Source: Pseudorhodobacter sp. PARRP1 (GTDB taxonomy: Bacteria > Pseudomonadota > Alphaproteobacteria > Rhodobacterales > Rhodobacteraceae). Taken from it: DNA of 64,000 bases. The DNA is taken from assembly GCA_002256245.1 (NCBI GenBank), contig NKIU01000001.1, forward strand, positions 124,001 through 188,000, written 5' to 3'. Positions 1-64,000 of this stretch are shown here, piece by piece; positions within the stretch are counted from its first letter, which is position 1; every line of letters begins with the position of its first letter. Position numbers and translations under genes: made by a program. The notes beneath the pieces were generated by a model. That model searched no databases. It was not told the origin of the DNA and saw only the letters and a program-made list of their open reading frames with translations.

Positions 1-408
1 CAGCCCCACCGGAACCGCCCCCCGCACCCGCGCAGCCAACCGCGCCGCAATCGCCTCGGCACCCTCGTTGTTAAAGCCAAACCGGTTGATCGCCGCGCGG
101 TCTTCCGTCAGCCGGAACAACCGCGGCTGCGGATTGCCCGGCTGCGGTCGCGGTGTCGCCGCCCCCACTTCGACAAAGCCAAACCCCGCGCGCGACAACG
201 GCCCGACGACGTTCGCATTCTTGTCAAAACCCGCCGCCAACCCCACCGGATTGGGCAACTCCAACCCCGCCACGGTCGTGCGCAACCGATCCGACGTCAC
301 CACCCCCGGCAGCGGCACCAGCCCCGCCGCCAGCGCCTTGATCGACAACCCATGCGCGCGCTCGGGGTCAAACCGATGCAGAACCGCCAGCCCCAACGCC
401 TCGATCAA
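1..408 (-). CDS. pyrD: Dihydroorotate dehydrogenase (quinone), 5' part only
   Basis: Class 2 dihydroorotate dehydrogenase, the flavin enzyme that oxidises dihydroorotate to orotate in pyrimidine synthesis and passes electrons to membrane quinone. Only the first 136 codons are in the window; the gene runs off the left edge. Translation of the minus strand shows the class 2 signatures GLAAGFDKN near residue 58 and NRFGFNN further on. The reading frame begins with a TTG codon at 408 that overlaps the stop of the upstream DUF952 gene (TTGA overlap), so the two are translationally coupled. I see no ATG that would serve better, so the TTG start is likely but not proven. Identification is firm because of the motifs; the class 2 assignment is knowledge of the family. 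Confidence 0.9.
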
Positions 409-743
409 AACACGCCCTCCGGGAAAATATGGCCACTCCGCCCCAGCGGCAGGGATTTATCCCACACCACATCCGCCAAAACCAAATCGCGATACAAATG
501 CGGAAACAGCGCCCCCCCGCGAGAGGCTTCCCATTTCAGCGCCACGCCCAAACGGTCGGCATCACACGCCACCAGCACCAGATCGGACACATCGGCGAAA
601 TACTTCGCCGCCGTTTCCGCCAGTTGCAAAGCCCCCGAGAAATGCACAAAGCCATCCGCCAGATCAATCGGCGCCCCCGCCGTCTGACCCGCTTCACGAA
701 AAGCGTCCCATTCGACGCGCCGGAATATCTTGTAAATCAGCAT
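405..743 (-). CDS. DUF952 family protein
   Basis: A 112-residue soluble protein of the DUF952 family, whose biochemical role is not established. The N-terminus ([12 protein letters not shown]) followed by a HFSGALQ-type stretch and the late [13 protein letters not shown] segment match what I recall of the family. It starts at an ATG at 743 with a GAGG ribosome site about six bases upstream and overlaps pyrD by a few bases, an order common in Rhodobacteraceae. The pairing with pyrD suggests co-transcription rather than shared chemistry. There is no signal peptide or membrane segment. Confidence 0.8.
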
Positions 744-888
744 GTCTGCCTCATGCCCTTCTGCGGGCTTTCGGTCAAGCCTGCGTCATCGGCATGTCAT
801 CGCCCAGTGCAAATCTGAAGCGATGCGGGCTTTGACAGACGCAAGCCCCGGTTGCACACTCAAACCGTCCTTAACTGTGGAGTTGACC

Positions 889-2397
889 ATGCCAGCCCAG
901 CGCCAGCTATACGCCGCCCTCCTGTCCGCAACCGCCCTGCTGCCCCTCGCAGCCCATGCGGACTCCGTGAAACTCACGCTTCTGGGTGTCGGCGATGTCT
1001 ATAACTTCACCGAGGAAGACGGGCGCGGCGGCTTTGCCCGCCTGAACGCCGTCGCCCGCGCCGAACGCGCCGCCAACCCCAACACGCTCTATCTGTTTGA
1101 CGGCGATATGCTGTCACCCTCGCTGCTGTCGGGCTTCGACAAAGGCCAGAATACCATTGATCTGACCAACATCGTGCCCTTCGACCTCGCCGTCCCCGGC
1201 AACCACGAGTTTGATTTCGGCCCCGCCAACTTCCTTGAAAAGGTCAAAGCCTCAAAATACCCATGGGCCGCGATCAACATCACCACCGCCGATGACAACC
1301 CGCTTGATGGCGTAGGCGGTGTCACGGTCAAAGAGATTGCCGGGCTGAAAGTGGCCCTGATCCCGGTGGCGCAAGACACCTCGCCCTCGGTCGCCTCAAC
1401 CGGCGATCTGAAATTTCAGCCCACCGTCGCCACCGCGATCAAAGCCGCCAAAGCCGCGCGCGAAGACGGTGCCGATATCGTGGTGGGTGTGGTGCAAACC
1501 GATATGGACAACGACCGCAAACTGCTGAAATCGCACGCGTTTGATGTGATCCTGTCGGGCGACGACCACTCCTACGCCACCGCTTACGACGGCATCACCG
1601 CCTATGTTGAAACCTCGATCGACGGCCAGTTCCTCTCGCCCGTTGATCTGAATATCACGGTGGGCGAGAAAGACGGCAAGCGCACCATCGCCTGGACCCC
1701 GGCCTTCCGTTTCATCGACACCGCCGACGTCACCCCCGATCCTGAAACCCAAGCCATGGTCGATAAACTCTCCGCAGGCTTGGACGCGACCCTGAATGTC
1801 GAGATTGGCACCACCGAAACCCCGCTCGATTCACGCCGCAACGTGGTGCGGGCCGAGGAATCGGCGATGGGCAACCTGATCGCCGATGCAATGCGCGACG
1901 CCACCGGCGCGGATGTGGCAATCATGAACGGAGGCGGCATCCGCGCCGACCGCACCTATGACGCAGGCACCAAACTGACCCGCCGCGATATCCTTACTGA
2001 GTTGCCGTTCGGCAATGTCACCGTGCTGACCGAAATCCCCGGCAGCCAACTGCTGGGCGCTTTGGAAAACGGCGTCTCCCAGGTTGAAAAGGGCGCGGGT
2101 CGCTTTGCGCAAGTCTCGGGCGTGACCTTTGCCTATGATGCCAGCGCCGAACCGGGGGCCCGTGTGTCCGAGGTGATGGTGGGCGGCCAACCGCTGAACC
2201 CCGACGCGCTTTATAAGGTGGCGGTGAACGATTACATCCTTGGCGGCGGCGACGGCTATGACGCTTTGGGCGGCGGGCGTCTGATCACCGACACCGGCGC
2301 GGGCAATCTGGTGGCCACCGATGTGATGACCTATGTCGAAAAATCCAAGACAGTGAGTGCCAAGGTCGAGGGCCGCATCAAAAAGCTGGGCCAGTAA
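889..2397 (+). CDS. Periplasmic 5'-nucleotidase / bifunctional metallophosphatase (UshA-like)
   Basis: Secreted metallophosphoesterase of the 5'-nucleotidase family, expected to release phosphate from nucleotides in the periplasm. The protein has 502 residues. The open frame extends upstream to 742, but the ATG at 889 has a GGAG site six bases before it and gives a clean signal peptide ending in AAHA, so I chose it. The N-terminal metallophosphatase domain shows GDMLSPS and the metal motif GNHEFDFG. The C-terminal nucleotidase domain shows NGGGIRAD and the substrate-site stretch YILGGGDGY. It is a single gene on the plus strand, followed 34 bases later by repeat A. The exact substrate (5'-nucleotides, 2',3'-cyclic nucleotides or UDP-sugars) cannot be told from sequence alone. 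Confidence 0.9.
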   Translation: MPAQRQLYAALLSATALLPLAAHADSVKLTLLGVGDVYNFTEEDGRGGFARLNAVARAERAANPNTLYLFDGDMLSPSLLSGFDKGQNTIDLTNIVPFDLAVPGNHEFDFGPANFLEKVKASKYPWAAINITTADDNPLDGVGGVTVKEIAGLKVALIPVAQDTSPSVASTGDLKFQPTVATAIKAAKAAREDGADIVVGVVQTDMDNDRKLLKSHAFDVILSGDDHSYATAYDGITAYVETSIDGQFLSPVDLNITVGEKDGKRTIAWTPAFRFIDTADVTPDPETQAMVDKLSAGLDATLNVEIGTTETPLDSRRNVVRAEESAMGNLIADAMRDATGADVAIMNGGGIRADRTYDAGTKLTRRDILTELPFGNVTVLTEIPGSQLLGALENGVSQVEKGAGRFAQVSGVTFAYDASAEPGARVSEVMVGGQPLNPDALYKVAVNDYILGGGDGYDALGGGRLITDTGAGNLVATDVMTYVEKSKTVSAKVEGRIKKLGQ

Positions 2398-2431
2398 CCA
2401 TCTAGGTCAGATCGACATTCATTTTGAATGC

Positions 2432-2620
2432 TCTGGCGAAGGCCATCGCCTTCGCCACGCGATACAAGTGGCCCTGAAACCGCCGGGCCTCAAAGGCCCG
2501 GCCAGCGCCCGACCCAGCCTTGGCGGGCGCTGGCCTCAGTGGGTTTCTCGGTCAACCGACTACAGCGTGAAACCGCACACGCGGGCGGGGAAACGCAATG
2601 CGTTTCCTGTTTCCGCCCGG
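2432..2620. repeat. Dispersed multi-hairpin repeat A, copy 1
   Basis: First of three copies of a roughly 190-211 bp element (others at 33795-34006 and, inverted, 53361-53571). In order it holds hairpin 1 (GGCGAAGGC-CATC-GCCTTCGCC, 2435-2456), hairpin 2 (GCCGGGCCT-CAA-AGGCCCGGC), a GC-rich hairpin 3 shortened in this copy, a less conserved spacer, and hairpin 4 (GGAAACGC-AAT-GCGTTTCC) nested in a CGGGCGG/CCGCCCG stem. It begins 34 bases after the nucleotidase stop. The rest of this gene-free stretch (2621-2790) holds a small ATCACG-AAAG-CGTGAT hairpin at about 2687-2702 and presumably the fasciclin gene promoter. Confidence 0.85.
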
Positions 2621-2790
2621 ACCAAGGCTCGCCCCAGCCCGCGGAATTACCGGCTGCAGGCCAGCAACCAGCAAGACCCTCGAACCATCACGAAAGCGTG
2701 ATCACGCATTGCGGCTGAAACTTCCCCCTCAGCCGCCCCGTTTTCCCTGCATACGGCGCGGAATAAACCGGCCGATGAAAGGGAGTCGCC

Positions 2791-3333
2791 ATGAAAACCT
2801 CTGCTCTTGTGCTTGCCTTCGCGTTGATCTCTGCCCCCGCCTTTGCCGAAAACCCGATGGTCGGCGGCGCTGCGATGTATGAAACCAAGAACATCGTCGA
2901 AAACGCCGTGAACTCGAAAGACCACACCACCCTCGTCGCCGCTGTCAAAGCCGCCGGTCTGGTGGATGCGCTGCAAGGTGCCGGTCCGTTCACCGTGTTC
3001 GCCCCCGTCAATGACGCCTTCGCAGCCCTGCCCGCAGGCACGGTCGAGACGCTGCTGAAGCCCGAAAACAAAGCCATGCTGACGAAAATCCTGACCGCGC
3101 ATGTGGTGGCTGGCAAATTCACCACCGCCCAGATGGCCAAGAAAGCCAAAGCCTCGAAAGACGGCTATTTCAACATGACCACCCTGTCGGGCGATCATCT
3201 CTCGGCCAAGATGAAGGGCGGCAGCCTCTATATCTACGACGAATCCGGCAAAGCGGCGAAAGTCACCATCTCGGATGTCGAACAATCCAACGGCGTTATT
3301 CAAGTCGTGAACAAGGTTTTGCTGCCGAAGTGA
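2791..3333 (+). CDS. Secreted fasciclin (FAS1) domain protein
   Basis: A 180-residue exported protein with one fasciclin/beta-Ig-H3 domain, a fold linked to cell adhesion and surface interactions. The signal peptide is MKTSALVLAFALISAPAFA, with cleavage after AFA. The FAS1 H1 box reads GPFTVFAPVNDAFAALPAGT near residue 66, and an H2-like box with the HVVAGKF and VIQVVNKVLLP segments closes the domain. The start has a strong AGGGAG site and a standalone plus-strand position, followed by a rho-independent terminator. The precise partner or role is unknown for bacterial members of this family. Confidence 0.88.
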   Translation: MKTSALVLAFALISAPAFAENPMVGGAAMYETKNIVENAVNSKDHTTLVAAVKAAGLVDALQGAGPFTVFAPVNDAFAALPAGTVETLLKPENKAMLTKILTAHVVAGKFTTAQMAKKAKASKDGYFNMTTLSGDHLSAKMKGGSLYIYDESGKAAKVTISDVEQSNGVIQVVNKVLLPK

Positions 3334-3396
3334 GTAACCAGTTCCAAGTAACCAGTGCCAATTCAGCGTGGCTCTCCTCCCCGCGCTGATCTCAGC

Positions 3397-3432
3397 GGCG
3401 CGGTCTGCCTTCTCGCAGATCGCGCCTTTTTT
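3397..3432 (+). terminator. Rho-independent terminator after the fasciclin gene
   Basis: A 12-bp stem (GGCGCGGTCTGC paired with GCAGATCGCGCC, one G-T pair) with a six-base loop is followed by six T residues. It ends the plus-strand fasciclin transcript. I see nothing else in the 3334-3649 gap beyond this hairpin. Confidence 0.85.
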
Positions 3433-3649
3433 CATACCATCGCAACAGCGCACACAGCTTGCACCTGATATTTTCACATTGGCACAAATACTCCCGCCGG
3501 AGGCTCCGCCGCACATGCCAGCCCCGGCCCCAGCCATCGCGCAATCCCCCGATGCAGCCCGCCCACCGAGACAAGCGGCGGCACGCCGCGCAGACGAGCC
3601 AAAAGCAATGCGGCCCCGGGCCGCGCTATTTGAAAAGCCTTGTCAGCGC

Positions 3650-4102
3650 TCAGGCGCGTTTCAGGCGGATCACCACATCAACCCGGCTCACCGCCATGCC
3701 CTCGGGCGCGTCGGGCAGGCCCGCGATCACCAATTCCTCGGCCGGGGCATCGGTCAACTGATGGCTGTCTTCCCAATAGAAATGCGGATGATCGTCCAGC
3801 CGCGTGTCAAAATAGCTGCGCGCGCCGTCAACCACGACCTCGTTCAGCAAGCCCGCCTCACAAAACGCCCGCAGCGTGTTATAGACCGTCGCAAGGCTCA
3901 CCTTCGCCCCCGCAGCCCCCACGGCCGCATAAAGGCTTTCCGCCGTCACATGCCGGTCCATCCCGTCGCCCACCAGCAAACCGGCCAAAGCCAGCCGCTG
4001 CCGCGTCGGGCGCAACCCGCCCCGAGCAAGCCAAACCGTGCTGCGCTGTTGTTCGCCCAAAGCCATCGCCATTTTCCAAGCCGGGCCGCAGCCCAATTTC
4101 AT
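3650..4102 (-). CDS. irr: Fur-family iron response regulator Irr
   Basis: Winged-helix transcription factor of the Fur superfamily, Irr branch, which in alphaproteobacteria controls haem and iron genes. The 150-residue frame shows the DNA-binding part [15 protein letters not shown] and [14 protein letters not shown], then the Irr-type metal/haem region [18 protein letters not shown]. The usual three-histidine run is HPH here, and I see no Cys-Pro haem regulatory motif; the N-terminal GCGPAW only resembles one. The start is uncertain. The ATG at 4102 has a GGGG-type site, but a good sigma70 promoter lies so close upstream that the mRNA would be almost leaderless. ATGs at 4072 and 4066 are alternatives. 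It is divergent from fabA, a conserved arrangement in this order of bacteria. Confidence 0.9.
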
Positions 4103-4113
4103 CCCCGCCCCCT

Positions 4114-4142
4114 ATATAATGTGCAATAGCGATGCTTTTCAA
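4114..4142 (-). promoter_or_regulatory. Predicted sigma70-type promoter of irr
   Basis: On the minus strand TTGAAA (4142-4137) and TTATAT (4119-4114) are separated by exactly 17 bases. Transcription would start near 4107, only a few bases before the first possible ATG of irr. This is a motif reading only. Confidence 0.5.
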
Positions 4143-4262
4143 ACGAAAACCCCAAACTCCCCGCCCCAGCGCCTCTGCCCCACACTTGTTCGCCTCTGCG
4201 CCGGGTGTTACATGGGGAAAACGGCCAATCACACGGCAAACCACTGGGGGGATTTCGAGGGC

Positions 4263-4772
4263 ATGAGCAGTTTTCCAACTTCGTTCACCAAGGACGATCT
4301 GCTGAAATGCGCGCGCGGAGAGCTGTTCGGCCCCGGCAACGCACAACTGCCCGCCCCGCCGATGCTGATGATGGACCGCATCACCGACATTTCCGGTGAT
4401 GGCGGCGCACATGGCAAAGGCCATGTCGTGGCTGAATTCGACATCACGCCCGATCTGTGGTTCTTCGACTGCCACTTCCCCGGCAACCCGATCATGCCCG
4501 GCTGCCTTGGCCTTGACGGGTTGTGGCAACTCACCGGCTTCAACCTCGGCTGGCGCGGCTGGCAGGGGCGCGGCTACGCGCTTGGCGTCGGCGAAGTCAA
4601 GCTGACCGGCATGGTCCGCCCTGACCGCAAGCGCCTGACCTACTATGTTGATTTCACCAAGGCCATCCAAACCCGCCGCCTGACCATGGGCGTGGCGGAC
4701 GGCCGTGTCGAGGCTGATGGCGAAACCATCTACCTTGTCAAAGATATGAAAGTGGCCTTGTCGGAGACCTGA
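4263..4772 (+). CDS. fabA: 3-hydroxydecanoyl-ACP dehydratase / isomerase FabA
   Basis: Dehydratase and trans-2/cis-3 isomerase that introduces the double bond in unsaturated fatty acid synthesis; a cytoplasmic homodimer. The protein has 169 residues, as usual. Catalytic His71 sits in [16 protein letters not shown], with Asp85 in the same motif, matching His70/Asp84 of E. coli. The open frame extends upstream, but the ATG at 4263 follows a GAGGGC site and gives the standard N-terminus. It is the first gene of fabA-fabB-fabI on the plus strand, divergent from irr, which suggests that membrane-lipid unsaturation and iron control share this intergenic region. Regulation by Irr is not shown by the sequence. 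Confidence 0.96.
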
Positions 4773-4837
4773 TCCGACAAGACCTAGCGCGTCGGGCCAT
4801 TGCCCCGACAAGCCCACTGCACAAAAGGAGACAGCCC

Positions 4838-6067
4838 ATGCGTCGCGTCGTCATCACCGGGATCGGCATCATTTCCTCCATCGGCAACAACGCCACCGAG
4901 GTCGAAGCCTCCTTGCGCGCAGGCAAATCGGGCATCGTCTTTGCCCCGGAATACGCCGAACACGGCTTCCGCAGCCAGGTCCACGGCATGCCGCAGATCA
5001 ACCTGGCCGACCATATCGACAAGCGCGACCTGCGCTTCATGGGGCCGGGGGCGTCCTACAACTTCCTTGCCATGCAGCAGGCAATTGCCGATTCCGGGCT
5101 CGAGGAAAAAGACGTCTCGAACGAACGCTCTGGCCTGATCATGGGCTCGGGTGGGCCGTCCACGTCAAACTTCTTCCTCGCCTTTGACGCCGTGATCAAC
5201 AAGGGCGCGCCGAAGAAAATGGGGCCGTTCATGGTCACCCGCTGCATGTCCTCCACCAACTCGGCCTGCCTCGCGACCCCGTTCAAGATCAAGGGCGTGA
5301 ACTATTCGATCACCTCGGCCTGCTCGACCAGCGCCCATTGCATCGGCAACGGTGTCGAACTGATCCAGATGGGCAAGCAAGACGTGGTGTTCGCAGGCGG
5401 CGGCGAAGAACTTGACTGGACGCTGTCGTGCCTGTTCGACGCCATGGGCGCGATGTCCTCGAAATACAATGACACCCCTGAGACCGCCTCGCGCACCTAC
5501 GATGCCACCCGTGACGGCTTTGTGATCGCAGGCGGCGGCGGTGTGGTCGTGCTGGAAGAACTCAGCCACGCCCTCGCGCGCGGCGCGAAAATCTACGGCG
5601 AAGTCACCGGCTACGGCGCCACATCCGACGGCTACGACATGGTCGCGCCTTCGGGCGAAGGCGGCGAGCGGTCGATGAAACTCGCCATCGCCACCCTGCC
5701 CGAAGGCCGCAGCGTCGATTACATCAACTCCCACGGCACCTCGACCGTGGTGGGTGACGTCACTGAGATGGAAGCCATCCGCCGCGTCTGGGGCAAAGGC
5801 CACACCCCGCCCGTCGCCTCGACCAAATCCCTCACCGGCCACTCGCTGGGTGCCACCGGCGTCCACGAAGCCATCTACAGCCTGTTGATGATGAACGGTG
5901 ATTTCATCGCCGCTTCCGCCAACATCACCACCCTCGACCCGGCGCTCGATCCGTCCGAAATCGTCACCACCCTGCGCGAGGGCGTCAAACTCGATTCGGT
6001 CCTGTCGAACTCGTTCGGCTTCGGCGGCACCAACGCCACCCTTCTGATGAGCAAGTATCTGGCCTAA
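4838..6067 (+). CDS. fabB: Beta-ketoacyl-ACP synthase I FabB
   Basis: Condensing enzyme that elongates acyl-ACP with malonyl-ACP and is needed downstream of FabA to elongate cis-unsaturated chains. The 409 residues include the thiolase-fold active site Cys162 (TSACSTS), His299 (NSHGTST) and His335 with Lys330 ([14 protein letters not shown]). The start is supported by a strong AAAAGGAG site. It follows fabA by 65 bases and precedes fabI by 26, so this is one operon. The FabA/FabB pair points to the anaerobic-type unsaturated fatty acid route. Confidence 0.96.
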
Positions 6068-6093
6068 TCCGCCACTAAAACGGGAGTGCCAGT

Positions 6094-6882
6094 ATGGCTG
6101 ATCTGATGAAGGGCAAGCGCGGGCTTGTCATGGGCGTGGCGAATGAACGCTCCATCGCCTGGGGCATCGCCAAGGCCTTGGCCGAGGAAGGCGCAGAGCT
6201 GGCATTTTCCTACCAGGGCGATGCGTTCGGTAAACGCCTCGCGCCCCTCGCGGCGACGGTGGGCAGCGAAGTGATGGTAGATGTCGATGTGACAGATGAC
6301 GCCAGCCTCGATGCCTGCTTTGCCACGCTGAAAGACAAATGGGGCACGATGGATTTCCTGATCCATGCCATCGCCTTCTCGGATAAGAACGAGTTGACGG
6401 GGCGTTTCATCAACACCAGCCGCGAGAATTTCAAGAACTCGATGTGCATTTCCTGCTACAGCTTCATCGACGTGGCAGGCCGCGCGGCTGATCTGATGCC
6501 GAACGGTGGCAGCCTGATCACGCTGACCTATGGCGGCTCTAACCGCGTGACGCCGAATTACAACGTGATGGGTGTGGCCAAAGCCGCGCTCGAATCCGCC
6601 ACCCGTTACCTTGCCAACGACCTTGGCCCGCAGCAAATCCGCGTCAACGCGATCAGCCCCGGCCCGATGAAAACCCTTGCAGGGGCCGCCATCGGCGGCG
6701 CGCGCGCCACCTTCCGCCACACCGAGGCCAACGCGCCGATGCGCACCAACGCCACGCTGGAAGCCATCGGCGGCACCGCCGTTTACCTGTGTTCCGACTA
6801 CGGCGCTTGCACCTCGGGCGAGATCATCCACGTCGATAGCGGCTATCACGTGCTGGGGATGCCACAGCAGGAAAACCTGTAA
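6094..6882 (+). CDS. fabI: Enoyl-ACP reductase (NADH) FabI
   Basis: Short-chain dehydrogenase-type reductase that completes each fatty acid elongation cycle; target of triclosan-type inhibitors. The 262 residues start with the nucleotide-binding stretch GLVMGVANERSIAWGIA. The catalytic residues Tyr146, Tyr156 and Lys163 fall in TYGGSN and YNVMGVAK, at the same numbers as E. coli FabI. Ribosome site CGGGAG. Third gene of the fab operon; the M50 gene starts only seven bases after its stop. Confidence 0.96.
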   Translation: MADLMKGKRGLVMGVANERSIAWGIAKALAEEGAELAFSYQGDAFGKRLAPLAATVGSEVMVDVDVTDDASLDACFATLKDKWGTMDFLIHAIAFSDKNELTGRFINTSRENFKNSMCISCYSFIDVAGRAADLMPNGGSLITLTYGGSNRVTPNYNVMGVAKAALESATRYLANDLGPQQIRVNAISPGPMKTLAGAAIGGARATFRHTEANAPMRTNATLEAIGGTAVYLCSDYGACTSGEIIHVDSGYHVLGMPQQENL

Positions 6883-6888
6883 CCTCAG

Positions 6889-7668
6889 GTGCTTACGCTC
6901 ATCCTCTCGCTAATTCTGATCGCAGGCACCGCCGTCGCTCTTCGCGGTGGCTTTTCCGATGTCGGTTGGAACCGCATCGGCTTTGATGTCAACGCTTTGG
7001 GCATGTCGGCTGCGGCCATTGGCGCGGCAATGTGGTTTTTCGGCTGGCAGTACGGCCTCGCCTTCATCATTGCCATCATAATGCACGAGATCGGCCACGT
7101 CGCAGCCTTCCGCGTCTGCGGCCACAAGGATGCGCAGTTCCGCCTGATCCCGCTGTTCGGCGGCGTGGCCGTGTCGCGCAGCCTGCCCGCTGCCCACGAC
7201 CGCGATCTGTTCATCAGCCTGATGGGCCCCGCGATCTGTCTGGGGCCCATGGCCTTGTGCTTTGCCGTGGCCGATCTGATCTTTCTGCAAGCCCCTGCTG
7301 TGGCAAGTTTCCTTTATATCCAAGGCCTTGTGCTGGGCGGGTTGAACCTGTTCAACCTGCTGCCGTTCTGGCCGTTGGACGGCGGCAAGATCGTGCGTCT
7401 GCTGACCTATACGTTCTTTCCCAAAGCAACCCGCGCCGTATCAATCCTGATGTCTGCCTCGGCAGCCGCACTTTGCGTGGCGACTGGCTCTTACATCCTG
7501 CTGTTTTTCGTGCTGCTTGGCTGGCAGGGCCTGATCCAATCCGAACAACTGATCGAAATCCAACGCCCGATGCGCAAAAGCACCGCTTGGCTGGCACTGG
7601 CCGCCTATCTCTCTACCGCAGGTGCACTTTACCTTGGTGCCGCGCAATTCGTGCAAAGCTTGTTCTAG
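6889..7668 (+). CDS. M50-family (site-2-protease-like) membrane protein
   Basis: Polytopic membrane protein with the zinc metalloprotease motif HEIGH (near residue 66, inside a hydrophobic helix) and the second M50 signature NLLPFWPLDGG near residue 157. These are the hallmarks of intramembrane S2P proteases. The 259-residue protein has about six hydrophobic segments and no visible PDZ or CBS domain. The start codon is GTG at 6889, six bases after the fabI stop, with a weak ribosome site, so translation probably depends on coupling to fabI. The substrate is unknown. Its place at the end of the fab operon suggests a link to membrane state, which is inference. Both metal ligands and the DG motif are intact, so it is likely active. 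Confidence 0.82.
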   Translation: MLTLILSLILIAGTAVALRGGFSDVGWNRIGFDVNALGMSAAAIGAAMWFFGWQYGLAFIIAIIMHEIGHVAAFRVCGHKDAQFRLIPLFGGVAVSRSLPAAHDRDLFISLMGPAICLGPMALCFAVADLIFLQAPAVASFLYIQGLVLGGLNLFNLLPFWPLDGGKIVRLLTYTFFPKATRAVSILMSASAAALCVATGSYILLFFVLLGWQGLIQSEQLIEIQRPMRKSTAWLALAAYLSTAGALYLGAAQFVQSLF

Positions 7669-7749
7669 CGGTCGCGCAACCGGATTTTTGCAGAAAAAAT
7701 CCGTGACAATTTCTGTGCCAGAAATTGCCCACCCCGCCGGAGTGACCGC
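7668..7749. repeat. Hairpin cluster E2 downstream of the M50 gene
   Basis: Outer arms GCGGTC (7668-7673) and GACCGC (7744-7749) enclose two strong hairpins: CGGATTTTT/AAAAATCCG (7681-7703) and CAATTTCTG-TGC-CAGAAATTG (7707-7727, 9 bp with a 3-base loop). It may end the fab operon transcript, but there is no T-run. It resembles the cluster at 44728-44812 in style and in its GATTT/AAATC stems. Confidence 0.6.
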
Positions 7750-7808
7750 GCTGCAATCGTTAAGTTTTCCTTACCGAGGCACGCCAAGCATCTGAAATCA
7801 AGCCAAAT

Positions 7809-7831
7809 AAAAAAGGTCCCGAGTTGGGACC
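7809..7831 (-). terminator. Rho-independent terminator of tRNA-Gly
   Basis: On the minus strand GGTCCC-AACTC-GGGACC is followed by six T residues, directly downstream of the tRNA. The same 23 bases occur again at 38539-38561 with no obvious gene. Confidence 0.85.
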
Positions 7832-7845
7832 TTCACATGCAATCT

Positions 7846-7919
7846 TGGAGCGGGCGGCGGGAATCGAACCCGCGTCTTTAGCTTGGAAGGCTAAGGTCTT
7901 ACCATTACACAACGCCCGC
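7846..7919 (-). tRNA. tRNA-Gly (anticodon UCC)
   Basis: The minus strand folds into a complete 74-nt cloverleaf: acceptor GCGGGCG paired with CGCCCGC, D-loop with AATGGTA, anticodon loop CTTCCAA giving TCC, and T-loop GGTTCGATTCC. The CCA end is encoded in the DNA. A terminator follows directly. Confidence 0.97.
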
Positions 7920-7953
7920 GCTGCCTGCCTTCTAGCACCGCTGCAAGGCAGGC

Positions 7954-8877
7954 TCAACACCCGTTTAGAACGGCGCGGCCCATTGCATCGCCGCTGATCC
8001 AAGCCGCCTCAACCCGCGGGCCAAGGCACCAGTCGCCGCCAACGAACAGCGCGCCGTCTTGGTCCAGAAATGCCAGGCCCAACGCCGATGTCACCCGCGC
8101 AAACCGCCAGCGATGCGCGCTGGCATGGCTGATCTGCCCGCGCACAAGGCCCAACCTGTCGCACAACAGCGGCAGCATCCGCGCCACGATTGCGGCCATG
8201 TCATTTTCCAGATGCGCCACACTGAACGCGGGCGAGGCCTGAGCAACCCACGTGGTCTGTCCGTCGGGCCGCCCCGGCTTGCTGCTGTCCGCCGCAATCC
8301 ACGCCAGCGCGGCATCAGGGTCGCTTTCCGCGTGAAACGCTGCCGGGGCGTGGCTTGCGGCCATCAGGGTCAGGCAGGGTGCCATCGCGACACCCTGAAG
8401 TCGTGCCACCAGCGGATGATCCGCGCCCAGCAGACCCGCCACCTGCGGCGCGGGCACGGTCAGGGTCACGCGATCAAACGTCTCGGCCCAGCCATCGCCC
8501 GCCACCAACCATTGCCCCGCGGCCTTGCGCACCGAGGTCACTTGCACCTGCTGGCGCACCTCAAGCCCCAAAGCCAAGCCGCGAGCCAAGGCCGACATGC
8601 CCGGCACGCCGACCCAATGCGCAGCACCCGCGTCCGTCTGCCACAAGCCCACCGCCGCCGTCGCCTGCAAATCCCGCAGCACCGCCGCAAAACCCGCATC
8701 GCGTGCGGTCACATATTGCGCACCGTGGTCAAATTGCAGACCATCAATCCGGCGCGTCGCCAGCCTGCCGCCAATGCCCCGCCCCTTGTCAAAGATCACC
8801 GGAGCAAGCCCCGCAGCCGCCAGCCTGCGCGCACAGGCAAGGCCCGCCATCCCCGCCCCGATCACCGCCACCCGCAT
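7954..8877 (-). CDS. Renalase-like NAD(P)/FAD-dependent oxidoreductase
   Basis: A 307-residue flavoprotein with an N-terminal dinucleotide-binding motif VAVIGAGMAGLACARRL, an acidic residue ending the second strand (FDKGRGIGGRLATRR), and the FDHGAQY motif typical of the renalase/amine-oxidase branch. The C-terminus LFVGGDWCLGPRVEAAWISG is the usual second FAD-contact region. The substrate is unknown. The start is at the ATG at 8877, whose first base is the last base of the upstream stop codon (TGATG); a GTG one codon earlier is possible. Last gene of a three-gene minus-strand run behind the photolyase-like and ABC1-kinase genes. Confidence 0.82.
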   Translation of the reverse strand: MRVAVIGAGMAGLACARRLAAAGLAPVIFDKGRGIGGRLATRRIDGLQFDHGAQYVTARDAGFAAVLRDLQATAAVGLWQTDAGAAHWVGVPGMSALARGLALGLEVRQQVQVTSVRKAAGQWLVAGDGWAETFDRVTLTVPAPQVAGLLGADHPLVARLQGVAMAPCLTLMAASHAPAAFHAESDPDAALAWIAADSSKPGRPDGQTTWVAQASPAFSVAHLENDMAAIVARMLPLLCDRLGLVRGQISHASAHRWRFARVTSALGLAFLDQDGALFVGGDWCLGPRVEAAWISGDAMGRAVLNGC

Positions 8878-10100
8878 CACGGCAGAACCCGTTCAAGGAT
8901 CTGCGGGATTTTCTGCTTTACCTTGAAAAAGCCAGCCGTTGCATGGGGCCAGATCGCCCGATCCCAGTCACGCTGCCATTCGCACAAGACGATGCCGCGG
9001 GCCGCCAGGGCGGGCTCTGCCGCGCGCAGCCAATCGCGCAACGGGCCTTCGGGCACATAGGGTGTGACGATCTGCACCGCCTCTGCCCGCGCAGCCCAGC
9101 TTGCCAGATCACCCGGAACCCCGGCCTGCATCACGACATCCGCACCGCCCAACCGCGCGGCGGCATCGGCAAGGGCTTCGGCCTCAAACCGCACCACGGC
9201 GTCCGCCACCACACGCGGCGAGCGCAGGTGACTGGCGTGCAGCGTCGCGGTGGAGCGGATATCCAACCCCGACAGCGCAAAATCCTCGACCCGGCAGTCG
9301 TCTTCGGTGATCAGCAGCGCTGTCGGGCGGCCCGGCTCTGGCGCACGGATCGCGCGCAACGGCAGCACCGGGGGCAGGCCATCAGGTTCGCTTGCCTCAA
9401 GCCCTTGGGTCACCTCGGCCAGATCGCTAGGCCGCGGCGTGAAGCGCGCATTGGTGAAGGTGGCGATGTTCGACGCCGTTGCCGGATAGGGCTTGCCACG
9501 CGTGTGCAGCCCCGCAACCCAGCGCCAGCCCAAAGTGTTCGACGCCGGATCACCATCGAGCAGATGCCGGAAAAAGAAATCCGCCCCCACCCGCCACGGC
9601 AAGCCCAGCGTGAAAATCCAGATCGAGGCGAACCACATCCGCGCATGGTTGTGCAGATAGCCCGTGTCCACCAACTCCTCGGCCCAGGCATCAAAACACG
9701 CGATCCCGGTGCTGCCGCCTTCGGCATCCGCCACCGCGCGGCGCAAACGACGGTCGGTTCCAAGCACTGCCAGATCGGTCTCCAGCCCGTCGCGGTAGCT
9801 GGCCCAGACCTGCGGGCGACGTTCCAGCCAACCCTTGAAATAGCCGCGCCAGACCACCTCTTGCACGAACTTTTCGGCCTCCTCCGGGCCATGCGCCGCA
9901 ATCGCCGCCGCAACCACATCAGACTCGAGCACCAGCCTACGCCGTATATAGGGCGACAACACCGACACCGCCGTATGCCCGCCCGGACCATGATCGGTGT
10001 TGCGCCCGTTGGCATAGCGCCGCCCCATGCGGGGCATGAAGTTGGTCAGCTTGGTCTCGCCCGCAGCGCGGGTGGCAATCATCTCTGGCATGGCATCCAC
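8877..10100 (-). CDS. Photolyase/cryptochrome-like FAD protein with apparently permuted domains
   Basis: A 407-residue protein whose first 230 or so residues look like the helical FAD-binding domain of DNA photolyases and cryptochromes. The evidence is LSPYIRRRLVLE, VVWRGYFKGWLERRPQVW, then HNHARMWFASIWIFTL, the DPASNTLGWRW region and NIATFTNARF. In standard photolyases an alpha/beta antenna domain precedes this. Here nothing precedes it, and a Rossmann-like alpha/beta stretch with a terminal WDRAIWPHATAGFFKVKQKI follows it. Whether it repairs DNA or acts as a light sensor cannot be told. The first possible start is a GTG at 10100 with an AGG about ten bases upstream; an ATG at 10091 is an alternative. 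It lies 40 bases downstream of the ABC1-kinase gene and is coupled to the FAD oxidoreductase. Confidence 0.78.
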   Translation of the reverse strand: MDAMPEMIATRAAGETKLTNFMPRMGRRYANGRNTDHGPGGHTAVSVLSPYIRRRLVLESDVVAAAIAAHGPEEAEKFVQEVVWRGYFKGWLERRPQVWASYRDGLETDLAVLGTDRRLRRAVADAEGGSTGIACFDAWAEELVDTGYLHNHARMWFASIWIFTLGLPWRVGADFFFRHLLDGDPASNTLGWRWVAGLHTRGKPYPATASNIATFTNARFTPRPSDLAEVTQGLEASEPDGLPPVLPLRAIRAPEPGRPTALLITEDDCRVEDFALSGLDIRSTATLHASHLRSPRVVADAVVRFEAEALADAAARLGGADVVMQAGVPGDLASWAARAEAVQIVTPYVPEGPLRDWLRAAEPALAARGIVLCEWQRDWDRAIWPHATAGFFKVKQKIPQILERVLP

Positions 10101-10140
10101 TTTTCAACCTGCGGGTAAAGTGGCGCGAAAACCTAAAGTT

Positions 10141-11511
10141 TCAACGCAGATCGCCTGCGTTTGCGTGGCGATAGGCTTCGACCATCGGGCGCAGCGCGAT
10201 CTGTGCGCGCAGCTTTGCGGCCATCAGATACATGCCGCCAATCTTGCGGTGCAAGAACAGCGTCGCCGCGGGCGGCACATGCGTCAGATCACGCTCGGAC
10301 CCAATCGCAAGCCCCATGCTGCGCAAACGCTCTAACAGGTCGCTGCGGCCAAAGTCGAACGGCGTGTTTTGCCGCAACGGGGCCATGGCGGTCTCAAACA
10401 TCGACTGGATCAACGCCTGATGCGCTGGCGCGGTGTCGGGGGCAAAGTAGCCGATGCGCAGCATGGCCGCGCGCGTGGCCTCCGCCCCGCCATCCAACGC
10501 CACGCCAAGAAGATCACGAAAATCGGCCGCCAAACCGGGCGCAATCGGCTGCACCGCGCCAAAATCCAGCAACACGATGCGCCCGGTTGCAGGCTGATAG
10601 CGGTAGTTGGCAAGGTTGGGATCGGTCTGCATCGCGCCAAACACGAACAACTCGCGCAGCACCAGATCAATCAGCGCCTGCGCCACGCTGTTGCGCACAG
10701 CCTGCGGGGCATCCACCAAGGTTTCCAGCGGCACGCTTTCCACAAAGCCCATCGCCAGCACCTGCGGCGTGCACAGTGCCTCGTGCAGCGCAGGCACCAT
10801 GAACTGCGCAGACCCCGCCAGCAGCGCGCCGAAATGCGTCAGATGCCCCGCCTCGGCCAGATAATCGGCTTCGCCGTGCAGCTGGCGCTTGGCCTCGGTC
10901 AGCAGCGGGGCCACGTCCATGCCACGCGGCAGAACGCCCGGCAGACGCAACAGCGCAGCCACGTTATCGACATCGCTGTCGATGCTGGCACGCACACCGG
11001 GATACTGCACCTTGATCGCCAGATCGCGGCCATCGGGCAAAATCGCGCGATGCACCTGCCCGATCGAGGCTGCCGCAAACGGGCGCACCTCAAAGCGGGC
11101 AAAACGGCTATACCATCCCGGCCCCCACTCGGCGTTCAGCACGGTTTGCAACTGTTTGGGCGGCATATGGCGGGCATCGTCGCGCATCCGCGCCAAGATC
11201 AGCGTCAACTCATCGGGCAGCACCAGCCCGGTATCCATCGACAACATCTGCCCCAGTTTCAGCGCCGCCCCGCGCAGATGCGACAGCCCTTCCGTCAGAC
11301 GCAGCGTGTTGGCGGGGGTCAGCAAAAGCTGCGCCAGATCCGGCCGCTTGCCCTGCGCCAGCGCGCGCAATCCGCCCGCCGCAACCCCGCCCGCGATGCC
11401 AGACGCGATGCCGCCAAACCGCAGCAACCGTGTCACGCGGCCGGTCGGCACGGCAGCCCCGTTGTCATCGCTGTGTTGTGACAAAACCTGCTCCGTCAAC
11501 CGTTTGGGCAA
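10141..11511 (-). CDS. ABC1/AarF (UbiB-type) atypical kinase
   Basis: A 456-residue member of the ABC1 (ADCK/UbiB) family of protein-kinase-like proteins, usually tied to quinone or lipid metabolism. It shows the family's KxGQ motif (ALKLGQMLSMD near residue 85), the alanine-rich loop ASIGQVHRA, the lysine strand LAIKVQYPG, and the catalytic/metal region QTDPNLANYRY followed by VLLDFGAVQ. No membrane helix is evident at the C-terminus, unlike classical UbiB. First gene of the run ABC1 kinase, photolyase-like, FAD oxidoreductase. The shared strand and short gaps suggest co-expression of two flavoproteins with this kinase. Confidence 0.88.
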   Translation of the reverse strand: MPKRLTEQVLSQHSDDNGAAVPTGRVTRLLRFGGIASGIAGGVAAGGLRALAQGKRPDLAQLLLTPANTLRLTEGLSHLRGAALKLGQMLSMDTGLVLPDELTLILARMRDDARHMPPKQLQTVLNAEWGPGWYSRFARFEVRPFAAASIGQVHRAILPDGRDLAIKVQYPGVRASIDSDVDNVAALLRLPGVLPRGMDVAPLLTEAKRQLHGEADYLAEAGHLTHFGALLAGSAQFMVPALHEALCTPQVLAMGFVESVPLETLVDAPQAVRNSVAQALIDLVLRELFVFGAMQTDPNLANYRYQPATGRIVLLDFGAVQPIAPGLAADFRDLLGVALDGGAEATRAAMLRIGYFAPDTAPAHQALIQSMFETAMAPLRQNTPFDFGRSDLLERLRSMGLAIGSERDLTHVPPAATLFLHRKIGGMYLMAAKLRAQIALRPMVEAYRHANAGDLR

Positions 11512-11582
11512 AGATGGTGCAAACTGGCGCTGCGTCGAGTGTTTCCGCGCGTCTTTCTTGGCGATGCCACGCGGCCCAAAGC

Positions 11583-11609
11583 AAAATCGCCCACCTTCGG
11601 GCGGGCGAT
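11583..11609 (-). terminator. Probable terminator of the P-type ATPase gene
   Basis: ATCGCCC (11586-11592) pairs with GGGCGAT (11603-11609). Read on the minus strand, the stem is followed by TTTTGCTTT. It sits about 130 bases past the ATPase stop. Confidence 0.6.
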
Positions 11610-11734
11610 CATCACTTTATCAATGATGCAAACCAGAAATGCCCGGCTGTCCAACATGGCGCTTTACCAGCAAAAAAGCCGCCCCCAGATCTTAAACCAG
11701 CACGCCCCGGCTGGCCCATCCGGACGGCGCCATA

Positions 11735-14095
11735 TCAGCTTTCACGCTCGGGGTTAAAGCGCAGCAGGCGCAGCGCGTTCAGCGTCACCAGCACGGTGGC
11801 CCCGGTATCGGCCAGAATGGCGATCCAAAGGCCGGTCAGGCCCAACACGGTTGTGATCAGAAAAACCGCCTTCAGGCCCAGCGCGATTGTCACATTCTGC
11901 CGGATGTTGCCCATCGCGCCGCGCGCCAGCCGGATCATGGCGGCGACATCGGTCACCCGGTTGCGCAACAACGCGGCGGCAGCAGTTTCCAGCGCCACAT
12001 CTGTGCCCGACCCCATCGCCACACCGACCGTGGCGGCAGCCAAAGCGGGCGCGTCGTTGATACCGTCGCCCACCATGATCACGCCCACTTGGGCTGCCAT
12101 CGCCTTGATCTCGGTGACTTTATCTTCGGGCATCAACTCGGCCCGGTGCTCCATACCCATCAGCCGCGCAATCGCAGCCCCCGTGCGGGCGTTGTCGCCG
12201 GTCAGCATCACAGAGGTGACACCCATGGCCTTCAGTTGCCGCACGCCTTCGATGGCATCGGCGCGCGGCTCGTCGCGCATCGCGATCAGGCCCAATGCGC
12301 GTTTCTCGCGGAACACCACGACCACGGTCTTGCCGTCTTGCTCCATCGCAGCGGCTCGCTCAAGGCCAGCGGCATCCAGCGCGCCCACTTCGGCCGCATG
12401 GCGTGGCGAGGCAACCCAAGCCGCGGCACCACCGACCATCGCCTGCGCGCCTTTGCCGATCAGCGCTTTGGCATCGGTTGCGGGCAGCGCCGCCACGCCA
12501 GCATCTTCGGCACGGCGCAAGATTGCCTCGGCCAAAGGATGGCTTGACCCCGCCTCGACACCGGCGGCAACCGCCAGCATTTCGGCTTCCGTCATTGCCA
12601 GAGCGATCACATCGGTGACAGCGGGCTTGCCCACAGTCAGCGTGCCGGTCTTGTCGAACGCCACGCGCGTGGTGCGGGCAGCGGCCTCGATCACAGCCCC
12701 GCCCTTCATCAACATGCCACGACGCGCCCCCGACGACAGTGCCGAGGCGATTGAGGCCGGAACCGAGATCACCAACGCGCAGGGGCAGCCGATCAACAGC
12801 AGCGCAAGGGCGCGGTATATCCATGTGTCCCACACAGCCCCCATCGCAAGCGGCGGGATGATGGCGACCAGCACCGCAAGCCCGACAATTGCGGGCATGT
12901 AGATGCGTGAAAAGCGGTCGATGAAGCGCTCGGTCGGGGCGCGCGCGGTTTCGGCCTCTTCGACCAAAGCGATGATGCGCGCGATGGTGTTGTCCTCGGC
13001 AGACTTCGACACCGTGATCCGCAAGGCGGCTTCGGCGTTGATCGAGCCTGCAAATACCGCATCGCCGGGCCCCTTGGTCTTGGGCATAGACTCGCCGGTG
13101 ACCGGGCTTTCATCGACACCGGAGGTGCCTTCGGCAATCTCGCCATCTGCCGGAATACGCTCACCGGGGCGCACCAACACGCGCTGACCAATTTCCAGAC
13201 TGGCGGCATCGACTTCGCGGGTGGTGCCGTTTTCTTCAAGGAGTGCGGTTTTGGGCACCAGATCGGCCAAAGCCCGGATCGAGGCCCGCGCTTTGTCGGC
13301 GGCCACCCCTTCCAACACCTCACCAACGGCAAACAAGAACACCACAAGCGCGGCTTCTTCGGCGGCACCAATGAACAGCGCGCCGATGGCGGCGATGGTC
13401 ATCAGGGCTTCGATGGTAAACGGAATACCCGCGCGCAAGGCATTGAAAGCCCGCACCGCAACCGGGGCCACGCCGATCACACAAGCGGCGAAAAACGCAT
13501 AATAGGCAAGACTTTCGGACGCGAACAGCTTGACCGCCCAAGCGGATGCCAGCAACAGCCCAGTGCCAACCACCAGCTTGCCCTTGGCGGTCTGAAACCA
13601 GCGCTTGCCGCGATCTTTCGGGTCGATCGCATGGCTGTGACCGGGGCCACCATGGCCAACATCCTGATCGCGCGCTGTGGCCGGGTTCACACCCGCAGCG
13701 TTTGATTTGTGATCATGGCCCGCGTGGTCGTGCCCTGCATGATCGTGCCCTGCATGATCGTGTTTGTCGGGGTCGTGTTTGTCGGGGTCGTGCCCCGCGT
13801 CATCATCGGTGTCGGCGGCACCCGCGACTGGCAGCACAAACGCCTTTTTACGCTCCACCGGCGCGCCCTTCGGCGCAATGCCAAATCCCAACGTCTTCAC
13901 GGTCGCCTCGACCGCAGCCCGCGTGGTCTGACGCACGTCCAGCGATAACGTCAGCCGTTCCGACATCACGCCGACCTGCACATCCGCTACCCCCGGCAGT
14001 CTGCCTAAAGCCGTGGTGATCTTGGTGGCACAACTGGCACAATCCATGCCAGTTACCGTCCAGTCACAGCGTTCGCTGGTGTCGTTCGCGCTCAT
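11735..14095 (-). CDS. Zn/Cd/Pb-type P1B ATPase (ZntA-like exporter)
   Basis: Heavy-metal efflux pump of about 786 residues in the inner membrane. An N-terminal metal-binding domain carries GMDCASC, followed by a long His/Asp-rich linker with repeated DHAGH units, probably a zinc buffer. The core has the TGES actuator motif, the transmembrane CPC (GCPCALVIS), DKTGTL for phosphorylation and GDGINDAPALA. The last helix reads LADTGATVLVTLNALRLL, whose aspartate is the mark of the Zn/Cd/Pb (P1B-2) group. The ATG at 14095 has a GGAAAGGG site and is preferred to a GTG at 14110. It is divergent from a MerR regulator, with the expected 19-bp-spacer promoter between them. Confidence 0.93.
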   Translation of the reverse strand: MSANDTSERCDWTVTGMDCASCATKITTALGRLPGVADVQVGVMSERLTLSLDVRQTTRAAVEATVKTLGFGIAPKGAPVERKKAFVLPVAGAADTDDDAGHDPDKHDPDKHDHAGHDHAGHDHAGHDHKSNAAGVNPATARDQDVGHGGPGHSHAIDPKDRGKRWFQTAKGKLVVGTGLLLASAWAVKLFASESLAYYAFFAACVIGVAPVAVRAFNALRAGIPFTIEALMTIAAIGALFIGAAEEAALVVFLFAVGEVLEGVAADKARASIRALADLVPKTALLEENGTTREVDAASLEIGQRVLVRPGERIPADGEIAEGTSGVDESPVTGESMPKTKGPGDAVFAGSINAEAALRITVSKSAEDNTIARIIALVEEAETARAPTERFIDRFSRIYMPAIVGLAVLVAIIPPLAMGAVWDTWIYRALALLLIGCPCALVISVPASIASALSSGARRGMLMKGGAVIEAAARTTRVAFDKTGTLTVGKPAVTDVIALAMTEAEMLAVAAGVEAGSSHPLAEAILRRAEDAGVAALPATDAKALIGKGAQAMVGGAAAWVASPRHAAEVGALDAAGLERAAAMEQDGKTVVVVFREKRALGLIAMRDEPRADAIEGVRQLKAMGVTSVMLTGDNARTGAAIARLMGMEHRAELMPEDKVTEIKAMAAQVGVIMVGDGINDAPALAAATVGVAMGSGTDVALETAAAALLRNRVTDVAAMIRLARGAMGNIRQNVTIALGLKAVFLITTVLGLTGLWIAILADTGATVLVTLNALRLLRFNPERES

Positions 14096-14148
14096 GGCAG
14101 CCCTTTCCACCGTCCCTTGGGGTCGGCACTTGTCTTCACTGAGTCGCA

Positions 14149-14179
14149 GATATAATCTCTCTAGTAACTAGAGGTTCAA
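14149..14179 (-). promoter_or_regulatory. MerR-type promoter/operator for the metal ATPase
   Basis: On the minus strand a -35 TTGAAC (14179-14174) and a -10 TATATC (14154-14149) are separated by 19 bases, the overlong spacer used by MerR-family activators. The spacer holds a perfect dyad CTCTAG-TTA-CTAGAG (14159-14173). It closely resembles operators I recall for Pb/Cd/Zn-responsive MerR proteins. The regulator's own gene begins 11 bases to the right. Confidence 0.85.
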
Positions 14180-14189
14180 GGGGTATCTC

Positions 14190-14630
14190 ATGCTGACCAT
14201 CGGAAAACTCAGTGACGCCGCCGGGGTTAAGGTGCCGACGATCCGCTACTATGAACAAATCGGATTGCTGCCAGCGGCCGAACGCTCCACCGGCAATCAG
14301 CGGCTGTATGGCGCGGCTGTCCGCGATCGGTTGGCCTTCATCCGCCACGCCCGCGATCTTGGCTTTCCCTTGGAAGCGATCCGCGATCTGCTCAGCCTGT
14401 CGGACAATCCCGCGCAATCCTGCGCTGCCGCTGACCGCATTGCGCAGTCGCAACTTCTGGCGGTAGAGGGTCGGATTGCGCGGCTTATGGCGCTGAAATC
14501 AGAGCTGGAACGCATGGTTGCCCAGTGCGCGGGTGGCAGCATCGCCGATTGCCGGGTGATTGAATGTTTGGGCAATCACGCCCATTGCACCACCGATCAT
14601 GGCCGGGAATTGGCCGAAGTGTCCGAGTGA
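14190..14630 (+). CDS. MerR-family metal-responsive regulator (ZntR/CadR/PbrR type)
   Basis: A 146-residue activator with the MerR N-terminal winged helix (LTIGKLSDAAGVKVPTIRYYEQIGLLPA) and a dimerisation helix. The candidate metal-binding cysteines are Cys78 at the start of the helix, Cys113, and a C-terminal cluster (Cys121, Cys126, Cys133 with nearby histidines). That pattern fits Zn/Cd/Pb sensors better than mercury or copper sensors. It reads away from the P-type ATPase gene and should twist the 19-bp-spacer promoter to switch it on. The exact metal is not decidable from sequence. Confidence 0.9.
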   Translation: MLTIGKLSDAAGVKVPTIRYYEQIGLLPAAERSTGNQRLYGAAVRDRLAFIRHARDLGFPLEAIRDLLSLSDNPAQSCAAADRIAQSQLLAVEGRIARLMALKSELERMVAQCAGGSIADCRVIECLGNHAHCTTDHGRELAEVSE

Positions 14631-14746
14631 CCGCGGCCAAACCTTGGCTGATGCCAGACCGCCGCGGCGCTGAATTCCCAGCGCAACACGGCCCAAGCGC
14701 GCGGCCGGGATTCCGGCGCGTCAGGGTCATTTGCAGTTCTTCAGGA

Positions 14747-15439
14747 TCAGTCATTGTCAGTCGTGGCGCTGCCCGCACCACTTCGCGAGGCGTTCGTTGC
14801 GGGAACAGTCGTTTTAAGGGCAATGGCGCCAAGCCCGTTCATGGTTGACGCCAGAATAGACGGAAGGCGGGTTGGTTCGGCCAACAATGCCCCCGCGCTA
14901 ACGGTCGATGCAGTTGTGATCTTCATGGCCAGCACATTTTGCCCGATCCAGCCACATGCGGCCTGCCTGTTGAAAAGACCGTCGGGCGTGATCACCTGAC
15001 GCCCGCCCTGCCAGTCAAGCGTCAGCGTTCTTTGACTAAGTTGCGCCGCGCGAACAAGGAACGGCAGCAGCAAAAGCGGAGCGTCCACCGGATCAAGCAG
15101 CGTTACCTGATTGAACGGGCCGCCTTCAATCGCCGCCCGGTCGCTCAGGGCGACACCAAGCTGGATCGGGCACAAAGGACTGTCGTCCAGGCTTTGCCAA
15201 TGCCCCGGCACGGCTTTCGGCGTGCCTGCGATTGCGGATCGTGGCATTTTCCGGGTCAGCATCGCCAGAAGGGCCGAGGCTCCATCCATCCCCTGTGCGG
15301 CAAGCCAGCCTGTGGCGAAACCCACTTCCTCGGCCAGCCCCCAACTGAAGCCCGCCCCCCGTGCGGCCTTCATGCACAAACTTTCGGTCTCGTTGCGCGA
15401 CAGGGTCACCCGGTCATGGCCGTGATGTGTATCGGTCAT
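14747..15439 (-). CDS. DUF3726 family protein
   Basis: A 230-residue cytoplasmic protein matching DUF3726 as I recall it: LSRNETESLCMKAARGAGFSWG near the N-terminus and a later GxVTLLDPVDAPLLLLPF-type core. Function unknown. The frame is open further upstream, but the ATG at 15439 lies 12 bases after the stop of the 554-residue gene and gives the family-typical start. It is the last gene of the minus-strand operon that begins with the quaternary-amine transporter, suggesting a helper role in that pathway. Confidence 0.7.
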   Translation of the reverse strand: MTDTHHGHDRVTLSRNETESLCMKAARGAGFSWGLAEEVGFATGWLAAQGMDGASALLAMLTRKMPRSAIAGTPKAVPGHWQSLDDSPLCPIQLGVALSDRAAIEGGPFNQVTLLDPVDAPLLLLPFLVRAAQLSQRTLTLDWQGGRQVITPDGLFNRQAACGWIGQNVLAMKITTASTVSAGALLAEPTRLPSILASTMNGLGAIALKTTVPATNASRSGAGSATTDND

Positions 15440-15450
15440 TTGACGGGTGC

Positions 15451-17115
15451 CTATGGTGTGGCCAAGTCGTCGGGAAAGGCTTCGCCCTTGTAAAGGCTGA
15501 TACGCACCCATTTATCAGACCGCGGATCAAAGTGGCTGGCACCAAAGAACGCCAGCTTGCAGCGCAGAATATCTATTGGCAGCATGTCGGCGGCCAAAAG
15601 ATTGTCCTGTATCTCGGCATAGGGGTGGCGGGCGGATTGCTGCACGCGCCGCGCCATCAGTCGGTGTTCGGGATGGGCCAGCAAAAAGGCGGCCAAAGTG
15701 TCTTCACCCGGCCAGTCGGCCAGATCGCTGGCCAGTTCGGCTGCCAATCGGCCAATGCCCAGCGGCTGCTCAAGTGCGGCACCCTCATCGACAAACCGTT
15801 CGCCAAGACGAGGCTCCAGTTTTTCTTCGGACACATACCAGAACCGGGCGAGGTCTGCGGGCGCGGTGTAGTCTCGGCCCAAGGCCCAGCCATAGCGTGC
15901 CTGCAAATCGGCCCGGAAATCGGCCACCCTGATGCTGCCGTTGATCGCGAAGGCCGCCGCTTCATCGGTGCTCATCGTCTCGGCCAGATCATCAATCAAC
16001 GCGCCGTGGGGCTCCAACATCATGGCCAACAAAGCTTCCTGCCCTTCCAGCGTCAGATTGGCCTCGCCCCAAAGCCACAGAGTGTTCCATGGCCGCTCAC
16101 CGGTAGGAAACCGCTTTAGTGCGGCTTCGATCAGGGTCAGGTCGCGGCGCAGATCAACCAGCTTTGCTTGTTGCACCGGATGCGCCGATGCCCAAGTCCG
16201 GGCGTTGTCCTGCGCAGCCGCAAGGGCCGCGCGCAGCCCAGCTACGGAAGCCGGGGCTGCGCATTCCTGTGCGCGCACGCGGGCCAAAGCCTCCTCGCGC
16301 GCCTGCATCCAGTTGTTCAGCAAAACCGGATGGCGCACCAGAAACGGCGCCATGCCAAGCCCGGTCGAGTTGCCGACGCCAAGCCTTTTGCGCAAGTTTT
16401 TGTCCAGCCGCATGGCTGCATCGCCACCTTTCGCCCTTGCGATATGTTCCGCCAGATCAACGGTAAACGCACGGGTCAGCCAGACCGACAGCATTTCGGC
16501 CCGAAACGGCCCGGCAAGTTCCGGGCGATCAGCGATCATGGCGCGGTCGGCGGCACCGAACTTGCCAGACCCATAAACCGCCGTTGTGCGCATCAGATAT
16601 CCCACCGCCTCGATCTCGGCCAGATCGGGCTGCTGGCCGATCGACAGCCGCTCGACCACATGCCCGAACAAGCGAACCGACCGGTTGGCGCGGCTCAGTG
16701 CAAGCTCTTTGACCGAGACGCGCCCGGCCTCTTGCAGGGGCACGTTGGCGGCAAGACGGTCAAGATCGTCGGCATCGGGCGTGCCATCAAACAGCGCGAA
16801 TGTCGCATCCCAAGCGGTCGCAATAACCCGGTCTGATCGCAAGTGATCGGGCAGATCATGCGCAAAAGCCACAAGGCTATAGGTGCGCTCTGGCCCGATG
16901 GCGCGGTAAACCGCGCGGCCAACGCCCTTGGCATCCATTTGCCAGACCGGGCGGTCAAACCGCCAGCCTTCGGCAACCATCCGGCGCAAGACCACGCGCA
17001 AGAAAGACAGCCTTGTGGGATGCGCGCTGCCCATACGGGCCAACCGCATCACCTGCGCGGGCGGGCGGCGAAAGGCGGAAATGTCCACAGCTTCGGGTTG
17101 CGCAAGCCCATTCAT
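15451..17115 (-). CDS. Unrecognised 554-residue protein of the transporter/dipeptidase operon
   Basis: I do not recognise this family. The protein is soluble-looking, mostly helical and rich in Ala, Leu and Arg, with no signal peptide, membrane segment or nucleotide-binding loop that I can see. Conserved-looking patches include TAVYGSGKFGAADR near residue 180, a GNSTGLGMAPFLVRHP stretch near 245, and a C-terminal KLAFFGASHFDPRSDKWVRI. Its start overlaps the M19 dipeptidase stop by four bases and it is followed after 12 bases by DUF3726, so it is translationally coupled to its neighbours. The invariant-looking histidine and aspartate patches could mark an enzyme, but that is speculation. Confidence 0.6.
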   Translation of the reverse strand: MNGLAQPEAVDISAFRRPPAQVMRLARMGSAHPTRLSFLRVVLRRMVAEGWRFDRPVWQMDAKGVGRAVYRAIGPERTYSLVAFAHDLPDHLRSDRVIATAWDATFALFDGTPDADDLDRLAANVPLQEAGRVSVKELALSRANRSVRLFGHVVERLSIGQQPDLAEIEAVGYLMRTTAVYGSGKFGAADRAMIADRPELAGPFRAEMLSVWLTRAFTVDLAEHIARAKGGDAAMRLDKNLRKRLGVGNSTGLGMAPFLVRHPVLLNNWMQAREEALARVRAQECAAPASVAGLRAALAAAQDNARTWASAHPVQQAKLVDLRRDLTLIEAALKRFPTGERPWNTLWLWGEANLTLEGQEALLAMMLEPHGALIDDLAETMSTDEAAAFAINGSIRVADFRADLQARYGWALGRDYTAPADLARFWYVSEEKLEPRLGERFVDEGAALEQPLGIGRLAAELASDLADWPGEDTLAAFLLAHPEHRLMARRVQQSARHPYAEIQDNLLAADMLPIDILRCKLAFFGASHFDPRSDKWVRISLYKGEAFPDDLATP

Positions 17116-18116
17116 TCGGCGGCCCTTTCCTGTTTCATCGTTCCAGAGGTAAAGCTGCGGGAAAAGAAGTCGAGCCAGTTGCCACCCATGATCGCCGCCA
17201 CCTCCGACCCCGACATGCCAACATCGCGCAGGCCAGACTCGATGGCGCCGAAATGGCAGTTATCCTTGAACCAATGCGGCATGGCCGGAAAACCCGGGGC
17301 CTCGGCGCTGCCCTCGCCAAAATCAACAGCCTTGGTCCAGCGCCCCGAGCGCATCCATTCCACCACGGAATCGGGTTGGTCCTGACACAGATCAGACCCA
17401 ATCGCCAAAGCGCCAATGCCGACAAGGTCCGCCGTGCGGGCGATCATCTGGCAGAACTCTGGCGCGGTGCAGTCCGAGCCGCCCTTCAGATGATGCGGAT
17501 ACAGCGAAAAGCCAAGGATGCCACCGCTTGCCGAAAGCGCCCGCAGAACCTTGTCCGACTTGTTTCGCAATGCCGGATGCCAGGTGGCTGGGTTCGCGTG
17601 GGTGATGGCAATGGGCCGTGTGGAATGGGCGATGGCGTCAAGCGTGGATCTTTCGCCGGAATGGCTCATATCGACCACCAGCCCAACGCGGTTCATCTCG
17701 GCGACCACGGCGCGGCCCATGCGGGTCAGCCCTGAATCCTCCGCCTCATAACAGCCGGTCGCCAGCAGCGACTGGTTGTTGTAGGTTAGTTGCATGAAGC
17801 GCAAACCAAGGGTGTGCAGCACTTCAACCAAGCCGATATCATCTTCCATGCAACTTGGGTTCTGCGCGCCAAAAAAGATCGCCGTGCGCCCGGTGGCGCG
17901 GGCGACTTTTACGTCCTCAGCGCTGCGGCCCTGAAAGATCAGGTTCGGAAAACGCTCAAACCAGCGGTTCCAGGCCTCGATATTCAGCACGGTTTCGCGG
18001 AAGGTTTCGTGGTAGGTGATCGTGACATGCACCGCATCCACCCCGCCTTGGCGCAACTGGCGGAAGATCTTTTCCGACCAATTGGCGTATTGAAGGCCGT
18101 CAATTCTGGGGATCAT
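17112..18116 (-). CDS. Peptidase M19 (membrane dipeptidase) family protein, atypical metal site
   Basis: A 334-residue TIM-barrel protein of the M19/renal dipeptidase family. Later family landmarks are present: VDMSHSGERSTLDAI, ITHANPATWHP, and a barrel-end IGSDL. The usual N-terminal HxD zinc motif is replaced by IDGLQYANW, so one metal site is probably altered. Homologues of this type, as I recall, sit in glycine betaine/dimethylglycine catabolic regions of pseudomonads. Here the gene overlaps the aldehyde dehydrogenase upstream and the 554-residue gene downstream (four bases each). A role in quaternary amine breakdown rather than peptide hydrolysis is an inference from context. Confidence 0.8.
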   Translation of the reverse strand: MIPRIDGLQYANWSEKIFRQLRQGGVDAVHVTITYHETFRETVLNIEAWNRWFERFPNLIFQGRSAEDVKVARATGRTAIFFGAQNPSCMEDDIGLVEVLHTLGLRFMQLTYNNQSLLATGCYEAEDSGLTRMGRAVVAEMNRVGLVVDMSHSGERSTLDAIAHSTRPIAITHANPATWHPALRNKSDKVLRALSASGGILGFSLYPHHLKGGSDCTAPEFCQMIARTADLVGIGALAIGSDLCQDQPDSVVEWMRSGRWTKAVDFGEGSAEAPGFPAMPHWFKDNCHFGAIESGLRDVGMSGSEVAAIMGGNWLDFFSRSFTSGTMKQERAAE

Positions 18117-19570
18117 TCCGGCGCTCCTGCTGCGACATACGCGGTCTTGACGGTCGTGTAGAACTCTGCGGCGTAAGACCCCTGCTCGCGGGGGCCAAAG
18201 CTTGACACACCGCGTCCTCCGAACGGCACATGGTAGTCAGTGCCCGCCGTGGGCAAGTTTACCATGACACAGCCCGCCCGCATATGGCTGCGAAAGTGGC
18301 TCGCCCGCGCAAGGCTGCGGGTCATGATGCCCGCGGTCAGCCCAAATTCGCTGTCATTGGCGGTGGCAAGTGCTTCGGCATAGCTGTCCACCTTGATCAC
18401 GCAAGTGATCGGGGCGAACATCTCCTCGCGGTTGATGCGCATGTCGTTGCGCGTGGCGGCAAAGACGGCGGGGGCCATGAAATAGCCGTCGGTGTCGCGC
18501 TCCAGCCGCGTGCCGCCGCACAGAAGCTCACCGCCCTCGGCCCGACCGATCTGCACATAGTCCAGGTTCTGTGCCAATTGCCCCGCGCTGACGACAGGAC
18601 CAATCTGCATACCGTCGGTCAGGGCGTGGCCAACCTTGAAAGCCTTGGCAGCCGCCACAAGCTTTTCGACAAAGGCGTCATGGATGGAACGATGCACAAT
18701 CAACCGCGACGCCGCCGTGCATTTCTGCCCGGTGCCGCCAAAGGCAGCGCCCGCGGCATGGGTGACGGCAAGGTCAAGGTCGGCGTCGTCCATGATCAGC
18801 ATCGGATTTTTCGAGCCCATCTCCATCTGAACCTTGGTCATGTTCTGGATCGCTGCCAAGGCAATACCGCGCCCGACCGGAACCGAGCCAGTAAAGCTGA
18901 TCGCGTCAATCCCGCGGTGTTCAACCAGCTTTTGCCCCACATCGCGGCCCGGACCAGCGACAAGGTTGAAAAGACCCGCAGGGATATCTTGCCGAACGAT
19001 TATCTCGGTCAGGGCCACCGCACTGGCGGGCGTCAGGTTGGCCGGTTTCCACACCACCGCATTGCCATAGGCCAAGGCCGGGGCGATCTTCCACGCAGGC
19101 GTCGCCACCGGAAAATTCCACGGGCTGATGATCGCCACCACGCCCACCGCCTCGCGGCGCACGTCAATTTCGATGCCGGGACGCACGCTTTGGGCGTGAT
19201 CACCAATGACACGCAGGGCCTCGGCGGCGTAATAGGTGAAGAATTGCCCGGCGCGGTAAACCTCGCCTTTGCCCTCGGCGAGCGTCTTGCCTTCCTCGCG
19301 GGCAAGCAGAGTGCCAATCTCTGCCGCGCGCGCCATAAGTTCGGTGCCGATCGCCATCAGCACATCGTGCCGCTTCTGGATGCCAGCCGCCCACCAGATC
19401 GGCTGCGCGGCGCGGGCGGCGGCAATCGCCTCGTCCAACTGCGCGGCGCTGGCTTGGGCGTAATGGCCGATCACGTCAGTCAGGTCCGAAGGGTTGACGT
19501 TCGGGGCGGTGGTCGCCCCATCTTGCCAGCGGCCTGCGATATGGTTGCGGGTCTCAAGTGTCATGGTCAT
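18113..19570 (-). CDS. NAD(P)-dependent aldehyde dehydrogenase
   Basis: A 485-residue ALDH-superfamily enzyme with Asn152 (SPWNFP), general base Glu250 (MEMGSKN) and the nucleophile Cys284 (GGTGQKCTAASR). The cysteine loop resembles alpha-ketoglutaric semialdehyde dehydrogenases, although other aldehydes are possible. The start at 19570 has an AAGGAAG site; a second ATG two codons later is also usable. It lies 16 bases downstream of proV and overlaps the dipeptidase gene, so it belongs to the amine-transport operon and probably oxidises an aldehyde arising from the imported compound. Confidence 0.88.
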   Translation of the reverse strand: MTMTLETRNHIAGRWQDGATTAPNVNPSDLTDVIGHYAQASAAQLDEAIAAARAAQPIWWAAGIQKRHDVLMAIGTELMARAAEIGTLLAREEGKTLAEGKGEVYRAGQFFTYYAAEALRVIGDHAQSVRPGIEIDVRREAVGVVAIISPWNFPVATPAWKIAPALAYGNAVVWKPANLTPASAVALTEIIVRQDIPAGLFNLVAGPGRDVGQKLVEHRGIDAISFTGSVPVGRGIALAAIQNMTKVQMEMGSKNPMLIMDDADLDLAVTHAAGAAFGGTGQKCTAASRLIVHRSIHDAFVEKLVAAAKAFKVGHALTDGMQIGPVVSAGQLAQNLDYVQIGRAEGGELLCGGTRLERDTDGYFMAPAVFAATRNDMRINREEMFAPITCVIKVDSYAEALATANDSEFGLTAGIMTRSLARASHFRSHMRAGCVMVNLPTAGTDYHVPFGGRGVSSFGPREQGSYAAEFYTTVKTAYVAAGAPE

Positions 19571-19585
19571 GTCTTCCTTTGGGCC

Positions 19586-20602
19586 TCAGCTCCGTGCCAG
19601 CGCATCAAACACCCGTTGCCGGGTCAATACGCCTGCCAGATCGCCATTGTCGTATCGCACTGTAATCGGCGCATCGCTGGCGGCCAGTGCACCATAGGCA
19701 GATTCAATGGTTTGGTCAGCGGTAAGGACTGTATCGCCCAGCCCCTCACCCGGGGTCGCCAGATCACCGCAGGTGACAATGCGCGCCCGGTTCACATCAC
19801 GCACAAAGCGGGCAACATAATCGTCAGCCGGGGCCACCAGTATTTCGGCCCCGGTGCCGACCTGCCGCAACATGCCGTCTTTCAGGATGGCGATGTGGTC
19901 GCCGATCAACAGCGCCTCGTCCAGGTCATGGGTGATGAACACGATCGTCTTGTGCAGCCTTGCCTGAATGTCGCGCAGTTGCAGTTGCATATCATGGCGG
20001 ATCAGCGGGTCGAGCGCCGAAAACGCCTCGTCCATCAGCAAAATTTCAGCATCGGTCGCCAACGCCCGCGCCAAACCCACTCGCTGCTGCATCCCACCTG
20101 AAAGCTGGCCCGGATAGTGGTTCTCAAACTCCGCCAGCCCGACAAGGGCAATCTGCTCAGCCCCCTTGGCCTGCGCCTGCGCCTTGGGCATACCGTCAAT
20201 CACCAGCCCGTAGATCACGTTTTCCATCACCGTCTTGTGCGGCAGAAGGGCAAAGCGTTGAAACACCATCGAGATTTTCTTGCGGCGAAAGGCGCGCAGG
20301 TCGGGCTCATTCAGGGTCAAAACATCCACATCATCCACCAGAATCCAGCCAGCGGTCGGCTCAATCAGGCGGTTGAAGTGACGGATCAAAGTGGATTTGC
20401 CAGACCCCGACAGACCCATGATCACAAAGGTCTCACCGGCACGGATGTTCAGGTTGATGTCATGCAGGCCAAGGATATTGTTGCTTTGCGCCAGCAGGTC
20501 AGCTTTGGACATGCCCGCATTGACCTTGGCCAGAGCGCCTTTCGGATCGGGGCCAAAGATTTTTGAGACCTGCTCGACGCGGATTTTGAAGGGGTTTGCC
20601 AT
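19586..20602 (-). CDS. proV: Glycine betaine/proline-type ABC transporter ATPase
   Basis: A 338-residue ATPase of the ProV/OpuAA family. Walker A is GLSGSGKST, the signature is LSGGMQQRVGLARAL and Walker B is EILLMDEAFSALDP. A C-terminal CBS-type regulatory region ends in VRYDNGDLAGVLTRQRVF. The N-terminal extension with the variable insert before LHDINLNIRAGE is typical of ProV. It is encoded four bases downstream of proW. It energises uptake of betaine or a related quaternary amine, but the matching binding-protein gene upstream is broken in this window. Confidence 0.93.
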   Translation of the reverse strand: MANPFKIRVEQVSKIFGPDPKGALAKVNAGMSKADLLAQSNNILGLHDINLNIRAGETFVIMGLSGSGKSTLIRHFNRLIEPTAGWILVDDVDVLTLNEPDLRAFRRKKISMVFQRFALLPHKTVMENVIYGLVIDGMPKAQAQAKGAEQIALVGLAEFENHYPGQLSGGMQQRVGLARALATDAEILLMDEAFSALDPLIRHDMQLQLRDIQARLHKTIVFITHDLDEALLIGDHIAILKDGMLRQVGTGAEILVAPADDYVARFVRDVNRARIVTCGDLATPGEGLGDTVLTADQTIESAYGALAASDAPITVRYDNGDLAGVLTRQRVFDALARS

Positions 20603-20605
20603 AGC

Positions 20606-21478
20606 CTACTGCTCCAGCTTCAACGAGGTCTGCATCCGTTTGCCATAGGATTGGGCAATCCGGTCGAAGATGATGGCCAGCAGAACGATACCAAGCCCGG
20701 CCATCAGCCCGCTGCTGATCTGCAACCGCTGGATGCCTTGCAAGACCTGATATCCAAGCCCACCCGCCCCGATCATCGAGGCGATCACCACCATCGACAG
20801 CGCCATCATCGTGGTCTGGTTGATGCCCGCCAGAATGGTCGGCAGCGCAAGCGGGATCTGAACGGTGAACAGGATTTGCCCGGAAGATGCGCCGAACGCG
20901 CGGGTCGCTTCGACAATTTCCGGATCAACGCCGCGGATGCCAAGGTTGGTCAGGCGGATGACAGGCGGAATGGCAAAGACGATGGTCGCCAGCAGCGCAG
21001 GAATTTTGCCAGGGCCGAACAGCATCACGAAGGGGATCAGATAGACGAAAATCGGCATGGTCTGCATCACGTCCAGCACCGGCAGCGTGATTGATTGCAT
21101 CCGTTTTGAACCTGACATCGCCACGCCAATCGGCAGGCCAATGACAACCGCCAGCAAGGTCGCAACCACCATCAGCGCGATGGTCGCCATCGCCTGCTCC
21201 CAAACGCCAATCAGGCCGATGCAAAAGGTCAACGTGGCCACAGTCAGCGCCACTGTCCAGCGGCGCGAGGCAGCATAGGCAAGTGCCGTCAGCACCAGCA
21301 GAACCGCCCACCACGGCAACCACTGCAGGATTTTCTCCATCGCCAGCAACAGCTTGAGAACGGGCAGAAAGATCGCCTCAAGCGTTTGGCCATAGTCGGC
21401 GACGATCTGGTTGAAGCCCAAATCTATCGTGCGTCCAAAGGCACGGACATCGAACAGTTCGGGAAAGCCTTCGGCCAT
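20606..21478 (-). CDS. proW: Glycine betaine/proline-type ABC transporter permease
   Basis: A 290-residue inner-membrane permease. A long N-terminal region precedes about six or seven hydrophobic helices. The EAA-type loop that docks the ATPase reads VEATRAFGASSGQILFTVQIPLALP near residue 205. The final KRMQTSLKLEQ tail is cytoplasmic. It lies between the proX remnant (73 bases upstream) and proV (three bases downstream). A stem-loop in the proX-proW gap may set relative expression. Confidence 0.93.
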   Translation of the reverse strand: MAEGFPELFDVRAFGRTIDLGFNQIVADYGQTLEAIFLPVLKLLLAMEKILQWLPWWAVLLVLTALAYAASRRWTVALTVATLTFCIGLIGVWEQAMATIALMVVATLLAVVIGLPIGVAMSGSKRMQSITLPVLDVMQTMPIFVYLIPFVMLFGPGKIPALLATIVFAIPPVIRLTNLGIRGVDPEIVEATRAFGASSGQILFTVQIPLALPTILAGINQTTMMALSMVVIASMIGAGGLGYQVLQGIQRLQISSGLMAGLGIVLLAIIFDRIAQSYGKRMQTSLKLEQ

Positions 21479-21507
21479 GGTGGTTCCTTTGGTCGCGGAA
21501 AAGGGAA

Positions 21508-21534
21508 GGGGCAGGCAATGTCTTGCGCTGCCCC
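21508..21534 (-). promoter_or_regulatory. Stem-loop between proX remnant and proW
   Basis: GGGGCAG and CTGCCCC pair around a 13-base loop. There is no T-run. Such stems between binding-protein and permease genes commonly protect the upstream mRNA; that role is inferred here. Confidence 0.45.
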
Positions 21535-21551
21535 TAAATGATCGCCTTTGA

Positions 21552-22200
21552 TCAGAGTGACGCGCGCACTTTATCGGCCACGTCGGCAGGCACCCATTTG
21601 GTCCAGATGGCCTCGTAATTCTTCAGGAAATAGGTCGCAACTTCGTCGGTGGTTGCGCCGTTGTCGTCGCCCCATGCCAGAACAGCGCTGATGTCATCGT
21701 TTGGCACCTGCATCTTGCTCAGGAATTCTGCCACATCCGGTGCGCGCGTTTTGAGCGAAGTGACGGCAGCCACCGCCACCTCGCCTTTCGCCCATCCGCT
21801 GACTTTGGGATCGGCACAGTTCATATCGACAAGGCATTTGTAGTTTTCAGCGTCAAACGGCGGGGTCGCCAGCCGCACCATGTGATATTTGCCGATCACG
21901 TCCGTTGGCCCCCAGTAATAGTCGATGAACGCTTCCTTGCGCGACACAGATTTGGCAATCGACGCCTTCAGCGTCTCGCCCGAGCCTGATGGGAACAATT
22001 CCCACGTGTCAGCCAGACCCAAAGCCTTGAACAGGTTGTTGGTGATCGGCTCGCAGCCCCAACCGGGCGGGCAGCCATAAAGGCGGCCTTTTTCGGGGTT
22101 GGATGCATCGGCGAACACGGCCCAGTTGGCCTTCAGATCTTCAATTGTCTTGATTTCGGGATGCTCCGCCGCCACGTAATCAGGGACCAACCGCGTTCCA
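21552..22200 (-). pseudogene. proX (betaine-type binding protein), 5'-truncated
   Basis: The C-terminal two-thirds of an OpuAC/ProX-type periplasmic binding protein. The clear homology runs from about LVPDYVAAEHPEIKT to the end, about 210 residues, including GRLYGCPPGWGCE and the aromatic-rich YYWGPTDVIGKYHM that should form part of the binding pocket. The signal peptide and roughly the first 120 residues are missing. The frame stays open upstream to 22454 only because it runs, in a different frame, across the remnant of an AAA ATPase gene. Without a signal peptide this product cannot reach the periplasm, so I call it broken unless the assembly is wrong. Confidence 0.75.
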
Positions 22201-22810
22201 GACCCGAGATCCGGAACCCAGCGGAACCTGAGCCCACTTCCACGACGCAGTCGGGCACGCAACATAGCTCTGCCAGCCTTCGCGCCCACACACTCTTGCC
22301 GATACCTGCCGGGCCGTTCAGCAGCATCGGCGGCAGGCGCAGGCCCGGATCGCCACGCTGAGCAGAGCGGCGAAGGGCGTGCCAAGCCGTTTCTGTCGCC
22401 GGTGCCATCCACGGCATCTCTGCATGCAGGGTGGCGGCCAGCTCGTCGGCCCAAGCCTCGTTGCCGGGCGGTGTCAGGATGGCGCCACCTTTCATGACCG
22501 ACAGGCGCTTGACCTCATCCGCCTTCAGGTGCGCCAGGCCGGACGCCGCCATGCGGCGCTGAAACACCAGCGCGGCCCGCCTGCGGATCATGCGATTGTC
22601 GGCCACAGAAATATTCACGCCCCGCAGCAGGTCATCGCCGAAGTTGTCGATCTCGAGTTGATCAATTTCGGGCTTGCAGTCATCCGCCACCATAAGGGCG
22701 CGGGCCATTTTCCTTTTCCGAAAAGTTTGGAGGAATTCGCGTAGGCGATCTTCCAGCGCCGTCGCATCCCCCTCGAAGAAGTGGGCATCGATAAATTTGG
22801 TTTGGCTCAT
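22190..22810 (-). pseudogene. AAA-type ATPase, 3'-truncated
   Basis: The N-terminal 207 residues or so of an AAA-family ATPase. A helical N-terminal region precedes a clear Walker A (NGPAGIGKSVWARRL near residue 167) and the start of the following strand (VVEVGSGSAGFRISGLERGW). Homology ends abruptly there; the frame continues only 19 codons into proX sequence before stopping at 22133. Walker B, sensors and the rest of the ATPase are absent. I do not recognise the exact family. It starts with ATG at 22810. The cut falls within about ten bases of 22195, the same point at which proX homology begins. Confidence 0.7.
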
Positions 22811-23174
22811 GGGTCGTCCTCAGTCCGTAGCGATGGGACGGGACCGGAAAGCGGTGCTGCAGGATGGGTTGGGTTCAGGATGCGCGACCGTTTCCGGCCC
22901 CGGCGAGCGGGGTCAGATGGAGGTCGCTCGTATGAGCCGTGAGGGCATGATCCTGTTCATGCCCTATGGATGCATCCGATTTTCGCAGAGGTCAAGCGGG
23001 GCAAATCGGTGGTTTTTGGTGTCACCGCCCACAGCATCGTGCTTTGGGGGATTTTTGGTGCCATCGGCCCCTAAATGGGCCGATGGACATACTTACTCTG
23101 ACACGATGGACAAAAAACTGGCCAAAATGGACAAACTTTGCCTGTCAGATCAATACCGCAACGTCACCCGCAGA
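22811..23174. other. Gene-free stretch between the ATPase remnant and nrdJ
   Basis: No convincing gene. It holds a perfect 10-bp inverted repeat CCATCGGCCC-CTAAAT-GGGCCGATGG (23061-23086), two near-direct repeats of TTTTTGGTG (around 23012 and 23052), and repeated ATGGACAAA words near 23105-23136. Base use here is less GC-rich than the flanks. This could be the decayed edge of an inserted element, which fits the broken genes next to it. Confidence 0.4.
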
Positions 23175-25451
23175 TCAGCCGCACTTCGAATGCCCGCAAT
23201 CATTGCAGGTCATGCAGCCCTCTTTCATCTGCAACGCATAAGACCCGCAGCTTGGGCACGCCTTGCCCTTGGGCCGCTCTCCGACCACCATCACCTCGGC
23301 CTGCGGATCGGTTTTCAGGCCCATCCCCTCGCCCGCGATAAAGCCGATCGACACCAGATGCCGCTCAATCACGCCACCAATCGCTGCCAGAATCGACGGA
23401 ATATACCGCCCCTCCATCCAGGCCCCACCGCGCGGATCGAACACCGCTTTCAACTCCTCAACCACAAACGAGATATCGCCACCGCGACGGAACACCGCCG
23501 AGATCATCCGCGTCAGCGCCACGGTCCAGGCGAAATGCTCCATGTTTTTCGAGTTGATGAACACCTCAAACGGCCTGCGATGCCCGGCGATGATGATGTC
23601 ATTGATAGTGATATAAAGCGCGTGTTCGCTGCCCGGCCATTTCACCTTATAGGTCTGCCCCTCCAGCGCGGCAGGGCGGTCAAGCGGATCGGTCAGATAC
23701 ACCACCTCGCCCCCCGCCACCATCGCAGGCGCTTCGGCTGGCACCTTATCGCTGCTTTCCGAAACCGTCAGAACCGACCCCGTCACCGCATTCGGGCGGT
23801 AGGTGGTGCAGCCCTTACAGCCCTGATCCCAAGCGGCCATATAAACCTCTTTGAACGCCTCAAAGCTGATATCTTCCGGGCAGTTGATGGTTTTCGAGAT
23901 GCTGCTGTCGATCCACTTCTGCGCCGCAGCCTGCATCCGCACATGGTCCAAGGGCGGCAAGGTCTGCGCGTTGACAAAGTAATCCGGCAGCGCCGCATCG
24001 CCCTTCAACTCGCGCCACAGCCGCACCGCATAATCAACCACTTCTTCTTCCGTCCGCGAGCCATCCTTCTGCAAAACCTTCCGCGTGTAGGCATAAGCAA
24101 ACACCGGCTCGATCCCGCTGGAAACATTCCCCGCATATAAAGAAATCGTCCCCGTCGGCGCAATCGAGGTCAACAACGCATTGCGAATCCCATGCGTGCG
24201 GATCGCCGCGCGCACGTCATCATCCATCTGCATCATGTTGCCCGAAGCCAGATAGGCCTCGGCCTCAAACAACGGAAACGCACCCTTTTCCTTTGCCAGA
24301 TCAACGCTGGCCAAATACGAAGCCCGCGCAATCGCCTTCATCCAAGCCTCGGTCTGCGCCGCAGCCTCAACCGAGCCATAGCGCAAGCCCACCATCAGCA
24401 ACGCATCCGCCAGCCCGGTGACGCCCAAGCCAATCCGCCGCTTGGCCTTCGCCTCAGCCTGCTGTTCCGGCAACGGAAAGCGGCTTGCATCCACCACGTT
24501 ATCCATCATCCGCACGGCCAGCCGCACCAGATCGTCCAGCGCCACCAGATCCAGCTTGGCGCCCTTGGTAAACGCCCCCGCCACCAGCGTCGGCATGTTG
24601 ATGCTGCCCAGCAAACACGCGCCATAGGGCGGCAAAGGCTGCTCGCCGCAGGGGTTGGTCGCGGCAATCGTCTCGCAATAGCTCAGGTTGTTGGCCTTGT
24701 TGATCCGGTCGATGAAAATCACACCGGGTTCGGCAAAATCATAGGTGTTGCGCATGATCTTGTTCCACAGATCGCGCGCCTGCAACGTGCGGAACACGCG
24801 GCCCTGAAACACCAGATCCCAAGACGCATCCGCCTTGACCGCATCCATGAACGGATCGGTGATCAGCACCGAAAGGTTGAACATCCGCAGCCGGGCTGCA
24901 TCCTTCTTGGCCTCGATAAAGGCCTCCACATCCGGGTGATCACACCGCATCGTCGCCATCATCGCGCCCCTGCGCGAGCCTGCCGACATGATGGTGCGGC
25001 ACATCGCATCCCACACATCCATGAACGACAAAGGCCCCGAGGCATCCGCCGCCACCCCCTTCACCTCTGCCCCACGCGGGCGGATGGTGCTGAAGTCATA
25101 GCCGATGCCGCCGCCCTGCTGCATGGTCAGCGCCGCTTCCTTCAACGCATCAAAAATCCCGCCCATGCTGTCCGGCACGGTGCCCATGACAAAGCAGTTG
25201 AACATCGTCACGTTGCGGCCGGTGCCCGCGCCCGCCGTGATCCGCCCCGCAGGCAGATATTTGAAGCCCTCAAGGGCTGCGTAGAATCGCTCCTCCCACA
25301 CCGCAGGCTCGGCTTCCACTTCCGCCAAAGCCCGCGCGATTCGCCGCCAGCTGTCCTCCACCGACGCATCAATCGGCGTGCCATCCTGTGCTTTCAGGCG
25401 GTATTTCATGTCCCAAATCTGCTCGGCAATAGGGGCAGCAAATCGCGACAT
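23175..25451 (-). CDS. nrdJ: Adenosylcobalamin-dependent (class II) ribonucleotide reductase
   Basis: B12-dependent ribonucleotide reductase of about 758 residues that makes deoxyribonucleotides without needing or being harmed by oxygen. It shows the N-terminal site-cysteine context NVTMFNCFVMGT, the QQGGGIGYDFS loop, the catalytic ATNPCGEQPLPPYGACLLGSIN region (a Glu flanked by active-site cysteines), and APTGTISLYAG. The C-terminal CPSCG and CNDCGHSKCG cysteines probably shuttle reducing power. The frame is open to 25520, but the ATG at 25451 with an AGGA site starts the typical MSRFAAPIAEQIWDMKY. It is monocistronic. A NrdR-like palindrome lies about 190 bases upstream. Confidence 0.95.
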   Translation of the reverse strand: MSRFAAPIAEQIWDMKYRLKAQDGTPIDASVEDSWRRIARALAEVEAEPAVWEERFYAALEGFKYLPAGRITAGAGTGRNVTMFNCFVMGTVPDSMGGIFDALKEAALTMQQGGGIGYDFSTIRPRGAEVKGVAADASGPLSFMDVWDAMCRTIMSAGSRRGAMMATMRCDHPDVEAFIEAKKDAARLRMFNLSVLITDPFMDAVKADASWDLVFQGRVFRTLQARDLWNKIMRNTYDFAEPGVIFIDRINKANNLSYCETIAATNPCGEQPLPPYGACLLGSINMPTLVAGAFTKGAKLDLVALDDLVRLAVRMMDNVVDASRFPLPEQQAEAKAKRRIGLGVTGLADALLMVGLRYGSVEAAAQTEAWMKAIARASYLASVDLAKEKGAFPLFEAEAYLASGNMMQMDDDVRAAIRTHGIRNALLTSIAPTGTISLYAGNVSSGIEPVFAYAYTRKVLQKDGSRTEEEVVDYAVRLWRELKGDAALPDYFVNAQTLPPLDHVRMQAAAQKWIDSSISKTINCPEDISFEAFKEVYMAAWDQGCKGCTTYRPNAVTGSVLTVSESSDKVPAEAPAMVAGGEVVYLTDPLDRPAALEGQTYKVKWPGSEHALYITINDIIIAGHRRPFEVFINSKNMEHFAWTVALTRMISAVFRRGGDISFVVEELKAVFDPRGGAWMEGRYIPSILAAIGGVIERHLVSIGFIAGEGMGLKTDPQAEVMVVGERPKGKACPSCGSYALQMKEGCMTCNDCGHSKCG

Positions 25452-25641
25452 GAGGGGAGTCCTTCCTGAGGGGGTATTGAATGAGGGGCGACAGATAGCG
25501 TCAACAGGTAAGCTGGGCAATAGGCATCAACCTACCAGATTTTGTCGCAGGGTGCACGATGAAACGAAAAACGCGCGCGCCGCAGCGCAAGCATCAACGC
25601 AGAACGCGCCTTGTGGATTTGATCACATTCGCCACGATTTT

Positions 25642-25657
25642 CCACAACATGTTGTGG
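25642..25657. promoter_or_regulatory. 16-bp perfect palindrome upstream of nrdJ (possible NrdR box)
   Basis: CCACAACATGTTGTGG is a perfect palindrome in an AT-richer stretch of the 298-base gap upstream of nrdJ. NrdR boxes are 16-bp palindromes with a central AT-rich core. The match in length, symmetry and position is suggestive but not a strict consensus match. Confidence 0.45.
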
Positions 25658-25749
25658 TGACACGTAATTTTCGCCCGCCTTGATCAATCGCCAACAGCAT
25701 CCCCGCGCGCCGAGGTGCGGCCTTCCCCCACACCCACCGCAGCCGCGTT

Positions 25750-26991
25750 TCAAAACAAGATATCGTCGGCAAAAATCTCGGTCACATGATGCAGCATCAC
25801 GGTCACATCGGCGCGCGCATCGCCGTCGGCATCCAGTTGCAACAACACCCCGTCGCCCTGCGCCGTAACCCGCAGCGAAGGATGCCCACCACCCGAAAAC
25901 GCCTGATCGCCGCGCAACTCCAACGGCCCCAGCGCAGCACCGCGCAAGCTGGAAAACACCAACAGGTCAACGCCGTGCTGAAAATCCATCACCTGATCGG
26001 TGGCCGCATCAGCCGCGGTGAACACAAACCGATCAGCCCCGCTGCGGCCCAGCAGAATGTCGCCACCCGCGCCCCCGATCAGCACATCATTGCCCGCGCC
26101 GCCGTCCAGCCTGTCGCGGCCCAGCCCACCCAGCAGCCGGTCATTGCCCGCGCCCCCGGCCAGCCGGTCATTCCCCGCCCCGCCCGCCAACGTGTCATTG
26201 CCGCCCGCGCCGCCGAAGTCATCGGCCTGCGCGGTGCCCGTCAGGCGATCCGCCCCCGCCGTCACCGCATAGCGGCTAAATGTCACCCCAAAATCGCGGA
26301 TCGCCAGACCGCCCGGCTCGCCGCCCCAAATCTCGGCCCCCAGTTCAACACCGTTGATATAGCTTGCCCCGCTCAGCAGCCCCGCCCGCATCAACGATTT
26401 CAGAAACGGCGCAAAATCAATCGTGCCATGCAGGAAATCACTGTCCACCGACATCGCGATGAACTGCCAGCTTTGGCCGTCCACTGTCATGGTGGTCACC
26501 GTATAATGCCCCGAATAACCGCTGACGGGGTCATGATAGGCCACCCCCGGCGCGCCGTTCAGCCCATCGGGATCGTGCAAGGTCACCAACACCTCGGTCT
26601 GGATCGTCGCACTGCTGCCCAAGGGCTGACTGGTCAGCCACATATCGACAGCCACGTTGTGATCCCGCGCAGCGCCTAACAGCCCCAGATCAACCCGCAG
26701 CGCCAGTTGCCGCAGATCGGCGACGCGGCCCACCATATCGCCCGGCCCCGCCGCCTGCCACGGGCTGAACCCCGCTAACAGTTCCGGATAGCCCAAAATC
26801 CCCGAGACCCCGGAATCCGGCCAATCCCACTGCATCCGCACCCCACGCGGAAACAGCGCCGGATCATAGCTCAGGCTTTGATGGTAATCGGTGCCGTTGA
26901 CCAGACTGCCGCGCCCCCAGACGTTGTTCAACAACCGCACACCGCCCAGATCAACCCAAGCATCATCGCCGCTTATCGTCAGCACAACCAT
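25750..26991 (-). CDS. Secreted GH12-like glycosidase fused to RTX calcium-binding repeats
   Basis: A 413-residue protein. Residues 1-240 or so look like a glycoside hydrolase family 12 beta-jelly roll: NNVWG, MQWDWP, GYPELLAG, then a strand with TEVLVTLHDPDG (candidate nucleophile Glu) and a late GVELGAEIWGG (candidate acid/base Glu). Residues about 240-325 contain five or so GGxGxDxLxGG nonapeptide repeats that bind calcium, followed by the usual RFVF and C-terminal region of type I secreted proteins. There is no N-terminal signal peptide, as expected for type I export. It probably cuts beta-glucans or xyloglucan outside the cell. No type I transporter genes are nearby. Confidence 0.72.
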   Translation of the reverse strand: MVVLTISGDDAWVDLGGVRLLNNVWGRGSLVNGTDYHQSLSYDPALFPRGVRMQWDWPDSGVSGILGYPELLAGFSPWQAAGPGDMVGRVADLRQLALRVDLGLLGAARDHNVAVDMWLTSQPLGSSATIQTEVLVTLHDPDGLNGAPGVAYHDPVSGYSGHYTVTTMTVDGQSWQFIAMSVDSDFLHGTIDFAPFLKSLMRAGLLSGASYINGVELGAEIWGGEPGGLAIRDFGVTFSRYAVTAGADRLTGTAQADDFGGAGGNDTLAGGAGNDRLAGGAGNDRLLGGLGRDRLDGGAGNDVLIGGAGGDILLGRSGADRFVFTAADAATDQVMDFQHGVDLLVFSSLRGAALGPLELRGDQAFSGGGHPSLRVTAQGDGVLLQLDADGDARADVTVMLHHVTEIFADDILF

Positions 26992-27106
26992 CTGCAGGCT
27001 CCAAAACTCGGGGCCGCCAGCCTAACCAACCCCCTGCCATCGGCAAGCCCCCACTTGCATCCGCCCGCCCATCGCCTAGTTTAGCAGCCTGTTCGCCGGG
27101 GATGCC

Positions 27107-27535
27107 ATGACCACGCTCAACCTTATCAAACTCAGCGTCGGCACCGAGTCGGTGGATGACCTCAGCGCCTGGCACCGCGCCCACGCCCATGTCTGGGCCC
27201 CCGGCACCACCGAACACGTCACCCGCATGTGGCCCAAACGCGAGGATGAGATCCTGAACGGCGGCTCGCTCTACTGGGTGATCAAAGGCGTGATCCAGGC
27301 CCGCCAGCGCCTGATCGGCCTGGCCGAGCGTCGCGGCCAAGACGGCATCCTGCGCTGCGCCCTGGTGCTCGATGCCGAAATCATCCGCACCGAAGGCGCC
27401 CTGCGCCGCCCCTTCCAAGGCTGGCGCTACTTACCGGTGGAGGAATCGCCGCGCGATCTCCCCAAAACCCGCGCGCAGGATGACACCCTGCCCCCCGCGC
27501 TCGCCGCAGCCCTTGCCGAAATCGGCCTGCGCTAA
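27107..27535 (+). CDS. DUF1489 family protein
   Basis: A 142-residue cytoplasmic protein of the DUF1489 family, found across alphaproteobacteria with no established role. Typical stretches are LIKLSVGTESVDDL at the N-terminus, TRMWPKREDEIL, GSLYWVIKG and RPFQGWRYL near the end. It is a single plus-strand gene with a GGGG-type ribosome site, followed by a hairpin with a GGGGGT stem that is repeated at 51164-51184. Confidence 0.85.
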   Translation: MTTLNLIKLSVGTESVDDLSAWHRAHAHVWAPGTTEHVTRMWPKREDEILNGGSLYWVIKGVIQARQRLIGLAERRGQDGILRCALVLDAEIIRTEGALRRPFQGWRYLPVEESPRDLPKTRAQDDTLPPALAAALAEIGLR

Positions 27536-27589
27536 CCGCTTAAACTTATCTTAAATTGTTTCATCCGTTCTTAAATATCCCACGGGGGT

Positions 27590-27610
27590 CCGGGGGTGTG
27601 AAACCCCCGG
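27590..27610. terminator. Hairpin after DUF1489 gene (repeat-type terminator)
   Basis: CCGGGGGT-GTGAA-ACCCCCGG, preceded by TTAAATATCCCACGGGGGT. Nearly the same 40 or so bases lie at 51145-51185. This wording is common downstream of genes in Rhodobacteraceae; there is no T-run, so termination is inferred. Confidence 0.5.
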
Positions 27611-27662
27611 CTCCGCCATATCCACCCTTCCCTTCGCCCGAAATCCACGCCACAACGCGGAT

Positions 27663-28535
27663 ATGATCAAACGCCCGCTCTGGCTCGTCGCAGCCCCCGT
27701 GATCTTCCTGCTGCTGTGGTCGGCAGGCTTTGCCATCGCCAAACTCGGCCTGCAACATGCCGAACCGCTGACCCTGCTGGCGCTGCGCTATACCTGCGTT
27801 CTGCTGCTGCTGCTGCCGCTCGCGCTGATCCTCCGCCCCCCCTTGCCGAAAACCGCCCGCGCCTGGGCCGATATCGCCATCACCGGATTTCTGATCCAGG
27901 TGGTCTATTTCGGCCTGTGCTACATCGCCTTCAAAGCCGGAGTCTCGGCCGGAGGCGTCGCTATCATCGTCTGCCTGCAACCCATCCTCGTCGCCCTCGC
28001 CGCCCCCTACACCGTGGGCGAAGCCACCAGCGGCAAGGGCTGGATCGGCCTTGGCCTTGGCCTCGCTGGGGCTGCGGTGGTGATCCTGTCGCGCTCAGGC
28101 GTGCAGGCCGAAAACGCCATCGGCATCCTGCTCACCTTCGGCGCGCTGTTGGGCATCACCGGCGGCACGCTTTACGAAAAGCGCTTTGGCACCCACCAGC
28201 ACCCGATCACCGCCAACCTGATCCAATATGCCACCGGCGCGCTGTTCACCCTGCCCGCCGCCTACTTCACCGAAGGCATGCAGGTGGCATGGACGCCCGA
28301 GTTTCTGGCCATCCTTGGCTATCTGGTGATCGGGAATTCTATCCTTGCGATCAGCCTTTTGCTGGCAATGATCCGCGTGGGCGAGGTCGCGCGCGTCTCC
28401 GCCCTGTTCTACCTCGTCCCCGCGCTCTCAGCCCTGTTCGCTTGGCCGCTGCTGGGCGAGGCGATGCCCCCCTTGGCATGGGCCGGTATGGCGCTGGCGG
28501 GTCTGGGCGTGGCGCTCGTCAGCAAGAAAACCTGA
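27663..28535 (+). CDS. DMT-superfamily (EamA) transporter
   Basis: A 290-residue inner-membrane protein with about ten hydrophobic helices arranged as two EamA repeats (first repeat from LLWSAGFAIAKLGL, second from GITGGTLYEKRFG). Such proteins export amino acids, metabolites or drugs by proton exchange; the substrate cannot be read from the sequence. Its stop codon directly abuts the stop of the convergent small secreted-protein gene, with no space for a terminator between them. Confidence 0.88.
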   Translation: MIKRPLWLVAAPVIFLLLWSAGFAIAKLGLQHAEPLTLLALRYTCVLLLLLPLALILRPPLPKTARAWADIAITGFLIQVVYFGLCYIAFKAGVSAGGVAIIVCLQPILVALAAPYTVGEATSGKGWIGLGLGLAGAAVVILSRSGVQAENAIGILLTFGALLGITGGTLYEKRFGTHQHPITANLIQYATGALFTLPAAYFTEGMQVAWTPEFLAILGYLVIGNSILAISLLLAMIRVGEVARVSALFYLVPALSALFAWPLLGEAMPPLAWAGMALAGLGVALVSKKT

Positions 28536-28877
28536 TCACCAGCCGCCCGGATTGCCCGGCTTGATCTTGCCGTGGCCTTCTTCCCCGGCTTCGCTCATCC
28601 ACGTCACCTGCGCGCCGTTGATCGCCACCGACCAGCACAGTTCCGGGTCTTGGCCATAGGTGAAACACATCTTGTTGCCCTTCACCGCCCAAGCCCCGGT
28701 GTAATCCGCCGCGCGGATACTGCCATCGGGGGCGTAAAACTCGGCATAGCCACCCGAGGCCGACATGCTGCCCGTCACCGTGTTGCCAACCAGCGCCGCA
28801 CGGATGGCATCGCCCGTCGCCAGATCCGCCGCCAAAGCGGGCGTCGCCAACAAAAGCAGCGGCAAAGTATAGCGCAC
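28536..28877 (-). CDS. Small secreted protein, unknown function
   Basis: A 113-residue protein with a clear signal peptide (MRYTLPLLLLATPALA) and a mature part of about 97 residues. A two-cysteine pattern (MCFTYGQDPELCW) suggests one disulphide. The GGYAEFYAPDGSIRAADYTG stretch resembles small periplasmic lipocalin-like beta proteins of Rhodobacteraceae. I cannot assign a function. It converges with the DMT gene, stop codon to stop codon. Confidence 0.75.
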   Translation of the reverse strand: MRYTLPLLLLATPALAADLATGDAIRAALVGNTVTGSMSASGGYAEFYAPDGSIRAADYTGAWAVKGNKMCFTYGQDPELCWSVAINGAQVTWMSEAGEEGHGKIKPGNPGGW

Positions 28878-28935
28878 GGAAAGCCTCCTCAGGTTAATGC
28901 CAGAGTTAACCCTTCGCCCCTCAAGGTCAAGCCGC

Positions 28936-29637
28936 TTAAATGCGCGGCAGCGTCAGCCCCAACTGCACAGCCAACCGCTCCAACACCGCCCGCGCTTGCG
29001 TCCAATCAGCGCCAAGGCTGGCAAACAGCATCGCCTGACTTTGCAAGATCACCGAATCCGACAGGATTTTGAGATGGTTGGCCCGCAGCGTTTCGCCCGA
29101 CGACGTGATATCCGCAATCGCTTCCGCCGTCAGGTTCTTCACCGTGCCCTCGGTCGCACCCTGACTGTCCACCAGTTGATAATCCGCCACCCCCTGCGCC
29201 GTCAGAAATTCGCGCACAAGGCGGTGATATTTGGTGGCAATCCGCAACCGAAAGCCATGCGCCGCGCGAAACGCCGCCGCCGCCGCGTCCAGATCATCGA
29301 CCGTATCGACATCAATCCAGCAGCTTGGCACCGCAATAATCAGATCGGCATGACCAAAACCCAGCGCAGCCAACTCCGCCACCTGCACCGACCAATCCGC
29401 CAGCTTGTCGCGCACCAAATCGCTGCCCGTCACGCCCAAATGAATCCGCCCCGCCGCCAATTCGCGCGGGATTTCCCCCGCCGACAGCATCACCAGTTCC
29501 ACCCCGTCAATACCATCGACCGCGCCGGAATATTCCCGCTCGGCCCCGGTCTGCCGCATCGTCACGCCCCGGCTGCCAAACCACTCAAAGGTCTTTTCCA
29601 TCAACCGGCCCTTCGAGGGCACCCCGATCTTCAACAT
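28936..29637 (-). CDS. hisG: ATP phosphoribosyltransferase, catalytic subunit (short form)
   Basis: First enzyme of histidine synthesis, joining ATP and PRPP. The 233-residue length is the short form that lacks the C-terminal regulatory domain and needs HisZ. It begins LKIGVPSKGRLMEKT, and the PRPP-site region reads DLVDSQGATEGTVKNL-like (seen as QLVDSQGATEGTVKN near residue 148). Its ATG shares one base with the stop of hisZ (TGATG), which ensures subunit balance. Last gene of hisS-hisZ-hisG. Confidence 0.95.
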   Translation of the reverse strand: MLKIGVPSKGRLMEKTFEWFGSRGVTMRQTGAEREYSGAVDGIDGVELVMLSAGEIPRELAAGRIHLGVTGSDLVRDKLADWSVQVAELAALGFGHADLIIAVPSCWIDVDTVDDLDAAAAAFRAAHGFRLRIATKYHRLVREFLTAQGVADYQLVDSQGATEGTVKNLTAEAIADITSSGETLRANHLKILSDSVILQSQAMLFASLGADWTQARAVLERLAVQLGLTLPRI

Positions 29638-30740
29638 CAGATCGCCCCCTTCAATGCCGCCACCAAATGGGGCCGAATGATCCCCCCCACCGCCGGTATC
29701 GAGCGACCCGCCCCCAACACCGCCGTCAGCGCGTCATACCGCCCGCCCGTCGCCACCGCAGGCATCCCGTCCGCATGAAACGAGAACACAAACCCGTCGT
29801 AATACTCCATCGAGGTCCGCCCAAGGCTCGCCTCAAACGCCAGCGTATCCACCGCGACGCCGCGCGCGCGCAAAGCCTGAAGCCTATGCGCAAACCGATC
29901 CACCGCAGGCTGAATGGCGGGCAACAACGGCGTAATCCCGCGCAAATGCCCCAAAGCCGCCTCTGCCGGGGCCTGCAGCCCCAGCAAATCATACAAAAGC
30001 GCCGCTTCCGGTGCCTTGATCGGTGCCGCTTCCGCATCCTCAATCAAAGCCTGCGCCCGCGCCGCAATATCCTCCGGCGCGCGCAAGCCGATAAACGCCC
30101 CCGCCTGCGCGATCAACGCCTCCGGCGCACCGCCCGCCAACCGTTCCAGCAACGCCACCCGCCCCGCAGGCACCGCCGCCCGCCCCGCAAACCGATCGAG
30201 CAGCGCGCGAAACCGCTTTGGCCGCCAGATATGGCGCAACAATGCCGCCCTACGGCGCTCGGTCGTCTCCAACCCCCGCACCGCCGCCATCAGGATACCG
30301 ATATCCCCCGTCACCGCCCGCAAGCCCAAACCCTGCACCAGCCCGGCAAACAGCGCGAACACTTCCGCATCCGCCGCTTCGGGGGCCGTGCGGTCAAACA
30401 CCTCAAACCCCACCTGCAAATATTCAGAAGCCCGGTTGCCCAAGTGTTCCTGCTTGCGAAAAACCTCGCCCATGTAGCAATACCGCGCGGGGTCGGCACC
30501 GTCCGCCATATGCGCCTGCACCACCGGCACGGTAAAATCCGGCCGCAGCATCATCTCACCGCGCAACGGGTCGGTGGTGACATAAGCCCGCGCCCGAATA
30601 TCCTCTCCATACAAATCCAGCAAGGTTTCAGCCGGCAGCAGCAAATCCGCCTCAACCGGCACAGCCCCCGCCGCCTGAAACGCCGCGAACAGCCGTTCAG
30701 CCTCGGCCCGGATTGCGGCCTTTGTCGCAGGCTGCGTCAT
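29637..30740 (-). CDS. hisZ: ATP phosphoribosyltransferase regulatory subunit
   Basis: A 367-residue histidyl-tRNA-synthetase paralogue that activates short-form HisG and carries feedback control. Class II synthetase-like core segments are visible ([50 protein letters not shown]), but tRNA-binding and full catalytic motifs are not. The frame is open upstream to 30815; the ATG at 30740 overlaps the hisS stop (ATGA) and starts with [10 protein letters not shown], so I chose it. It sits between hisS and hisG. Confidence 0.92.
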
Positions 30741-32302
30741 TGCCCCAACATCTTCCGCACCGCCGCCACCAGATCCCCGCGCGGCACTTCCACCTGCGCG
30801 GGCTGATCCTTCCACTCCTCCAGCGTCGCAGATTGCGCAATCTTCGCGCCCAAAATCAGGTCTTTCAGGATCACAACGCCCTTCTCGGCCTCGTTCCCGC
30901 CCTGAATAACCGCAATCGGAGACTGCCGTTTATCGGCATATTTCAACTGGTTGCCGAATTGCTTGGGGTTGCCAAGGTAAACCTCGGCCCGGATACCAGC
31001 CGAGCGCAGTTCCCCCACCATCCCCATATAATCCGCCATCCGGTCACGATCCATCACGGTGACAACCACCGGCCCCGCCGTATCAGCCGCCAACCGCCCC
31101 TTGGCCGCCAAAGCCGCGAGCAACCGATCCACCCCGATGGAAACCCCCGTCGCAGGCACCGCCTGCCCCGTGAACCGCTTGACCAGATCGTCATACCGCC
31201 CCCCACCCGCGACCGAGCCGAAAGACCGCTTGCGACCCTTCTCGTCGAGGATTTCAAACGTCAGTTCCGCCTCATAGACCGGGCCGGTGTAATAGCCGAG
31301 GCCGCGGACAACGCCGGGGTCAATCACGATCCGGTCCGGGCCATAGCCCTGGGCATTCAAAAGCGTTGCGATTGTCTCAAGCTCGTCCAGACCGTCTCGT
31401 CCTATTTGGCTAAGTCCTACAATACTTCTCAAATATCCAATTGTAGTAGCATTTCGAAAATGGGGAGAAAGCGAAGCCTCAAACATTGGGTGGCTTGGCC
31501 CTGTGACTTCAATTTCCGCAATAGCTCGGGCAATCGCTCGCGGAGCAGACACGAATGTCATCACTGTTGCGGCTTGATGTGACGTTAGACCGGCCCCTGC
31601 GGTAAAGTCGCCGCTCTCATCTTTGCGACCGGAAGTAAGTAGTGACATTACGCCATCTTCCCCAAGCCGATCGATCTTATCAATCGCTCTAAGCACAACA
31701 CCACGCTCATGCGAAAACCGGTCAGGATCAGTCGGGTCCAACACTCCCGCGACTTCCATCACCCCGTTCAACACCTTGCGGTTATTGACCCTAACCACAT
31801 AATCCCCGCGCGGAATCCCCACAATCTCCAGCGCATCCGACAACATCGCGCAAATCTCGGCATCCGCCGCCACGCTCGCCGACCCAACCGTATCCGCATC
31901 GCATTGATAAAACTGCCGGAACCGCCCCGGACCGGGCTTTTCATTCCGCCACACCGGCCCCATCGCATAGCGCCGATACGGCGACGGCAATTCGTTGCGA
32001 TACTGCGCAGCCACCCGCGCCAGTGGCGCTGTCAGGTCATAGCGCAGCGCCAGCCAGTCGGCGTCTTCATCCTGCCAGCCAAACACGCCCTCGTTCGGGC
32101 GGTCCACGTCGGGCAAGAACTTGCCTAAAGCCTCCACCGTCTCGACCGCCGAAGTCTCCAGCGGATCAAAGCCATAGCGATGATAAACCTCGGCAATCTT
32201 GTCCAGCATCGCCTTGCGCGCAGTGACTTCTGCGCCAAAGTAATCGCGGAAGCCTTTCGGGGTCTCGGCGCGGGGACGTGGTGTCGGTTTATCTTTTGCC
32301 AT
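30737..32302 (-). CDS. hisS: Histidyl-tRNA synthetase
   Basis: Class II aminoacyl-tRNA synthetase charging tRNA-His. The 521 residues include [11 protein letters not shown], motif 2 ([25 protein letters not shown]), the histidine-binding [17 protein letters not shown] and motif 3 ([12 protein letters not shown]...SIGVDRL), and a C-terminal anticodon-binding domain. First gene of hisS-hisZ-hisG. The protein is intact, but codons for roughly residues 190-303 lie in a stretch of clearly lower GC and different codon choice than the rest of the gene (see the separate entry), suggesting gene conversion from a foreign relative. Confidence 0.95.
31395..31735. other. Low-GC segment inside hisS
   Basis: By hand count 31381-31740 is about 51% G+C, against about 63% and 65% for 60-base blocks just outside. 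Codons ending in A or T become frequent only within this stretch. Both edges fall inside the hisS frame and the protein stays intact, which fits a homologous replacement from a lower-GC donor. Confidence 0.7.
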
Positions 32303-32371
32303 AGCTTACAGCCTTCGCTTTTTCTCGCGCTCCGTGTAACGGATGGGGGGGCCTACAGCAAGCAGGGGACG

Positions 32372-32569
32372 ATGATGGACATCACGGCACTCGAAGAACG
32401 CATCGCGCATCTGACCCGCACTGTCGAAGACCTTTCCGATGTCGTCGCCCGTCAGTCGAAAGACCTCGAGCGCCTGCTGCGCCTGACGCAACTTCTGGCC
32501 GAGCGCGAGGCAGAGCGCGAAGGCAACGGCCAAGCCCCCGAAGCCAACGTCCGCCCGCCGCACTGGTAA
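32372..32569 (+). CDS. slyX: SlyX family protein
   Basis: A 65-residue coiled-coil protein of the SlyX family, function unknown. The helix runs from about residue 4 to 50 with a leucine heptad pattern (ITALEERIAHLTRTVEDLSDVV and on), and the terminal RPPHW is the family hallmark. There are two possible ATGs in tandem (32372 and 32375). It is divergent from hisS and its stop abuts the stop of the convergent TauE-type gene. Confidence 0.85.
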   Translation: MMDITALEERIAHLTRTVEDLSDVVARQSKDLERLLRLTQLLAEREAEREGNGQAPEANVRPPHW

Positions 32570-33331
32570 CTACATCGAAGCCAATCGGTAGATCGCCACG
32601 CCCAGCGCAAACATCCCCACCGCAATCGTCAGCGGCCGGCGCGGTGCCATTTTCGCCAGATAACCGCCAAAGAACGCCGCAGGCAAACCGCCCAAGGCCA
32701 AGCCGAACACCGTCATGCGCACTTGGGACCAATCGGTTTCCTCGCCCCACCAGCCGAAATAATAGGCCACGCCCAACGCAGTGAACACCACGAAACTGAC
32801 GATGAACTCCGAGAAATTGGTGGACCCAATCGCATAGCGCGACTCAACACCAGAGCCCAACAGCCCGGTGTTCACAATCGGCCCCCACGACCCGCCAATG
32901 CCCTCGATAATCCCGCCTGCAAAGCCAATGGTCTGAAAACGCCGGGTTTTCACCATCCGCATCGCGATGCCCTTGAAGCCGCGATAGATGATATAGCCGC
33001 CCATCAGCACCAGATAGCCGTTCACCAGATATTGCAGCGCATGGCCCTTCAGCCCCGACAGCAGCGTCGCGCCCAAAATCCCGCCCAGCGAGCCAAACAG
33101 CGCCAGCGCGCCGACGATCCGCCAGTCGATGTTCTTGTGATACAGGTTCGACAGCGCCGCCGTCCCCCCCGTCGGCAGCTTCGCCGCATTGACCGAGGCC
33201 GAGACCAACGGCGGCGGCACCCCTTGCGCCAGCAGCACCGCAGACGAGATCACGCCAAAGCCCATGCCCAGTGATCCATCCACCAGTTGCGCGATAAACC
33301 CGATAAGCATGTAGTCCCAGATACTGTCCAT
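32570..33331 (-). CDS. TauE/SafE (sulfite exporter-type) permease
   Basis: A 253-residue membrane protein with about eight hydrophobic helices in two repeats, each starting with a glycine-rich helix (LVDGSLGMGFGVISS and the later GGIIEGIGGSWGP). This family moves sulfite, sulfoacetate or other small anions. No sulfur genes are nearby, so the substrate is open. It is the only minus-strand gene between slyX and the repeat-rich region. Confidence 0.88.
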   Translation of the reverse strand: MDSIWDYMLIGFIAQLVDGSLGMGFGVISSAVLLAQGVPPPLVSASVNAAKLPTGGTAALSNLYHKNIDWRIVGALALFGSLGGILGATLLSGLKGHALQYLVNGYLVLMGGYIIYRGFKGIAMRMVKTRRFQTIGFAGGIIEGIGGSWGPIVNTGLLGSGVESRYAIGSTNFSEFIVSFVVFTALGVAYYFGWWGEETDWSQVRMTVFGLALGGLPAAFFGGYLAKMAPRRPLTIAVGMFALGVAIYRLASM

Positions 33332-33532
33332 GCTGATTCCGCCCCTTAATTACGACTATTCCCGTAGATATTTACTGATTTAAGGCAGCAAACAACTATT
33401 TTCTTCTATTTTGCAGGTATCCGGAAGGGATTCGACCTGTTTGCGCATAAAATCGGCAGAGTCGGCGGGGTTTCGCACAACCAAAAGCCGCAACGCCGCG
33501 TGGCCGCAAACGCGGTTCTGCCCCCTCCTCCC

Positions 33533-33598
33533 GCCGCCCCGGACTTGATCCGGGGCCTCATGCTGTGAACAGAGGCCCCGGATCAAGTCCGGGGCGGC
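33533..33598. repeat. Long REP-like palindrome D, copy 1
   Basis: Perfect 27-bp arms (33533-33559 and 33572-33598) around a 12-base loop, with the core CCGGACTTGATCCGGGGCCTC. A second copy with two mismatches near the arm ends is at 52376-52441. The loops differ in sequence but are the same length. Confidence 0.9.
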
Positions 33599-33624
33599 AT
33601 GGGATAGGTGGCCCGGTAATGGTG

Positions 33625-33790
33625 CCGGCCTAAACCTCTTCCACCATCACCACGCCCTGCATGGCCTTGATCGCGCCCTTGATCTGCGCCGTCACCGGAT
33701 AGGGCTGCGGCAGCAGCACATCAATCTCGCGCCCGTCCTCATCAGGCACGCAAAGCGTGATCTGCGCGCGATTGCGCCCTTCAATCTTGG
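33625..33790 (-). pseudogene. Duplicated 3' end of dnaE
   Basis: These 166 bases match 34039-34204, the last 54 or so codons plus stop of dnaE, at a fixed offset of 414 bases, with only about four mismatches by eye. The same strand and the same stop codon are kept. It is not preceded by the rest of dnaE but by repeat A copy 2, whose minus strand happens to be open in the same frame, giving a 130-codon open frame (33630-34022) that I do not think is a gene. Confidence 0.9.
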
Positions 33791-33794
33791 ACAA

Positions 33795-34006
33795 TCTGGC
33801 AAAGGCCATCGCCTTTGCCATGCGCTGCGGGTGCCGCTGAAACCGCCGGGCCTCAAAGGCCCGGCCAGCGCCCGACCCGCCGATGGCGGGCGCTTCTCGT
33901 CCGCCGGGTCGGGCGCTGGCCTCACCGGATCTATCGTTGACCCGACAACAGCGTGAAACCGCACGCACGGGCGGGGAAACGCAATGCGTTTCCTGGCTCC
34001 GCCCGG
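33795..34006. repeat. Dispersed multi-hairpin repeat A, copy 2
   Basis: Same hairpin order as copy 1. Hairpin 1 reads GGCAAAGGC-CATC-GCCTTTGCC, a paired G-C to A-T change relative to copy 1. Hairpin 3 is full length here: CCAGCGCCCGACCC ... GGGTCGGGCGCTGG, with an inner GCCGATGGCGGGC-type fold. It fills the gap between the two dnaE ends. Confidence 0.88.
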
Positions 34007-34043
34007 ATATAGCCGCAGGCAAGCGCCTGCATGTCGCCCCGGC

Positions 34044-37000
34044 CTAAACCTCTTCCACCATCACCACGCCCTGCATGGCCTTGATCGCGCCCTTGATCTG
34101 CGCCGTCACCGGATAGGGCTGCGGCAGCAGCACATCAATCTCGCGCCCGTCCTCATCGGGCACGCAAAGCGTGATCTGCGCGCGATTGCGCCCCTCCAAC
34201 TTGGTCAACAGCATGGCAATCGAAGCCGCCGCCTCGGGCTTGTTCAGATGGATGCGCAAATCCTGCGCCCCTGCCGCTTCGGCCACCTGTGTCACCGGCT
34301 GCACCGCATTGGCCAGCAGTTTCAGCGTCTCGCCTTCCAGCTCCGCCTTCACCGTCAGCACCACGTTCATCCCCGGCTCCAGCAGGTCACGCGCGGCTTC
34401 CAGCGTGTCGGAAAACACCGTCACCTCGTAAAGCCCGGTCGGGTCTGAAAGCTGCACAAAGGCAAAGCGGTTGCCCTTGGCCGATTTGCGTTCCTGCTTG
34501 CTGGCGACCGAGCCTGCGATTTTCTTGATCACCGTGCCCCGCTCGGCCACATGGGTCAGTTCGGTCAGCGTCAGCACATCCTTTTTCTTCAACGCCGACA
34601 TATAGTCATCCAGCGGATGCCCCGACAGATAAAAGCCAATCGCCAGATGCTCTTGCGTCAACCGCTCGACGGGAAGCCAATCGTCGCGGTAGGGCAAGCG
34701 CGGCTCGGGGATATCCGCGCCCGATTCCCCAAACAGGCTGACCTGACTGGAGTTTTGCGCCTCATGGATCGCCGCCGAATAGGCGACCAGCGCGTCCAAC
34801 CCCTCAAACACCCGCGCGCGGTTGCCATCCAGCACATCAAACGCCCCGGCCCGCGCCAGCATTTCCAACGGGCGCTTGCCCACGCGCTTCATATCCACCC
34901 GGCGGGCAAAATCGAAAAGCGTGGCAAAGGCCTTGCCCCCCCGCGCCGCCACGATCAGCTTCATCGCCTCAACGCCAACGCCCTTTAGCGCGCCCAAAGC
35001 ATAAACCACCGCCCCATCGCGCACGCTAAAGGTCGCCAATGACGCATTGACACACGGCGCCACCGTCTTGATGCCCAGCTTGCCGACCTCGCGCTTATAC
35101 ACCGCCAGCTTGTCGGTCAGATGAATATCGCAATTCATCACCCCGGCCATGAACTCTACCGGATGGTTCGCCTTCAGCCAACCGGTCTGATAGCTGACCA
35201 CCGCATAGGCCGCCGCGTGGCTTTTGTTGAAACCGTAGTTGGCAAACTTCTCCAGCAAGTCAAAGACTTCGCCCGACTTCTTGCCATCAATGCCGTGGGT
35301 CTTGGCACAGCCCTCGACAAACTTGGGCCGCTCCTTCGCCATCTCCTCGGCGATCTTTTTACCCATCGCGCGGCGCAGCAAATCGGCCCCGCCCAACGAA
35401 TACCCGCCCATCACCTGAGCGATCTGCATCACCTGCTCCTGATACACGATGATGCCTTGGGTCTCGGCCAGAATATGGTCAATCGTCGGGTGGATCGATT
35501 CCAGCGCGCGCTGGCCGTTCTTCACCTCGCAATAGGTCGGGATATTCTCCATCGGGCCGGGGCGATACAGCGCCACCAGCGCCACGATATCCTCGATGCA
35601 GGTCGGCTTCATCCGCCGCAAAGCATCCATCATGCCGCTGGATTCCACCTGAAACACCGCAACCGTCTTGGCCGCGGCATAAAGCTCGTAGGTCGCCTTG
35701 TCGTCCAGCGGGATATGGCCGATGTCATTCTTGGCCCCCGGCGGCGGCGTATAAAGCTGCCGCCCGTCTTGGGCCACATGCAGATCCCGCCCGCCGCCCA
35801 CAATCAGATCAATCGCGTTCTGAATGACCGTCAGGGTTTTCAGCCCCAGAAAGTCGAATTTCACCAGCCCCGCCTGTTCCACCCATTTCATGTTGAACTG
35901 CGTGGCCGGCATGTCCGACTTCGGGTCTTGATAAAGCGGCACCAACTCGTCCAGCGGCCGATCACCAATCACCACGCCCGCCGCGTGGGTCGAGGCGTTG
36001 CGATACAGCCCTTCAATCTGCGCGCCGTAATCCAGCAGCCGTGCGACGACCTCCTCTTTCGCCGCTTCCCGCAGCCGAGGCTCATCCGCCAGCGCCTTGG
36101 TGATGCTGACAGGCTTCACACCCTCCACCGGGATCATCTTGGAAAGCCGGTCCACCTGCCCATAAGACATCTGCAACACCCGGCCCACGTCGCGCACCGC
36201 CGCCTTCGACAGCAAAGCGCCAAAGGTGATGATCTGCCCCACCTTGTCGCGGCCATACTTGCCCTGCACATAGCGGATCACCTCCTCGCGGCGATCCATG
36301 CAAAAGTCGATATCAAAGTCGGGCATAGACACCCGCTCGGGGTTCAAAAACCGCTCAAACAGCAAGGCATAGCGCAACGGGTCCAGATCGGTGATCGTCA
36401 GCGCATAGGCCACCAGACTGCCCGCACCCGAGCCGCGCCCCGGCCCCACCGGAATATGATGCTGCTTTGCCCAGGCGATAAAATCCGCCACGATCAGGAA
36501 ATAGCCCGGAAACCCCATCTTTTCGATGATGCCCAGCTCAAAATCCAGCCGCGCCTGATATTCCTCCACGCTGACCGCATGCGGGATCACCGCCAGCCTG
36601 CGCTGCAAACCCTCATTGGCCTGACGGCGCAGCTCGTTCACCTCGTCATCGGCAAATTTCGGCAGGATCGGCTTGCGCTTGTAGGTGGCAAAGGCACAGC
36701 GCCGCGCGATTTCGACCGTGTTTTCAACCGCTTCCGGCAGATCAGCGAACAAGGCCACCATCTCGGCCTCGGTCTTGAAATAGTGCTGCGGCGTCAAGCG
36801 GCGGCGTGGCTGTTGCTGATCAACATAGGCCCCTTCGGCAATGCAGATCAGCGCGTCATGCGCCTCATACATCGTGGCGGCCGGGAAATACACGTCGTTG
36901 GTCGCCACCAGCGGCAAATCCAACGCATAGGCGGTCTCGATAAACCACCGCTCGGTCGCGGCCTCGGCTTCGGTCAGCCGCCCGCCCTCGCCGGGATGGC

Positions 37001-37526
37001 GCTGCAATTCCACATAAAGCCGCCCCGGATAAGCCGCCGCCAAGCGCTCGATCAAAACCCGCGCCTTTGGCATCTGCGCTGTCTGCACCAACCGCCCCAA
37101 CGGGCCGTCCGCGCCCCCTGTCAGGCATATCAGCCCCGCCGCATGGCGTTCCAGATCGCCAACCGTCACCTCGGGCAAAGCCCCGCCCTTGTCGATATAA
37201 AGACAAGAGTTCAGCTTCATCAGGTTCATGTAGCCCGCTTCGTCCTGCGCCAGCAGCACGACCGAGGCCGCAGCCTTCACCTTCTCACCCGGCGCACCCG
37301 GATCATAGTTAACCGAGACCTGACAGCCCACAATCGGCTGCACGCCGGCGTCCTTGGCATAAACCGAAAACTCCAATGCCGCGAACATGTTATTGCTGTC
37401 GGTGACAGCCACCGCAGGCATCTCATGCTTGGCACACAGCTTGATCAGCGCCTTCACAGGCACCGCCCCTTCCAGCAGCGAGTGTTCGGTATGGGTGCGA
37501 AGATGGATGAATCGAGGTGCTGACAT
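34044..37526 (-). CDS. dnaE: DNA polymerase III alpha subunit
   Basis: Replicative DNA polymerase subunit of 1160 residues. An N-terminal PHP domain begins FIHLRTHTEHSLLEGAV. The catalytic aspartates are in PDFDIDFCMDRREE, the helix-hairpin-helix and OB-fold regions follow, and the C-terminus ends IKAMQGVVMVEEV. The frame is open to 37595, but the ATG at 37526 gives the family-typical MSAPRFIHLRTH start; I see no good ribosome site before it. The last 54 or so codons are repeated downstream after repeat A. The gene itself appears intact. Confidence 0.95.
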   Translation of the reverse strand: MSAPRFIHLRTHTEHSLLEGAVPVKALIKLCAKHEMPAVAVTDSNNMFAALEFSVYAKDAGVQPIVGCQVSVNYDPGAPGEKVKAAASVVLLAQDEAGYMNLMKLNSCLYIDKGGALPEVTVGDLERHAAGLICLTGGADGPLGRLVQTAQMPKARVLIERLAAAYPGRLYVELQRHPGEGGRLTEAEAATERWFIETAYALDLPLVATNDVYFPAATMYEAHDALICIAEGAYVDQQQPRRRLTPQHYFKTEAEMVALFADLPEAVENTVEIARRCAFATYKRKPILPKFADDEVNELRRQANEGLQRRLAVIPHAVSVEEYQARLDFELGIIEKMGFPGYFLIVADFIAWAKQHHIPVGPGRGSGAGSLVAYALTITDLDPLRYALLFERFLNPERVSMPDFDIDFCMDRREEVIRYVQGKYGRDKVGQIITFGALLSKAAVRDVGRVLQMSYGQVDRLSKMIPVEGVKPVSITKALADEPRLREAAKEEVVARLLDYGAQIEGLYRNASTHAAGVVIGDRPLDELVPLYQDPKSDMPATQFNMKWVEQAGLVKFDFLGLKTLTVIQNAIDLIVGGGRDLHVAQDGRQLYTPPPGAKNDIGHIPLDDKATYELYAAAKTVAVFQVESSGMMDALRRMKPTCIEDIVALVALYRPGPMENIPTYCEVKNGQRALESIHPTIDHILAETQGIIVYQEQVMQIAQVMGGYSLGGADLLRRAMGKKIAEEMAKERPKFVEGCAKTHGIDGKKSGEVFDLLEKFANYGFNKSHAAAYAVVSYQTGWLKANHPVEFMAGVMNCDIHLTDKLAVYKREVGKLGIKTVAPCVNASLATFSVRDGAVVYALGALKGVGVEAMKLIVAARGGKAFATLFDFARRVDMKRVGKRPLEMLARAGAFDVLDGNRARVFEGLDALVAYSAAIHEAQNSSQVSLFGESGADIPEPRLPYRDDWLPVERLTQEHLAIGFYLSGHPLDDYMSALKKKDVLTLTELTHVAERGTVIKKIAGSVASKQERKSAKGNRFAFVQLSDPTGLYEVTVFSDTLEAARDLLEPGMNVVLTVKAELEGETLKLLANAVQPVTQVAEAAGAQDLRIHLNKPEAAASIAMLLTKLEGRNRAQITLCVPDEDGREIDVLLPQPYPVTAQIKGAIKAMQGVVMVEEV

Positions 37527-37603
37527 GGGGGGAGAGTAGCGCGGCAAAACGATGGGGGGAAGGGCACGTTCGCGCCGTTCTGGCCTATGGTTCAATCACA
37601 ACA

Positions 37604-38480
37604 AAGGGCAACGCCCGTCCGCCGGGTGGGCGAACCACAGAATTTCTAGGCACTTTATCACGCAACAAATCCCCCAAAAGTTCTAGGCGCGACATGGCAA
37701 AAGCGCCCGCCCGAGGGGGCGGACGGGCGCTGCCCGGCGGCGCATGCGCGCCTTGATTCCGGGCAAGGCTGGCTTGCTTTTCAGCCGTCTCAAAGCAAGA
37801 CCTGCCCACCCCACAGGCAGCACCCTACCCCCTTCCCCAAGCCGCCCCGGCGCAGGCCGGGGCCTCACCCTAAACCGCATCCCCCCACAGGGCAGCGCCC
37901 GTCCGCCGGGTGGGCGAACCACCGATATTCTAGGCACTTTATGCCTCAGCAAATCCCCCAGAACTTCAAGGCACGACATAGCAACAGCGCCCGCCCGAGG
38001 GGGCGGACCCCTTTCAGCGATTGCAAGCAATCGCTTACCGGGCAATGGGGCGCTGCCCGGCGGCGCTAAAGCGCCTTGATTCCGGGCAAGGCTGGCCTGC
38101 TTGGCAGCCCTATCAAAGCAAGAGTTGCTCACCCCACAGGCATCACGCTACCCCTTTCCCCAAGCCGCCCCGGCGAAGGCCGGGGCCTCAACCCAAACCC
38201 CATCACCCCCACAGGGCAGCGCCCGTCCGCCGGGTGGGCGAACCACCGATATTCTAGGCGCTTTATGCCTCAGCAAATCCCCCAGAAGTTCTAGGCGAGA
38301 GCCCTCAATAGCGCCCGCCCGAGGGGGCGGACGGGCGCTGCCCGGCGGCGCTAAAGCGCCTTGATTCCGGGCAAGGCTGGCTTGCTTTTCAGCCGTATCA
38401 AAGCAACTGCTGCCTACTCCATAAGCATCTCCCCCAAGCCGCCCCGGCGCAGGCCGGGGCCTCGCCCGCAGCACCTCCAC
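37604..38480. repeat. Tandem array C: three units of 284-324 bp
   Basis: Three direct copies begin near 37604, 37888 and 38212. Each starts GGGCARCGCCCGTCCGCC and continues GGGTGGGCGAACCAC, TTCTAGGC-CTTTAT, AAATCCCCCA and a palindromic GCGCCCGCCCGAGGGGGCGG. Then come GGCGCTAAAGCGCC (altered in unit 1), ATTCCGGGCAAGGCTGGC and CCGCCCCGGCG-AGGCCGGGGC. In unit 3 the outer 18-bp arms (38214-38231 and 38326-38343) are perfect inverted repeats. Unit 2 has a 39-base insertion containing AGCGATTG-CAAG-CAATCGCT. I see no gene in 37527-38734 beyond this array and the possible small RNA. Confidence 0.9.
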
Positions 38481-38538
38481 CCCAAATCCTTAACAAATCC
38501 TTAAATCCACCACCCCAACCCACTGATATCAAACAACT

Positions 38539-38606
38539 AAAAAAGGTCCCGAGTTGGGACCACACCGTCACCCCCATATTTTCCCGAAAACTCCTTTCGC
38601 AAAACC
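38539..38606 (-). ncRNA. Possible small RNA ending in an orphan terminator
   Basis: Bases 38539-38561 read on the minus strand as GGTCCC-AACTC-GGGACC plus six T residues, identical over 23 bases to the tRNA-Gly terminator at 7809-7831. No minus-strand gene lies upstream of it. A weak promoter TTGGTC (38641-38636), 17-base spacer, GATAGA (38618-38613) would give a transcript of about 68 nt. Within it ATGGGTTTTGCG opens a 13-codon frame, probably by chance. Transcription is unproven. Confidence 0.35.
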
Positions 38607-38734
38607 CATCAATCTATCGCTTGCACAAACCCCACGACCAAGGCTTGATAGACCCACAGCCAGCGCCCCCGCTTTACGCCGCATCGGGCGGGCGCGCGAC
38701 ATGGCCCTATAGGCAGACCGCGGCAGGACAGACC

Positions 38735-40129
38735 ATGACCGACACAGCGTTTCTCCTGAACGGAACGCCGGTGCGCGTATCAGGCGACAGCCCCACCCGC
38801 ACCCTGCTGGAATATCTGCGCGAAGACCAACAGCTGTGCGGCACCAAGGAAGGCTGCAACGAAGGCGACTGCGGCGCCTGCACCGTCATGGTGACAGATG
38901 AAAACGGCCCGAAAGCCTTAAACGCCTGCATCCTGTTCCTGCCGCAACTCCACGGCAAAGCCGTCCGCACGGTTGAGGGTATCTCCGGCCCCACAGGCGA
39001 ACTCCACCCCGTGCAGGCCGAGATGATCGCCCACCACGGCAGCCAATGCGGCTTCTGCACCCCCGGTTTCATCGCCTCAATGGCCACCGCCCACACCACC
39101 GGCAGGCGTGATCACGACACCACCCTCGCCGGCAACCTCTGCCGCTGCACCGGCTATGCCCCGATCATCCGCGCCGCCGAAGCCGCAGCCGCAGCCCCCA
39201 TCCCCGCCTGGATGCAAACCGACCAGCACAACCTGCCCGCCGTGGTGGGGTCCGGGGAGGCGGATCGCCTCTCCGGCGCGTTCCGCCCGACCAACAGCGA
39301 CGATCTTGCCGACTGGTATGCCCAAAACCCGCAAGCCACCCTGATCGCAGGCGCCACCGATGTCGGCCTCTGGGTCACCAAGCAACTGCGCGATCTCGGC
39401 CCGATCGCCTTCCTGAACGCCGTCACCGACCTGCAACAGATCGAGCAAACCCCCGGCCATCTCCACATCGGCGCGGGCGTCACCATCACCCAACTGCGCG
39501 AAGCCCTCGCCCCGCACCACCCCAGCTTTGCCGAGCTGCTGCGCCGCTACGCGTCCGAGCAAGTCCGCAACGCCGCCACCATCGGCGGCAACATCGCCAA
39601 CGGCTCGCCCATCGGTGACGGCCCCCCCGCCCTGATCGCGCTGGGTGCCACCCTGCACCTGCGCAAAGGTGACGACCTTCGCAGCATCCCGCTGGAATCC
39701 TTCTTCGTTGAGTACCGCAAACAAGACCGCCAACCCGGCGAGTTCGTGGCTGGCATCACCCTGCCCACCAACGCGCCAAACTTGCGCTGCTACAAACTGA
39801 CCAAACGCTTTGACCAAGACATCTCGGCCGTCCTCGGCTGCTTCAACCTTACCATTGAGGCGGGTCATATCACCCAAGCCCGCATCGCCTTCGGTGGCAT
39901 GGCAGGCATCCCCAAACGCGCCACCCATGTCGAGGCCGCCCTGCTCAACCACCCCTTCACCCTGCAAACCCTTGAAACCGCCCTCCCTGCCTTCGCCAAA
40001 GATTTCCAACCCCTCACCGACATGCGCGCCTCCTCAACCTACCGCCTGACCACCGCGCAGAACCTGCTGATCCGCTATTTCCACGACTTGAACGGCACCA
40101 AAACCAACGTTTTGGAGGTCACCCTATGA
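38735..40129 (+). CDS. xdhA: Xanthine dehydrogenase small subunit (FeS/FAD)
   Basis: A 464-residue subunit that passes electrons from the molybdenum centre to NAD in hypoxanthine/xanthine oxidation to urate. Two [2Fe-2S] clusters are bound by CGTKEGCNEGDCGAC near residue 44 and by CGFCTPGF plus CRCTGY near 107-145. The FAD domain follows, with ATIGGNIANGSPIGD near residue 287. The ATG at 38735 has an AGGA site; the frame is open further upstream without a good start. First gene of xdhA-xdhB-xdhC-amidohydrolase, overlapping xdhB by four bases. Confidence 0.95.
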   Translation: MTDTAFLLNGTPVRVSGDSPTRTLLEYLREDQQLCGTKEGCNEGDCGACTVMVTDENGPKALNACILFLPQLHGKAVRTVEGISGPTGELHPVQAEMIAHHGSQCGFCTPGFIASMATAHTTGRRDHDTTLAGNLCRCTGYAPIIRAAEAAAAAPIPAWMQTDQHNLPAVVGSGEADRLSGAFRPTNSDDLADWYAQNPQATLIAGATDVGLWVTKQLRDLGPIAFLNAVTDLQQIEQTPGHLHIGAGVTITQLREALAPHHPSFAELLRRYASEQVRNAATIGGNIANGSPIGDGPPALIALGATLHLRKGDDLRSIPLESFFVEYRKQDRQPGEFVAGITLPTNAPNLRCYKLTKRFDQDISAVLGCFNLTIEAGHITQARIAFGGMAGIPKRATHVEAALLNHPFTLQTLETALPAFAKDFQPLTDMRASSTYRLTTAQNLLIRYFHDLNGTKTNVLEVTL

Positions 40130-42468
40130 CCATGGGCAAACCCCTTCCGCACGACAGCGCCCCCCTGCACGTCACGGGCCAAGCCCGCTACCTTGACGAT
40201 CTGCCGCTGCCCGCAGGCACCCTGCACGCCGCCTTTGGCCTGTCCACCTGCGCCCACGGCACCATCACCGCCATCGACCTTTCCGCCGTCAAAGCCGCGC
40301 CCGGCGTCCTTAAAGTCTATGCGGCGGCAGACTTTACCGAGATGCCCGATTGCTCGCCCTCCACCCACGACGAGCCCCTGCTCGCCACCGGAACCGTCCA
40401 TTACATCGGCCAACCCGTCTTTCTCGTCATCGCCGACACGCATCTGAACGCCCGCAAAGCCGCCCGCCTTGGCCGCATCACCTACGCCGACCTCCCCGCC
40501 CTTCTGACCGTTGATGACGCCCTCAAAGCCAATTCCCGCTTTGAACAAGGCCCGATCATCTGGACCAAAGGCGACGCCACCCGCGCCATCGCAACTGCCC
40601 CCCAGATCATCGAAGGCACGATGGAGGTCGGCGGCCAAGAACACTTCTACCTCGAAGGCCAGATCGCCGCCGCGCTGCCGCAAGAAGACGGCGTGCACAT
40701 CTATTCCTCCACCCAACACCCGACCGAGATTCAACACAAAGTCGCCCACGCCCTGCACCTTCCGATGAGCGCCGTGCGCGTCGAAACCCGCCGCATGGGT
40801 GGCGGTTTCGGCGGCAAGGAATCCCAAGGCAACGCCCTCGCCATCGCTTGTGCTGTCGCCGCGCGCGATCTGAACAAGCCTTGCAAGATGCGCTACGACC
40901 GCGACGACGATATGATGATCACCGGCAAGCGCCACGATCTGCGCATCACTTACCGCGCCGGGATAGATGCAAATGGCCGGATTCTGGGCCTCGATTTCAC
41001 CCACCTGATCCGCTGCGGCTGGGCGCAAGACCTGTCCCTCGCCGTCGCCGACCGCGCCATGCTGCACGCCGACAACTGCTATCATCTGCCCGACATCCGC
41101 ATTGAATCGCATCGGCTGAAAACCAACACCCAATCCGCCACCGCCTATCGCGGTTTCGGCGGCCCGCAGGGCATTGTCGGCATCGAGCGGGTGATCGACC
41201 ACATCGCCTTTGCGCTGAAAAAAGACCCCAACGCCATCCGCAAGCTCAACTACTACCGCGCCGCCGAACCCACAGGCCCCGGCACCGGCCACCGCATAGG
41301 CTCCACCTATTCGCCCAAAAACCACATCCCGCAAACCACCCCCTACTTCATGGAGGTCGAGGATTTCATCGGCCAGGACATCACCGACGCCTTGGAGAAA
41401 TCGAGCAATTACGCTGCCCGCCGCGCCGAAATCGCGGCATGGAATAGCACTAATCCGATCCTGAAGCGCGGCATCGCCTTTACCCCGGTCAAATTCGGCA
41501 TCTCGTTCACCCTCACCTGGCTGAACCAAGCAGGTGCCTTGGTGCATGTCTATCAAGACGGCTCGATCCACCTCAACCACGGCGGCACCGAGATGGGTCA
41601 GGGCCTGAACCAAAAGGTCGCCCAAGTCGCGGCGCAAGTGTTCGGCGTGGATACCGCGCAGGTGAAAATCACCGCCACCGATACCGCCAAAGTCCCCAAC
41701 ACCTCGGCCACCGCCGCCTCATCCGGGGCGGATATGAACGGCATGGCGGCGCAAAACGCCTGCGAGATCATTCGCCAACGCATGGCCGATTTCCTCGCCA
41801 ATAAACTCGGCCTGCCCGCCGCGAAAATCCAATTCCAAAACGGCGAAGTCCGCGCCGGGGCCGAGACCTTCCCCTTCGCCCAAGTCGCGGCTTGGGCCTA
41901 TCAAGCCCGGATTTACCTCAGCTCCACCGGCTTCTACGCCACCCCCAAAATCACTTGGGACCGCGTCAAAGGCCAAGGCCGCCCGTTCCTGTATTTCGCC
42001 TATGGCGCGGCCATCACCGAAGTGGTGATCGACACCCTCACCGGCGAAAACCGCATCCTGCGCACCGACATCCTGCACGACGCGGGCACCTCGCTGAACC
42101 CCGCGCTAGACATCGGTCAGGTTGAGGGTGCCTACGTTCAAGGTGCCGGATGGCTGACCACCGAAGAACTGGTCTGGAACGCCAAAGGTGCTTTATCCAC
42201 CCACGCCCCCAGCACCTACAAAATCCCCGCCTGTTCCGACCGCCCGCCGATTTTCAACGTCGCCCTGTGGGATAAACCCAACCGCGAAGACACCGTCGGC
42301 AAATCGAAAGCCGTGGGCGAGCCGCCGTTCAACCTTGGCATCTCCGCCTTCCTCGCCCTATCCGACGCCATCGCCGCAACCGGCGACGGCAGCCGCTACC
42401 CGTCCTTGGATGCCCCCGCCACGCCCGAGCGCATCCTGATGGCGGTGCAGGCGCAACGCGATGTTTGA
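40126..42468 (+). CDS. xdhB: Xanthine dehydrogenase large subunit (molybdopterin)
   Basis: A 780-residue molybdopterin subunit where purine hydroxylation takes place. Family landmarks include GQEHFYLEGQ (cofactor-binding Gln and glycines), GGGFGGKES near residue 225, AYRGFGGPQG with the substrate-site arginine and GGTEMGQGLN. Near the C-terminus, SKAVGEPPFNLG carries the catalytic Glu (GE). It overlaps xdhA (ATGA) and xdhC by eight bases, so all three subunits are coupled. Confidence 0.95.
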   Translation: MTMGKPLPHDSAPLHVTGQARYLDDLPLPAGTLHAAFGLSTCAHGTITAIDLSAVKAAPGVLKVYAAADFTEMPDCSPSTHDEPLLATGTVHYIGQPVFLVIADTHLNARKAARLGRITYADLPALLTVDDALKANSRFEQGPIIWTKGDATRAIATAPQIIEGTMEVGGQEHFYLEGQIAAALPQEDGVHIYSSTQHPTEIQHKVAHALHLPMSAVRVETRRMGGGFGGKESQGNALAIACAVAARDLNKPCKMRYDRDDDMMITGKRHDLRITYRAGIDANGRILGLDFTHLIRCGWAQDLSLAVADRAMLHADNCYHLPDIRIESHRLKTNTQSATAYRGFGGPQGIVGIERVIDHIAFALKKDPNAIRKLNYYRAAEPTGPGTGHRIGSTYSPKNHIPQTTPYFMEVEDFIGQDITDALEKSSNYAARRAEIAAWNSTNPILKRGIAFTPVKFGISFTLTWLNQAGALVHVYQDGSIHLNHGGTEMGQGLNQKVAQVAAQVFGVDTAQVKITATDTAKVPNTSATAASSGADMNGMAAQNACEIIRQRMADFLANKLGLPAAKIQFQNGEVRAGAETFPFAQVAAWAYQARIYLSSTGFYATPKITWDRVKGQGRPFLYFAYGAAITEVVIDTLTGENRILRTDILHDAGTSLNPALDIGQVEGAYVQGAGWLTTEELVWNAKGALSTHAPSTYKIPACSDRPPIFNVALWDKPNREDTVGKSKAVGEPPFNLGISAFLALSDAIAATGDGSRYPSLDAPATPERILMAVQAQRDV

Positions 42469-43390
42469 CCTCGCCACCTTAGCGCAAACCGTGGCCCGCC
42501 ACGGCCCCACCGCCCGCGTGGTGGTCGCCGCGCACAAAGGCTCGTCCCCGCGTGAGGTCGGGGCGGCGATGCTGGTCTGGGCCACCGGCCAATCCGGCAC
42601 CATCGGCGGCGGCGCGTTAGAGCATCAAGCCACCGAACACGCCCGCACCCTGTTGACTACAAAAGAAAAATCTCTCACCCACACCGCCCTCGGCCCAAAA
42701 CTCAACCAATGCTGCGGCGGCGCTGTCACCCTCTTCACCGAGGTGTTCACCCGCGCCACCCTCCCCGCCGAGGCCCCCCTGATCGCCCGCGCCACCACCG
42801 ACGCGCCGATGCCGCTCGCCGTCAAACGCCTGCTCGCAACCGCCCGCAACCAAGGCACAATCCCCAGCCCGCAGCTATGCCAAGGCTGGATGATCGAACC
42901 CCTCGCCCAACCCCAGCGCCACCTGTGGATCTGGGGCGCGGGCCACGTTGGCCGCGCTTTGGTCCACACGCTTGCGCCGCTGCCCGATCTGCACATCACC
43001 TGGATCGACACCGCCCCCAACCGCTTCCCCGCCGAAATCCCCGACAACACCACCGCCCTGCCGGTTACCGATCCCGCCAACGCCGTCCCGCTCGCCCCCC
43101 GGTCAGCCGAGCATCTGATCCTCACCTACTCCCACGCGCTTGATCTCGACCTCTGCCACCGCCTGCTGTTGCACGGCTTCCAAGCACTTGGCCTGATCGG
43201 CTCCCAAACCAAATGGGCGCGCTTCCAATCCCGCCTGCGCGCCCTCGGCCACACCCCGCAAAGCATCGCCCAAATCACCTGCCCGATCGGCGACCCAGCC
43301 CTTGGCAAACACCCAACCGCCATCGCCATTGGTGTGGCCGCGCAGCTTCTGCGCCCCCGCGCCACCGCAGCCCAATCCCTGACCGCCTGA
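42461..43390 (+). CDS. xdhC: Xanthine dehydrogenase accessory protein XdhC
   Basis: A 309-residue chaperone that binds molybdenum cofactor, protects its sulfuration and inserts it into XdhB; not part of the final enzyme. An N-terminal CoxI/XdhC segment reads KGSSPREVGAAMLVW with GTIGGGALEH. A Rossmann-like C-terminal domain starts near LWIWGAGHVGRALV and ends with a CPIGDPALGKHPTAIAIGVAAQLL-type signature. It overlaps xdhB and precedes the amidohydrolase gene by 17 bases. Confidence 0.93.
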   Translation: MFDLATLAQTVARHGPTARVVVAAHKGSSPREVGAAMLVWATGQSGTIGGGALEHQATEHARTLLTTKEKSLTHTALGPKLNQCCGGAVTLFTEVFTRATLPAEAPLIARATTDAPMPLAVKRLLATARNQGTIPSPQLCQGWMIEPLAQPQRHLWIWGAGHVGRALVHTLAPLPDLHITWIDTAPNRFPAEIPDNTTALPVTDPANAVPLAPRSAEHLILTYSHALDLDLCHRLLLHGFQALGLIGSQTKWARFQSRLRALGHTPQSIAQITCPIGDPALGKHPTAIAIGVAAQLLRPRATAAQSLTA

Positions 43391-43407
43391 CCGAAAAACG
43401 AGGCCCC

Positions 43408-44697
43408 ATGTTTGATCTGATCCTGCGCCGCGCCAATCTGCCTGATGGCCGCAAAGCCATCGACATCGCCATCGCGGGCGGCAAAATCGCCGAAATCGCC
43501 CCAAACATCCAAGCCACTGCCCACACGGAAATAGACGCCACAAACCGCCTCGCCTCGCCCCCCTTCGTCGATCCGCACTTCCACATGGACGCCACGCTGT
43601 CGCTGGGCCTGCCCCGGATGAACCGCTCCGGCACCTTGCTCGAAGGCATAGCACTTTGGGGCGAACTCCGCCCCACCCTGACCATCGACGCACTGGTCGA
43701 GCGCGCCCTGCGCTACTGCGACCTCGCCGTCACCCAAGGCCTGCTCGCCATCCGCACCCATGTTGACACATCCGACCCGAAACTGACCACGGTCGAGGCG
43801 ATGCTAGAGGTCAAGCGCCGCGTCGCTCCCTACATCACCCTGCAACTGGTGGCCTTCCCGCAAGACGGCTACACCCGCACCGCAACCGGTGCCCAATCCC
43901 TCACCCGCGCCCTGGATATGGGCGTCGATGTCGTCGGTGGCATCCCGCATTTCGAGCGCACCATGGCCGAGGGCCAAGCCTCGGTCGAAGCCCTCTGCCG
44001 CCTCGCCGCCGACCGTGGCCTGCCCGTCGATATGCACTGTGATGAGACGGATGACCCCAACTCCCGCCACGTCGAAACCCTCGCCGCCGAAACCATCCGC
44101 CACGGCCTGCAAGGCCGGGTTGCAGGCTCGCACCTGACCTCAATGCATTCGATGGACAACTACTATGCCAGCAAACTGATCCCGCTGATCGCGGAATCTC
44201 AGATGAACGTGATCCCCAACCCCCTCATCAATATCATGCTGCAAGGCCGCCACGACACCTACCCCAAACGCCGCGGCATGACCCGCGTGCCCGAACTGAT
44301 GGCCGCTGGCATCAACGTCTCATTCGGGCATGATTGCGTGATGGACCCGTGGTATGCGATGGGCTCGGGCGATATGCTGGAGGTCGGCCATATGGCCATC
44401 CATTCGGCGCAAATGGGCAGCCTTGACGATAAAACCAAGATTTTCAACGCCCTGACCATCAACTCCGCCAAAACCATGGGGCTGGAAAACTACGGTCTGG
44501 AAAAAGGCCGCAACGCCGATCTGATCCTGCTGCAAGCCCGCGACCCCGCCGAAGCCTTGCGCCTGAAAGCTACCAAACTCTTGGTGATCAAGGCGGGCCA
44601 GATCATCGCCCGCACTGAACCACGCATCGCCCAACTGTCGCTGCAAGGCCGCCCCAGCAGCATCGACCCAGCCACAGGCTTCGTGCCAAACTACTGA
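43408..44697 (+). CDS. Cytosine deaminase-type amidohydrolase
   Basis: A 429-residue amidohydrolase of the CodA group, hydrolysing an amino group from a pyrimidine or related ring. Metal ligands are His57 and His59 (DPHFHMDA), His210 with Asp212-Glu213 (MHCDETDD, the CodA-type catalytic glutamate region), His242 (AGSHLTSMHS) and Asp309 (FGHDCVMDPW). The ATG at 43408 has a CGAGG site; the longer open frame upstream overlaps xdhC in another frame. Downstream of xdhC in the same operon, it suggests joint purine and pyrimidine salvage. A relative acting on another deaminable ring cannot be excluded. Confidence 0.88.
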   Translation: MFDLILRRANLPDGRKAIDIAIAGGKIAEIAPNIQATAHTEIDATNRLASPPFVDPHFHMDATLSLGLPRMNRSGTLLEGIALWGELRPTLTIDALVERALRYCDLAVTQGLLAIRTHVDTSDPKLTTVEAMLEVKRRVAPYITLQLVAFPQDGYTRTATGAQSLTRALDMGVDVVGGIPHFERTMAEGQASVEALCRLAADRGLPVDMHCDETDDPNSRHVETLAAETIRHGLQGRVAGSHLTSMHSMDNYYASKLIPLIAESQMNVIPNPLINIMLQGRHDTYPKRRGMTRVPELMAAGINVSFGHDCVMDPWYAMGSGDMLEVGHMAIHSAQMGSLDDKTKIFNALTINSAKTMGLENYGLEKGRNADLILLQARDPAEALRLKATKLLVIKAGQIIARTEPRIAQLSLQGRPSSIDPATGFVPNY

Positions 44698-44727
44698 TTT
44701 CACCTGTTCACAAATATCCTCGGGGGG

Positions 44728-44812
44728 CGGATTTGCCCGGCAAATCCGGGGGGCAGACAGCCCCCCGATTTATGCCTGCATAAATCGACACGATTTATTT
44801 CTGCAATAAATC
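44728..44812. repeat. Hairpin cluster E1 between two convergent deaminase genes
   Basis: Four strong hairpins in a row: CGGATTTGC-CCG-GCAAATCCG (44728-44748), GGGGGGC-AGACA-GCCCCCC (44748-44766), GATTTATGC-CT-GCATAAATC (44767-44786) and GATTTATT-TCTGC-AATAAATC (44792-44812). They fill almost the whole gap. They may terminate both transcripts, but the GATTT/AAATC style recurs elsewhere in the window. Confidence 0.75.
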
Positions 44813-44813
44813 G

Positions 44814-45290
44814 CTACCCCCACACCCCCTGATGCACCACCGCGGCCTCATCCTCCAGCATCGGCCCAATCACCTCAACCTGCCGCTGCCCCGCCGCAAA
44901 CACCACCCGGCAGGGCAGATCCAAGGTCGGGTTTTCGGGGTGATTGCCGGTGATCTCTTTCAACTGGTGCTCGGACATGCCGTAAACCACGCGCTTCAGA
45001 CCGGTCCAATAGATCGCCCCCGCGCACATCGCACAGGGCTCGGCCGAGGTGTAAATCGTGCACTCGCGCAGCAGATCCACGGGCAGGCTGGTCGAGGCCC
45101 GCGTCATCAACACCCGCTCGGCATGGCCGGTCATGTCATGGTCGGGCATATAGGCATTGTGCTGCGTCATCAGCACCGTGCCATCCGGCCCGACAAGAAT
45201 AGAGGCAAACGGATGCACCCCTGCCTGCTTGGCCTTTTCCGATTCCGCAATCGCCACCCGCAACAGCGCCACATGATCCAATTCAGCCAT
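44814..45290 (-). CDS. Guanine deaminase-type nucleoside/nucleobase deaminase
   Basis: A 158-residue member of the cytidine/deoxycytidylate deaminase fold with zinc ligands His56 (GHAERV, catalytic Glu58) and Cys86, Cys89 (PCAMC). The closest function I would expect is guanine deaminase, giving xanthine for the neighbouring xanthine dehydrogenase, but other deaminases of this fold are possible. The ATG at 45290 starts MAELDHVALLRVAIAES; a start ten codons earlier is less likely. It converges with the amidohydrolase gene across hairpin cluster E1. Confidence 0.85.
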   Translation of the reverse strand: MAELDHVALLRVAIAESEKAKQAGVHPFASILVGPDGTVLMTQHNAYMPDHDMTGHAERVLMTRASTSLPVDLLRECTIYTSAEPCAMCAGAIYWTGLKRVVYGMSEHQLKEITGNHPENPTLDLPCRVVFAAGQRQVEVIGPMLEDEAAVVHQGVWG

Positions 45291-45815
45291 CTTCCGCTTC
45301 CCTTGCTCCACCACCGGCACAGACTCGTCGCATCACGCCCGGCAATCAAGCATCGTTTCGCCGCGACTGCGCGGCAAATTTCAGCAACTGTTATGGCTTT
45401 TGCCTACAAATACAGCACACCCTACAGCACCCTTCGCGCACCCCCCCGGTGAAATATCGGCTAACAATTTGAAATCATATCAAAATATGATGATCCGCCC
45501 GCGTCAGAATTCTGGGCGCAATCCCGACGCGCCCCTTGCGACGCTTAAGCCATCCGGTCTAACCTTTGCGCAACAATCTGCACAAAAACCGCAGATGATA
45601 CCGCCCTGGGGAGCGTTCAACGTGCCGATCCATCCGCCACACCTCTGCCCGCTTTCAACAAAAGCCGTGGCGATTACCCGGCTAAATCTTGAAAGTGCTT
45701 CAAGCGCAAACCGCGTAGGCAAGACAGCCGCGCCGATTATCAACTATGCGACCGCATTTCTGCCCGTATGTGTTCTGCCCACCCGGTAACTGTAGCCCAA
45801 AGGACCAAGCGCCTG
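45291..45815. other. 525-base gap upstream of the nucleoside transporter operon
   Basis: No gene that I trust. It contains an AT-rich inverted repeat ATCATAT-CAAA-ATATGAT (45474-45491) that could be an operator, and the promoters of the deaminase (minus) and transporter (plus). An open minus-strand frame at 45504-45743 lacks a ribosome site and a recognisable product. I could not identify a purine- or xanthine-sensing riboswitch by eye. Confidence 0.4.
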
Positions 45816-47378
45816 ATGCAAACCCCGCCCCGCCTTGATCTTTCGGGAATAGCCAAACGCTTCCCCGGCGTGCTGGCCAATGACAATGTCAGCTTCGCCG
45901 TGCAACCCGGTGAAATCCACGCACTTCTGGGCGAAAACGGCGCGGGCAAATCGACTCTGGTCAAGATGATCTACGGCATCATGCAACCCGATGCCGGCAC
46001 GATCACCTGGAACGGCCAGCGCGTCACCATCGCCAACCCCAAGGCCGCGCGCAAACTGGGCATTGGCATGGTGTTTCAGCATTTCTCGCTGTTCGAGGCG
46101 ATGACGGTGCTGGAAAACATCGCCCTTGGCATGGACGCCAATATCCCCGCCCGTGATCTTGAGGCGAAAATCATCGCCGTCATGCAGCAATACGGGCTAA
46201 AGCTGGAACCGCACCGCATCGTCTCGACCCTTTCGGTGGGTGAGCGTCAGCGGATTGAGATCGTGCGCGCCCTGCTGCTGAACCCGAACCTGTTGATCAT
46301 GGACGAACCCACCTCGGTGCTGACCCCGCAAGAGGTGGAACAGTTGTTCATCGTGCTGCGGCAACTGGCAAAGGAAGGCTGCTCGATCCTCTACATCAGC
46401 CACAAACTGCACGAAATCAAAGCCCTGTGCGACACAGCCACCATCCTGCGCGGGGGCAAGCTGGTCGATACCTGCGATCCGGCGGTGGAGACCTCGCGCT
46501 CGATGGCCGAAAAGATGATCGGCGGCAGTCTGAAAGACATCACCCGCGGCGAGGGTCGCGCCTTGGGCAGCGTCAAACTTACCGTGCAGGGCCTGTCGGT
46601 GCCAAAAGACGGCCCCTTCGGCATCGCCTTGAAAGACATCGGCTTTGCGGTCAAAGCGGGCGAGATTTTCGGCATCGCAGGGGTCGCGGGCAATGGCCAG
46701 AACGCCCTGCTGCTGGCTTTGTCGGGCGAAACCCCCTCAGCCAACCCCGACGCCATTCAGATCGACGGCAAGCGCGTGGCTCAACTGACCGCCAAGCAAC
46801 GCCGCCTGTCGGGGATGGCGAGCGTGCCCGAAGAACGCAACGGCCACGCGGCTGTTCCCGATTTCAGCCTGTCCGACAACGCCATCCTGACCGCGCGCGA
46901 CCGCATGGGCATGGTGTCGGGCGGCATGGTCAACGCGCGCACCGCCAAAACCTACGCGGGCGAGGTGATTGCCGCCTTCTCGGTCAAGGCGACCGGGCCT
47001 GCCGCGATGGCCGACAGCCTGTCGGGCGGCAACCTGCAAAAGTTCATTATGGGCCGCGAGATCATGCAGAAACCGCAGGTTCTGGTGGTCAGCCAGCCGA
47101 CTTGGGGCGTTGATGCCGGTGCGGCCGCCGCCATCCATCAGGCGCTGGTGGACCTTGCCGCCACGGGTTCGGCCATCGTGGTGATCAGCCAAGACCTTGA
47201 TGAGCTGCTGTCGCTTTGCGACACGCTTGCGGTGATCAACGAAGGCAAACTGTCCAAACCCATCCCCGTCCCCGGTGCCAATATCGAGGAAATCGGCCTG
47301 CTCATGGGCGGCATCCACGGCGAAAATCAAATGGGCGAAAATCACGGCGAAACAGCGGAGCTTGCCCATGCGTCTTAA
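45816..47378 (+). CDS. Nucleoside/purine ABC transporter, double ATPase subunit
   Basis: A 520-residue protein with two ATPase domains, as in sugar and BMP-type nucleoside transporters. The first half is complete: LLGENGAGKSTLVKMIYG, LSVGERQRIEIVRAL, LLIMDEPTSVLTP. The second half has a degenerate Walker A (GVAGNGQNALL), LSGGNLQKFIMGREI and VVSQPTWGVDAGA. The ATG at 45816 follows AAAGGA. First gene of a four-gene operon; it overlaps the next gene by 11 bases. Next to xdh and deaminases it should import purine nucleosides or bases. Confidence 0.93.
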   Translation: MQTPPRLDLSGIAKRFPGVLANDNVSFAVQPGEIHALLGENGAGKSTLVKMIYGIMQPDAGTITWNGQRVTIANPKAARKLGIGMVFQHFSLFEAMTVLENIALGMDANIPARDLEAKIIAVMQQYGLKLEPHRIVSTLSVGERQRIEIVRALLLNPNLLIMDEPTSVLTPQEVEQLFIVLRQLAKEGCSILYISHKLHEIKALCDTATILRGGKLVDTCDPAVETSRSMAEKMIGGSLKDITRGEGRALGSVKLTVQGLSVPKDGPFGIALKDIGFAVKAGEIFGIAGVAGNGQNALLLALSGETPSANPDAIQIDGKRVAQLTAKQRRLSGMASVPEERNGHAAVPDFSLSDNAILTARDRMGMVSGGMVNARTAKTYAGEVIAAFSVKATGPAAMADSLSGGNLQKFIMGREIMQKPQVLVVSQPTWGVDAGAAAAIHQALVDLAATGSAIVVISQDLDELLSLCDTLAVINEGKLSKPIPVPGANIEEIGLLMGGIHGENQMGENHGETAELAHAS

Positions 47379-48444
47379 GCTGGAAAAACGCCCCGCCCCC
47401 AGCACCTTCATGCTGATCGCCACCCCCATCGCTTCGGTTCTGCTGACCATGCTGATCGGTGTGATCGTGTTTGACGCCATCGGCATCGCGGGCGAGCGTG
47501 CGGTGATCGACATCTTCCTCACCCCGATCCTTGCCAGCTACAAATGGCAAGACGTGGCGGTGAAAGCAGCACCCCTGATCATCATCGCGCTGGGGCTATC
47601 CATCGGCAATCGCGCGCAAATCTGGAACATCGGTGCCGAGGGCCAGTATGTGCTGGGCGCGCTGGCTGCCGCAGGCGTGGGCATTGCTGCCGGGCCGGAT
47701 GCGTCCAGCCTGACGCTGATCCCGATGATCCTGGCGGGCATTCTGGGCGGGGCGGCATGGGCCGCGATCCCGGCGTTTCTGAAAACTCGCTGGGATGTGA
47801 ATGAAATCCTGTCCTCTCTGATGCTCACCTACGTGTCGTTCCAGGTCTTGGGCTACCTTGTCGGCGGCCCATGGCAAGACCCGAACGGCCGCAACTTCCC
47901 GGCCACCGCCCCCTTGCCCGAGCAACTGACCCTGCCGATCCTGTTCCAAGGCACCACCGTGCATCTGGGCGTCGCCATCGCACTGATCCTGCCGTTTGTG
48001 TTCTGGCTGGTCATGTCACGCTCGGTGTTCGGCTTTCAGATCCGCGTCGTAGGCTCGGCCCCGCACGCCGCCCGCCACGGCGGCTTTGACGCCAAGCAAA
48101 CCATCTGGGCCGCTCTGCTGATCGGCGGCGGCATGGCGGGCCTTGCGGGGGCTTTGGAGTTCACCGGCAGCCTCAAGGCCGTCAACCTCGGCTTCCCGTC
48201 GGGCTATGGCTTTACCGCCATCATCGTCGCCTTCCTGGGCCGCCTGCATCCCATCGGCTGCCTGATCGCGGGCTTCGTGCTGGCTGTCACCTATGTCGGC
48301 GGCCAAGTCGCACAAACCACCGTCCACATCCCCAACGCCACCGCCGGCATCTTTCAGGCGATGATGCTGTTCTTCATCCTCGCCTCGGATATCCTGATCC
48401 GCTACCGCGTCCGCATCGTCAAAGCCAAAGGAGCGCACGCATGA
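47368..48444 (+). CDS. Nucleoside/purine ABC transporter permease 1
   Basis: A 358-residue permease of the branched-chain/BMP transporter superfamily with about ten hydrophobic segments. The loop NRAQIWNIGAEGQYVLGALAA near residue 80 is the usual family signature, and FQIRVVGSAPHAARHGG forms the ATPase-docking loop. The ATG at 47368 lies inside the end of the ATPase gene, and its stop overlaps the second permease (ATGA). Partner of permease 2 in the membrane pore. Confidence 0.93.
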   Translation: MRLKLEKRPAPSTFMLIATPIASVLLTMLIGVIVFDAIGIAGERAVIDIFLTPILASYKWQDVAVKAAPLIIIALGLSIGNRAQIWNIGAEGQYVLGALAAAGVGIAAGPDASSLTLIPMILAGILGGAAWAAIPAFLKTRWDVNEILSSLMLTYVSFQVLGYLVGGPWQDPNGRNFPATAPLPEQLTLPILFQGTTVHLGVAIALILPFVFWLVMSRSVFGFQIRVVGSAPHAARHGGFDAKQTIWAALLIGGGMAGLAGALEFTGSLKAVNLGFPSGYGFTAIIVAFLGRLHPIGCLIAGFVLAVTYVGGQVAQTTVHIPNATAGIFQAMMLFFILASDILIRYRVRIVKAKGAHA

Positions 48445-49385
48445 GCCCCGAGTTCATCATCGCGGCCATCGTCACCATCGTCGGCCTGACCACACCGATC
48501 CTGCTGGCCGGGCTTGGCGAGTTGGTGACAGAGAAATCCGGCGTGCTGAACCTTGGTGTCGAGGGCATGATGCTGATGGGGGCCATCGCGGGCTTTGCCA
48601 TCACCGCGTTCACCTTCAACCCATGGCTGGGCGTGTTGGGGGCGGCAGCAGGTGGCGCGCTGTCGTCGATGCTGTTTGCGGTGCTGGTGCTGCAACTCAA
48701 CTCCAACCAAGTCGCCACCGGCCTTGCGCTGTCGATCTTCGGCACCGGGCTGTCGTCGCTGATCGGCAACGCCTTCACCGGGCGCATCGTGCCGCAGTTC
48801 GGCTCGATCTTCCCGGCCGCGCTGGCGAAAGACCCGATCTGGAAACTGGTGTTCGGCTATTCGCCCTTGGTCTATTTCGCCCTTGCGATGATCCCGCTGA
48901 CCGCATGGTTCCTGAAATCCACCCGCGCCGGCCTGATCCTGCGCGCGGTGGGCGAGAATGATCATTCCGCCCATTCCATCGGCTATTCGGTGACAGGCGT
49001 GCGCTACGCCGCGATCGCGTTCGGCGGGGCGATGGCGGGCATCGGCGGCGCTTACTTCAGCATGGTGATCACCCCGATGTGGGCCGAGAAAATGACCGCA
49101 GGCCGCGGCTGGATCGCGCTTGCGCTGGTGGTGTTCGCCGGATGGCGCACCGGGCGGCTGCTGGCAGGTGCCTATTTCTTCGGCTTCCTGATGTGGCTAG
49201 AGCTGTTCGCCAAGGCCAATGGCTTTGGCAACAGCCTGCCCTTCCTGCAAGACATCCCGTCGCAAGTCTGGGCCGCGATGCCCTATGTGATGACCATCGC
49301 GGCGCTGACCCTGATATCGTCACGCGGCAATGTCGGCGCATCTGCCCCCGCCTGCCTTGGCAAACCTTTCCTACCCTCGACCTGA
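48441..49385 (+). CDS. Nucleoside/purine ABC transporter permease 2
   Basis: A 314-residue permease with about nine hydrophobic helices. The family loop reads EKSGVLNLGVEGMMLMGAI near residue 31, and the docking loop is GLILRAVGENDHSAHSIG. It starts four bases before the end of permease 1 and is followed after 21 bases by the binding-protein gene. The two permeases differ in length but share this loop, as in other BMP-type systems. Confidence 0.93.
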   Translation: MSPEFIIAAIVTIVGLTTPILLAGLGELVTEKSGVLNLGVEGMMLMGAIAGFAITAFTFNPWLGVLGAAAGGALSSMLFAVLVLQLNSNQVATGLALSIFGTGLSSLIGNAFTGRIVPQFGSIFPAALAKDPIWKLVFGYSPLVYFALAMIPLTAWFLKSTRAGLILRAVGENDHSAHSIGYSVTGVRYAAIAFGGAMAGIGGAYFSMVITPMWAEKMTAGRGWIALALVVFAGWRTGRLLAGAYFFGFLMWLELFAKANGFGNSLPFLQDIPSQVWAAMPYVMTIAALTLISSRGNVGASAPACLGKPFLPST

Positions 49386-49406
49386 AACACCAACTGGGAG
49401 ACTAAA

Positions 49407-50489
49407 ATGACGACACTCAACCGTCGCAGCCTGATGAAAGCCGCAGGCGCTGCCGCGACGCTTTCACTGGTCGGCACCGCCGCGCGGGCCGAAGACAAGA
49501 TCAAGATCGGCTTCATCTTCCTTGGCCCCATCGGCGACTATGGCTGGACATGGGCGCACAACAAGGGCCGCGAGGCCGTGGACGCAGCCCTCGGCGATAA
49601 GGTCGAGACGCTCTACGTCGAAAATGTCGCCGAAGACGCCAGCGCCATCCCGCTGATCCGCGATCTGGCCAACCAAGGCTGCAAGCTGATCTTCACCTGC
49701 TCTTACGGCTATATGGAGCAGACGCTGACCGTCGCCAAAGAATTCCCCGATGTGAAATTCGAACATTGCACCGGCTTCAAACGCGCCGACAACGTCGCGA
49801 CCTATAACTCGAAATTCCACGAAGGCCGTGCCGTCCTCGGCACCATCGCGGGCAAGATGTCGAAATCGGGCACCTTGGGCTATCTCGGCTCCTACAAGGT
49901 GCCGGAAGTGGTGTTGGGCGTGAACGCCTTTGCATTGGCTGCACAAAAGCAAAACCCGGCCGCGACCGTCAAGCTGGTGCTGATCGACAGCTGGTTCGAC
50001 CCACCGAAAGAGGCCGCTGCAACCGAGACCCTGATCAACCTCGGCTGCGATATCGTCACCACCCACACCGACAGCCCCGGCCCGCTGCAAATCCTTGAGC
50101 AGAAGGGCCTCTACGGCTTTGGCCAAGGCGCCGACATGTCGGCCTTCGCGCCCACCGCCCACCTGACTGCAATCGAAGACATCTGGGGCCCCTACTACGT
50201 CCAGCGTGCGCAGGCGATTGTCGATGGCACCTGGTCCTCGACCGACACCTGGGATGGCATGAAAGAAGGCACCGTGGTGATCGCCCCCTACAACGCCGCC
50301 GTGCCCGCCGATGTGGTGGCTTTGGCCGATGCGGTGCAAGCGGGCTACAAGGACGGCAGCTACGACATCTTCACCGGCCCGATTTTCGATCAGGACGGCA
50401 ATGAGAAAGTGAAGGCTGGCGAGATTATGACGCTGGAACAACTCGCCAGCATTGATTGGTTCGTGAAGGGCGTCGAAAGCGCGTCATAA
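49407..50489 (+). CDS. BMP-family substrate-binding protein of the nucleoside transporter
   Basis: A 360-residue periplasmic binding protein of the basic membrane protein (BMP/PnrA) family that delivers nucleosides or purines to the ABC transporter. The N-terminus NRRSLMKAAGAAATLSLVG is a twin-arginine (Tat) signal with cleavage near ARA. The mature part begins IKIGFIFLGPIGDYGWTWAH, with the family stretch SYGYMEQTLTVAKEFPDVKFEH. Ribosome site GGGAG. A terminator follows the stop, closing the operon. Confidence 0.93.
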   Translation: MTTLNRRSLMKAAGAAATLSLVGTAARAEDKIKIGFIFLGPIGDYGWTWAHNKGREAVDAALGDKVETLYVENVAEDASAIPLIRDLANQGCKLIFTCSYGYMEQTLTVAKEFPDVKFEHCTGFKRADNVATYNSKFHEGRAVLGTIAGKMSKSGTLGYLGSYKVPEVVLGVNAFALAAQKQNPAATVKLVLIDSWFDPPKEAAATETLINLGCDIVTTHTDSPGPLQILEQKGLYGFGQGADMSAFAPTAHLTAIEDIWGPYYVQRAQAIVDGTWSSTDTWDGMKEGTVVIAPYNAAVPADVVALADAVQAGYKDGSYDIFTGPIFDQDGNEKVKAGEIMTLEQLASIDWFVKGVESAS

Positions 50490-50511
50490 GCCAGTCTTTG
50501 CCACTGCCTTA

Positions 50512-50540
50512 GGCCCGCGCCGCCAGCGCGGGCCTTTTTC
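50512..50540 (+). terminator. Rho-independent terminator of the nucleoside transporter operon
   Basis: GGCCCGCGC-CGCCA-GCGCGGGCC with a 9-bp stem followed by TTTTTC. Confidence 0.92.
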
Positions 50541-50604
50541 TTGCCATCGCGACGCTTGGGTGGAAAACTACCTTGAATTCAAAGCAATGCGAAAGGCGAT
50601 TCCC

Positions 50605-51087
50605 ATGGCCCAATCCGCCAAGAACACCATCTGCATCTGGTATGACAAAGACGCAGAAGTGGCCGCGACCTTCTACGCCAGCCTGTTCCCCGACTCCTCC
50701 GTCCATGGCGTGTTCCACGCCCCCGGCGACTACCCCTCGGGCCAGAAGGGCAATGTGCTGACCGTCAATTTTACCGTCTGTGGCATCCCCTGCATCGGCC
50801 TGAACGGCGGACCTGCGTTCAAACATTCCGAGGCGTTTTCCATGCAGATCGCCACCGATGATCAGGCCGAAACCGACCGCTACTGGAACGCCATCATCGA
50901 AAACGGCGGGCAGGCCAGCGAATGCGGCTGGTGCCGCGACAAATGGGGCATCAACTGGCAAATCACCCCACGCACCCTGACCGAAGCCATGGCCGCAGGC
51001 GGTGCCGAGGCCGCACGCGCCTTTGCCGCCATGATGACGATGCAAAAGATCGACGTCGCCAAAATCGACGCAGCGCGGCGCGGCTGA
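50605..51087 (+). CDS. VOC-family protein (PhnB/glyoxalase-like)
   Basis: A 160-residue protein of the vicinal-oxygen-chelate superfamily, PhnB-like branch. It shows TICIWYDKDAEVAATFYASLFPDSS at the N-terminus, FKHSEAFSMQIATDDQAETDRYWNAI in the middle and WCRDKWGINWQITPR near the end. The enzymatic role is unknown for most members. The ATG at 50605 follows GAAAGGCGAT; the longer frame from 50560 has no better site. It is a single gene after the transporter terminator. Confidence 0.88.
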   Translation: MAQSAKNTICIWYDKDAEVAATFYASLFPDSSVHGVFHAPGDYPSGQKGNVLTVNFTVCGIPCIGLNGGPAFKHSEAFSMQIATDDQAETDRYWNAIIENGGQASECGWCRDKWGINWQITPRTLTEAMAAGGAEAARAFAAMMTMQKIDVAKIDAARRG

Positions 51088-51163
51088 TCGCCAACAGAGC
51101 ACGCCGAAAACCCCTAAACTTTATCTAAAATTTTTCATCTGTTCCTAAATATCCCACGGGGGT

Positions 51164-51184
51164 CCGGGGGTGTGAAACCCCCGG
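51164..51184. terminator. Hairpin after the VOC gene (second copy of the 27590 type)
   Basis: CCGGGGGT-GTGAA-ACCCCCGG, with the same upstream AAATATCCCACGGGGGT wording as at 27590-27610. Confidence 0.5.
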
Positions 51185-51285
51185 GGCTGGCCGCAAACAC
51201 ATAGCTTATGATCAAAAAATCCCCCTCCCCCCCTTGCATTCCGCCCCCCGATACCGACCAATCGCGCAAAACCACGGGGGCAGAT

Positions 51286-52362
51286 ATGCAGACAGATTTC
51301 CTGATCATCGGTGGCGGCATCGCAGGCACCTCGGCCGCCGCGCGCCTGTCACAGCACGGCAAAGTCACCCTGCTCGAGGCTGAATCGAACCTCGCCCACC
51401 ATGCCTCTGGCCGATCCGCCGCCCTCTATGAACCCCGCTACGGCCTTGCCCCCGTGGTTGAGCTTTCGCTCGCCTCGGGCGATTTCTTCCGCGCGCAACC
51501 CAACGTGCTGTCCCCGCGCGGCCTGATGATCCTTGGCCGCCCCGGCGAGGACGCCGCCTTCGAACACGACATTGCCGACATGCACCTGCCCGAGGTGCCG
51601 TTCGAACAGGCCCGCGCCTTGGTGCCGATCCTGAACCCCGCAACCGTCAGCCGCGCCGCCTTGGCCGATCACGCCTGGGATATCGACACCGACCTTTTGC
51701 TGCAAAACTTCGCCCGCGAAGCCCGCGCCAATGGGGCCAAGTTTCACCTGAACGCCCGCGTCACCGCCATCGCCAAAACCGCCACCGGCTGGCGCGTCAC
51801 CACCGCCACCGGCACCTATGACGGCGCCATCCTGATCAACGCCGCAGGCGCTTGGGTGGATCAGATCGCCGCGCTGGCAGGCATCAAGCCATTGGGATTC
51901 CAACCCAATCGCCGCTCGATGGCCCGCATCCCCGCCCCCGGCGGCCATGATGTCACGGATTGGCCGATGATGTTCGGCTGTGGCGAGACATGGTATGCCA
52001 AACCCGATGCCGGTGCCCTCATCGTCTCGCCCGCAGAGGAACACCCGATGGACCCCCACGACGCCTGGGCCGATGATATGGTGCTGGCCGAGGGCCTTGC
52101 CCGCTATGAAGAATTCGTCACCGAACCCGTGACCAAGCTGCTGTCAAACTGGGCGGGCCTGCGCACCTTCTCGCCCGACCGCGTGCTGGTGATCGGCCCA
52201 GATGCGGCTGACCCCACGTTCTTCTGGCTGGCAGGCCAAGGCGGCTACGGCTTTCAATCCAGCCCTGCCGCAAGCCAACTCGCCGCCGATCTGATCACCG
52301 GCCAAGCCCCCAGCGCCAGCCCCAGCCTGATCGCAGCACTTTCGCCCGCCCGCTTCGACTAA
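51286..52362 (+). CDS. FAD-dependent oxidoreductase (glycine/D-amino acid oxidase type)
   Basis: A 358-residue flavoprotein of the DAO family. An N-terminal FAD motif reads FLIIGGGIAGTSAAARL, with the ASGRSAALYEPRYG active-side loop near residue 39. A second conserved region is ILINAAGAWVDQIA near 184, and the C-terminal FAD contact is FWLAGQGGYGFQSSPA. It should oxidise a small amine or D-amino acid. The ATG at 51286 has a GGGGG site. It stands alone before palindrome D copy 2; dimethylglycine dehydrogenase is nearby but convergent. Confidence 0.87.
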   Translation: MQTDFLIIGGGIAGTSAAARLSQHGKVTLLEAESNLAHHASGRSAALYEPRYGLAPVVELSLASGDFFRAQPNVLSPRGLMILGRPGEDAAFEHDIADMHLPEVPFEQARALVPILNPATVSRAALADHAWDIDTDLLLQNFAREARANGAKFHLNARVTAIAKTATGWRVTTATGTYDGAILINAAGAWVDQIAALAGIKPLGFQPNRRSMARIPAPGGHDVTDWPMMFGCGETWYAKPDAGALIVSPAEEHPMDPHDAWADDMVLAEGLARYEEFVTEPVTKLLSNWAGLRTFSPDRVLVIGPDAADPTFFWLAGQGGYGFQSSPAASQLAADLITGQAPSASPSLIAALSPARFD

Positions 52363-52375
52363 CCCGCAATCCCAA

Positions 52376-52441
52376 GCCGCTCCGGACTTGATCCGGGGCC
52401 TCTGCGCCCACCACGAGGCCCCGGATCAAGTCCGGGGCAGC
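52376..52441. repeat. Long REP-like palindrome D, copy 2
   Basis: Arms of 27 bases around a 12-base loop, sharing with copy 1 (33533-33598) the core CCGGACTTGATCCGGGGCCTC. Two positions near the outer ends no longer pair. The loop sequence is different. Confidence 0.88.
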
Positions 52442-52537
52442 GCACCGCGCGGGGCAAGCCAAACCGCGTTGGGGATTCCCGCCGAGCCTCGCAAATCCCC
52501 CACTGACAAACCCCGCGGCCTCTGGCAAATTACGTCG

Positions 52538-53329
52538 ATGCGCCACATCCTCACCCTTGCCCTGATCCTGACCCTCGCCGCCTGCGGTGGCCGCCCGCGT
52601 GAGACCACGCAATCCACCGCATCGCACACCGCTACACCGCAGCGCGCCAATTTCGGCGATGCCCATCCGCAGGATTTCGGCTCTGTGGCACCCCAAGACC
52701 ACCGCATCCACGGCATTGACGTGTCAAAATTTCAAACCGCCGTCGATTGGCAAACCGCGCAAGCCAATGGCGTCAGCTTTGCTTTCATCAAGGCCACCGA
52801 GGGCGGCGATCAGGCCGACCCGCTGTTTGATCAACACTGGCAGGGCGCGGCGCGCGCAGGCATCCCGCGCGGCGCCTATCACTTCTTCTACCACTGCCGC
52901 CCGGCGATTGAGCAAGCCCGCTGGTTCATCGCCCACGTCCCCCGCACCCGTGGCGCGCTGCCCCCCGTGCTGGATATGGAATGGACGCCGACCTCGCCCA
53001 CCTGCCGCATCCGCAACAGCCCCGAGCATATCCGCTCCGAAGCGCAAATCTTCATCCGTGCGCTGCAATCGCACTACGGCCAGCGCCCTATCGTCTATAC
53101 CGCCATTGACTTCTTTGAAGACAATCAGATGTGGAAGGTTCAGGGCGCAGATTTCTGGCTGCGCTCGGTCGCAGCCCATCCCAGCGATCTGTATGCAGGC
53201 CAGCACTGGACGTTCTGGCAATACAGCGGCACGGGCCAGGTTCCGGGCATCATCGGCACGGTTGATCTGAACGCCTTTTCCGGCAATGCCCGCGATTGGA
53301 ATGCGTGGCTGGCGGCCAATCAGCACTAA
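52538..53329 (+). CDS. GH25-type lysozyme lipoprotein
   Basis: A 263-residue lipoprotein with signal MRHILTLALILTLAAC; the lipobox LAAC gives Cys16 for lipid attachment. The catalytic domain is glycoside hydrolase family 25 (N-acetylmuramidase). It reads IHGIDVSKFQTAVDW with Asp, FAFIKATEGGD, GAYHFFYHCRPAIEQA, VLDMEWTP (the Asp-x-Glu catalytic pair) and FWQYSGTGQVPGI near the end. The frame is open upstream through palindrome D, but the ATG at 52538 gives the clean signal. It probably trims peptidoglycan at the outer membrane side. Repeat A copy 3 begins 31 bases after the stop. Confidence 0.9.
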   Translation: MRHILTLALILTLAACGGRPRETTQSTASHTATPQRANFGDAHPQDFGSVAPQDHRIHGIDVSKFQTAVDWQTAQANGVSFAFIKATEGGDQADPLFDQHWQGAARAGIPRGAYHFFYHCRPAIEQARWFIAHVPRTRGALPPVLDMEWTPTSPTCRIRNSPEHIRSEAQIFIRALQSHYGQRPIVYTAIDFFEDNQMWKVQGADFWLRSVAAHPSDLYAGQHWTFWQYSGTGQVPGIIGTVDLNAFSGNARDWNAWLAANQH

Positions 53330-53360
53330 GGTTGACGCCCCCACTGCAACCCGTCACGTG

Positions 53361-53571
53361 CGGGCGGAAACCGGAAACGCATTGCGTTTCCCCGCCCGTG
53401 TGTGCGGGTTCACCCTGTAGTCACGTCAGCGAAAAACCCAATGAGGCCAGCGCCCGACCCGGCGGGCGAGAAGCGCCCGCCATCGGCGGGTCGGGCGCTG
53501 GCCGGGCCTTTGAGGCCCGGCGGTTTCAGCGGCACCTGCACCACGTGACGAAGGCGATGGCCTTCGCCAGA
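53361..53571. repeat. Dispersed multi-hairpin repeat A, copy 3 (inverted)
   Basis: The same element as at 2432-2620 and 33795-34006, in reverse orientation: hairpin 4 comes first and hairpin 1 (GACGAAGGC-GATG-GCCTTCGCC, with one G-T pair) last. It lies between the convergent lysozyme and dimethylglycine dehydrogenase genes. The flanking bases up to 53658 show nothing else. Confidence 0.88.
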
Positions 53572-53658
53572 TCACCAAAGGTGCGTGTCGATCCAACCCC
53601 AAAAGCAAAGGGCGGCAGGATCACGCCCACCGCCCCCATGCCTCAAACCTTCGGCAGA

Positions 53659-56154
53659 TCAGCCATCCACCCGGATACGCGCGTTGCTTGGATCAAACGG
53701 GCTGTCCTCGACCACCACCGCATCCCACAACTCGCGGTTCATCCGCACCTTCAGCTTGGTGCCAACCTCGGCCAGATCAGGCCGCACATAGCCCATGCCG
53801 ATCTGCTTGCCAAAAGCCACCGAATAACCGCCCGAGGTCAGACGGCCAATCTTCACGCCATCCAGCAGCAGCGCCTCTTTGCCCCACGGATCGGTGTCAG
53901 ACGGCCCGTCGATCAACAACGTGCAGCATTTCGAACGGATGCCGATATCCAGCATCGCCTGCTTGCCTTGGAAATCCTTCTTCAGATCGACAAACCGATC
54001 CAAAGCGGCCTCCAAGGGCGAGGCATCGCGGCCCAACTCGTTGCCGAAAGCCCGATACGACTTTTCCTGCCGCAGCCAGTTCTGCGCCCGCGCGCCGACC
54101 AGCTTCAACCCGTGCTTTTCGCCCGCCTTCAACAGCAAATCCCAAAGGTAGCGCTGCATCTCGATCGGATGGTGCAATTCCCAGCCCAACTCGCCGGTAT
54201 AGGCCACGCGGATCGCATTGACCGGGCACATGCCCAACTCGATCCGCCGCGCCGACAGCCACGGGAAGCGCTTGTTCGACAGCGCCGTTTCGGGGAATTC
54301 GTCCTTGATCACCTCGGCCAGAATTTTGCGCGCATTCGGCCCGGCAAGGGCAAACACACCCCACTGGGTGGTGACATCATGGATTTCGATATAGCCAAAC
54401 TCGGGCGCCTTATCCTCCGCGCATTTGCGCAGATAGTCGGCGTCGTAAGCCGTCCAAGCCCCTGCCGAGACAAGGTAATAATCATTCTCGCCATTGCGCA
54501 CGATGGTGTATTCGGTGCGCGTGGTGCCTGCGGGCGTCAGTGCATAGGTCAGGTTGATCCGGCCCACTTTCGGCAGCGTGTTGCAAGTGAACCAATCAAG
54601 GAACGCCGTCGCTCCGGGGCCTTTCACCACATGTTTGGTGAAGGCGGTGGCGTCAATCAGGCCAGCGGTTTCGCGGATCGCCTTGGCCTCATCCACCGCA
54701 TATTGCCACCAACCACCACGGCGGAAAGACCGCGATTTGTGGTCGAAATCCTCGGGCGCATTCAGCGGGCCGTAATAGATCGGACGCTCCCAGCCGTTCA
54801 CTTGGCCAAACTGCGCACCCAAAGCCTTCTGGCGATCATAGACCGGGGCGGTGCGCAAAGGCCGCGCCGCTTCGCGTTCTTCATCCGGATGGTGCAGAAT
54901 GAAAACGTGGTCGTAGCATTCCTCATTCTTGCGCGCGGCGTATTCGGTGGTCATCCAAGACCCATAACGACGCGGGTCCAGCGAGGCCATGTCGATCTCG
55001 GCCTCACCATTCACCATCATCTGCGCAAGGTAATAGCCGGTGCCGCCCGCCGCCGTGATGCCAAACGAGAAGCCTTCCGCGATCCACATATTCCGCAAGC
55101 CCGGAACCGGGCCAACCAGCGGGTTGCCGTCGGGGGTGTAGCAGATCGGGCCGTTGAAATCGTCTTTCAAACCAACCACTTCCGACGACGGCAAGCGGTG
55201 GATCATCGCCATATATTCGGCCTCGATCCGCTCAAGGTCCAGCGGGAACAGATCGGCGCGGAAGCTGTCGGGCACCGAATATTCAAAGCGTGCAGGTGCG
55301 CCCTTTTCATACGGCCCCAAGATCCAGCCGCCACGTTCTTCGCGCACATACCATTTCGCATCGGCGTCGCGCAGAACCGGATGTTCCGGGTTATTCTTGC
55401 GATACTCGACCAGCATCGGATCGGGCTCGGTCACGATGAACTGGTGTTCCACCGGAATCGCCGGGATCTTGATGCCCAGCAGCCGCGCCGTGCGCTGCGC
55501 GTGGTTGCCGGTGGCCGTCACCACATGCTCGGCCCGGATTTCGAAGGTTTCTTCCGAGGCGATCAGGTTGCCGCCCTTATCGACCATCCGCGTGCACGAC
55601 ACGATCCACTCGCTGCCGGTCCACTTATAGCCATCAACCTGAATCTTGCGCTCAATGGTGGCCCCATGCTGACGCGCGCCCTTGGCCATCGCTTGCGTGA
55701 CGTCGGCGGGGTTAATGTAGCCATCCTGCGGGTGATACAAAGCGCCGACCAGATCATCCGTGCGCAACAGCGGCCAGCGGTCTTTCATTTCCTTCGGCGT
55801 GAGAAACTCGTGATACACGCCCGCGGTTTCTGCCACCGAGGAATACAGCATGTATTCGTCCATGCGTTCCTGATGCTGCGCCATCCGCAGGTTGCCCACC
55901 ACCGCGAAGCCTGCGTTCAGGCCGGTTTCAGCCTCAAGGCTTTTGTAGAAATCCACCGAGTATTTGTGGATATGCGTGGTCGCAAAGCTCATGTTGAACA
56001 AGGGCAGCAAGCCCGCCGCGTGCCAGGTCGAGCCCGAGGTCAGCTCGTCCCGCTCTACCAGCATGGTATCCCATCCGGCCTTTGCCAGATGATAGGCAAT
56101 GCCATTGCCGACCGCACCACCGCCCACAACCAGCGCCTTGACATGAGTCTTCAT
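53659..56154 (-). CDS. Dimethylglycine dehydrogenase-type flavoprotein
   Basis: An 831-residue two-part enzyme. The N-terminal FAD oxidase domain has the dinucleotide loop VVGGGAVGNGIA and SGSTWHAAGLL, whose His45 matches the residue that covalently carries FAD in mammalian dimethylglycine dehydrogenase. The C-terminal half is a GcvT-like folate-binding domain (YYGPLNAPEDFDH onward, with VGARAQNWLRQEKSYRAFG). It demethylates dimethylglycine (or sarcosine), passing the C1 unit to tetrahydrofolate. The ATG at 56154 has a GGAGA site; the frame stays open upstream through repeat B without a better start. It fits glycine betaine catabolism with the quaternary-amine operon at 14747-22200. Confidence 0.9.
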   Translation of the reverse strand: MKTHVKALVVGGGAVGNGIAYHLAKAGWDTMLVERDELTSGSTWHAAGLLPLFNMSFATTHIHKYSVDFYKSLEAETGLNAGFAVVGNLRMAQHQERMDEYMLYSSVAETAGVYHEFLTPKEMKDRWPLLRTDDLVGALYHPQDGYINPADVTQAMAKGARQHGATIERKIQVDGYKWTGSEWIVSCTRMVDKGGNLIASEETFEIRAEHVVTATGNHAQRTARLLGIKIPAIPVEHQFIVTEPDPMLVEYRKNNPEHPVLRDADAKWYVREERGGWILGPYEKGAPARFEYSVPDSFRADLFPLDLERIEAEYMAMIHRLPSSEVVGLKDDFNGPICYTPDGNPLVGPVPGLRNMWIAEGFSFGITAAGGTGYYLAQMMVNGEAEIDMASLDPRRYGSWMTTEYAARKNEECYDHVFILHHPDEEREAARPLRTAPVYDRQKALGAQFGQVNGWERPIYYGPLNAPEDFDHKSRSFRRGGWWQYAVDEAKAIRETAGLIDATAFTKHVVKGPGATAFLDWFTCNTLPKVGRINLTYALTPAGTTRTEYTIVRNGENDYYLVSAGAWTAYDADYLRKCAEDKAPEFGYIEIHDVTTQWGVFALAGPNARKILAEVIKDEFPETALSNKRFPWLSARRIELGMCPVNAIRVAYTGELGWELHHPIEMQRYLWDLLLKAGEKHGLKLVGARAQNWLRQEKSYRAFGNELGRDASPLEAALDRFVDLKKDFQGKQAMLDIGIRSKCCTLLIDGPSDTDPWGKEALLLDGVKIGRLTSGGYSVAFGKQIGMGYVRPDLAEVGTKLKVRMNRELWDAVVVEDSPFDPSNARIRVDG

Positions 56155-56329
56155 GAGTCTCTCCGAAGGAAATTTGCCCCATATGTGCCGCAAGCACGCC
56201 CGCGCGGGCAAGGCCAGCCGACATATGGCGGATAAAAACGACATGAGTGTCAGAAAGCGGCATGGAAGCCGCGAAAGATCGCGAATTTTGGCAATCAGCG
56301 GCGTTGGTGCCCACGTCTGCCACGGTCTT

Positions 56330-56522
56330 CGAAACCGCCTGATGAACCTTCCAGTGGAAGGTTCATCGGTTTCGTTGCGCATAAGGCTGAAAGCCGTTGT
56401 GCAAGGGGCGTTGGGCAGCAAACCACCGTTGCCAATCTGCCCGCGCCTGACTGGGCTGGCGCGGTAACGCGCCTGCCTCCGGGCAGGCAGGCGCGGGCAG
56501 ATTTGTCTGCGGCCAAATCTGC
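56330..56522. repeat. Structured repeat B, copy 1
   Basis: Series of perfect stems. P1 is CGAAACC/GGTTTCG (56330-56336 with 56368-56374) around GATGAACCTTCC-AGT-GGAAGGTTCATC. P2 is TTGCGCA/TGTGCAA with inner GGCT-GAA-AGCC (56375-56404). P3 is a 16-bp stem 56434-56449 with 56488-56503, enclosing GGCGCG-GTAA-CGCGCC and GCCTGCC/GGCAGGC. P4 is GGCAGATTTG/CAAATCTGCC (56497-56506 with 56513-56522), which shares bases with the 3' side of P3. The second copy is at 61846-62039. The rest of the 56155-56530 gap should hold the dimethylglycine dehydrogenase promoter. Confidence 0.88.
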
Positions 56523-56530
56523 CAAACCCC

Positions 56531-57322
56531 CTACCCCCGCCGCATCTGCCCAAACACCGCCACCAGCGCGAAAATCACCGCCGCCGCACTGACAATCGAC
56601 GGCCCCGCAGGCGTGTCCTGCCAGAGCGACAGCCGCAGCCCGACAAGGCACGCCAAGGCCCCAAACCCGGCCGCATACAGCGCCATCGCCTCGGGCGTGC
56701 GCGCAAGCCCCCGCGCCGCCGCCGCCGGGATGATCAACATCGCCGCGATCAACAGCGCCCCCACGATCTTCAGCGCCACCGCCACCACCAGCGCCAGGGC
56801 CAGCGTCAGCACCAGCCGCTCGCGGTCCGGGTTCAACCCCGAGGCATGTGCCAAATCCTCGTTCAGAGTCGCGGTCAGCAGCGCCTGCCAGCGCCAAACC
56901 AGCGACGCCACCACCACCAACGCGCCCCCCCAGATAAACCCCAGATCAGCCTTCGACACCGCCAGAATATCGCCGAACAGATAGGTCGAAAGATCCGCCC
57001 GCACCCCCGGCACATAGGAAATCGCCACCAACCCAAACGCCAGTGCCGAATGCGCCAGCACCCCCAAAGTGGTATCCATCGCCCAGCCCCTAGCTGCCAG
57101 CGTCGAGACCGTGCCCGCCATCGCCAGCGCCACAACCAGCGTGCCCACCCCAATCGGCAGATGCAGCGCCAGCGCCAAAGCCACGCCCAGAATCGCCGCA
57201 TGGGCCGTGGCATCGCCAAAATACGCCATCCGCCGCCACACCACGAAAGACCCCAGCGGCCCCGTCGCCAGCGCCAATCCCACCCCGGCTAAAGCCGCCC
57301 GCACCAGAAAATCGTCAAGCAT
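56531..57322 (-). CDS. znuB: Zinc ABC transporter permease ZnuB
   Basis: A 263-residue inner-membrane permease with about eight hydrophobic helices. ABC-3 family features include GPLGSFVVWRRMAYFGDATAHAAILG near the N-terminus (the DAxxHxxL-like metal-path region) and ALKIVGALLIAAMLIIPAAAARG near residue 185. The ATG at 57322 overlaps the znuC stop by eight bases and gives the usual MLDDFLVRA start. Last gene of zur-znuC-znuB; repeat B copy 1 begins nine bases after its stop. Confidence 0.93.
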   Translation of the reverse strand: MLDDFLVRAALAGVGLALATGPLGSFVVWRRMAYFGDATAHAAILGVALALALHLPIGVGTLVVALAMAGTVSTLAARGWAMDTTLGVLAHSALAFGLVAISYVPGVRADLSTYLFGDILAVSKADLGFIWGGALVVVASLVWRWQALLTATLNEDLAHASGLNPDRERLVLTLALALVVAVALKIVGALLIAAMLIIPAAAARGLARTPEAMALYAAGFGALACLVGLRLSLWQDTPAGPSIVSAAAVIFALVAVFGQMRRG

Positions 57323-58088
57323 GATTATGTCCATGATGCGGGTCAGACGGCGTGCGCCCGTAAGCATCCACCCCGGTCGGCTCGTGGCTGTGATCGTGTT
57401 GGTGCTGATAGAGCGCCAGCGCGCCCTGCGACCCCAGCCCGAACAACGCGCGGTATTCCGGCGCGTTCGATACCACCACGGGCGAGCCCTGACAGCAGAT
57501 ATGCCCGTTCAGACAAATCACCCGGTCACTCGCCGCCATCACCACATGCAGATCGTGGGAAACCATCAGCACCGCCGCCCCGGTGTCGCGCCGCACCTCG
57601 TCAATCAGCCGGTAGAACCCGGCCTCGCCCGGTTGATCGAGGCCCTGCGTCGGCTCGTCGAGAATCAATATCTGCGGCCGCACCAACAAGGCCCGCGCCA
57701 GCAGCACGCGCTGAAACTGCCCGCCCGACAGCCCCGCCATCTGCCGCGTCTCCACCCCTGGCAAACCCACCCGCGCAAGGGCCGCCGTGGCGTCCGCATC
57801 CGCCACCCGGACGGGAAGCGACAAGAACCGCCGCACTGTCATCGGCATAGAGCGGTCAATCGACAGCTTTTGCGGCACATAGCCCAACCGCAACCCCGGC
57901 GCGCGCATGACCGTCCCGGCAGCCAGCGGCAAAATCCCCAACAGCGCCCGCAGCAGCGTCGATTTGCCCGATCCGTTCGGCCCAAGGATCGTCACGATCT
58001 CGCCCGCCTCAATCGCAAGCGACACATCCGTCAGCACCGGCTCGGCCCCGAACCGCACCGAAATCCCCGTGGCCGCGATCAGGCTCAT
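57315..58088 (-). CDS. znuC: Zinc ABC transporter ATPase ZnuC
   Basis: A 257-residue ATPase. Walker A reads LGPNGSGKSTLLRALLG, the signature is LSGGQFQRVLLARAL and Walker B is ILILDEPTQGLD. The His-rich tail (HQHDHSHEPTG ... HHGHNHA) is common in zinc systems. The ATG at 58088 overlaps the zur stop (ATGA). It drives zinc uptake with ZnuA and ZnuB. Confidence 0.95.
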   Translation of the reverse strand: MSLIAATGISVRFGAEPVLTDVSLAIEAGEIVTILGPNGSGKSTLLRALLGILPLAAGTVMRAPGLRLGYVPQKLSIDRSMPMTVRRFLSLPVRVADADATAALARVGLPGVETRQMAGLSGGQFQRVLLARALLVRPQILILDEPTQGLDQPGEAGFYRLIDEVRRDTGAAVLMVSHDLHVVMAASDRVICLNGHICCQGSPVVVSNAPEYRALFGLGSQGALALYQHQHDHSHEPTGVDAYGRTPSDPHHGHNHA

Positions 58089-58594
58089 GCCGCCACCTGA
58101 CAGCTTGGGCACAATCCCAGCGCCTCAACGGTGCTGCGCTCGATCACAAATCCGCTGGTCGCCGCAGCCCCCTGCAACGCCACCATCACCGGGGCGGCGG
58201 GTGCTTCGGCCACCACATTGCAACCCCGGCAGATCAGAAACACCGGCTGATGCGCCTCGCCCGGATGCATACAGGCGGTAAAGGCGTTCAGGCGGCGGAT
58301 GCGGTGCGCAAGCCCCTGTTCTTCCAGAAAATCCAGCGCGCGGTAAGCCACCGGCGGCTGATTGCCAAAGCCCTCGGCGGCAAGCCGGGTCAGCACATCA
58401 TAGGCCCCCAGCGCGCGATGTTCTTCCAGCAAAATCTCCAGCACGCGGCGGCGCACCGGGGTCAGCCGCAGGCCCTTTTCGGCCACCAAAGCCGCCGCCC
58501 GCGCCAACGCATCCGCGGCGCAATGCGCATGGTCATGCGCGGCAAAGGCCAGATCGGGGGCATCGCAGCCCGGACATGTGTGATCATCTGCCAT
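58085..58594 (-). CDS. zur: Zinc uptake regulator Zur (Fur family)
   Basis: A 169-residue Fur-family repressor with a Cys/His-rich N-terminus (CPGCDAPDLAFAAHDHAHC), the DNA-binding GLRLTPVRRRVLEILLEEHRALGAYDVL and PPVAYRALDFLEEQGLAHRI, and structural zinc pairs CRGC and CPSC. With zinc bound it should block the shared zur/znuA control region. The ATG at 58594 is 16 bases from the palindrome. First gene of zur-znuC-znuB, divergent from znuA. Confidence 0.93.
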   Translation of the reverse strand: MADDHTCPGCDAPDLAFAAHDHAHCAADALARAAALVAEKGLRLTPVRRRVLEILLEEHRALGAYDVLTRLAAEGFGNQPPVAYRALDFLEEQGLAHRIRRLNAFTACMHPGEAHQPVFLICRGCNVVAEAPAAPVMVALQGAAATSGFVIERSTVEALGLCPSCQVAA

Positions 58595-58609
58595 AGCGGC
58601 CCCTTGACA

Positions 58610-58624
58610 TGTTATAATATAACA
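58610..58624. promoter_or_regulatory. Zur-box palindrome between zur and znuA
   Basis: TGTTATA-A-TATAACA is a perfect 15-base inverted repeat matching the alphaproteobacterial Zur site as I recall it. TTGACA at 58604-58609 directly abuts it and could be the -35 element of znuA, so a bound repressor would cover both divergent promoters. Confidence 0.85.
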
Positions 58625-58663
58625 ATCATACCGCCCCTCGCCGCAAAACGAAAGACCCAACCG

Positions 58664-59578
58664 ATGCGTTATATCATATCCCTCGCCCTTGCCAGCCTGC
58701 CAACGCTTGCGCTTGCCAAAGTCCCGAACGTCGTGACCGATATCCCGCCCGTCCACGCGCTTGTGGCGCAGGTGATGGGCGATGTTGGCTCCCCGGTTTT
58801 GCTGCTGGAAAAGGGCGCAGACGAGCATGATTTTCAACTCCGCCCCAGCCAGATGCAAAGCATCGCAGACGCCGACACCGTGATCTGGATCGGCCCGGAA
58901 CTGACGCCGTGGCTTGACCGCGCCATGGTGGACAGCAAAGCGGTATCGCTGCCGCTTCTGGACGCAAAAGCCACCCAAACCCAACCCTATCCCGAAGGCC
59001 AAGGCGAAGAAGAAGAGCAACACCACGCCGACGAACCCGGCCACGCCCATGACGGCACCGATCCGCACGCGTGGATGAACCCGGCCAATGCCGAGATCTG
59101 GACCGATCTGATCGCCGCCAACCTCTCGGCCCTCGACCCCGAACACGCCGCCACCTACGCCGCCAACGCCGCCGCCACCAAGGCCCGCATCGCCGCGATG
59201 GATGCCGAGATCACCGCGCAACTGGCGCCGATCAAAGACAAATCCTTCGTCACCTTCCACGCCGCCTATGGCTACTTCGCCGCCCATTACGGCCTTGCCC
59301 GCCACGGCTCATTGGCCTTGGGCGATGCCACCACCCCAGGTGCCGCCAAACTGACCGCACTGCAAGCCGAACTGAAGGCCGGGGCCTACACCTGCGCCTT
59401 CCCGGAAATCCAGCACGACCCCGCAATGCTCACGCAACTGATGGCCGACACCCCCACCAAACTGGGTCAACCGCTTGACCCGGTGGGCTCCTCGCTCGAT
59501 TTCGGGCCAGACGCCTACGACACCTTGATGCGCACCATCGCCAAAACCTTGGCCGATTGCCTAAGCGCCAAGCCCTGA
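58664..59578 (+). CDS. znuA: Zinc ABC transporter substrate-binding protein ZnuA
   Basis: A 304-residue periplasmic zinc-binding protein of the cluster A-I family. The signal peptide MRYIISLALASLPTLALA is followed by VVTDIPPVHALVAQVMG with the first zinc histidine. DEHDFQLRPSQ comes next, then an acidic/His-rich loop (GEEEEQHHADEPGHAHDG) and the ligands DPHAWMNP and TFHAAYGYFA. The ATG at 58664 lies 40 bases beyond the Zur box. It partners ZnuB and ZnuC. Confidence 0.95.
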   Translation: MRYIISLALASLPTLALAKVPNVVTDIPPVHALVAQVMGDVGSPVLLLEKGADEHDFQLRPSQMQSIADADTVIWIGPELTPWLDRAMVDSKAVSLPLLDAKATQTQPYPEGQGEEEEQHHADEPGHAHDGTDPHAWMNPANAEIWTDLIAANLSALDPEHAATYAANAAATKARIAAMDAEITAQLAPIKDKSFVTFHAAYGYFAAHYGLARHGSLALGDATTPGAAKLTALQAELKAGAYTCAFPEIQHDPAMLTQLMADTPTKLGQPLDPVGSSLDFGPDAYDTLMRTIAKTLADCLSAKP

Positions 59579-59638
59579 ACGTCCCGGCTTGACCTTGGCG
59601 CGGCGATGGTGCCCCATCGCCGCAAACAGGGGGCGGCG

Positions 59639-60589
59639 ATGGCATATTTCGGCACTACGGCAGCGGGCAAGGCGGTTGAGCGCATCACCCTGACCGCGGG
59701 CGATCTGACCGCCCAGATCCTGACATGGGGCGCCGTTCTGCAATCGGTCCGCTTGGCCGGAGTGCCCCACGATCTGACCCTCGGCTCGGAATCCCTCGCC
59801 GATTACGAGGGCGATCTGCGCTACCACGGCTCGATCATCGCCCCCGTCGTCAACCGCCTGACCAATGCCGCAGCCCCCCTGAACGGCAACACCCTGCACT
59901 TTCAGGTCAATTTCAACGGCCAGCACACCCTGCACTCGGGCGATGCGGGCACGCATCTGAAGGTCTGGGACATCCTGCACGCCTCAGAATCCGAATGTCG
60001 CCTTGCCCTCACCCTGCCCGACGGCGAAGGCGGCTTCCCCGGCAACCGCAGGATTGAGGCGCATTTTGTGGCCCATGCCCCCGCCACCCTGCGCCTGACC
60101 ATCACCACCACAACCGACGCCGACACCCTGATCAACGCCACCAACCACAGCTATTGGAACCTTGATGGCAGCGCCGATTTCACCGGCCACACGCTGCAAA
60201 TCCCCGCCGACCACTACCTGCCTACCACGCCCGAATTCATCCCCACCGGCGAAATCCGCGCGGCCACCGGCATGTTCGATTTCCGCAAGCCCAAGGCGAT
60301 TTCACCCCACACCCCCGACCTTGATAATTGCTTTTGCCTTGGCACCCAGCAAACCCCCTTGCGCGATGCCCTGATCCTGACAGGCAAATCCGGCCTGCAC
60401 CTGACCGTCGCCACCACCGAACCCGGCATCCAGGTGTATGACTGCCGCCACGATCACTTCAAAGGTGTCGCGATCGAGGCGCAAGGCTGGCCCGATGCGC
60501 CGAACAAACCGGGCTTTCCACCGATCAGCCTGCGCGCGGGCGCGACCCTGCGCCAGATCACCGAATGGCGCTTCACCCCGCCCGCCTGA
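59639..60589 (+). CDS. Aldose 1-epimerase (galactose mutarotase)
   Basis: A 316-residue mutarotase interconverting the anomers of hexoses such as galactose or glucose. It has the beta-sandwich landmarks IIAPVVNRLTNA, the catalytic His in NATNHSYWNLDG near residue 175, LDNCFCL, and the catalytic Glu in VAIEAQGWPDAPN near residue 290. AGGGGG precedes the ATG at 59639. No galactose operon is present, so its sugar is unknown. Confidence 0.9.
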   Translation: MAYFGTTAAGKAVERITLTAGDLTAQILTWGAVLQSVRLAGVPHDLTLGSESLADYEGDLRYHGSIIAPVVNRLTNAAAPLNGNTLHFQVNFNGQHTLHSGDAGTHLKVWDILHASESECRLALTLPDGEGGFPGNRRIEAHFVAHAPATLRLTITTTTDADTLINATNHSYWNLDGSADFTGHTLQIPADHYLPTTPEFIPTGEIRAATGMFDFRKPKAISPHTPDLDNCFCLGTQQTPLRDALILTGKSGLHLTVATTEPGIQVYDCRHDHFKGVAIEAQGWPDAPNKPGFPPISLRAGATLRQITEWRFTPPA

Positions 60590-60690
60590 GCGTCGTCGCC
60601 TGAAACAGTTGAAACAAAAGGTGCAGCCAGCCCCCTTCCCCCGCCACAAAACTCAACCTACTGCTGTTGGCGCTAACGCAAGGGGGCAGC

Positions 60691-61848
60691 ATGTCTGAAG
60701 CTATCACCGGCCGCTGGGCCGTCGCGGCAATGTTCGCCACCAACGGCTTTGTCATGGGCGCTTGGGCCCCGCAAATCCCCCTGCTGCTGTCCCGCCATGG
60801 CATCAGCAACACCGCCCTTGGCCTGCTGATCCTTGCGCTTGGCTTGGGCGCTGTCAGCGCGATGCTGTTCGCGGGACGCCTGATACAATCCTACGGCTCA
60901 CGCACCATCGCGCGCTGCTTCGCGCTGGCCACCGTTCCGGCACTCCCCTTGGTCGTGCTGGCCCCGAACCTGTGGCTACTCACCCCCGCGATGACCCTGA
61001 TGGGCGCGGTCATCGGCTGCATGGATGTGGCGATGAACGCCAACGCAGTCGAGGTAGAGCGCCGCTTGGGCCGCGCCATCATGTCCTCCAGCCACGGCTT
61101 CTGGAGCCTTGGCGGCTTTATCGGCGGCCTTGGCGGCAGCTATGTGATCGCGCAATGGGGGGCCGAGCCGCAGGCGCTGATCGTCGCGGCGATTGCCTTG
61201 GCTACCGTGCTGGTCGCCGGGCCAAAGCTGATCACCGATGCCCCCCACCCGACAGCCGAAAAGCCCGCGCCACATGCGCTGCTGCCCCGCGATGCCAGCC
61301 TGTGGATCTTGGGATTCATGGCGCTGTTCTCGATGGTGCCCGAGGGTGCGGTGCTCGATTGGGCCGCGATCTATCTGGGGCGCGAGCTTGGGGCCGATAT
61401 CTTCCGCGCCGGTCTGGGCTTTGCTGGTTTCGCCGCCGCCATGGCGGTCATGCGCTTTGCGGGTGACCGTCTGCGCAATCGCTTTGGCGCGGTGAAAACC
61501 CTGCAAATTTCAGGCGTTATCTCGGCGGCTGGCCTGCTGGGCGGTGCGCTTGCACCCAATGACATCGTGGCCATCGCCAGCTTTACCTTCGCAGGCCTTG
61601 GCGTGGCGAACATGGTGCCGATCATGTTTTCCGCCGCCGGAAACCACCCCGGCATGGCGGCAGGGGCTGCGATTTCCACCGTCACGATGGTGGGCTACGC
61701 AGGCATCCTCGTTGCCCCCTCGACCATCGGCTTTGTCGCCGATCACATCGGCTTCCGCGCCACCTATGCCGCCTTGGCGGTGGTCTTGCTGGTGGTCACA
61801 GCACTTGCGCCAAGGGTGAAAGCCGCCGATGGGGTGAAGCCACTTTGA
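60691..61848 (+). CDS. MFS permease (FucP/YbjJ-like)
   Basis: A 385-residue major facilitator with about twelve hydrophobic helices. The N-terminal half carries WAVAAMFATNGFVMGAWAPQIPLLLSRHG and GCMDVAMNANAVEVERRLGR, the latter a signature of the YbjJ-type branch. The ATG at 60691 follows AAGGGGG and is preferred to an upstream TTG. Its stop codon lies inside the first stem of repeat B copy 2. The substrate is not predictable; a sugar or organic anion would fit the mutarotase next door. Confidence 0.88.
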   Translation: MSEAITGRWAVAAMFATNGFVMGAWAPQIPLLLSRHGISNTALGLLILALGLGAVSAMLFAGRLIQSYGSRTIARCFALATVPALPLVVLAPNLWLLTPAMTLMGAVIGCMDVAMNANAVEVERRLGRAIMSSSHGFWSLGGFIGGLGGSYVIAQWGAEPQALIVAAIALATVLVAGPKLITDAPHPTAEKPAPHALLPRDASLWILGFMALFSMVPEGAVLDWAAIYLGRELGADIFRAGLGFAGFAAAMAVMRFAGDRLRNRFGAVKTLQISGVISAAGLLGGALAPNDIVAIASFTFAGLGVANMVPIMFSAAGNHPGMAAGAAISTVTMVGYAGILVAPSTIGFVADHIGFRATYAALAVVLLVVTALAPRVKAADGVKPL

Positions 61849-62039
61849 AGCGAAAGAAAACTCTGCGGGGCAGAGTTTTCCGCTTCATTGCTCATAAGGC
61901 GGAACGCCGTTGAGCAAGGGGTGTGGTGCCACAAACCGCCCATTTGGAAATCGGGGCGCGCCTGACTGGGCGGGCGCGGAAACGCGCCTGCCACGGGCAG
62001 GCAGGCGCGGCCCGATTTGGCGCGGGCCAAATCGGGCAA
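61846..62039. repeat. Structured repeat B, copy 2
   Basis: Counterpart of 56330-56522 in the same order. P1 is TGAAGCG/CGCTTCA (61846-61852 with 61881-61887) around GAAAACTCTGC-GGG-GCAGAGTTTTC. P2 is TTGCTCA/TGAGCAA with inner GGCG-GAA-CGCC (61888-61917). P3 is 61948-61964 with 62002-62018 (one mismatch), enclosing GGCGCG-GAAA-CGCGCC and GCCTGCC/GGCAGGC. P4 is GCCCGATTTGG/CCAAATCGGGC (62010-62020 with 62027-62037), again overlapping the 3' side of P3. It sits between two convergent genes. Confidence 0.88.
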
Positions 62040-62061
62040 GAACCCCGAACGTCAGCAAGGA

Positions 62062-62619
62062 TTACGCCGCCACCCGCGCCAAAACCTCATCCACACTGGC
62101 CACCTGCGCGAACTCGCCGTCCAGATTGGCCAAAGTCATCTCCAGCACATCCGCCGCCGCCACTTCCCGGCCATCGCGCAAAATCTGGCGGAAGTTGATC
62201 AGCGCATCGCCCACCACCGTCGTGGCATAGCCGAGGTTTCCCGCCATCCGCGTTGTGCTTTCCACGCAGTAATTCGCAGCCCCACCAATCACCACCAGAT
62301 CGGTGATGCCCTGCGCTGCCAGATGATCGCCCAAACCCGTGCCGATAAACCCAGACGAGCCGTGCTTGATGAAAACCGCCTCATCCGCCCGCGGTGCGGC
62401 ACAGGGCTGCACCGCTGAACCGGGCTGATCGGCATGAAAGCTGTCGCCGGGGTTCGGGTCGTGGTGATGCACATGCACCACCGGCAAGCCTTTGCTTCGA
62501 AAGGCTTTCAGCAAAGCGGCAATGCTGGTCTCGGCGTCTGGATTGCCCCAGACATAGCCCTTGGCGCGCCGTTCGACAAAAGCCATCTGCACGTCAATCA
62601 CCAGCAAAGCCGTTGCCAT
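62062..62619 (-). CDS. Isochorismatase-like cysteine hydrolase
   Basis: A 185-residue hydrolase of the isochorismatase superfamily. The catalytic triad is visible: Asp in ALLVIDVQMAF, Lys in AVFIKHGSSGF near residue 96, and the nucleophile Cys in GGAANYCVESTTRMA near 130, which favours a cysteine amidase or hydrolase (nicotinamidase/ureidoacrylate type) over true isochorismatase. The ATG at 62619 lies next to the DUF1993 stop, so the two are co-translated. The substrate is unknown. Confidence 0.88.
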   Translation of the reverse strand: MATALLVIDVQMAFVERRAKGYVWGNPDAETSIAALLKAFRSKGLPVVHVHHHDPNPGDSFHADQPGSAVQPCAAPRADEAVFIKHGSSGFIGTGLGDHLAAQGITDLVVIGGAANYCVESTTRMAGNLGYATTVVGDALINFRQILRDGREVAAADVLEMTLANLDGEFAQVASVDEVLARVAA

Positions 62620-62620
62620 G

Positions 62621-63109
62621 TTACGCCCCCAGAAAATCCGTCTTGCCGATCTCAACACCATTGGCCCTCAGGATATTGTAGCAGGTGGACATGTGGAAAT
62701 AGAAATTCGGCACCGCAAAACCGTGGTAATACTGCGCCGCCGGAAAGCTCAACTCGCGCGGGCCTGCCTTGACGCTGATCGTGCGCGCCTCGGCGCCCTC
62801 AAACGCATCCGCCGGGATGGTGGCGATGAAGGCGACGGTCTTGGCAATACGCTCTTTCAGATCGGCAAGCGTGGTTTCGGTATCGGCAAAGCTGGGCACT
62901 TCCAGCCCCGCCAGACGCGCGGGTGCGCCCTTGGCATGGTCGCAGGCAATCGTCACCTGACGCCACAGCGGCAGCATATCGGCGATCAGACGCAGTTGCG
63001 GGATCACCTCGGGCTCGATGTTGCGGGCTTCGGCAAAGGCCTCGGCCTTATCAAGGATTTTGGAGAGAGCGGTCAGCGAATGGGTGAAGAACGGAACCGG
63101 GTTTTGCAT
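62621..63109 (-). CDS. DUF1993 family protein
   Basis: A 162-residue protein of the DUF1993 family (DinB-like helical bundle), function unknown. The start FFTHSLTALSKILDKAEAFAEARNIEPEVI and the ending YHGFAVPNFYFHMSTCYNILRANGVEIGKTDFLG are typical. The conserved histidines (YHGF, FHMST) could bind metal as in DinB proteins. First gene of a pair with the isochorismatase-like gene. Confidence 0.85.
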   Translation of the reverse strand: MQNPVPFFTHSLTALSKILDKAEAFAEARNIEPEVIPQLRLIADMLPLWRQVTIACDHAKGAPARLAGLEVPSFADTETTLADLKERIAKTVAFIATIPADAFEGAEARTISVKAGPRELSFPAAQYYHGFAVPNFYFHMSTCYNILRANGVEIGKTDFLGA

Positions 63110-63262
63110 TTGGCGTGCCTTTCAGGGCGATAATTTCGCCCCCACAAGGCCGCACAATCCGCCAGATTGCAAGCCCCGCCGCACGGGTCACGCGGCAGGG
63201 AACATCTTAACAATCGGTGAACGAAAAATACTAAGTCGTTGATTTAATTCACCGCCAAGACA

Positions 63263-63277
63263 GTCCCGCGTTGGGAC
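63263..63277 (-). terminator. Weak hairpin after argF
   Basis: GTCCC-AACGC-GGGAC on the minus strand, eight or so bases past the argF stop, related in wording to the tRNA-Gly terminator but without a proper T-run (TGTCTTGG follows). Confidence 0.4.
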
Positions 63278-63285
63278 CGCAGCCG

Positions 63286-64000
63286 TCAAACCCCCAGACA
63301 CCAGCGCATCACCGCCTTTTGAGCATGCAGCCGGTTTTCCGCCTCATCAAAGATCACCGAATGCGGGCCATCCATCACCGCACTGGTCGCCTCATCATTC
63401 CGGTGGGCAGGCAGACAGTGCATGAACAAGGCATCCGGCTTGGCGCGGGCCATCAAAGCCTCATTGACCTGATAGGGCCGCAACTGATTGTGCCGGCGCT
63501 CCTTGGCGCTCTCTGGGTCATGCATCGACACCCAGGTATCCGTCACCACCAGATCCGCCCCGGCAACCGCCTTGGCCGGATCACGCTCTATCGTCACCCG
63601 GCTGCCCTTTTCGCGGGCAAAGCCGACAAACTTGCCCTCGGGTTCCAAAGTCTCGGGGCCGGTGAAGGTGAAATCAAAGCCAAACTGCCCCGCCGCATGC
63701 AGGAACGACCCGCAAACGTTGTTGCCATCCCCAGCCCAAACCACCTTCTTGCCCGCAATCGGCCCGCGATGTTCTTCATAGGTCATCACATCCGCCATGA
63801 TCTGACAGGGATGCGTCCGGTTGGTGAGGCCGTTGATCACCGGCACCGTGGCGTGTTCGGCCATCTCCAAAAGCGTCGCTTCCTCGAAGGTGCGGATCAT
63901 GATCAGATCGACATACCGGCTGAGAACCCGCGCCGTATCCGCAATGGTCTCACCATGACCAAGCTGCATTTCCTTGCCCGACAGCACCATCGTCTGCCCG
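63286..64000 (-). CDS. argF: Ornithine carbamoyltransferase, C-terminal part
   Basis: Enzyme joining carbamoyl phosphate and ornithine to citrulline in arginine synthesis. About the last 238 residues are in the window; the N-terminus with the carbamoyl-phosphate loop is outside. It shows [16 protein letters not shown], the ornithine loop [12 protein letters not shown] and the catalytic Cys in [11 protein letters not shown]. The protein ends MRWCLGV. The weak hairpin downstream may be its terminator. Confidence 0.95.

Follow-up and report, generated by a model that had tools for sequence, protein, structure and literature searches.

Two copies of a hairpin-built element in the window

The 64,000-nt stretch of Pseudorhodobacter sp. 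PARRP1 DNA analysed here (the window) contains two copies of an element of about 195 bases, both on the + strand (Table 1). Copy 1 is followed, after 5 nt, by the stop codon of a gene for an ABC-3 family permease on the - strand (56531-57367). The first three bases of copy 2 are the TGA stop codon of an MFS gene (gene end 61848), and a convergent isochorismatase-family gene, ending at 62062, lies downstream. The 3′ part of the element, composed of P3 and P4, is designated module M.

Table 1. Parts of the two copies, in window coordinates
Feature	Position	Strand	Details
Copy 1, type I (P1-P2-linker-P3-P4)	56330..56525	+	covariance model 184 bits
Copy 1, P1	56330..56374	+	outer stem CGAAACC/GGTTTCG; 4-nt 5′ bulge GCCT; 12-bp inner stem; loop AGT
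Copy 1, P2 hairpin	56375..56404	+	TTGCGCA..TGTGCAA
Copy 1, module M	56434..56523	+	arm B1 56434-56441; A1-A4 56442-56495; B′/P4 hairpin 56496-56523
Copy 2	61846..62039	+	covariance model 231.5 bits
Copy 2, P1	61846..61887	+	outer stem TGAAGCG/CGCTTCA; 3-nt 5′ bulge AAA; 11-bp inner stem; loop GGG
Copy 2, P2 hairpin	61888..61917	+	TTGCTCA..TGAGCAA
Copy 2, module M	61948..62037	+	arm B1 61948-61955; A1-A4 61957-62009; B′/P4 hairpin 62010-62037

The first-pass annotation described two copies that keep the same stems with different bases. This is what we find for P2 (TTGCGCA/TGTGCAA versus TTGCTCA/TGAGCAA), for its inner stem (GGCT/AGCC versus GGCG/CGCC) and for the start of P3. P1 differs between the copies yet is perfectly nested in each, and additionally carries unpaired bases on its 5′ side (GCCT and AAA). 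Folding z-scores are -6.82 for copy 1 and -8.75 for copy 2, with none of the 200 dinucleotide shuffles of each being equally stable. GNRA tetraloops, also pointed out at that stage, are common without being conserved: they close the GGCGCG/CGCGCC stem in 42 of the 76 copies that could be read by script (5/81 went unread), namely in 18/26 copies of the own genome, 2/6 congeneric and 22/44 distant copies.

Family size and distribution

The element forms a multi-copy family with a patchy distribution. Covariance model R1 matches the own genome at 42 places with E≤1e-6. Of these, 35 score at least 64 bits, and 2 of the 35 consist of the 3′ module alone. BLAST searches of the own genome with copy 1 result in 45 matches, some of which are pieces or reverse-strand matches of a single copy. 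Across 15 congeneric genomes, matches at E≤1e-6 number 42 in the own genome, 17 each in G003 and G006, 11 in G012, 10 in G004, 7 in G011, 4 in G010 (all below 48 bits), 1 in G014 and 0 in the remaining seven. Matches of at least 64 bits occur in 12 of 295 Rhodobacteraceae genomes, own included, and in a sample of the class only in the own genome (1/289). Copy 2 has no match in plasmid or phage collections. The two most similar own copies reach 93.3% identity, giving no sign of a fresh burst.

Placement at gene ends and at orthologous sites

Copies are placed mostly at the 3′ ends of genes. Thirty-one of 68 copies lie between convergent genes, compared with 23 of 159 background gaps (p 1.2e-6), and 3 of 68 between divergent genes, compared with 53 of 159 (p 5.9e-7); L028 was counted as divergent, as called by the script, though the end of a gene lies about 12 nt upstream of it. 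No copy lies inside a gene. Relative to tandem genes, orientation appears random (15 same, 19 opposite).

Comparison of six own copies with their orthologous sites reveals both empty and shared sites. Copy 1 is absent in 8/8 congeners inspected, and in G004, G006 and G011 the locus where the own genome carries the element holds a plain hairpin of the ACGATTTT..AAAATCGT type. G003, G004, G008, G012 and G014 lack copy 2, and G006 contains a short copy in opposite orientation between the same two flanking genes, which could be an inversion. The four other copies show a similar mixture: L018 is common to the own genome and G003 and absent in five; L009 is absent in 4/4 inspected; L011 is common to G003, G011 and G012 and absent in G004; L028 is common to G003 and G011, reduced to a remnant in G012 and absent in G004. 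For these six copies we thus see what is generally looked for in mobile elements, i.e. dispersed copies with presence and absence at orthologous sites. The patchiness could in part be due to loss.

Pairing and covariation

Pairing in the element is kept by something, and its covariation is nearly strand-symmetric. In an alignment fitted to the covariance model, 51 of 58 pairs carry two-sided changes; the family is neither confined to the window nor drifting freely without paired change. Paired cells amount to 93.0% against 74.1% in shuffled alignments, and two-sided cells to 900 against 213, levels that 0 of 500 shuffles reach. In a MAFFT alignment (A4), P4 is paired in 388/397 cells, compared with 83.6% after shuffling. 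For P1, P2 and P4, the model-fitted alignment contains 37 G-U and 28 A-C cells (35 and 26 when 55 of the 58 pairs are counted). All stems of the 58 pairs together give 50 G-U against 28 A-C, by which strand symmetry is imperfect. When variable pairs of P1, P2 and P4 are instead taken from MAFFT plus RNAalifold, the counts are 13 G-U and 15 A-C; identical treatment of RNase P of the same bacterial family gives 130 and 10 (Fisher p 5e-8, with cells that are not independent). The clear excess of G-U over A-C that marks an RNA selected on one strand is not seen in the element.

Within module M, arms B1 and B′ pair in 92.5% of cells (78.4% shuffled) and B′ and B2 in 97.7% (83.6% shuffled); both combinations covary though they are mutually exclusive. 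Pairing of A1 with A2, A1 with A4 and A2 with A3 is at about the shuffled level, while A3 and A4 pair in 399/400 cells with nearly invariant letters. The arms vary too little for covariation in type I to decide between the two P3 folds. Read by eye, the modules of Leisingera and Phaeobacter favour A1 with A4.

The shape of P1 is conserved. An unpaired excess on its 5′ side is found in 81/82 copies, the sequence being otherwise free, and this near-invariant, one-sided bulge suggests that a protein reads the shape of a DNA hairpin that is probably single-stranded.

Variants, ends and the search for a mobilising gene

Deletions between the repeated arms recur; L029, Leisingera M597 and caerulea S122, for example, have lost A1-A2. 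L028 and its G003 ortholog differ by a block change of linker plus module M, with P1 and P2 nearly the same. Aligned variants of the Leisingera and Phaeobacter plasmid strains are mostly deletions within the module, and the congeners likewise gave no exact ends or target-site duplication. A shared flanking 4-mer is present in 13/75 copies, compared with 13.45 expected by shuffling, so no target-site duplication signal is seen; nor did reading the type I copies disclose terminal inverted repeats.

Our search for a mobilising gene yielded none. Matches to Y1 transposase (PF01797) occur in 3/15 congeners (the own genome, G000, with G004 and G007) and do not track the element: the element-rich G003, G006, G011 and G012 are without a match, in a search that could miss a divergent enzyme. 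Y2 (PF04986) occurs in 4/15 (own, G005, G006 and G012) and does not track it either, by which IS91-like Y2 transposition was rejected. Of seven places fetched with a 5′ half, one is cut by the contig end and six extend beyond that half; at 6/6 of the latter, P3b words are absent from the next 3 kb, and no gene-bearing long form is seen.

What keeps the hairpins?

The main reading of the first-pass annotation, a strand-specific structured RNA family (an sRNA, riboswitch-like or 3′ UTR element), draws on the two-sided changes in 51/58 pairs, the folding z-scores and the 50:28 excess of G-U over all pairs, and the three-way covariation of B1, B′ and B2 would suit a switch. Against it stand the 13:15 ratio obtained by one route beside the 130:10 of RNase P, the random orientation to tandem genes, the GNRA loops in just 42/76 copies and the frequent absence of copies at orthologous sites. 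An Rfam gathering scan of the window returned one tRNA only, and a known RNA family was rejected; at E≤5 the best overlap with the element, to a microRNA family, scores 29.8 bits where the cut-off is 60. We consider this reading very improbable. The annotation had spoken of selection on an RNA or hairpin DNA structure: kept pairing stands, and the DNA side fits better than one-strand RNA, given the G-U to A-C ratios (37:28 and 13:15), orientation and loops.

Selection on transcripts of both strands would result in strand-symmetric pairing too. Host-useful hairpins at gene 3′ ends, terminating transcription in both directions or shielding both mRNA ends as a barrier, are a possible, if doubtful, explanation that agrees with the convergent, gene-end placement and with the plain hairpin at the copy 1 locus of G004, G006 and G011. 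TTT in the 3′ half of P1 also agrees with it in the own genome (28/28 copies), but far less so in distant copies (18/47). The position of the single terminator-like site at copy 1, in P1 itself, likewise agrees. A terminator scan finds no more sites than in shuffles (copy 1, one site, which is P1, against a mean of 1.0; copy 2, 0 against 0.7), and a plain intrinsic terminator (a hairpin followed by a T-run) was rejected on this count. Moreover, a hairpin of ordinary appearance stands at some neighbouring genes as well (e.g. left of L002 and L005), congeners retain the gene pairs without the element, and in Phaeobacter inhibens 2.10 module M sits between co-directional rfb genes. Alternatively, the arms might be complementary by mutation alone, through template switching in imperfect palindromes without selection on structure. 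The small excess of G-U, the low number of unpaired cells, the recurrent deletions between repeated arms and the block change in L028 are in line with this, whereas copying of arms should erase the one-sided bulge of P1, and the near-invariant letters of A3 and A4 require a sequence constraint; we regard it as improbable.

A proposed mobile DNA repeat with hairpins kept by shape

We favour, with a probability of roughly 0.55, a mobile DNA repeat that is non-autonomous, retains the shape of its hairpins and is tolerated at gene ends. Structure-reading transposases and integrases recognise the shape of DNA hairpins. The element would be an interspersed, hairpin-built repeat of about 195 bp with the bulged hairpin P1 at its 5′ end and module M, also found alone, at its 3′ end. 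It would be gained repeatedly at intergenic sites right behind genes, where it does little harm, and would later degenerate through drift and through deletions between its own repeated arms. Stems would be kept complementary on the DNA level, with the P1 bulge read by a protein on a probably single-stranded hairpin. Spread by transposition, a trans-acting enzyme reading P1 and a gene-end position reflecting tolerance only are what we infer from these patterns.

A wider and more tentative proposal is a Rhodobacteraceae-wide family of mobile DNA hairpins for whose recognition shape alone counts. A putative enzyme would recognise the 3-4 nt one-sided bulge of P1 on single-stranded DNA, leaving the stem letters free, and module M may serve as a common cargo, or as a second end for recognition, captured by type I, by a terminal-repeat MITE and by stand-alone copies.

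Covariation commonly counts as proof that an RNA is structured, and this element, for all its two-sided changes, lacks a strong G-U signature. Comparing G-U with A-C against a matched RNA control from the same genomes is a simple test, for which the element serves as a worked warning. The conserved bulged hairpin would be a direct substrate for finding a shape-reading enzyme, should there be one.

Comparison with known systems

The annotation knew of no described family that matches, and this holds: Rfam gives no match, and the literature searched contains no description of this large repeat class, which is carried by marine and soil bacteria that are well studied. Integron attC sites are hairpins recognised by shape, with variable sequence and extrahelical bases on one side. 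P1 shares the latter two features and may share the first. Its outer stems lack conserved AAC/GTT boxes across genera, and integron integrase matches above the curated cut-off occur in 0/15 congeners (weaker ones in 15/15, likewise in the 14 control genomes), so attC was rejected. Palindrome-ended elements derived from IS200/IS605 have hairpins near both ends without terminal inverted repeats or target duplication. The element resembles them in these features and differs in flanks without a conserved target tetranucleotide and in the lack of a Y1 match in the four element-rich congeners.

REP, BIME and REPIN sequences, mobilised by TnpA-REP (RAYT), are similarly high-copy, intergenic, non-autonomous palindromes. 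REPs are described as 20-40 bp long (PMC3733652), and some of the hairpins have a bulge between two stems (PMC6006769). REPs carry a GTAG or GTGG foot, which stands near P1 in 4/75 copies of this much longer element; together with the Y1 distribution, this rejects a REP/RAYT system. CGTC-tagged palindromic repeats are likewise intergenic in Alphaproteobacteria, but the element differs from the 8-9 bp stems, loops of 4-5 and CGTC tag given for them in PMC3733652, a source whose main text has no words beginning Rhodobacter, Roseobacter or Paracoccus. The enterobacterial RU-1 and RU-2 repeats are intergenic, multi-copy, 100-200 bp long and likened to MITEs (PMC2759123). The element resembles both RU repeats and MITEs in placement, copy number and size. 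Type I is set apart from MITEs proper, as no terminal inverted repeats and no target duplication signal are seen in it, and it differs from both in its strong sequence turnover, through which the shape is kept.

The element and its family

Both copies of the hairpin repeat reported by the first-pass annotation are present in the window as described and belong to a larger repeat family. Each consists of P1 (a hairpin with a 5′ bulge), P2 (a hairpin with an internal loop), a linker with about 10 free bases in it, and module M (P3 and P4 together), with its arms in the order B1-A1-A2-A3-A4-B′-loop-B2. Module M can fold as a rod (B1·B′, A1·A4, A2·A3) or as hairpins (A1·A2, A3·A4 and B′·B2, the last being P4), and both copies fold far more stably than shuffled sequence. 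Between copy 1 and the stop codon of the neighbouring ABC-3 family permease gene lie 5 nt, and a FAD/aminomethyltransferase gene starts on the other side; copy 2 includes an MFS gene's stop codon and has the end of an isochorismatase-family gene facing it.

Element copies, related elements and other repeats (L numbers denote fetched loci)
Feature	Location	Strand	Description
Copy 1	56330-56525	+	element of 195 bases
Copy 2	61846-62039	+	element of 195 bases
MITE-like element with GACCTCTGCATAA ends	L092, L140, L175, L197 and others		several copies in MAG 'alpha proteobacterium 3107'
Module M, Phaeobacter inhibens 2.10 plasmid, and its deleted form in DSM 17395	L269:3001-3081, L270		in 2.10, within a run of co-directional rfb genes, 18 bases after rfbB
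Clustered full-length copies	L043:1073-1994	alternating	3 in <1 kb
Mini-element	L204:852-921; L049, L107		~70 bases; GTGA, P1-like bulged hairpin, GAACG, GC hairpin; inside the element's hairpin loops, directly after CTGCC..GGG
Palindromic repeat, GGCCCCGGATCAAGTCCGGGGC type	flanks of L005, L015, L022, L263		near several copies
Second dispersed repeat family	window 2405-2622, 33784-34007, 53358-53598	both	83-89% alike
Inverted pair	window 33532-33605 and 52369-52442		74 bases, 89% complementary; may be a separate repeat
77-base repeat	window 27534-27610 and 51108-51184		86%, CCCACGGGGGTCCGGGGGTGTGAAACCCCCGG at its end
Nested repeats	window 37583-38494		~142 and 162 bases, spacing 284-324
Tyrosine recombinase adjoining Y2 transposase	G000:C8:98597-100427 (own genome)		same neighbours in congeners G005, G006

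A covariance model and genome search had been proposed as a check, and further copies were found. The model (R1) was built from alignment A2 of 34 copies (27 of the 30 fetched from the own genome plus 7 congeneric) and gives 42 own matches at E ≤ 1e-6; 35 reach at least 64 bits, two of these being M alone. BLAST with copy 1 gives 45 own matches, counting pieces and reverse-strand matches. R1 matches occur in 8 of the 15 congeneric genomes, one of them (G010) solely below 48 bits, and in none of the other 7. Under stricter filters, with few candidates scored per genome, 41 of 295 family-level genomes match at E ≤ 1e-4 (12 at ≥64 bits, own counted), and the own genome is the sole match at E ≤ 1e-6 among 289 at class level. 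A 23-letter pattern from M matches at least 112 stretches across named genomes; among the 80 matches listed, 65 titles bear names of Rhodobacterales, 12 come from one MAG (alpha proteobacterium 3107), one is from a Robiginitomaculum MAG, and 2 carry just the title Proteobacteria bacterium. Copy L032, from a congener, is identical in sequence to a copy of a Cypionkella MAG (L146), which makes Cypionkella the probable genus.

Maintenance of the stems

RNAalifold predicts 58 pairs on A2, with compensated double changes in 25. When R1 was run on 100 of 198 loci, the resulting model-fitted alignment of 141 matches (weak and reverse-strand ones included) had two-sided changes in 51 of the 58 pairs, 93.0% paired cells versus 74.1% shuffled, and 900 two-sided cells versus 213; none of 500 shuffles reached the observed value on any of these three measures. 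In A4, for which 50 copies were aligned independently with MAFFT, P4 (388 of 397 cells paired, 83.6% shuffled) and B1·B′ (370 of 400, 78.4% shuffled) are mutually exclusive helices, yet both pair above shuffled level. A3·A4 is paired in 399 of 400 cells with little variation, and A1·A2, A1·A4 and A2·A3 pair at about shuffled level, so that no P3 fold is favoured in the complete element.

Module M in other settings

Module M is also found by itself, both in other genomes and at L023/L263 and L264 of the own genome. Parts of it are carried in other Rhodobacterales by a MITE-like element of 206-218 bases with terminal inverted repeats (22 candidate pairs, some spurious). A typed M consensus matches 34 plasmid records (Phaeobacter 22, Leisingera 11, Tritonibacter 1). 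In the Leisingera plasmids, arms A1 and A4 appear by eye to change jointly, which favours the rod. DSM 17395 has a deleted form of the module present in Phaeobacter inhibens 2.10, and the two offer a natural pair for testing M's effect on expression.

Genomic sites and turnover

A simple gene caller placed 68 of 75 copies, the other 7 being too close to a contig end: 31 are convergent, 34 tandem, 3 divergent and none inside genes. The pooled background, 159 gaps no shorter than 30 bases from the window and the loci, holds 23, 83 and 53, and the window-only gaps 6, 15 and 8, respectively. Against the window-only background, p is 0.024 (convergent) and 0.002 (divergent) for all placed copies, and 0.028 and 0.079 for own copies. 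Within tandem pairs, orientation agrees with that of the genes in 15 copies and opposes it in 19. One boundary of an own copy often falls no more than about 40 bases from where a gene ends.

At the copy 1 site, the element is absent from all 8 congeners inspected, 3 of which have a plain hairpin in its place. At the copy 2 site, the same two genes flank a short copy in G006 that points the opposite way, and G003, G004, G008, G012 and G014 have no element. Of four other own sites, L018 is shared with G003 and absent in five congeners, L009 is absent in 4 of 4 inspected, L011 is present in three and absent in G004, and L028 is present in two, a remnant in G012 and absent in G004. Copies common to orthologous sites show compensated changes as well as broken arms. 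L028 and the orthologous copy in G003 nearly agree in P1 and P2 and differ en bloc in the linker and M, which suggests that copies exchange sequence. Deletion variants lack P3, A1-A2, A3-A4, or all beyond B1. The 28 own copies are 77.8-93.3% identical pairwise (median 85.7%), so no fresh burst is apparent.

Neither the Y1 (PF01797; 3 of 15 congeners, own counted) nor the Y2 transposase (PF04986, IS91-like; 4 of 15) tracks the element's distribution, and an integron integrase scores above cut-off in none of the 15. A shared flanking 4-mer, as a target duplication would leave, occurs in 13 of 75 copies against 13.45 expected by shuffling, giving no signal, and a REP-like foot accompanies 4 of 75. 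Seven places carry a 5′ half without the rest, or a variant; six of them extend further, and in none of these six do the P3b words recur in the following 3 kb.

Competing explanations

RNA tolerates G-U pairs and not A-C pairs. In the best 54 of the 141 model-fitted rows, P1, P2 and P4 hold 1938 Watson-Crick, 37 G-U, 28 A-C and 123 other cells (all 58 pairs: 50 G-U, 28 A-C); per sequence, G-U exceeds A-C in 16, A-C exceeds G-U in 15, and 23 tie. The control was RNase P RNA, matched in 40 of 41 family genomes: 27 sequences (of 30 fetched loci), aligned by MAFFT and folded by RNAalifold, have 130 G-U to 10 A-C cells in variable pairs (209 to 12 over all pairs), against 13 to 15 (16 to 17) for A4 by the same route. 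Fisher tests against this control give p = 4e-9 for 37:28 and 5e-8 for 13:15, with cells that are not independent. Pairing is therefore kept almost without telling strands apart, as in DNA palindromes or in RNA hairpins needed on both strands. The first-pass reading, selection on an RNA or hairpin DNA structure, is supported in part: pairing exceeds shuffled levels, and of the two the DNA side suits the data better. A one-strand RNA we regard as very improbable. Hairpins at gene 3′ ends that act bidirectionally are less strained, though still unlikely.

Arm-copying without selection would also keep arms complementary. When P1 was parsed exhaustively in 82 copies (28 own, 7 congeneric, 47 distant), with 0-8 unpaired bases permitted per side, 81 showed a 5′ excess and 1 showed none; in the 81, unpaired bases lie on the 5′ side only in 74 and on both sides in 7, and the excess is mostly 3 (48 copies) or 4 bases (26). 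The stem sequences vary freely. This one-sided bulge speaks against pure arm-copying, which we consider improbable, and argues for something reading P1 shape on one strand. To the best explanation we give a probability of roughly 0.55: the element would be a non-autonomous mobile DNA repeat, its hairpins would be kept by shape, and it would survive at gene ends.

Relation to described repeats

Literature searches, including passages of PMC3733652, PMC12306157, PMC8632094, PMC2864571 and PMC6006769, found no description of this family. Rhodobacterales motifs in PMC8632094, located between the cco operons and upstream of cysS, have a setting unlike the element's. According to PMC6006769, Y1 homologs are none or few in Alphaproteobacteria, and in some REPs a bulge separates two stems.
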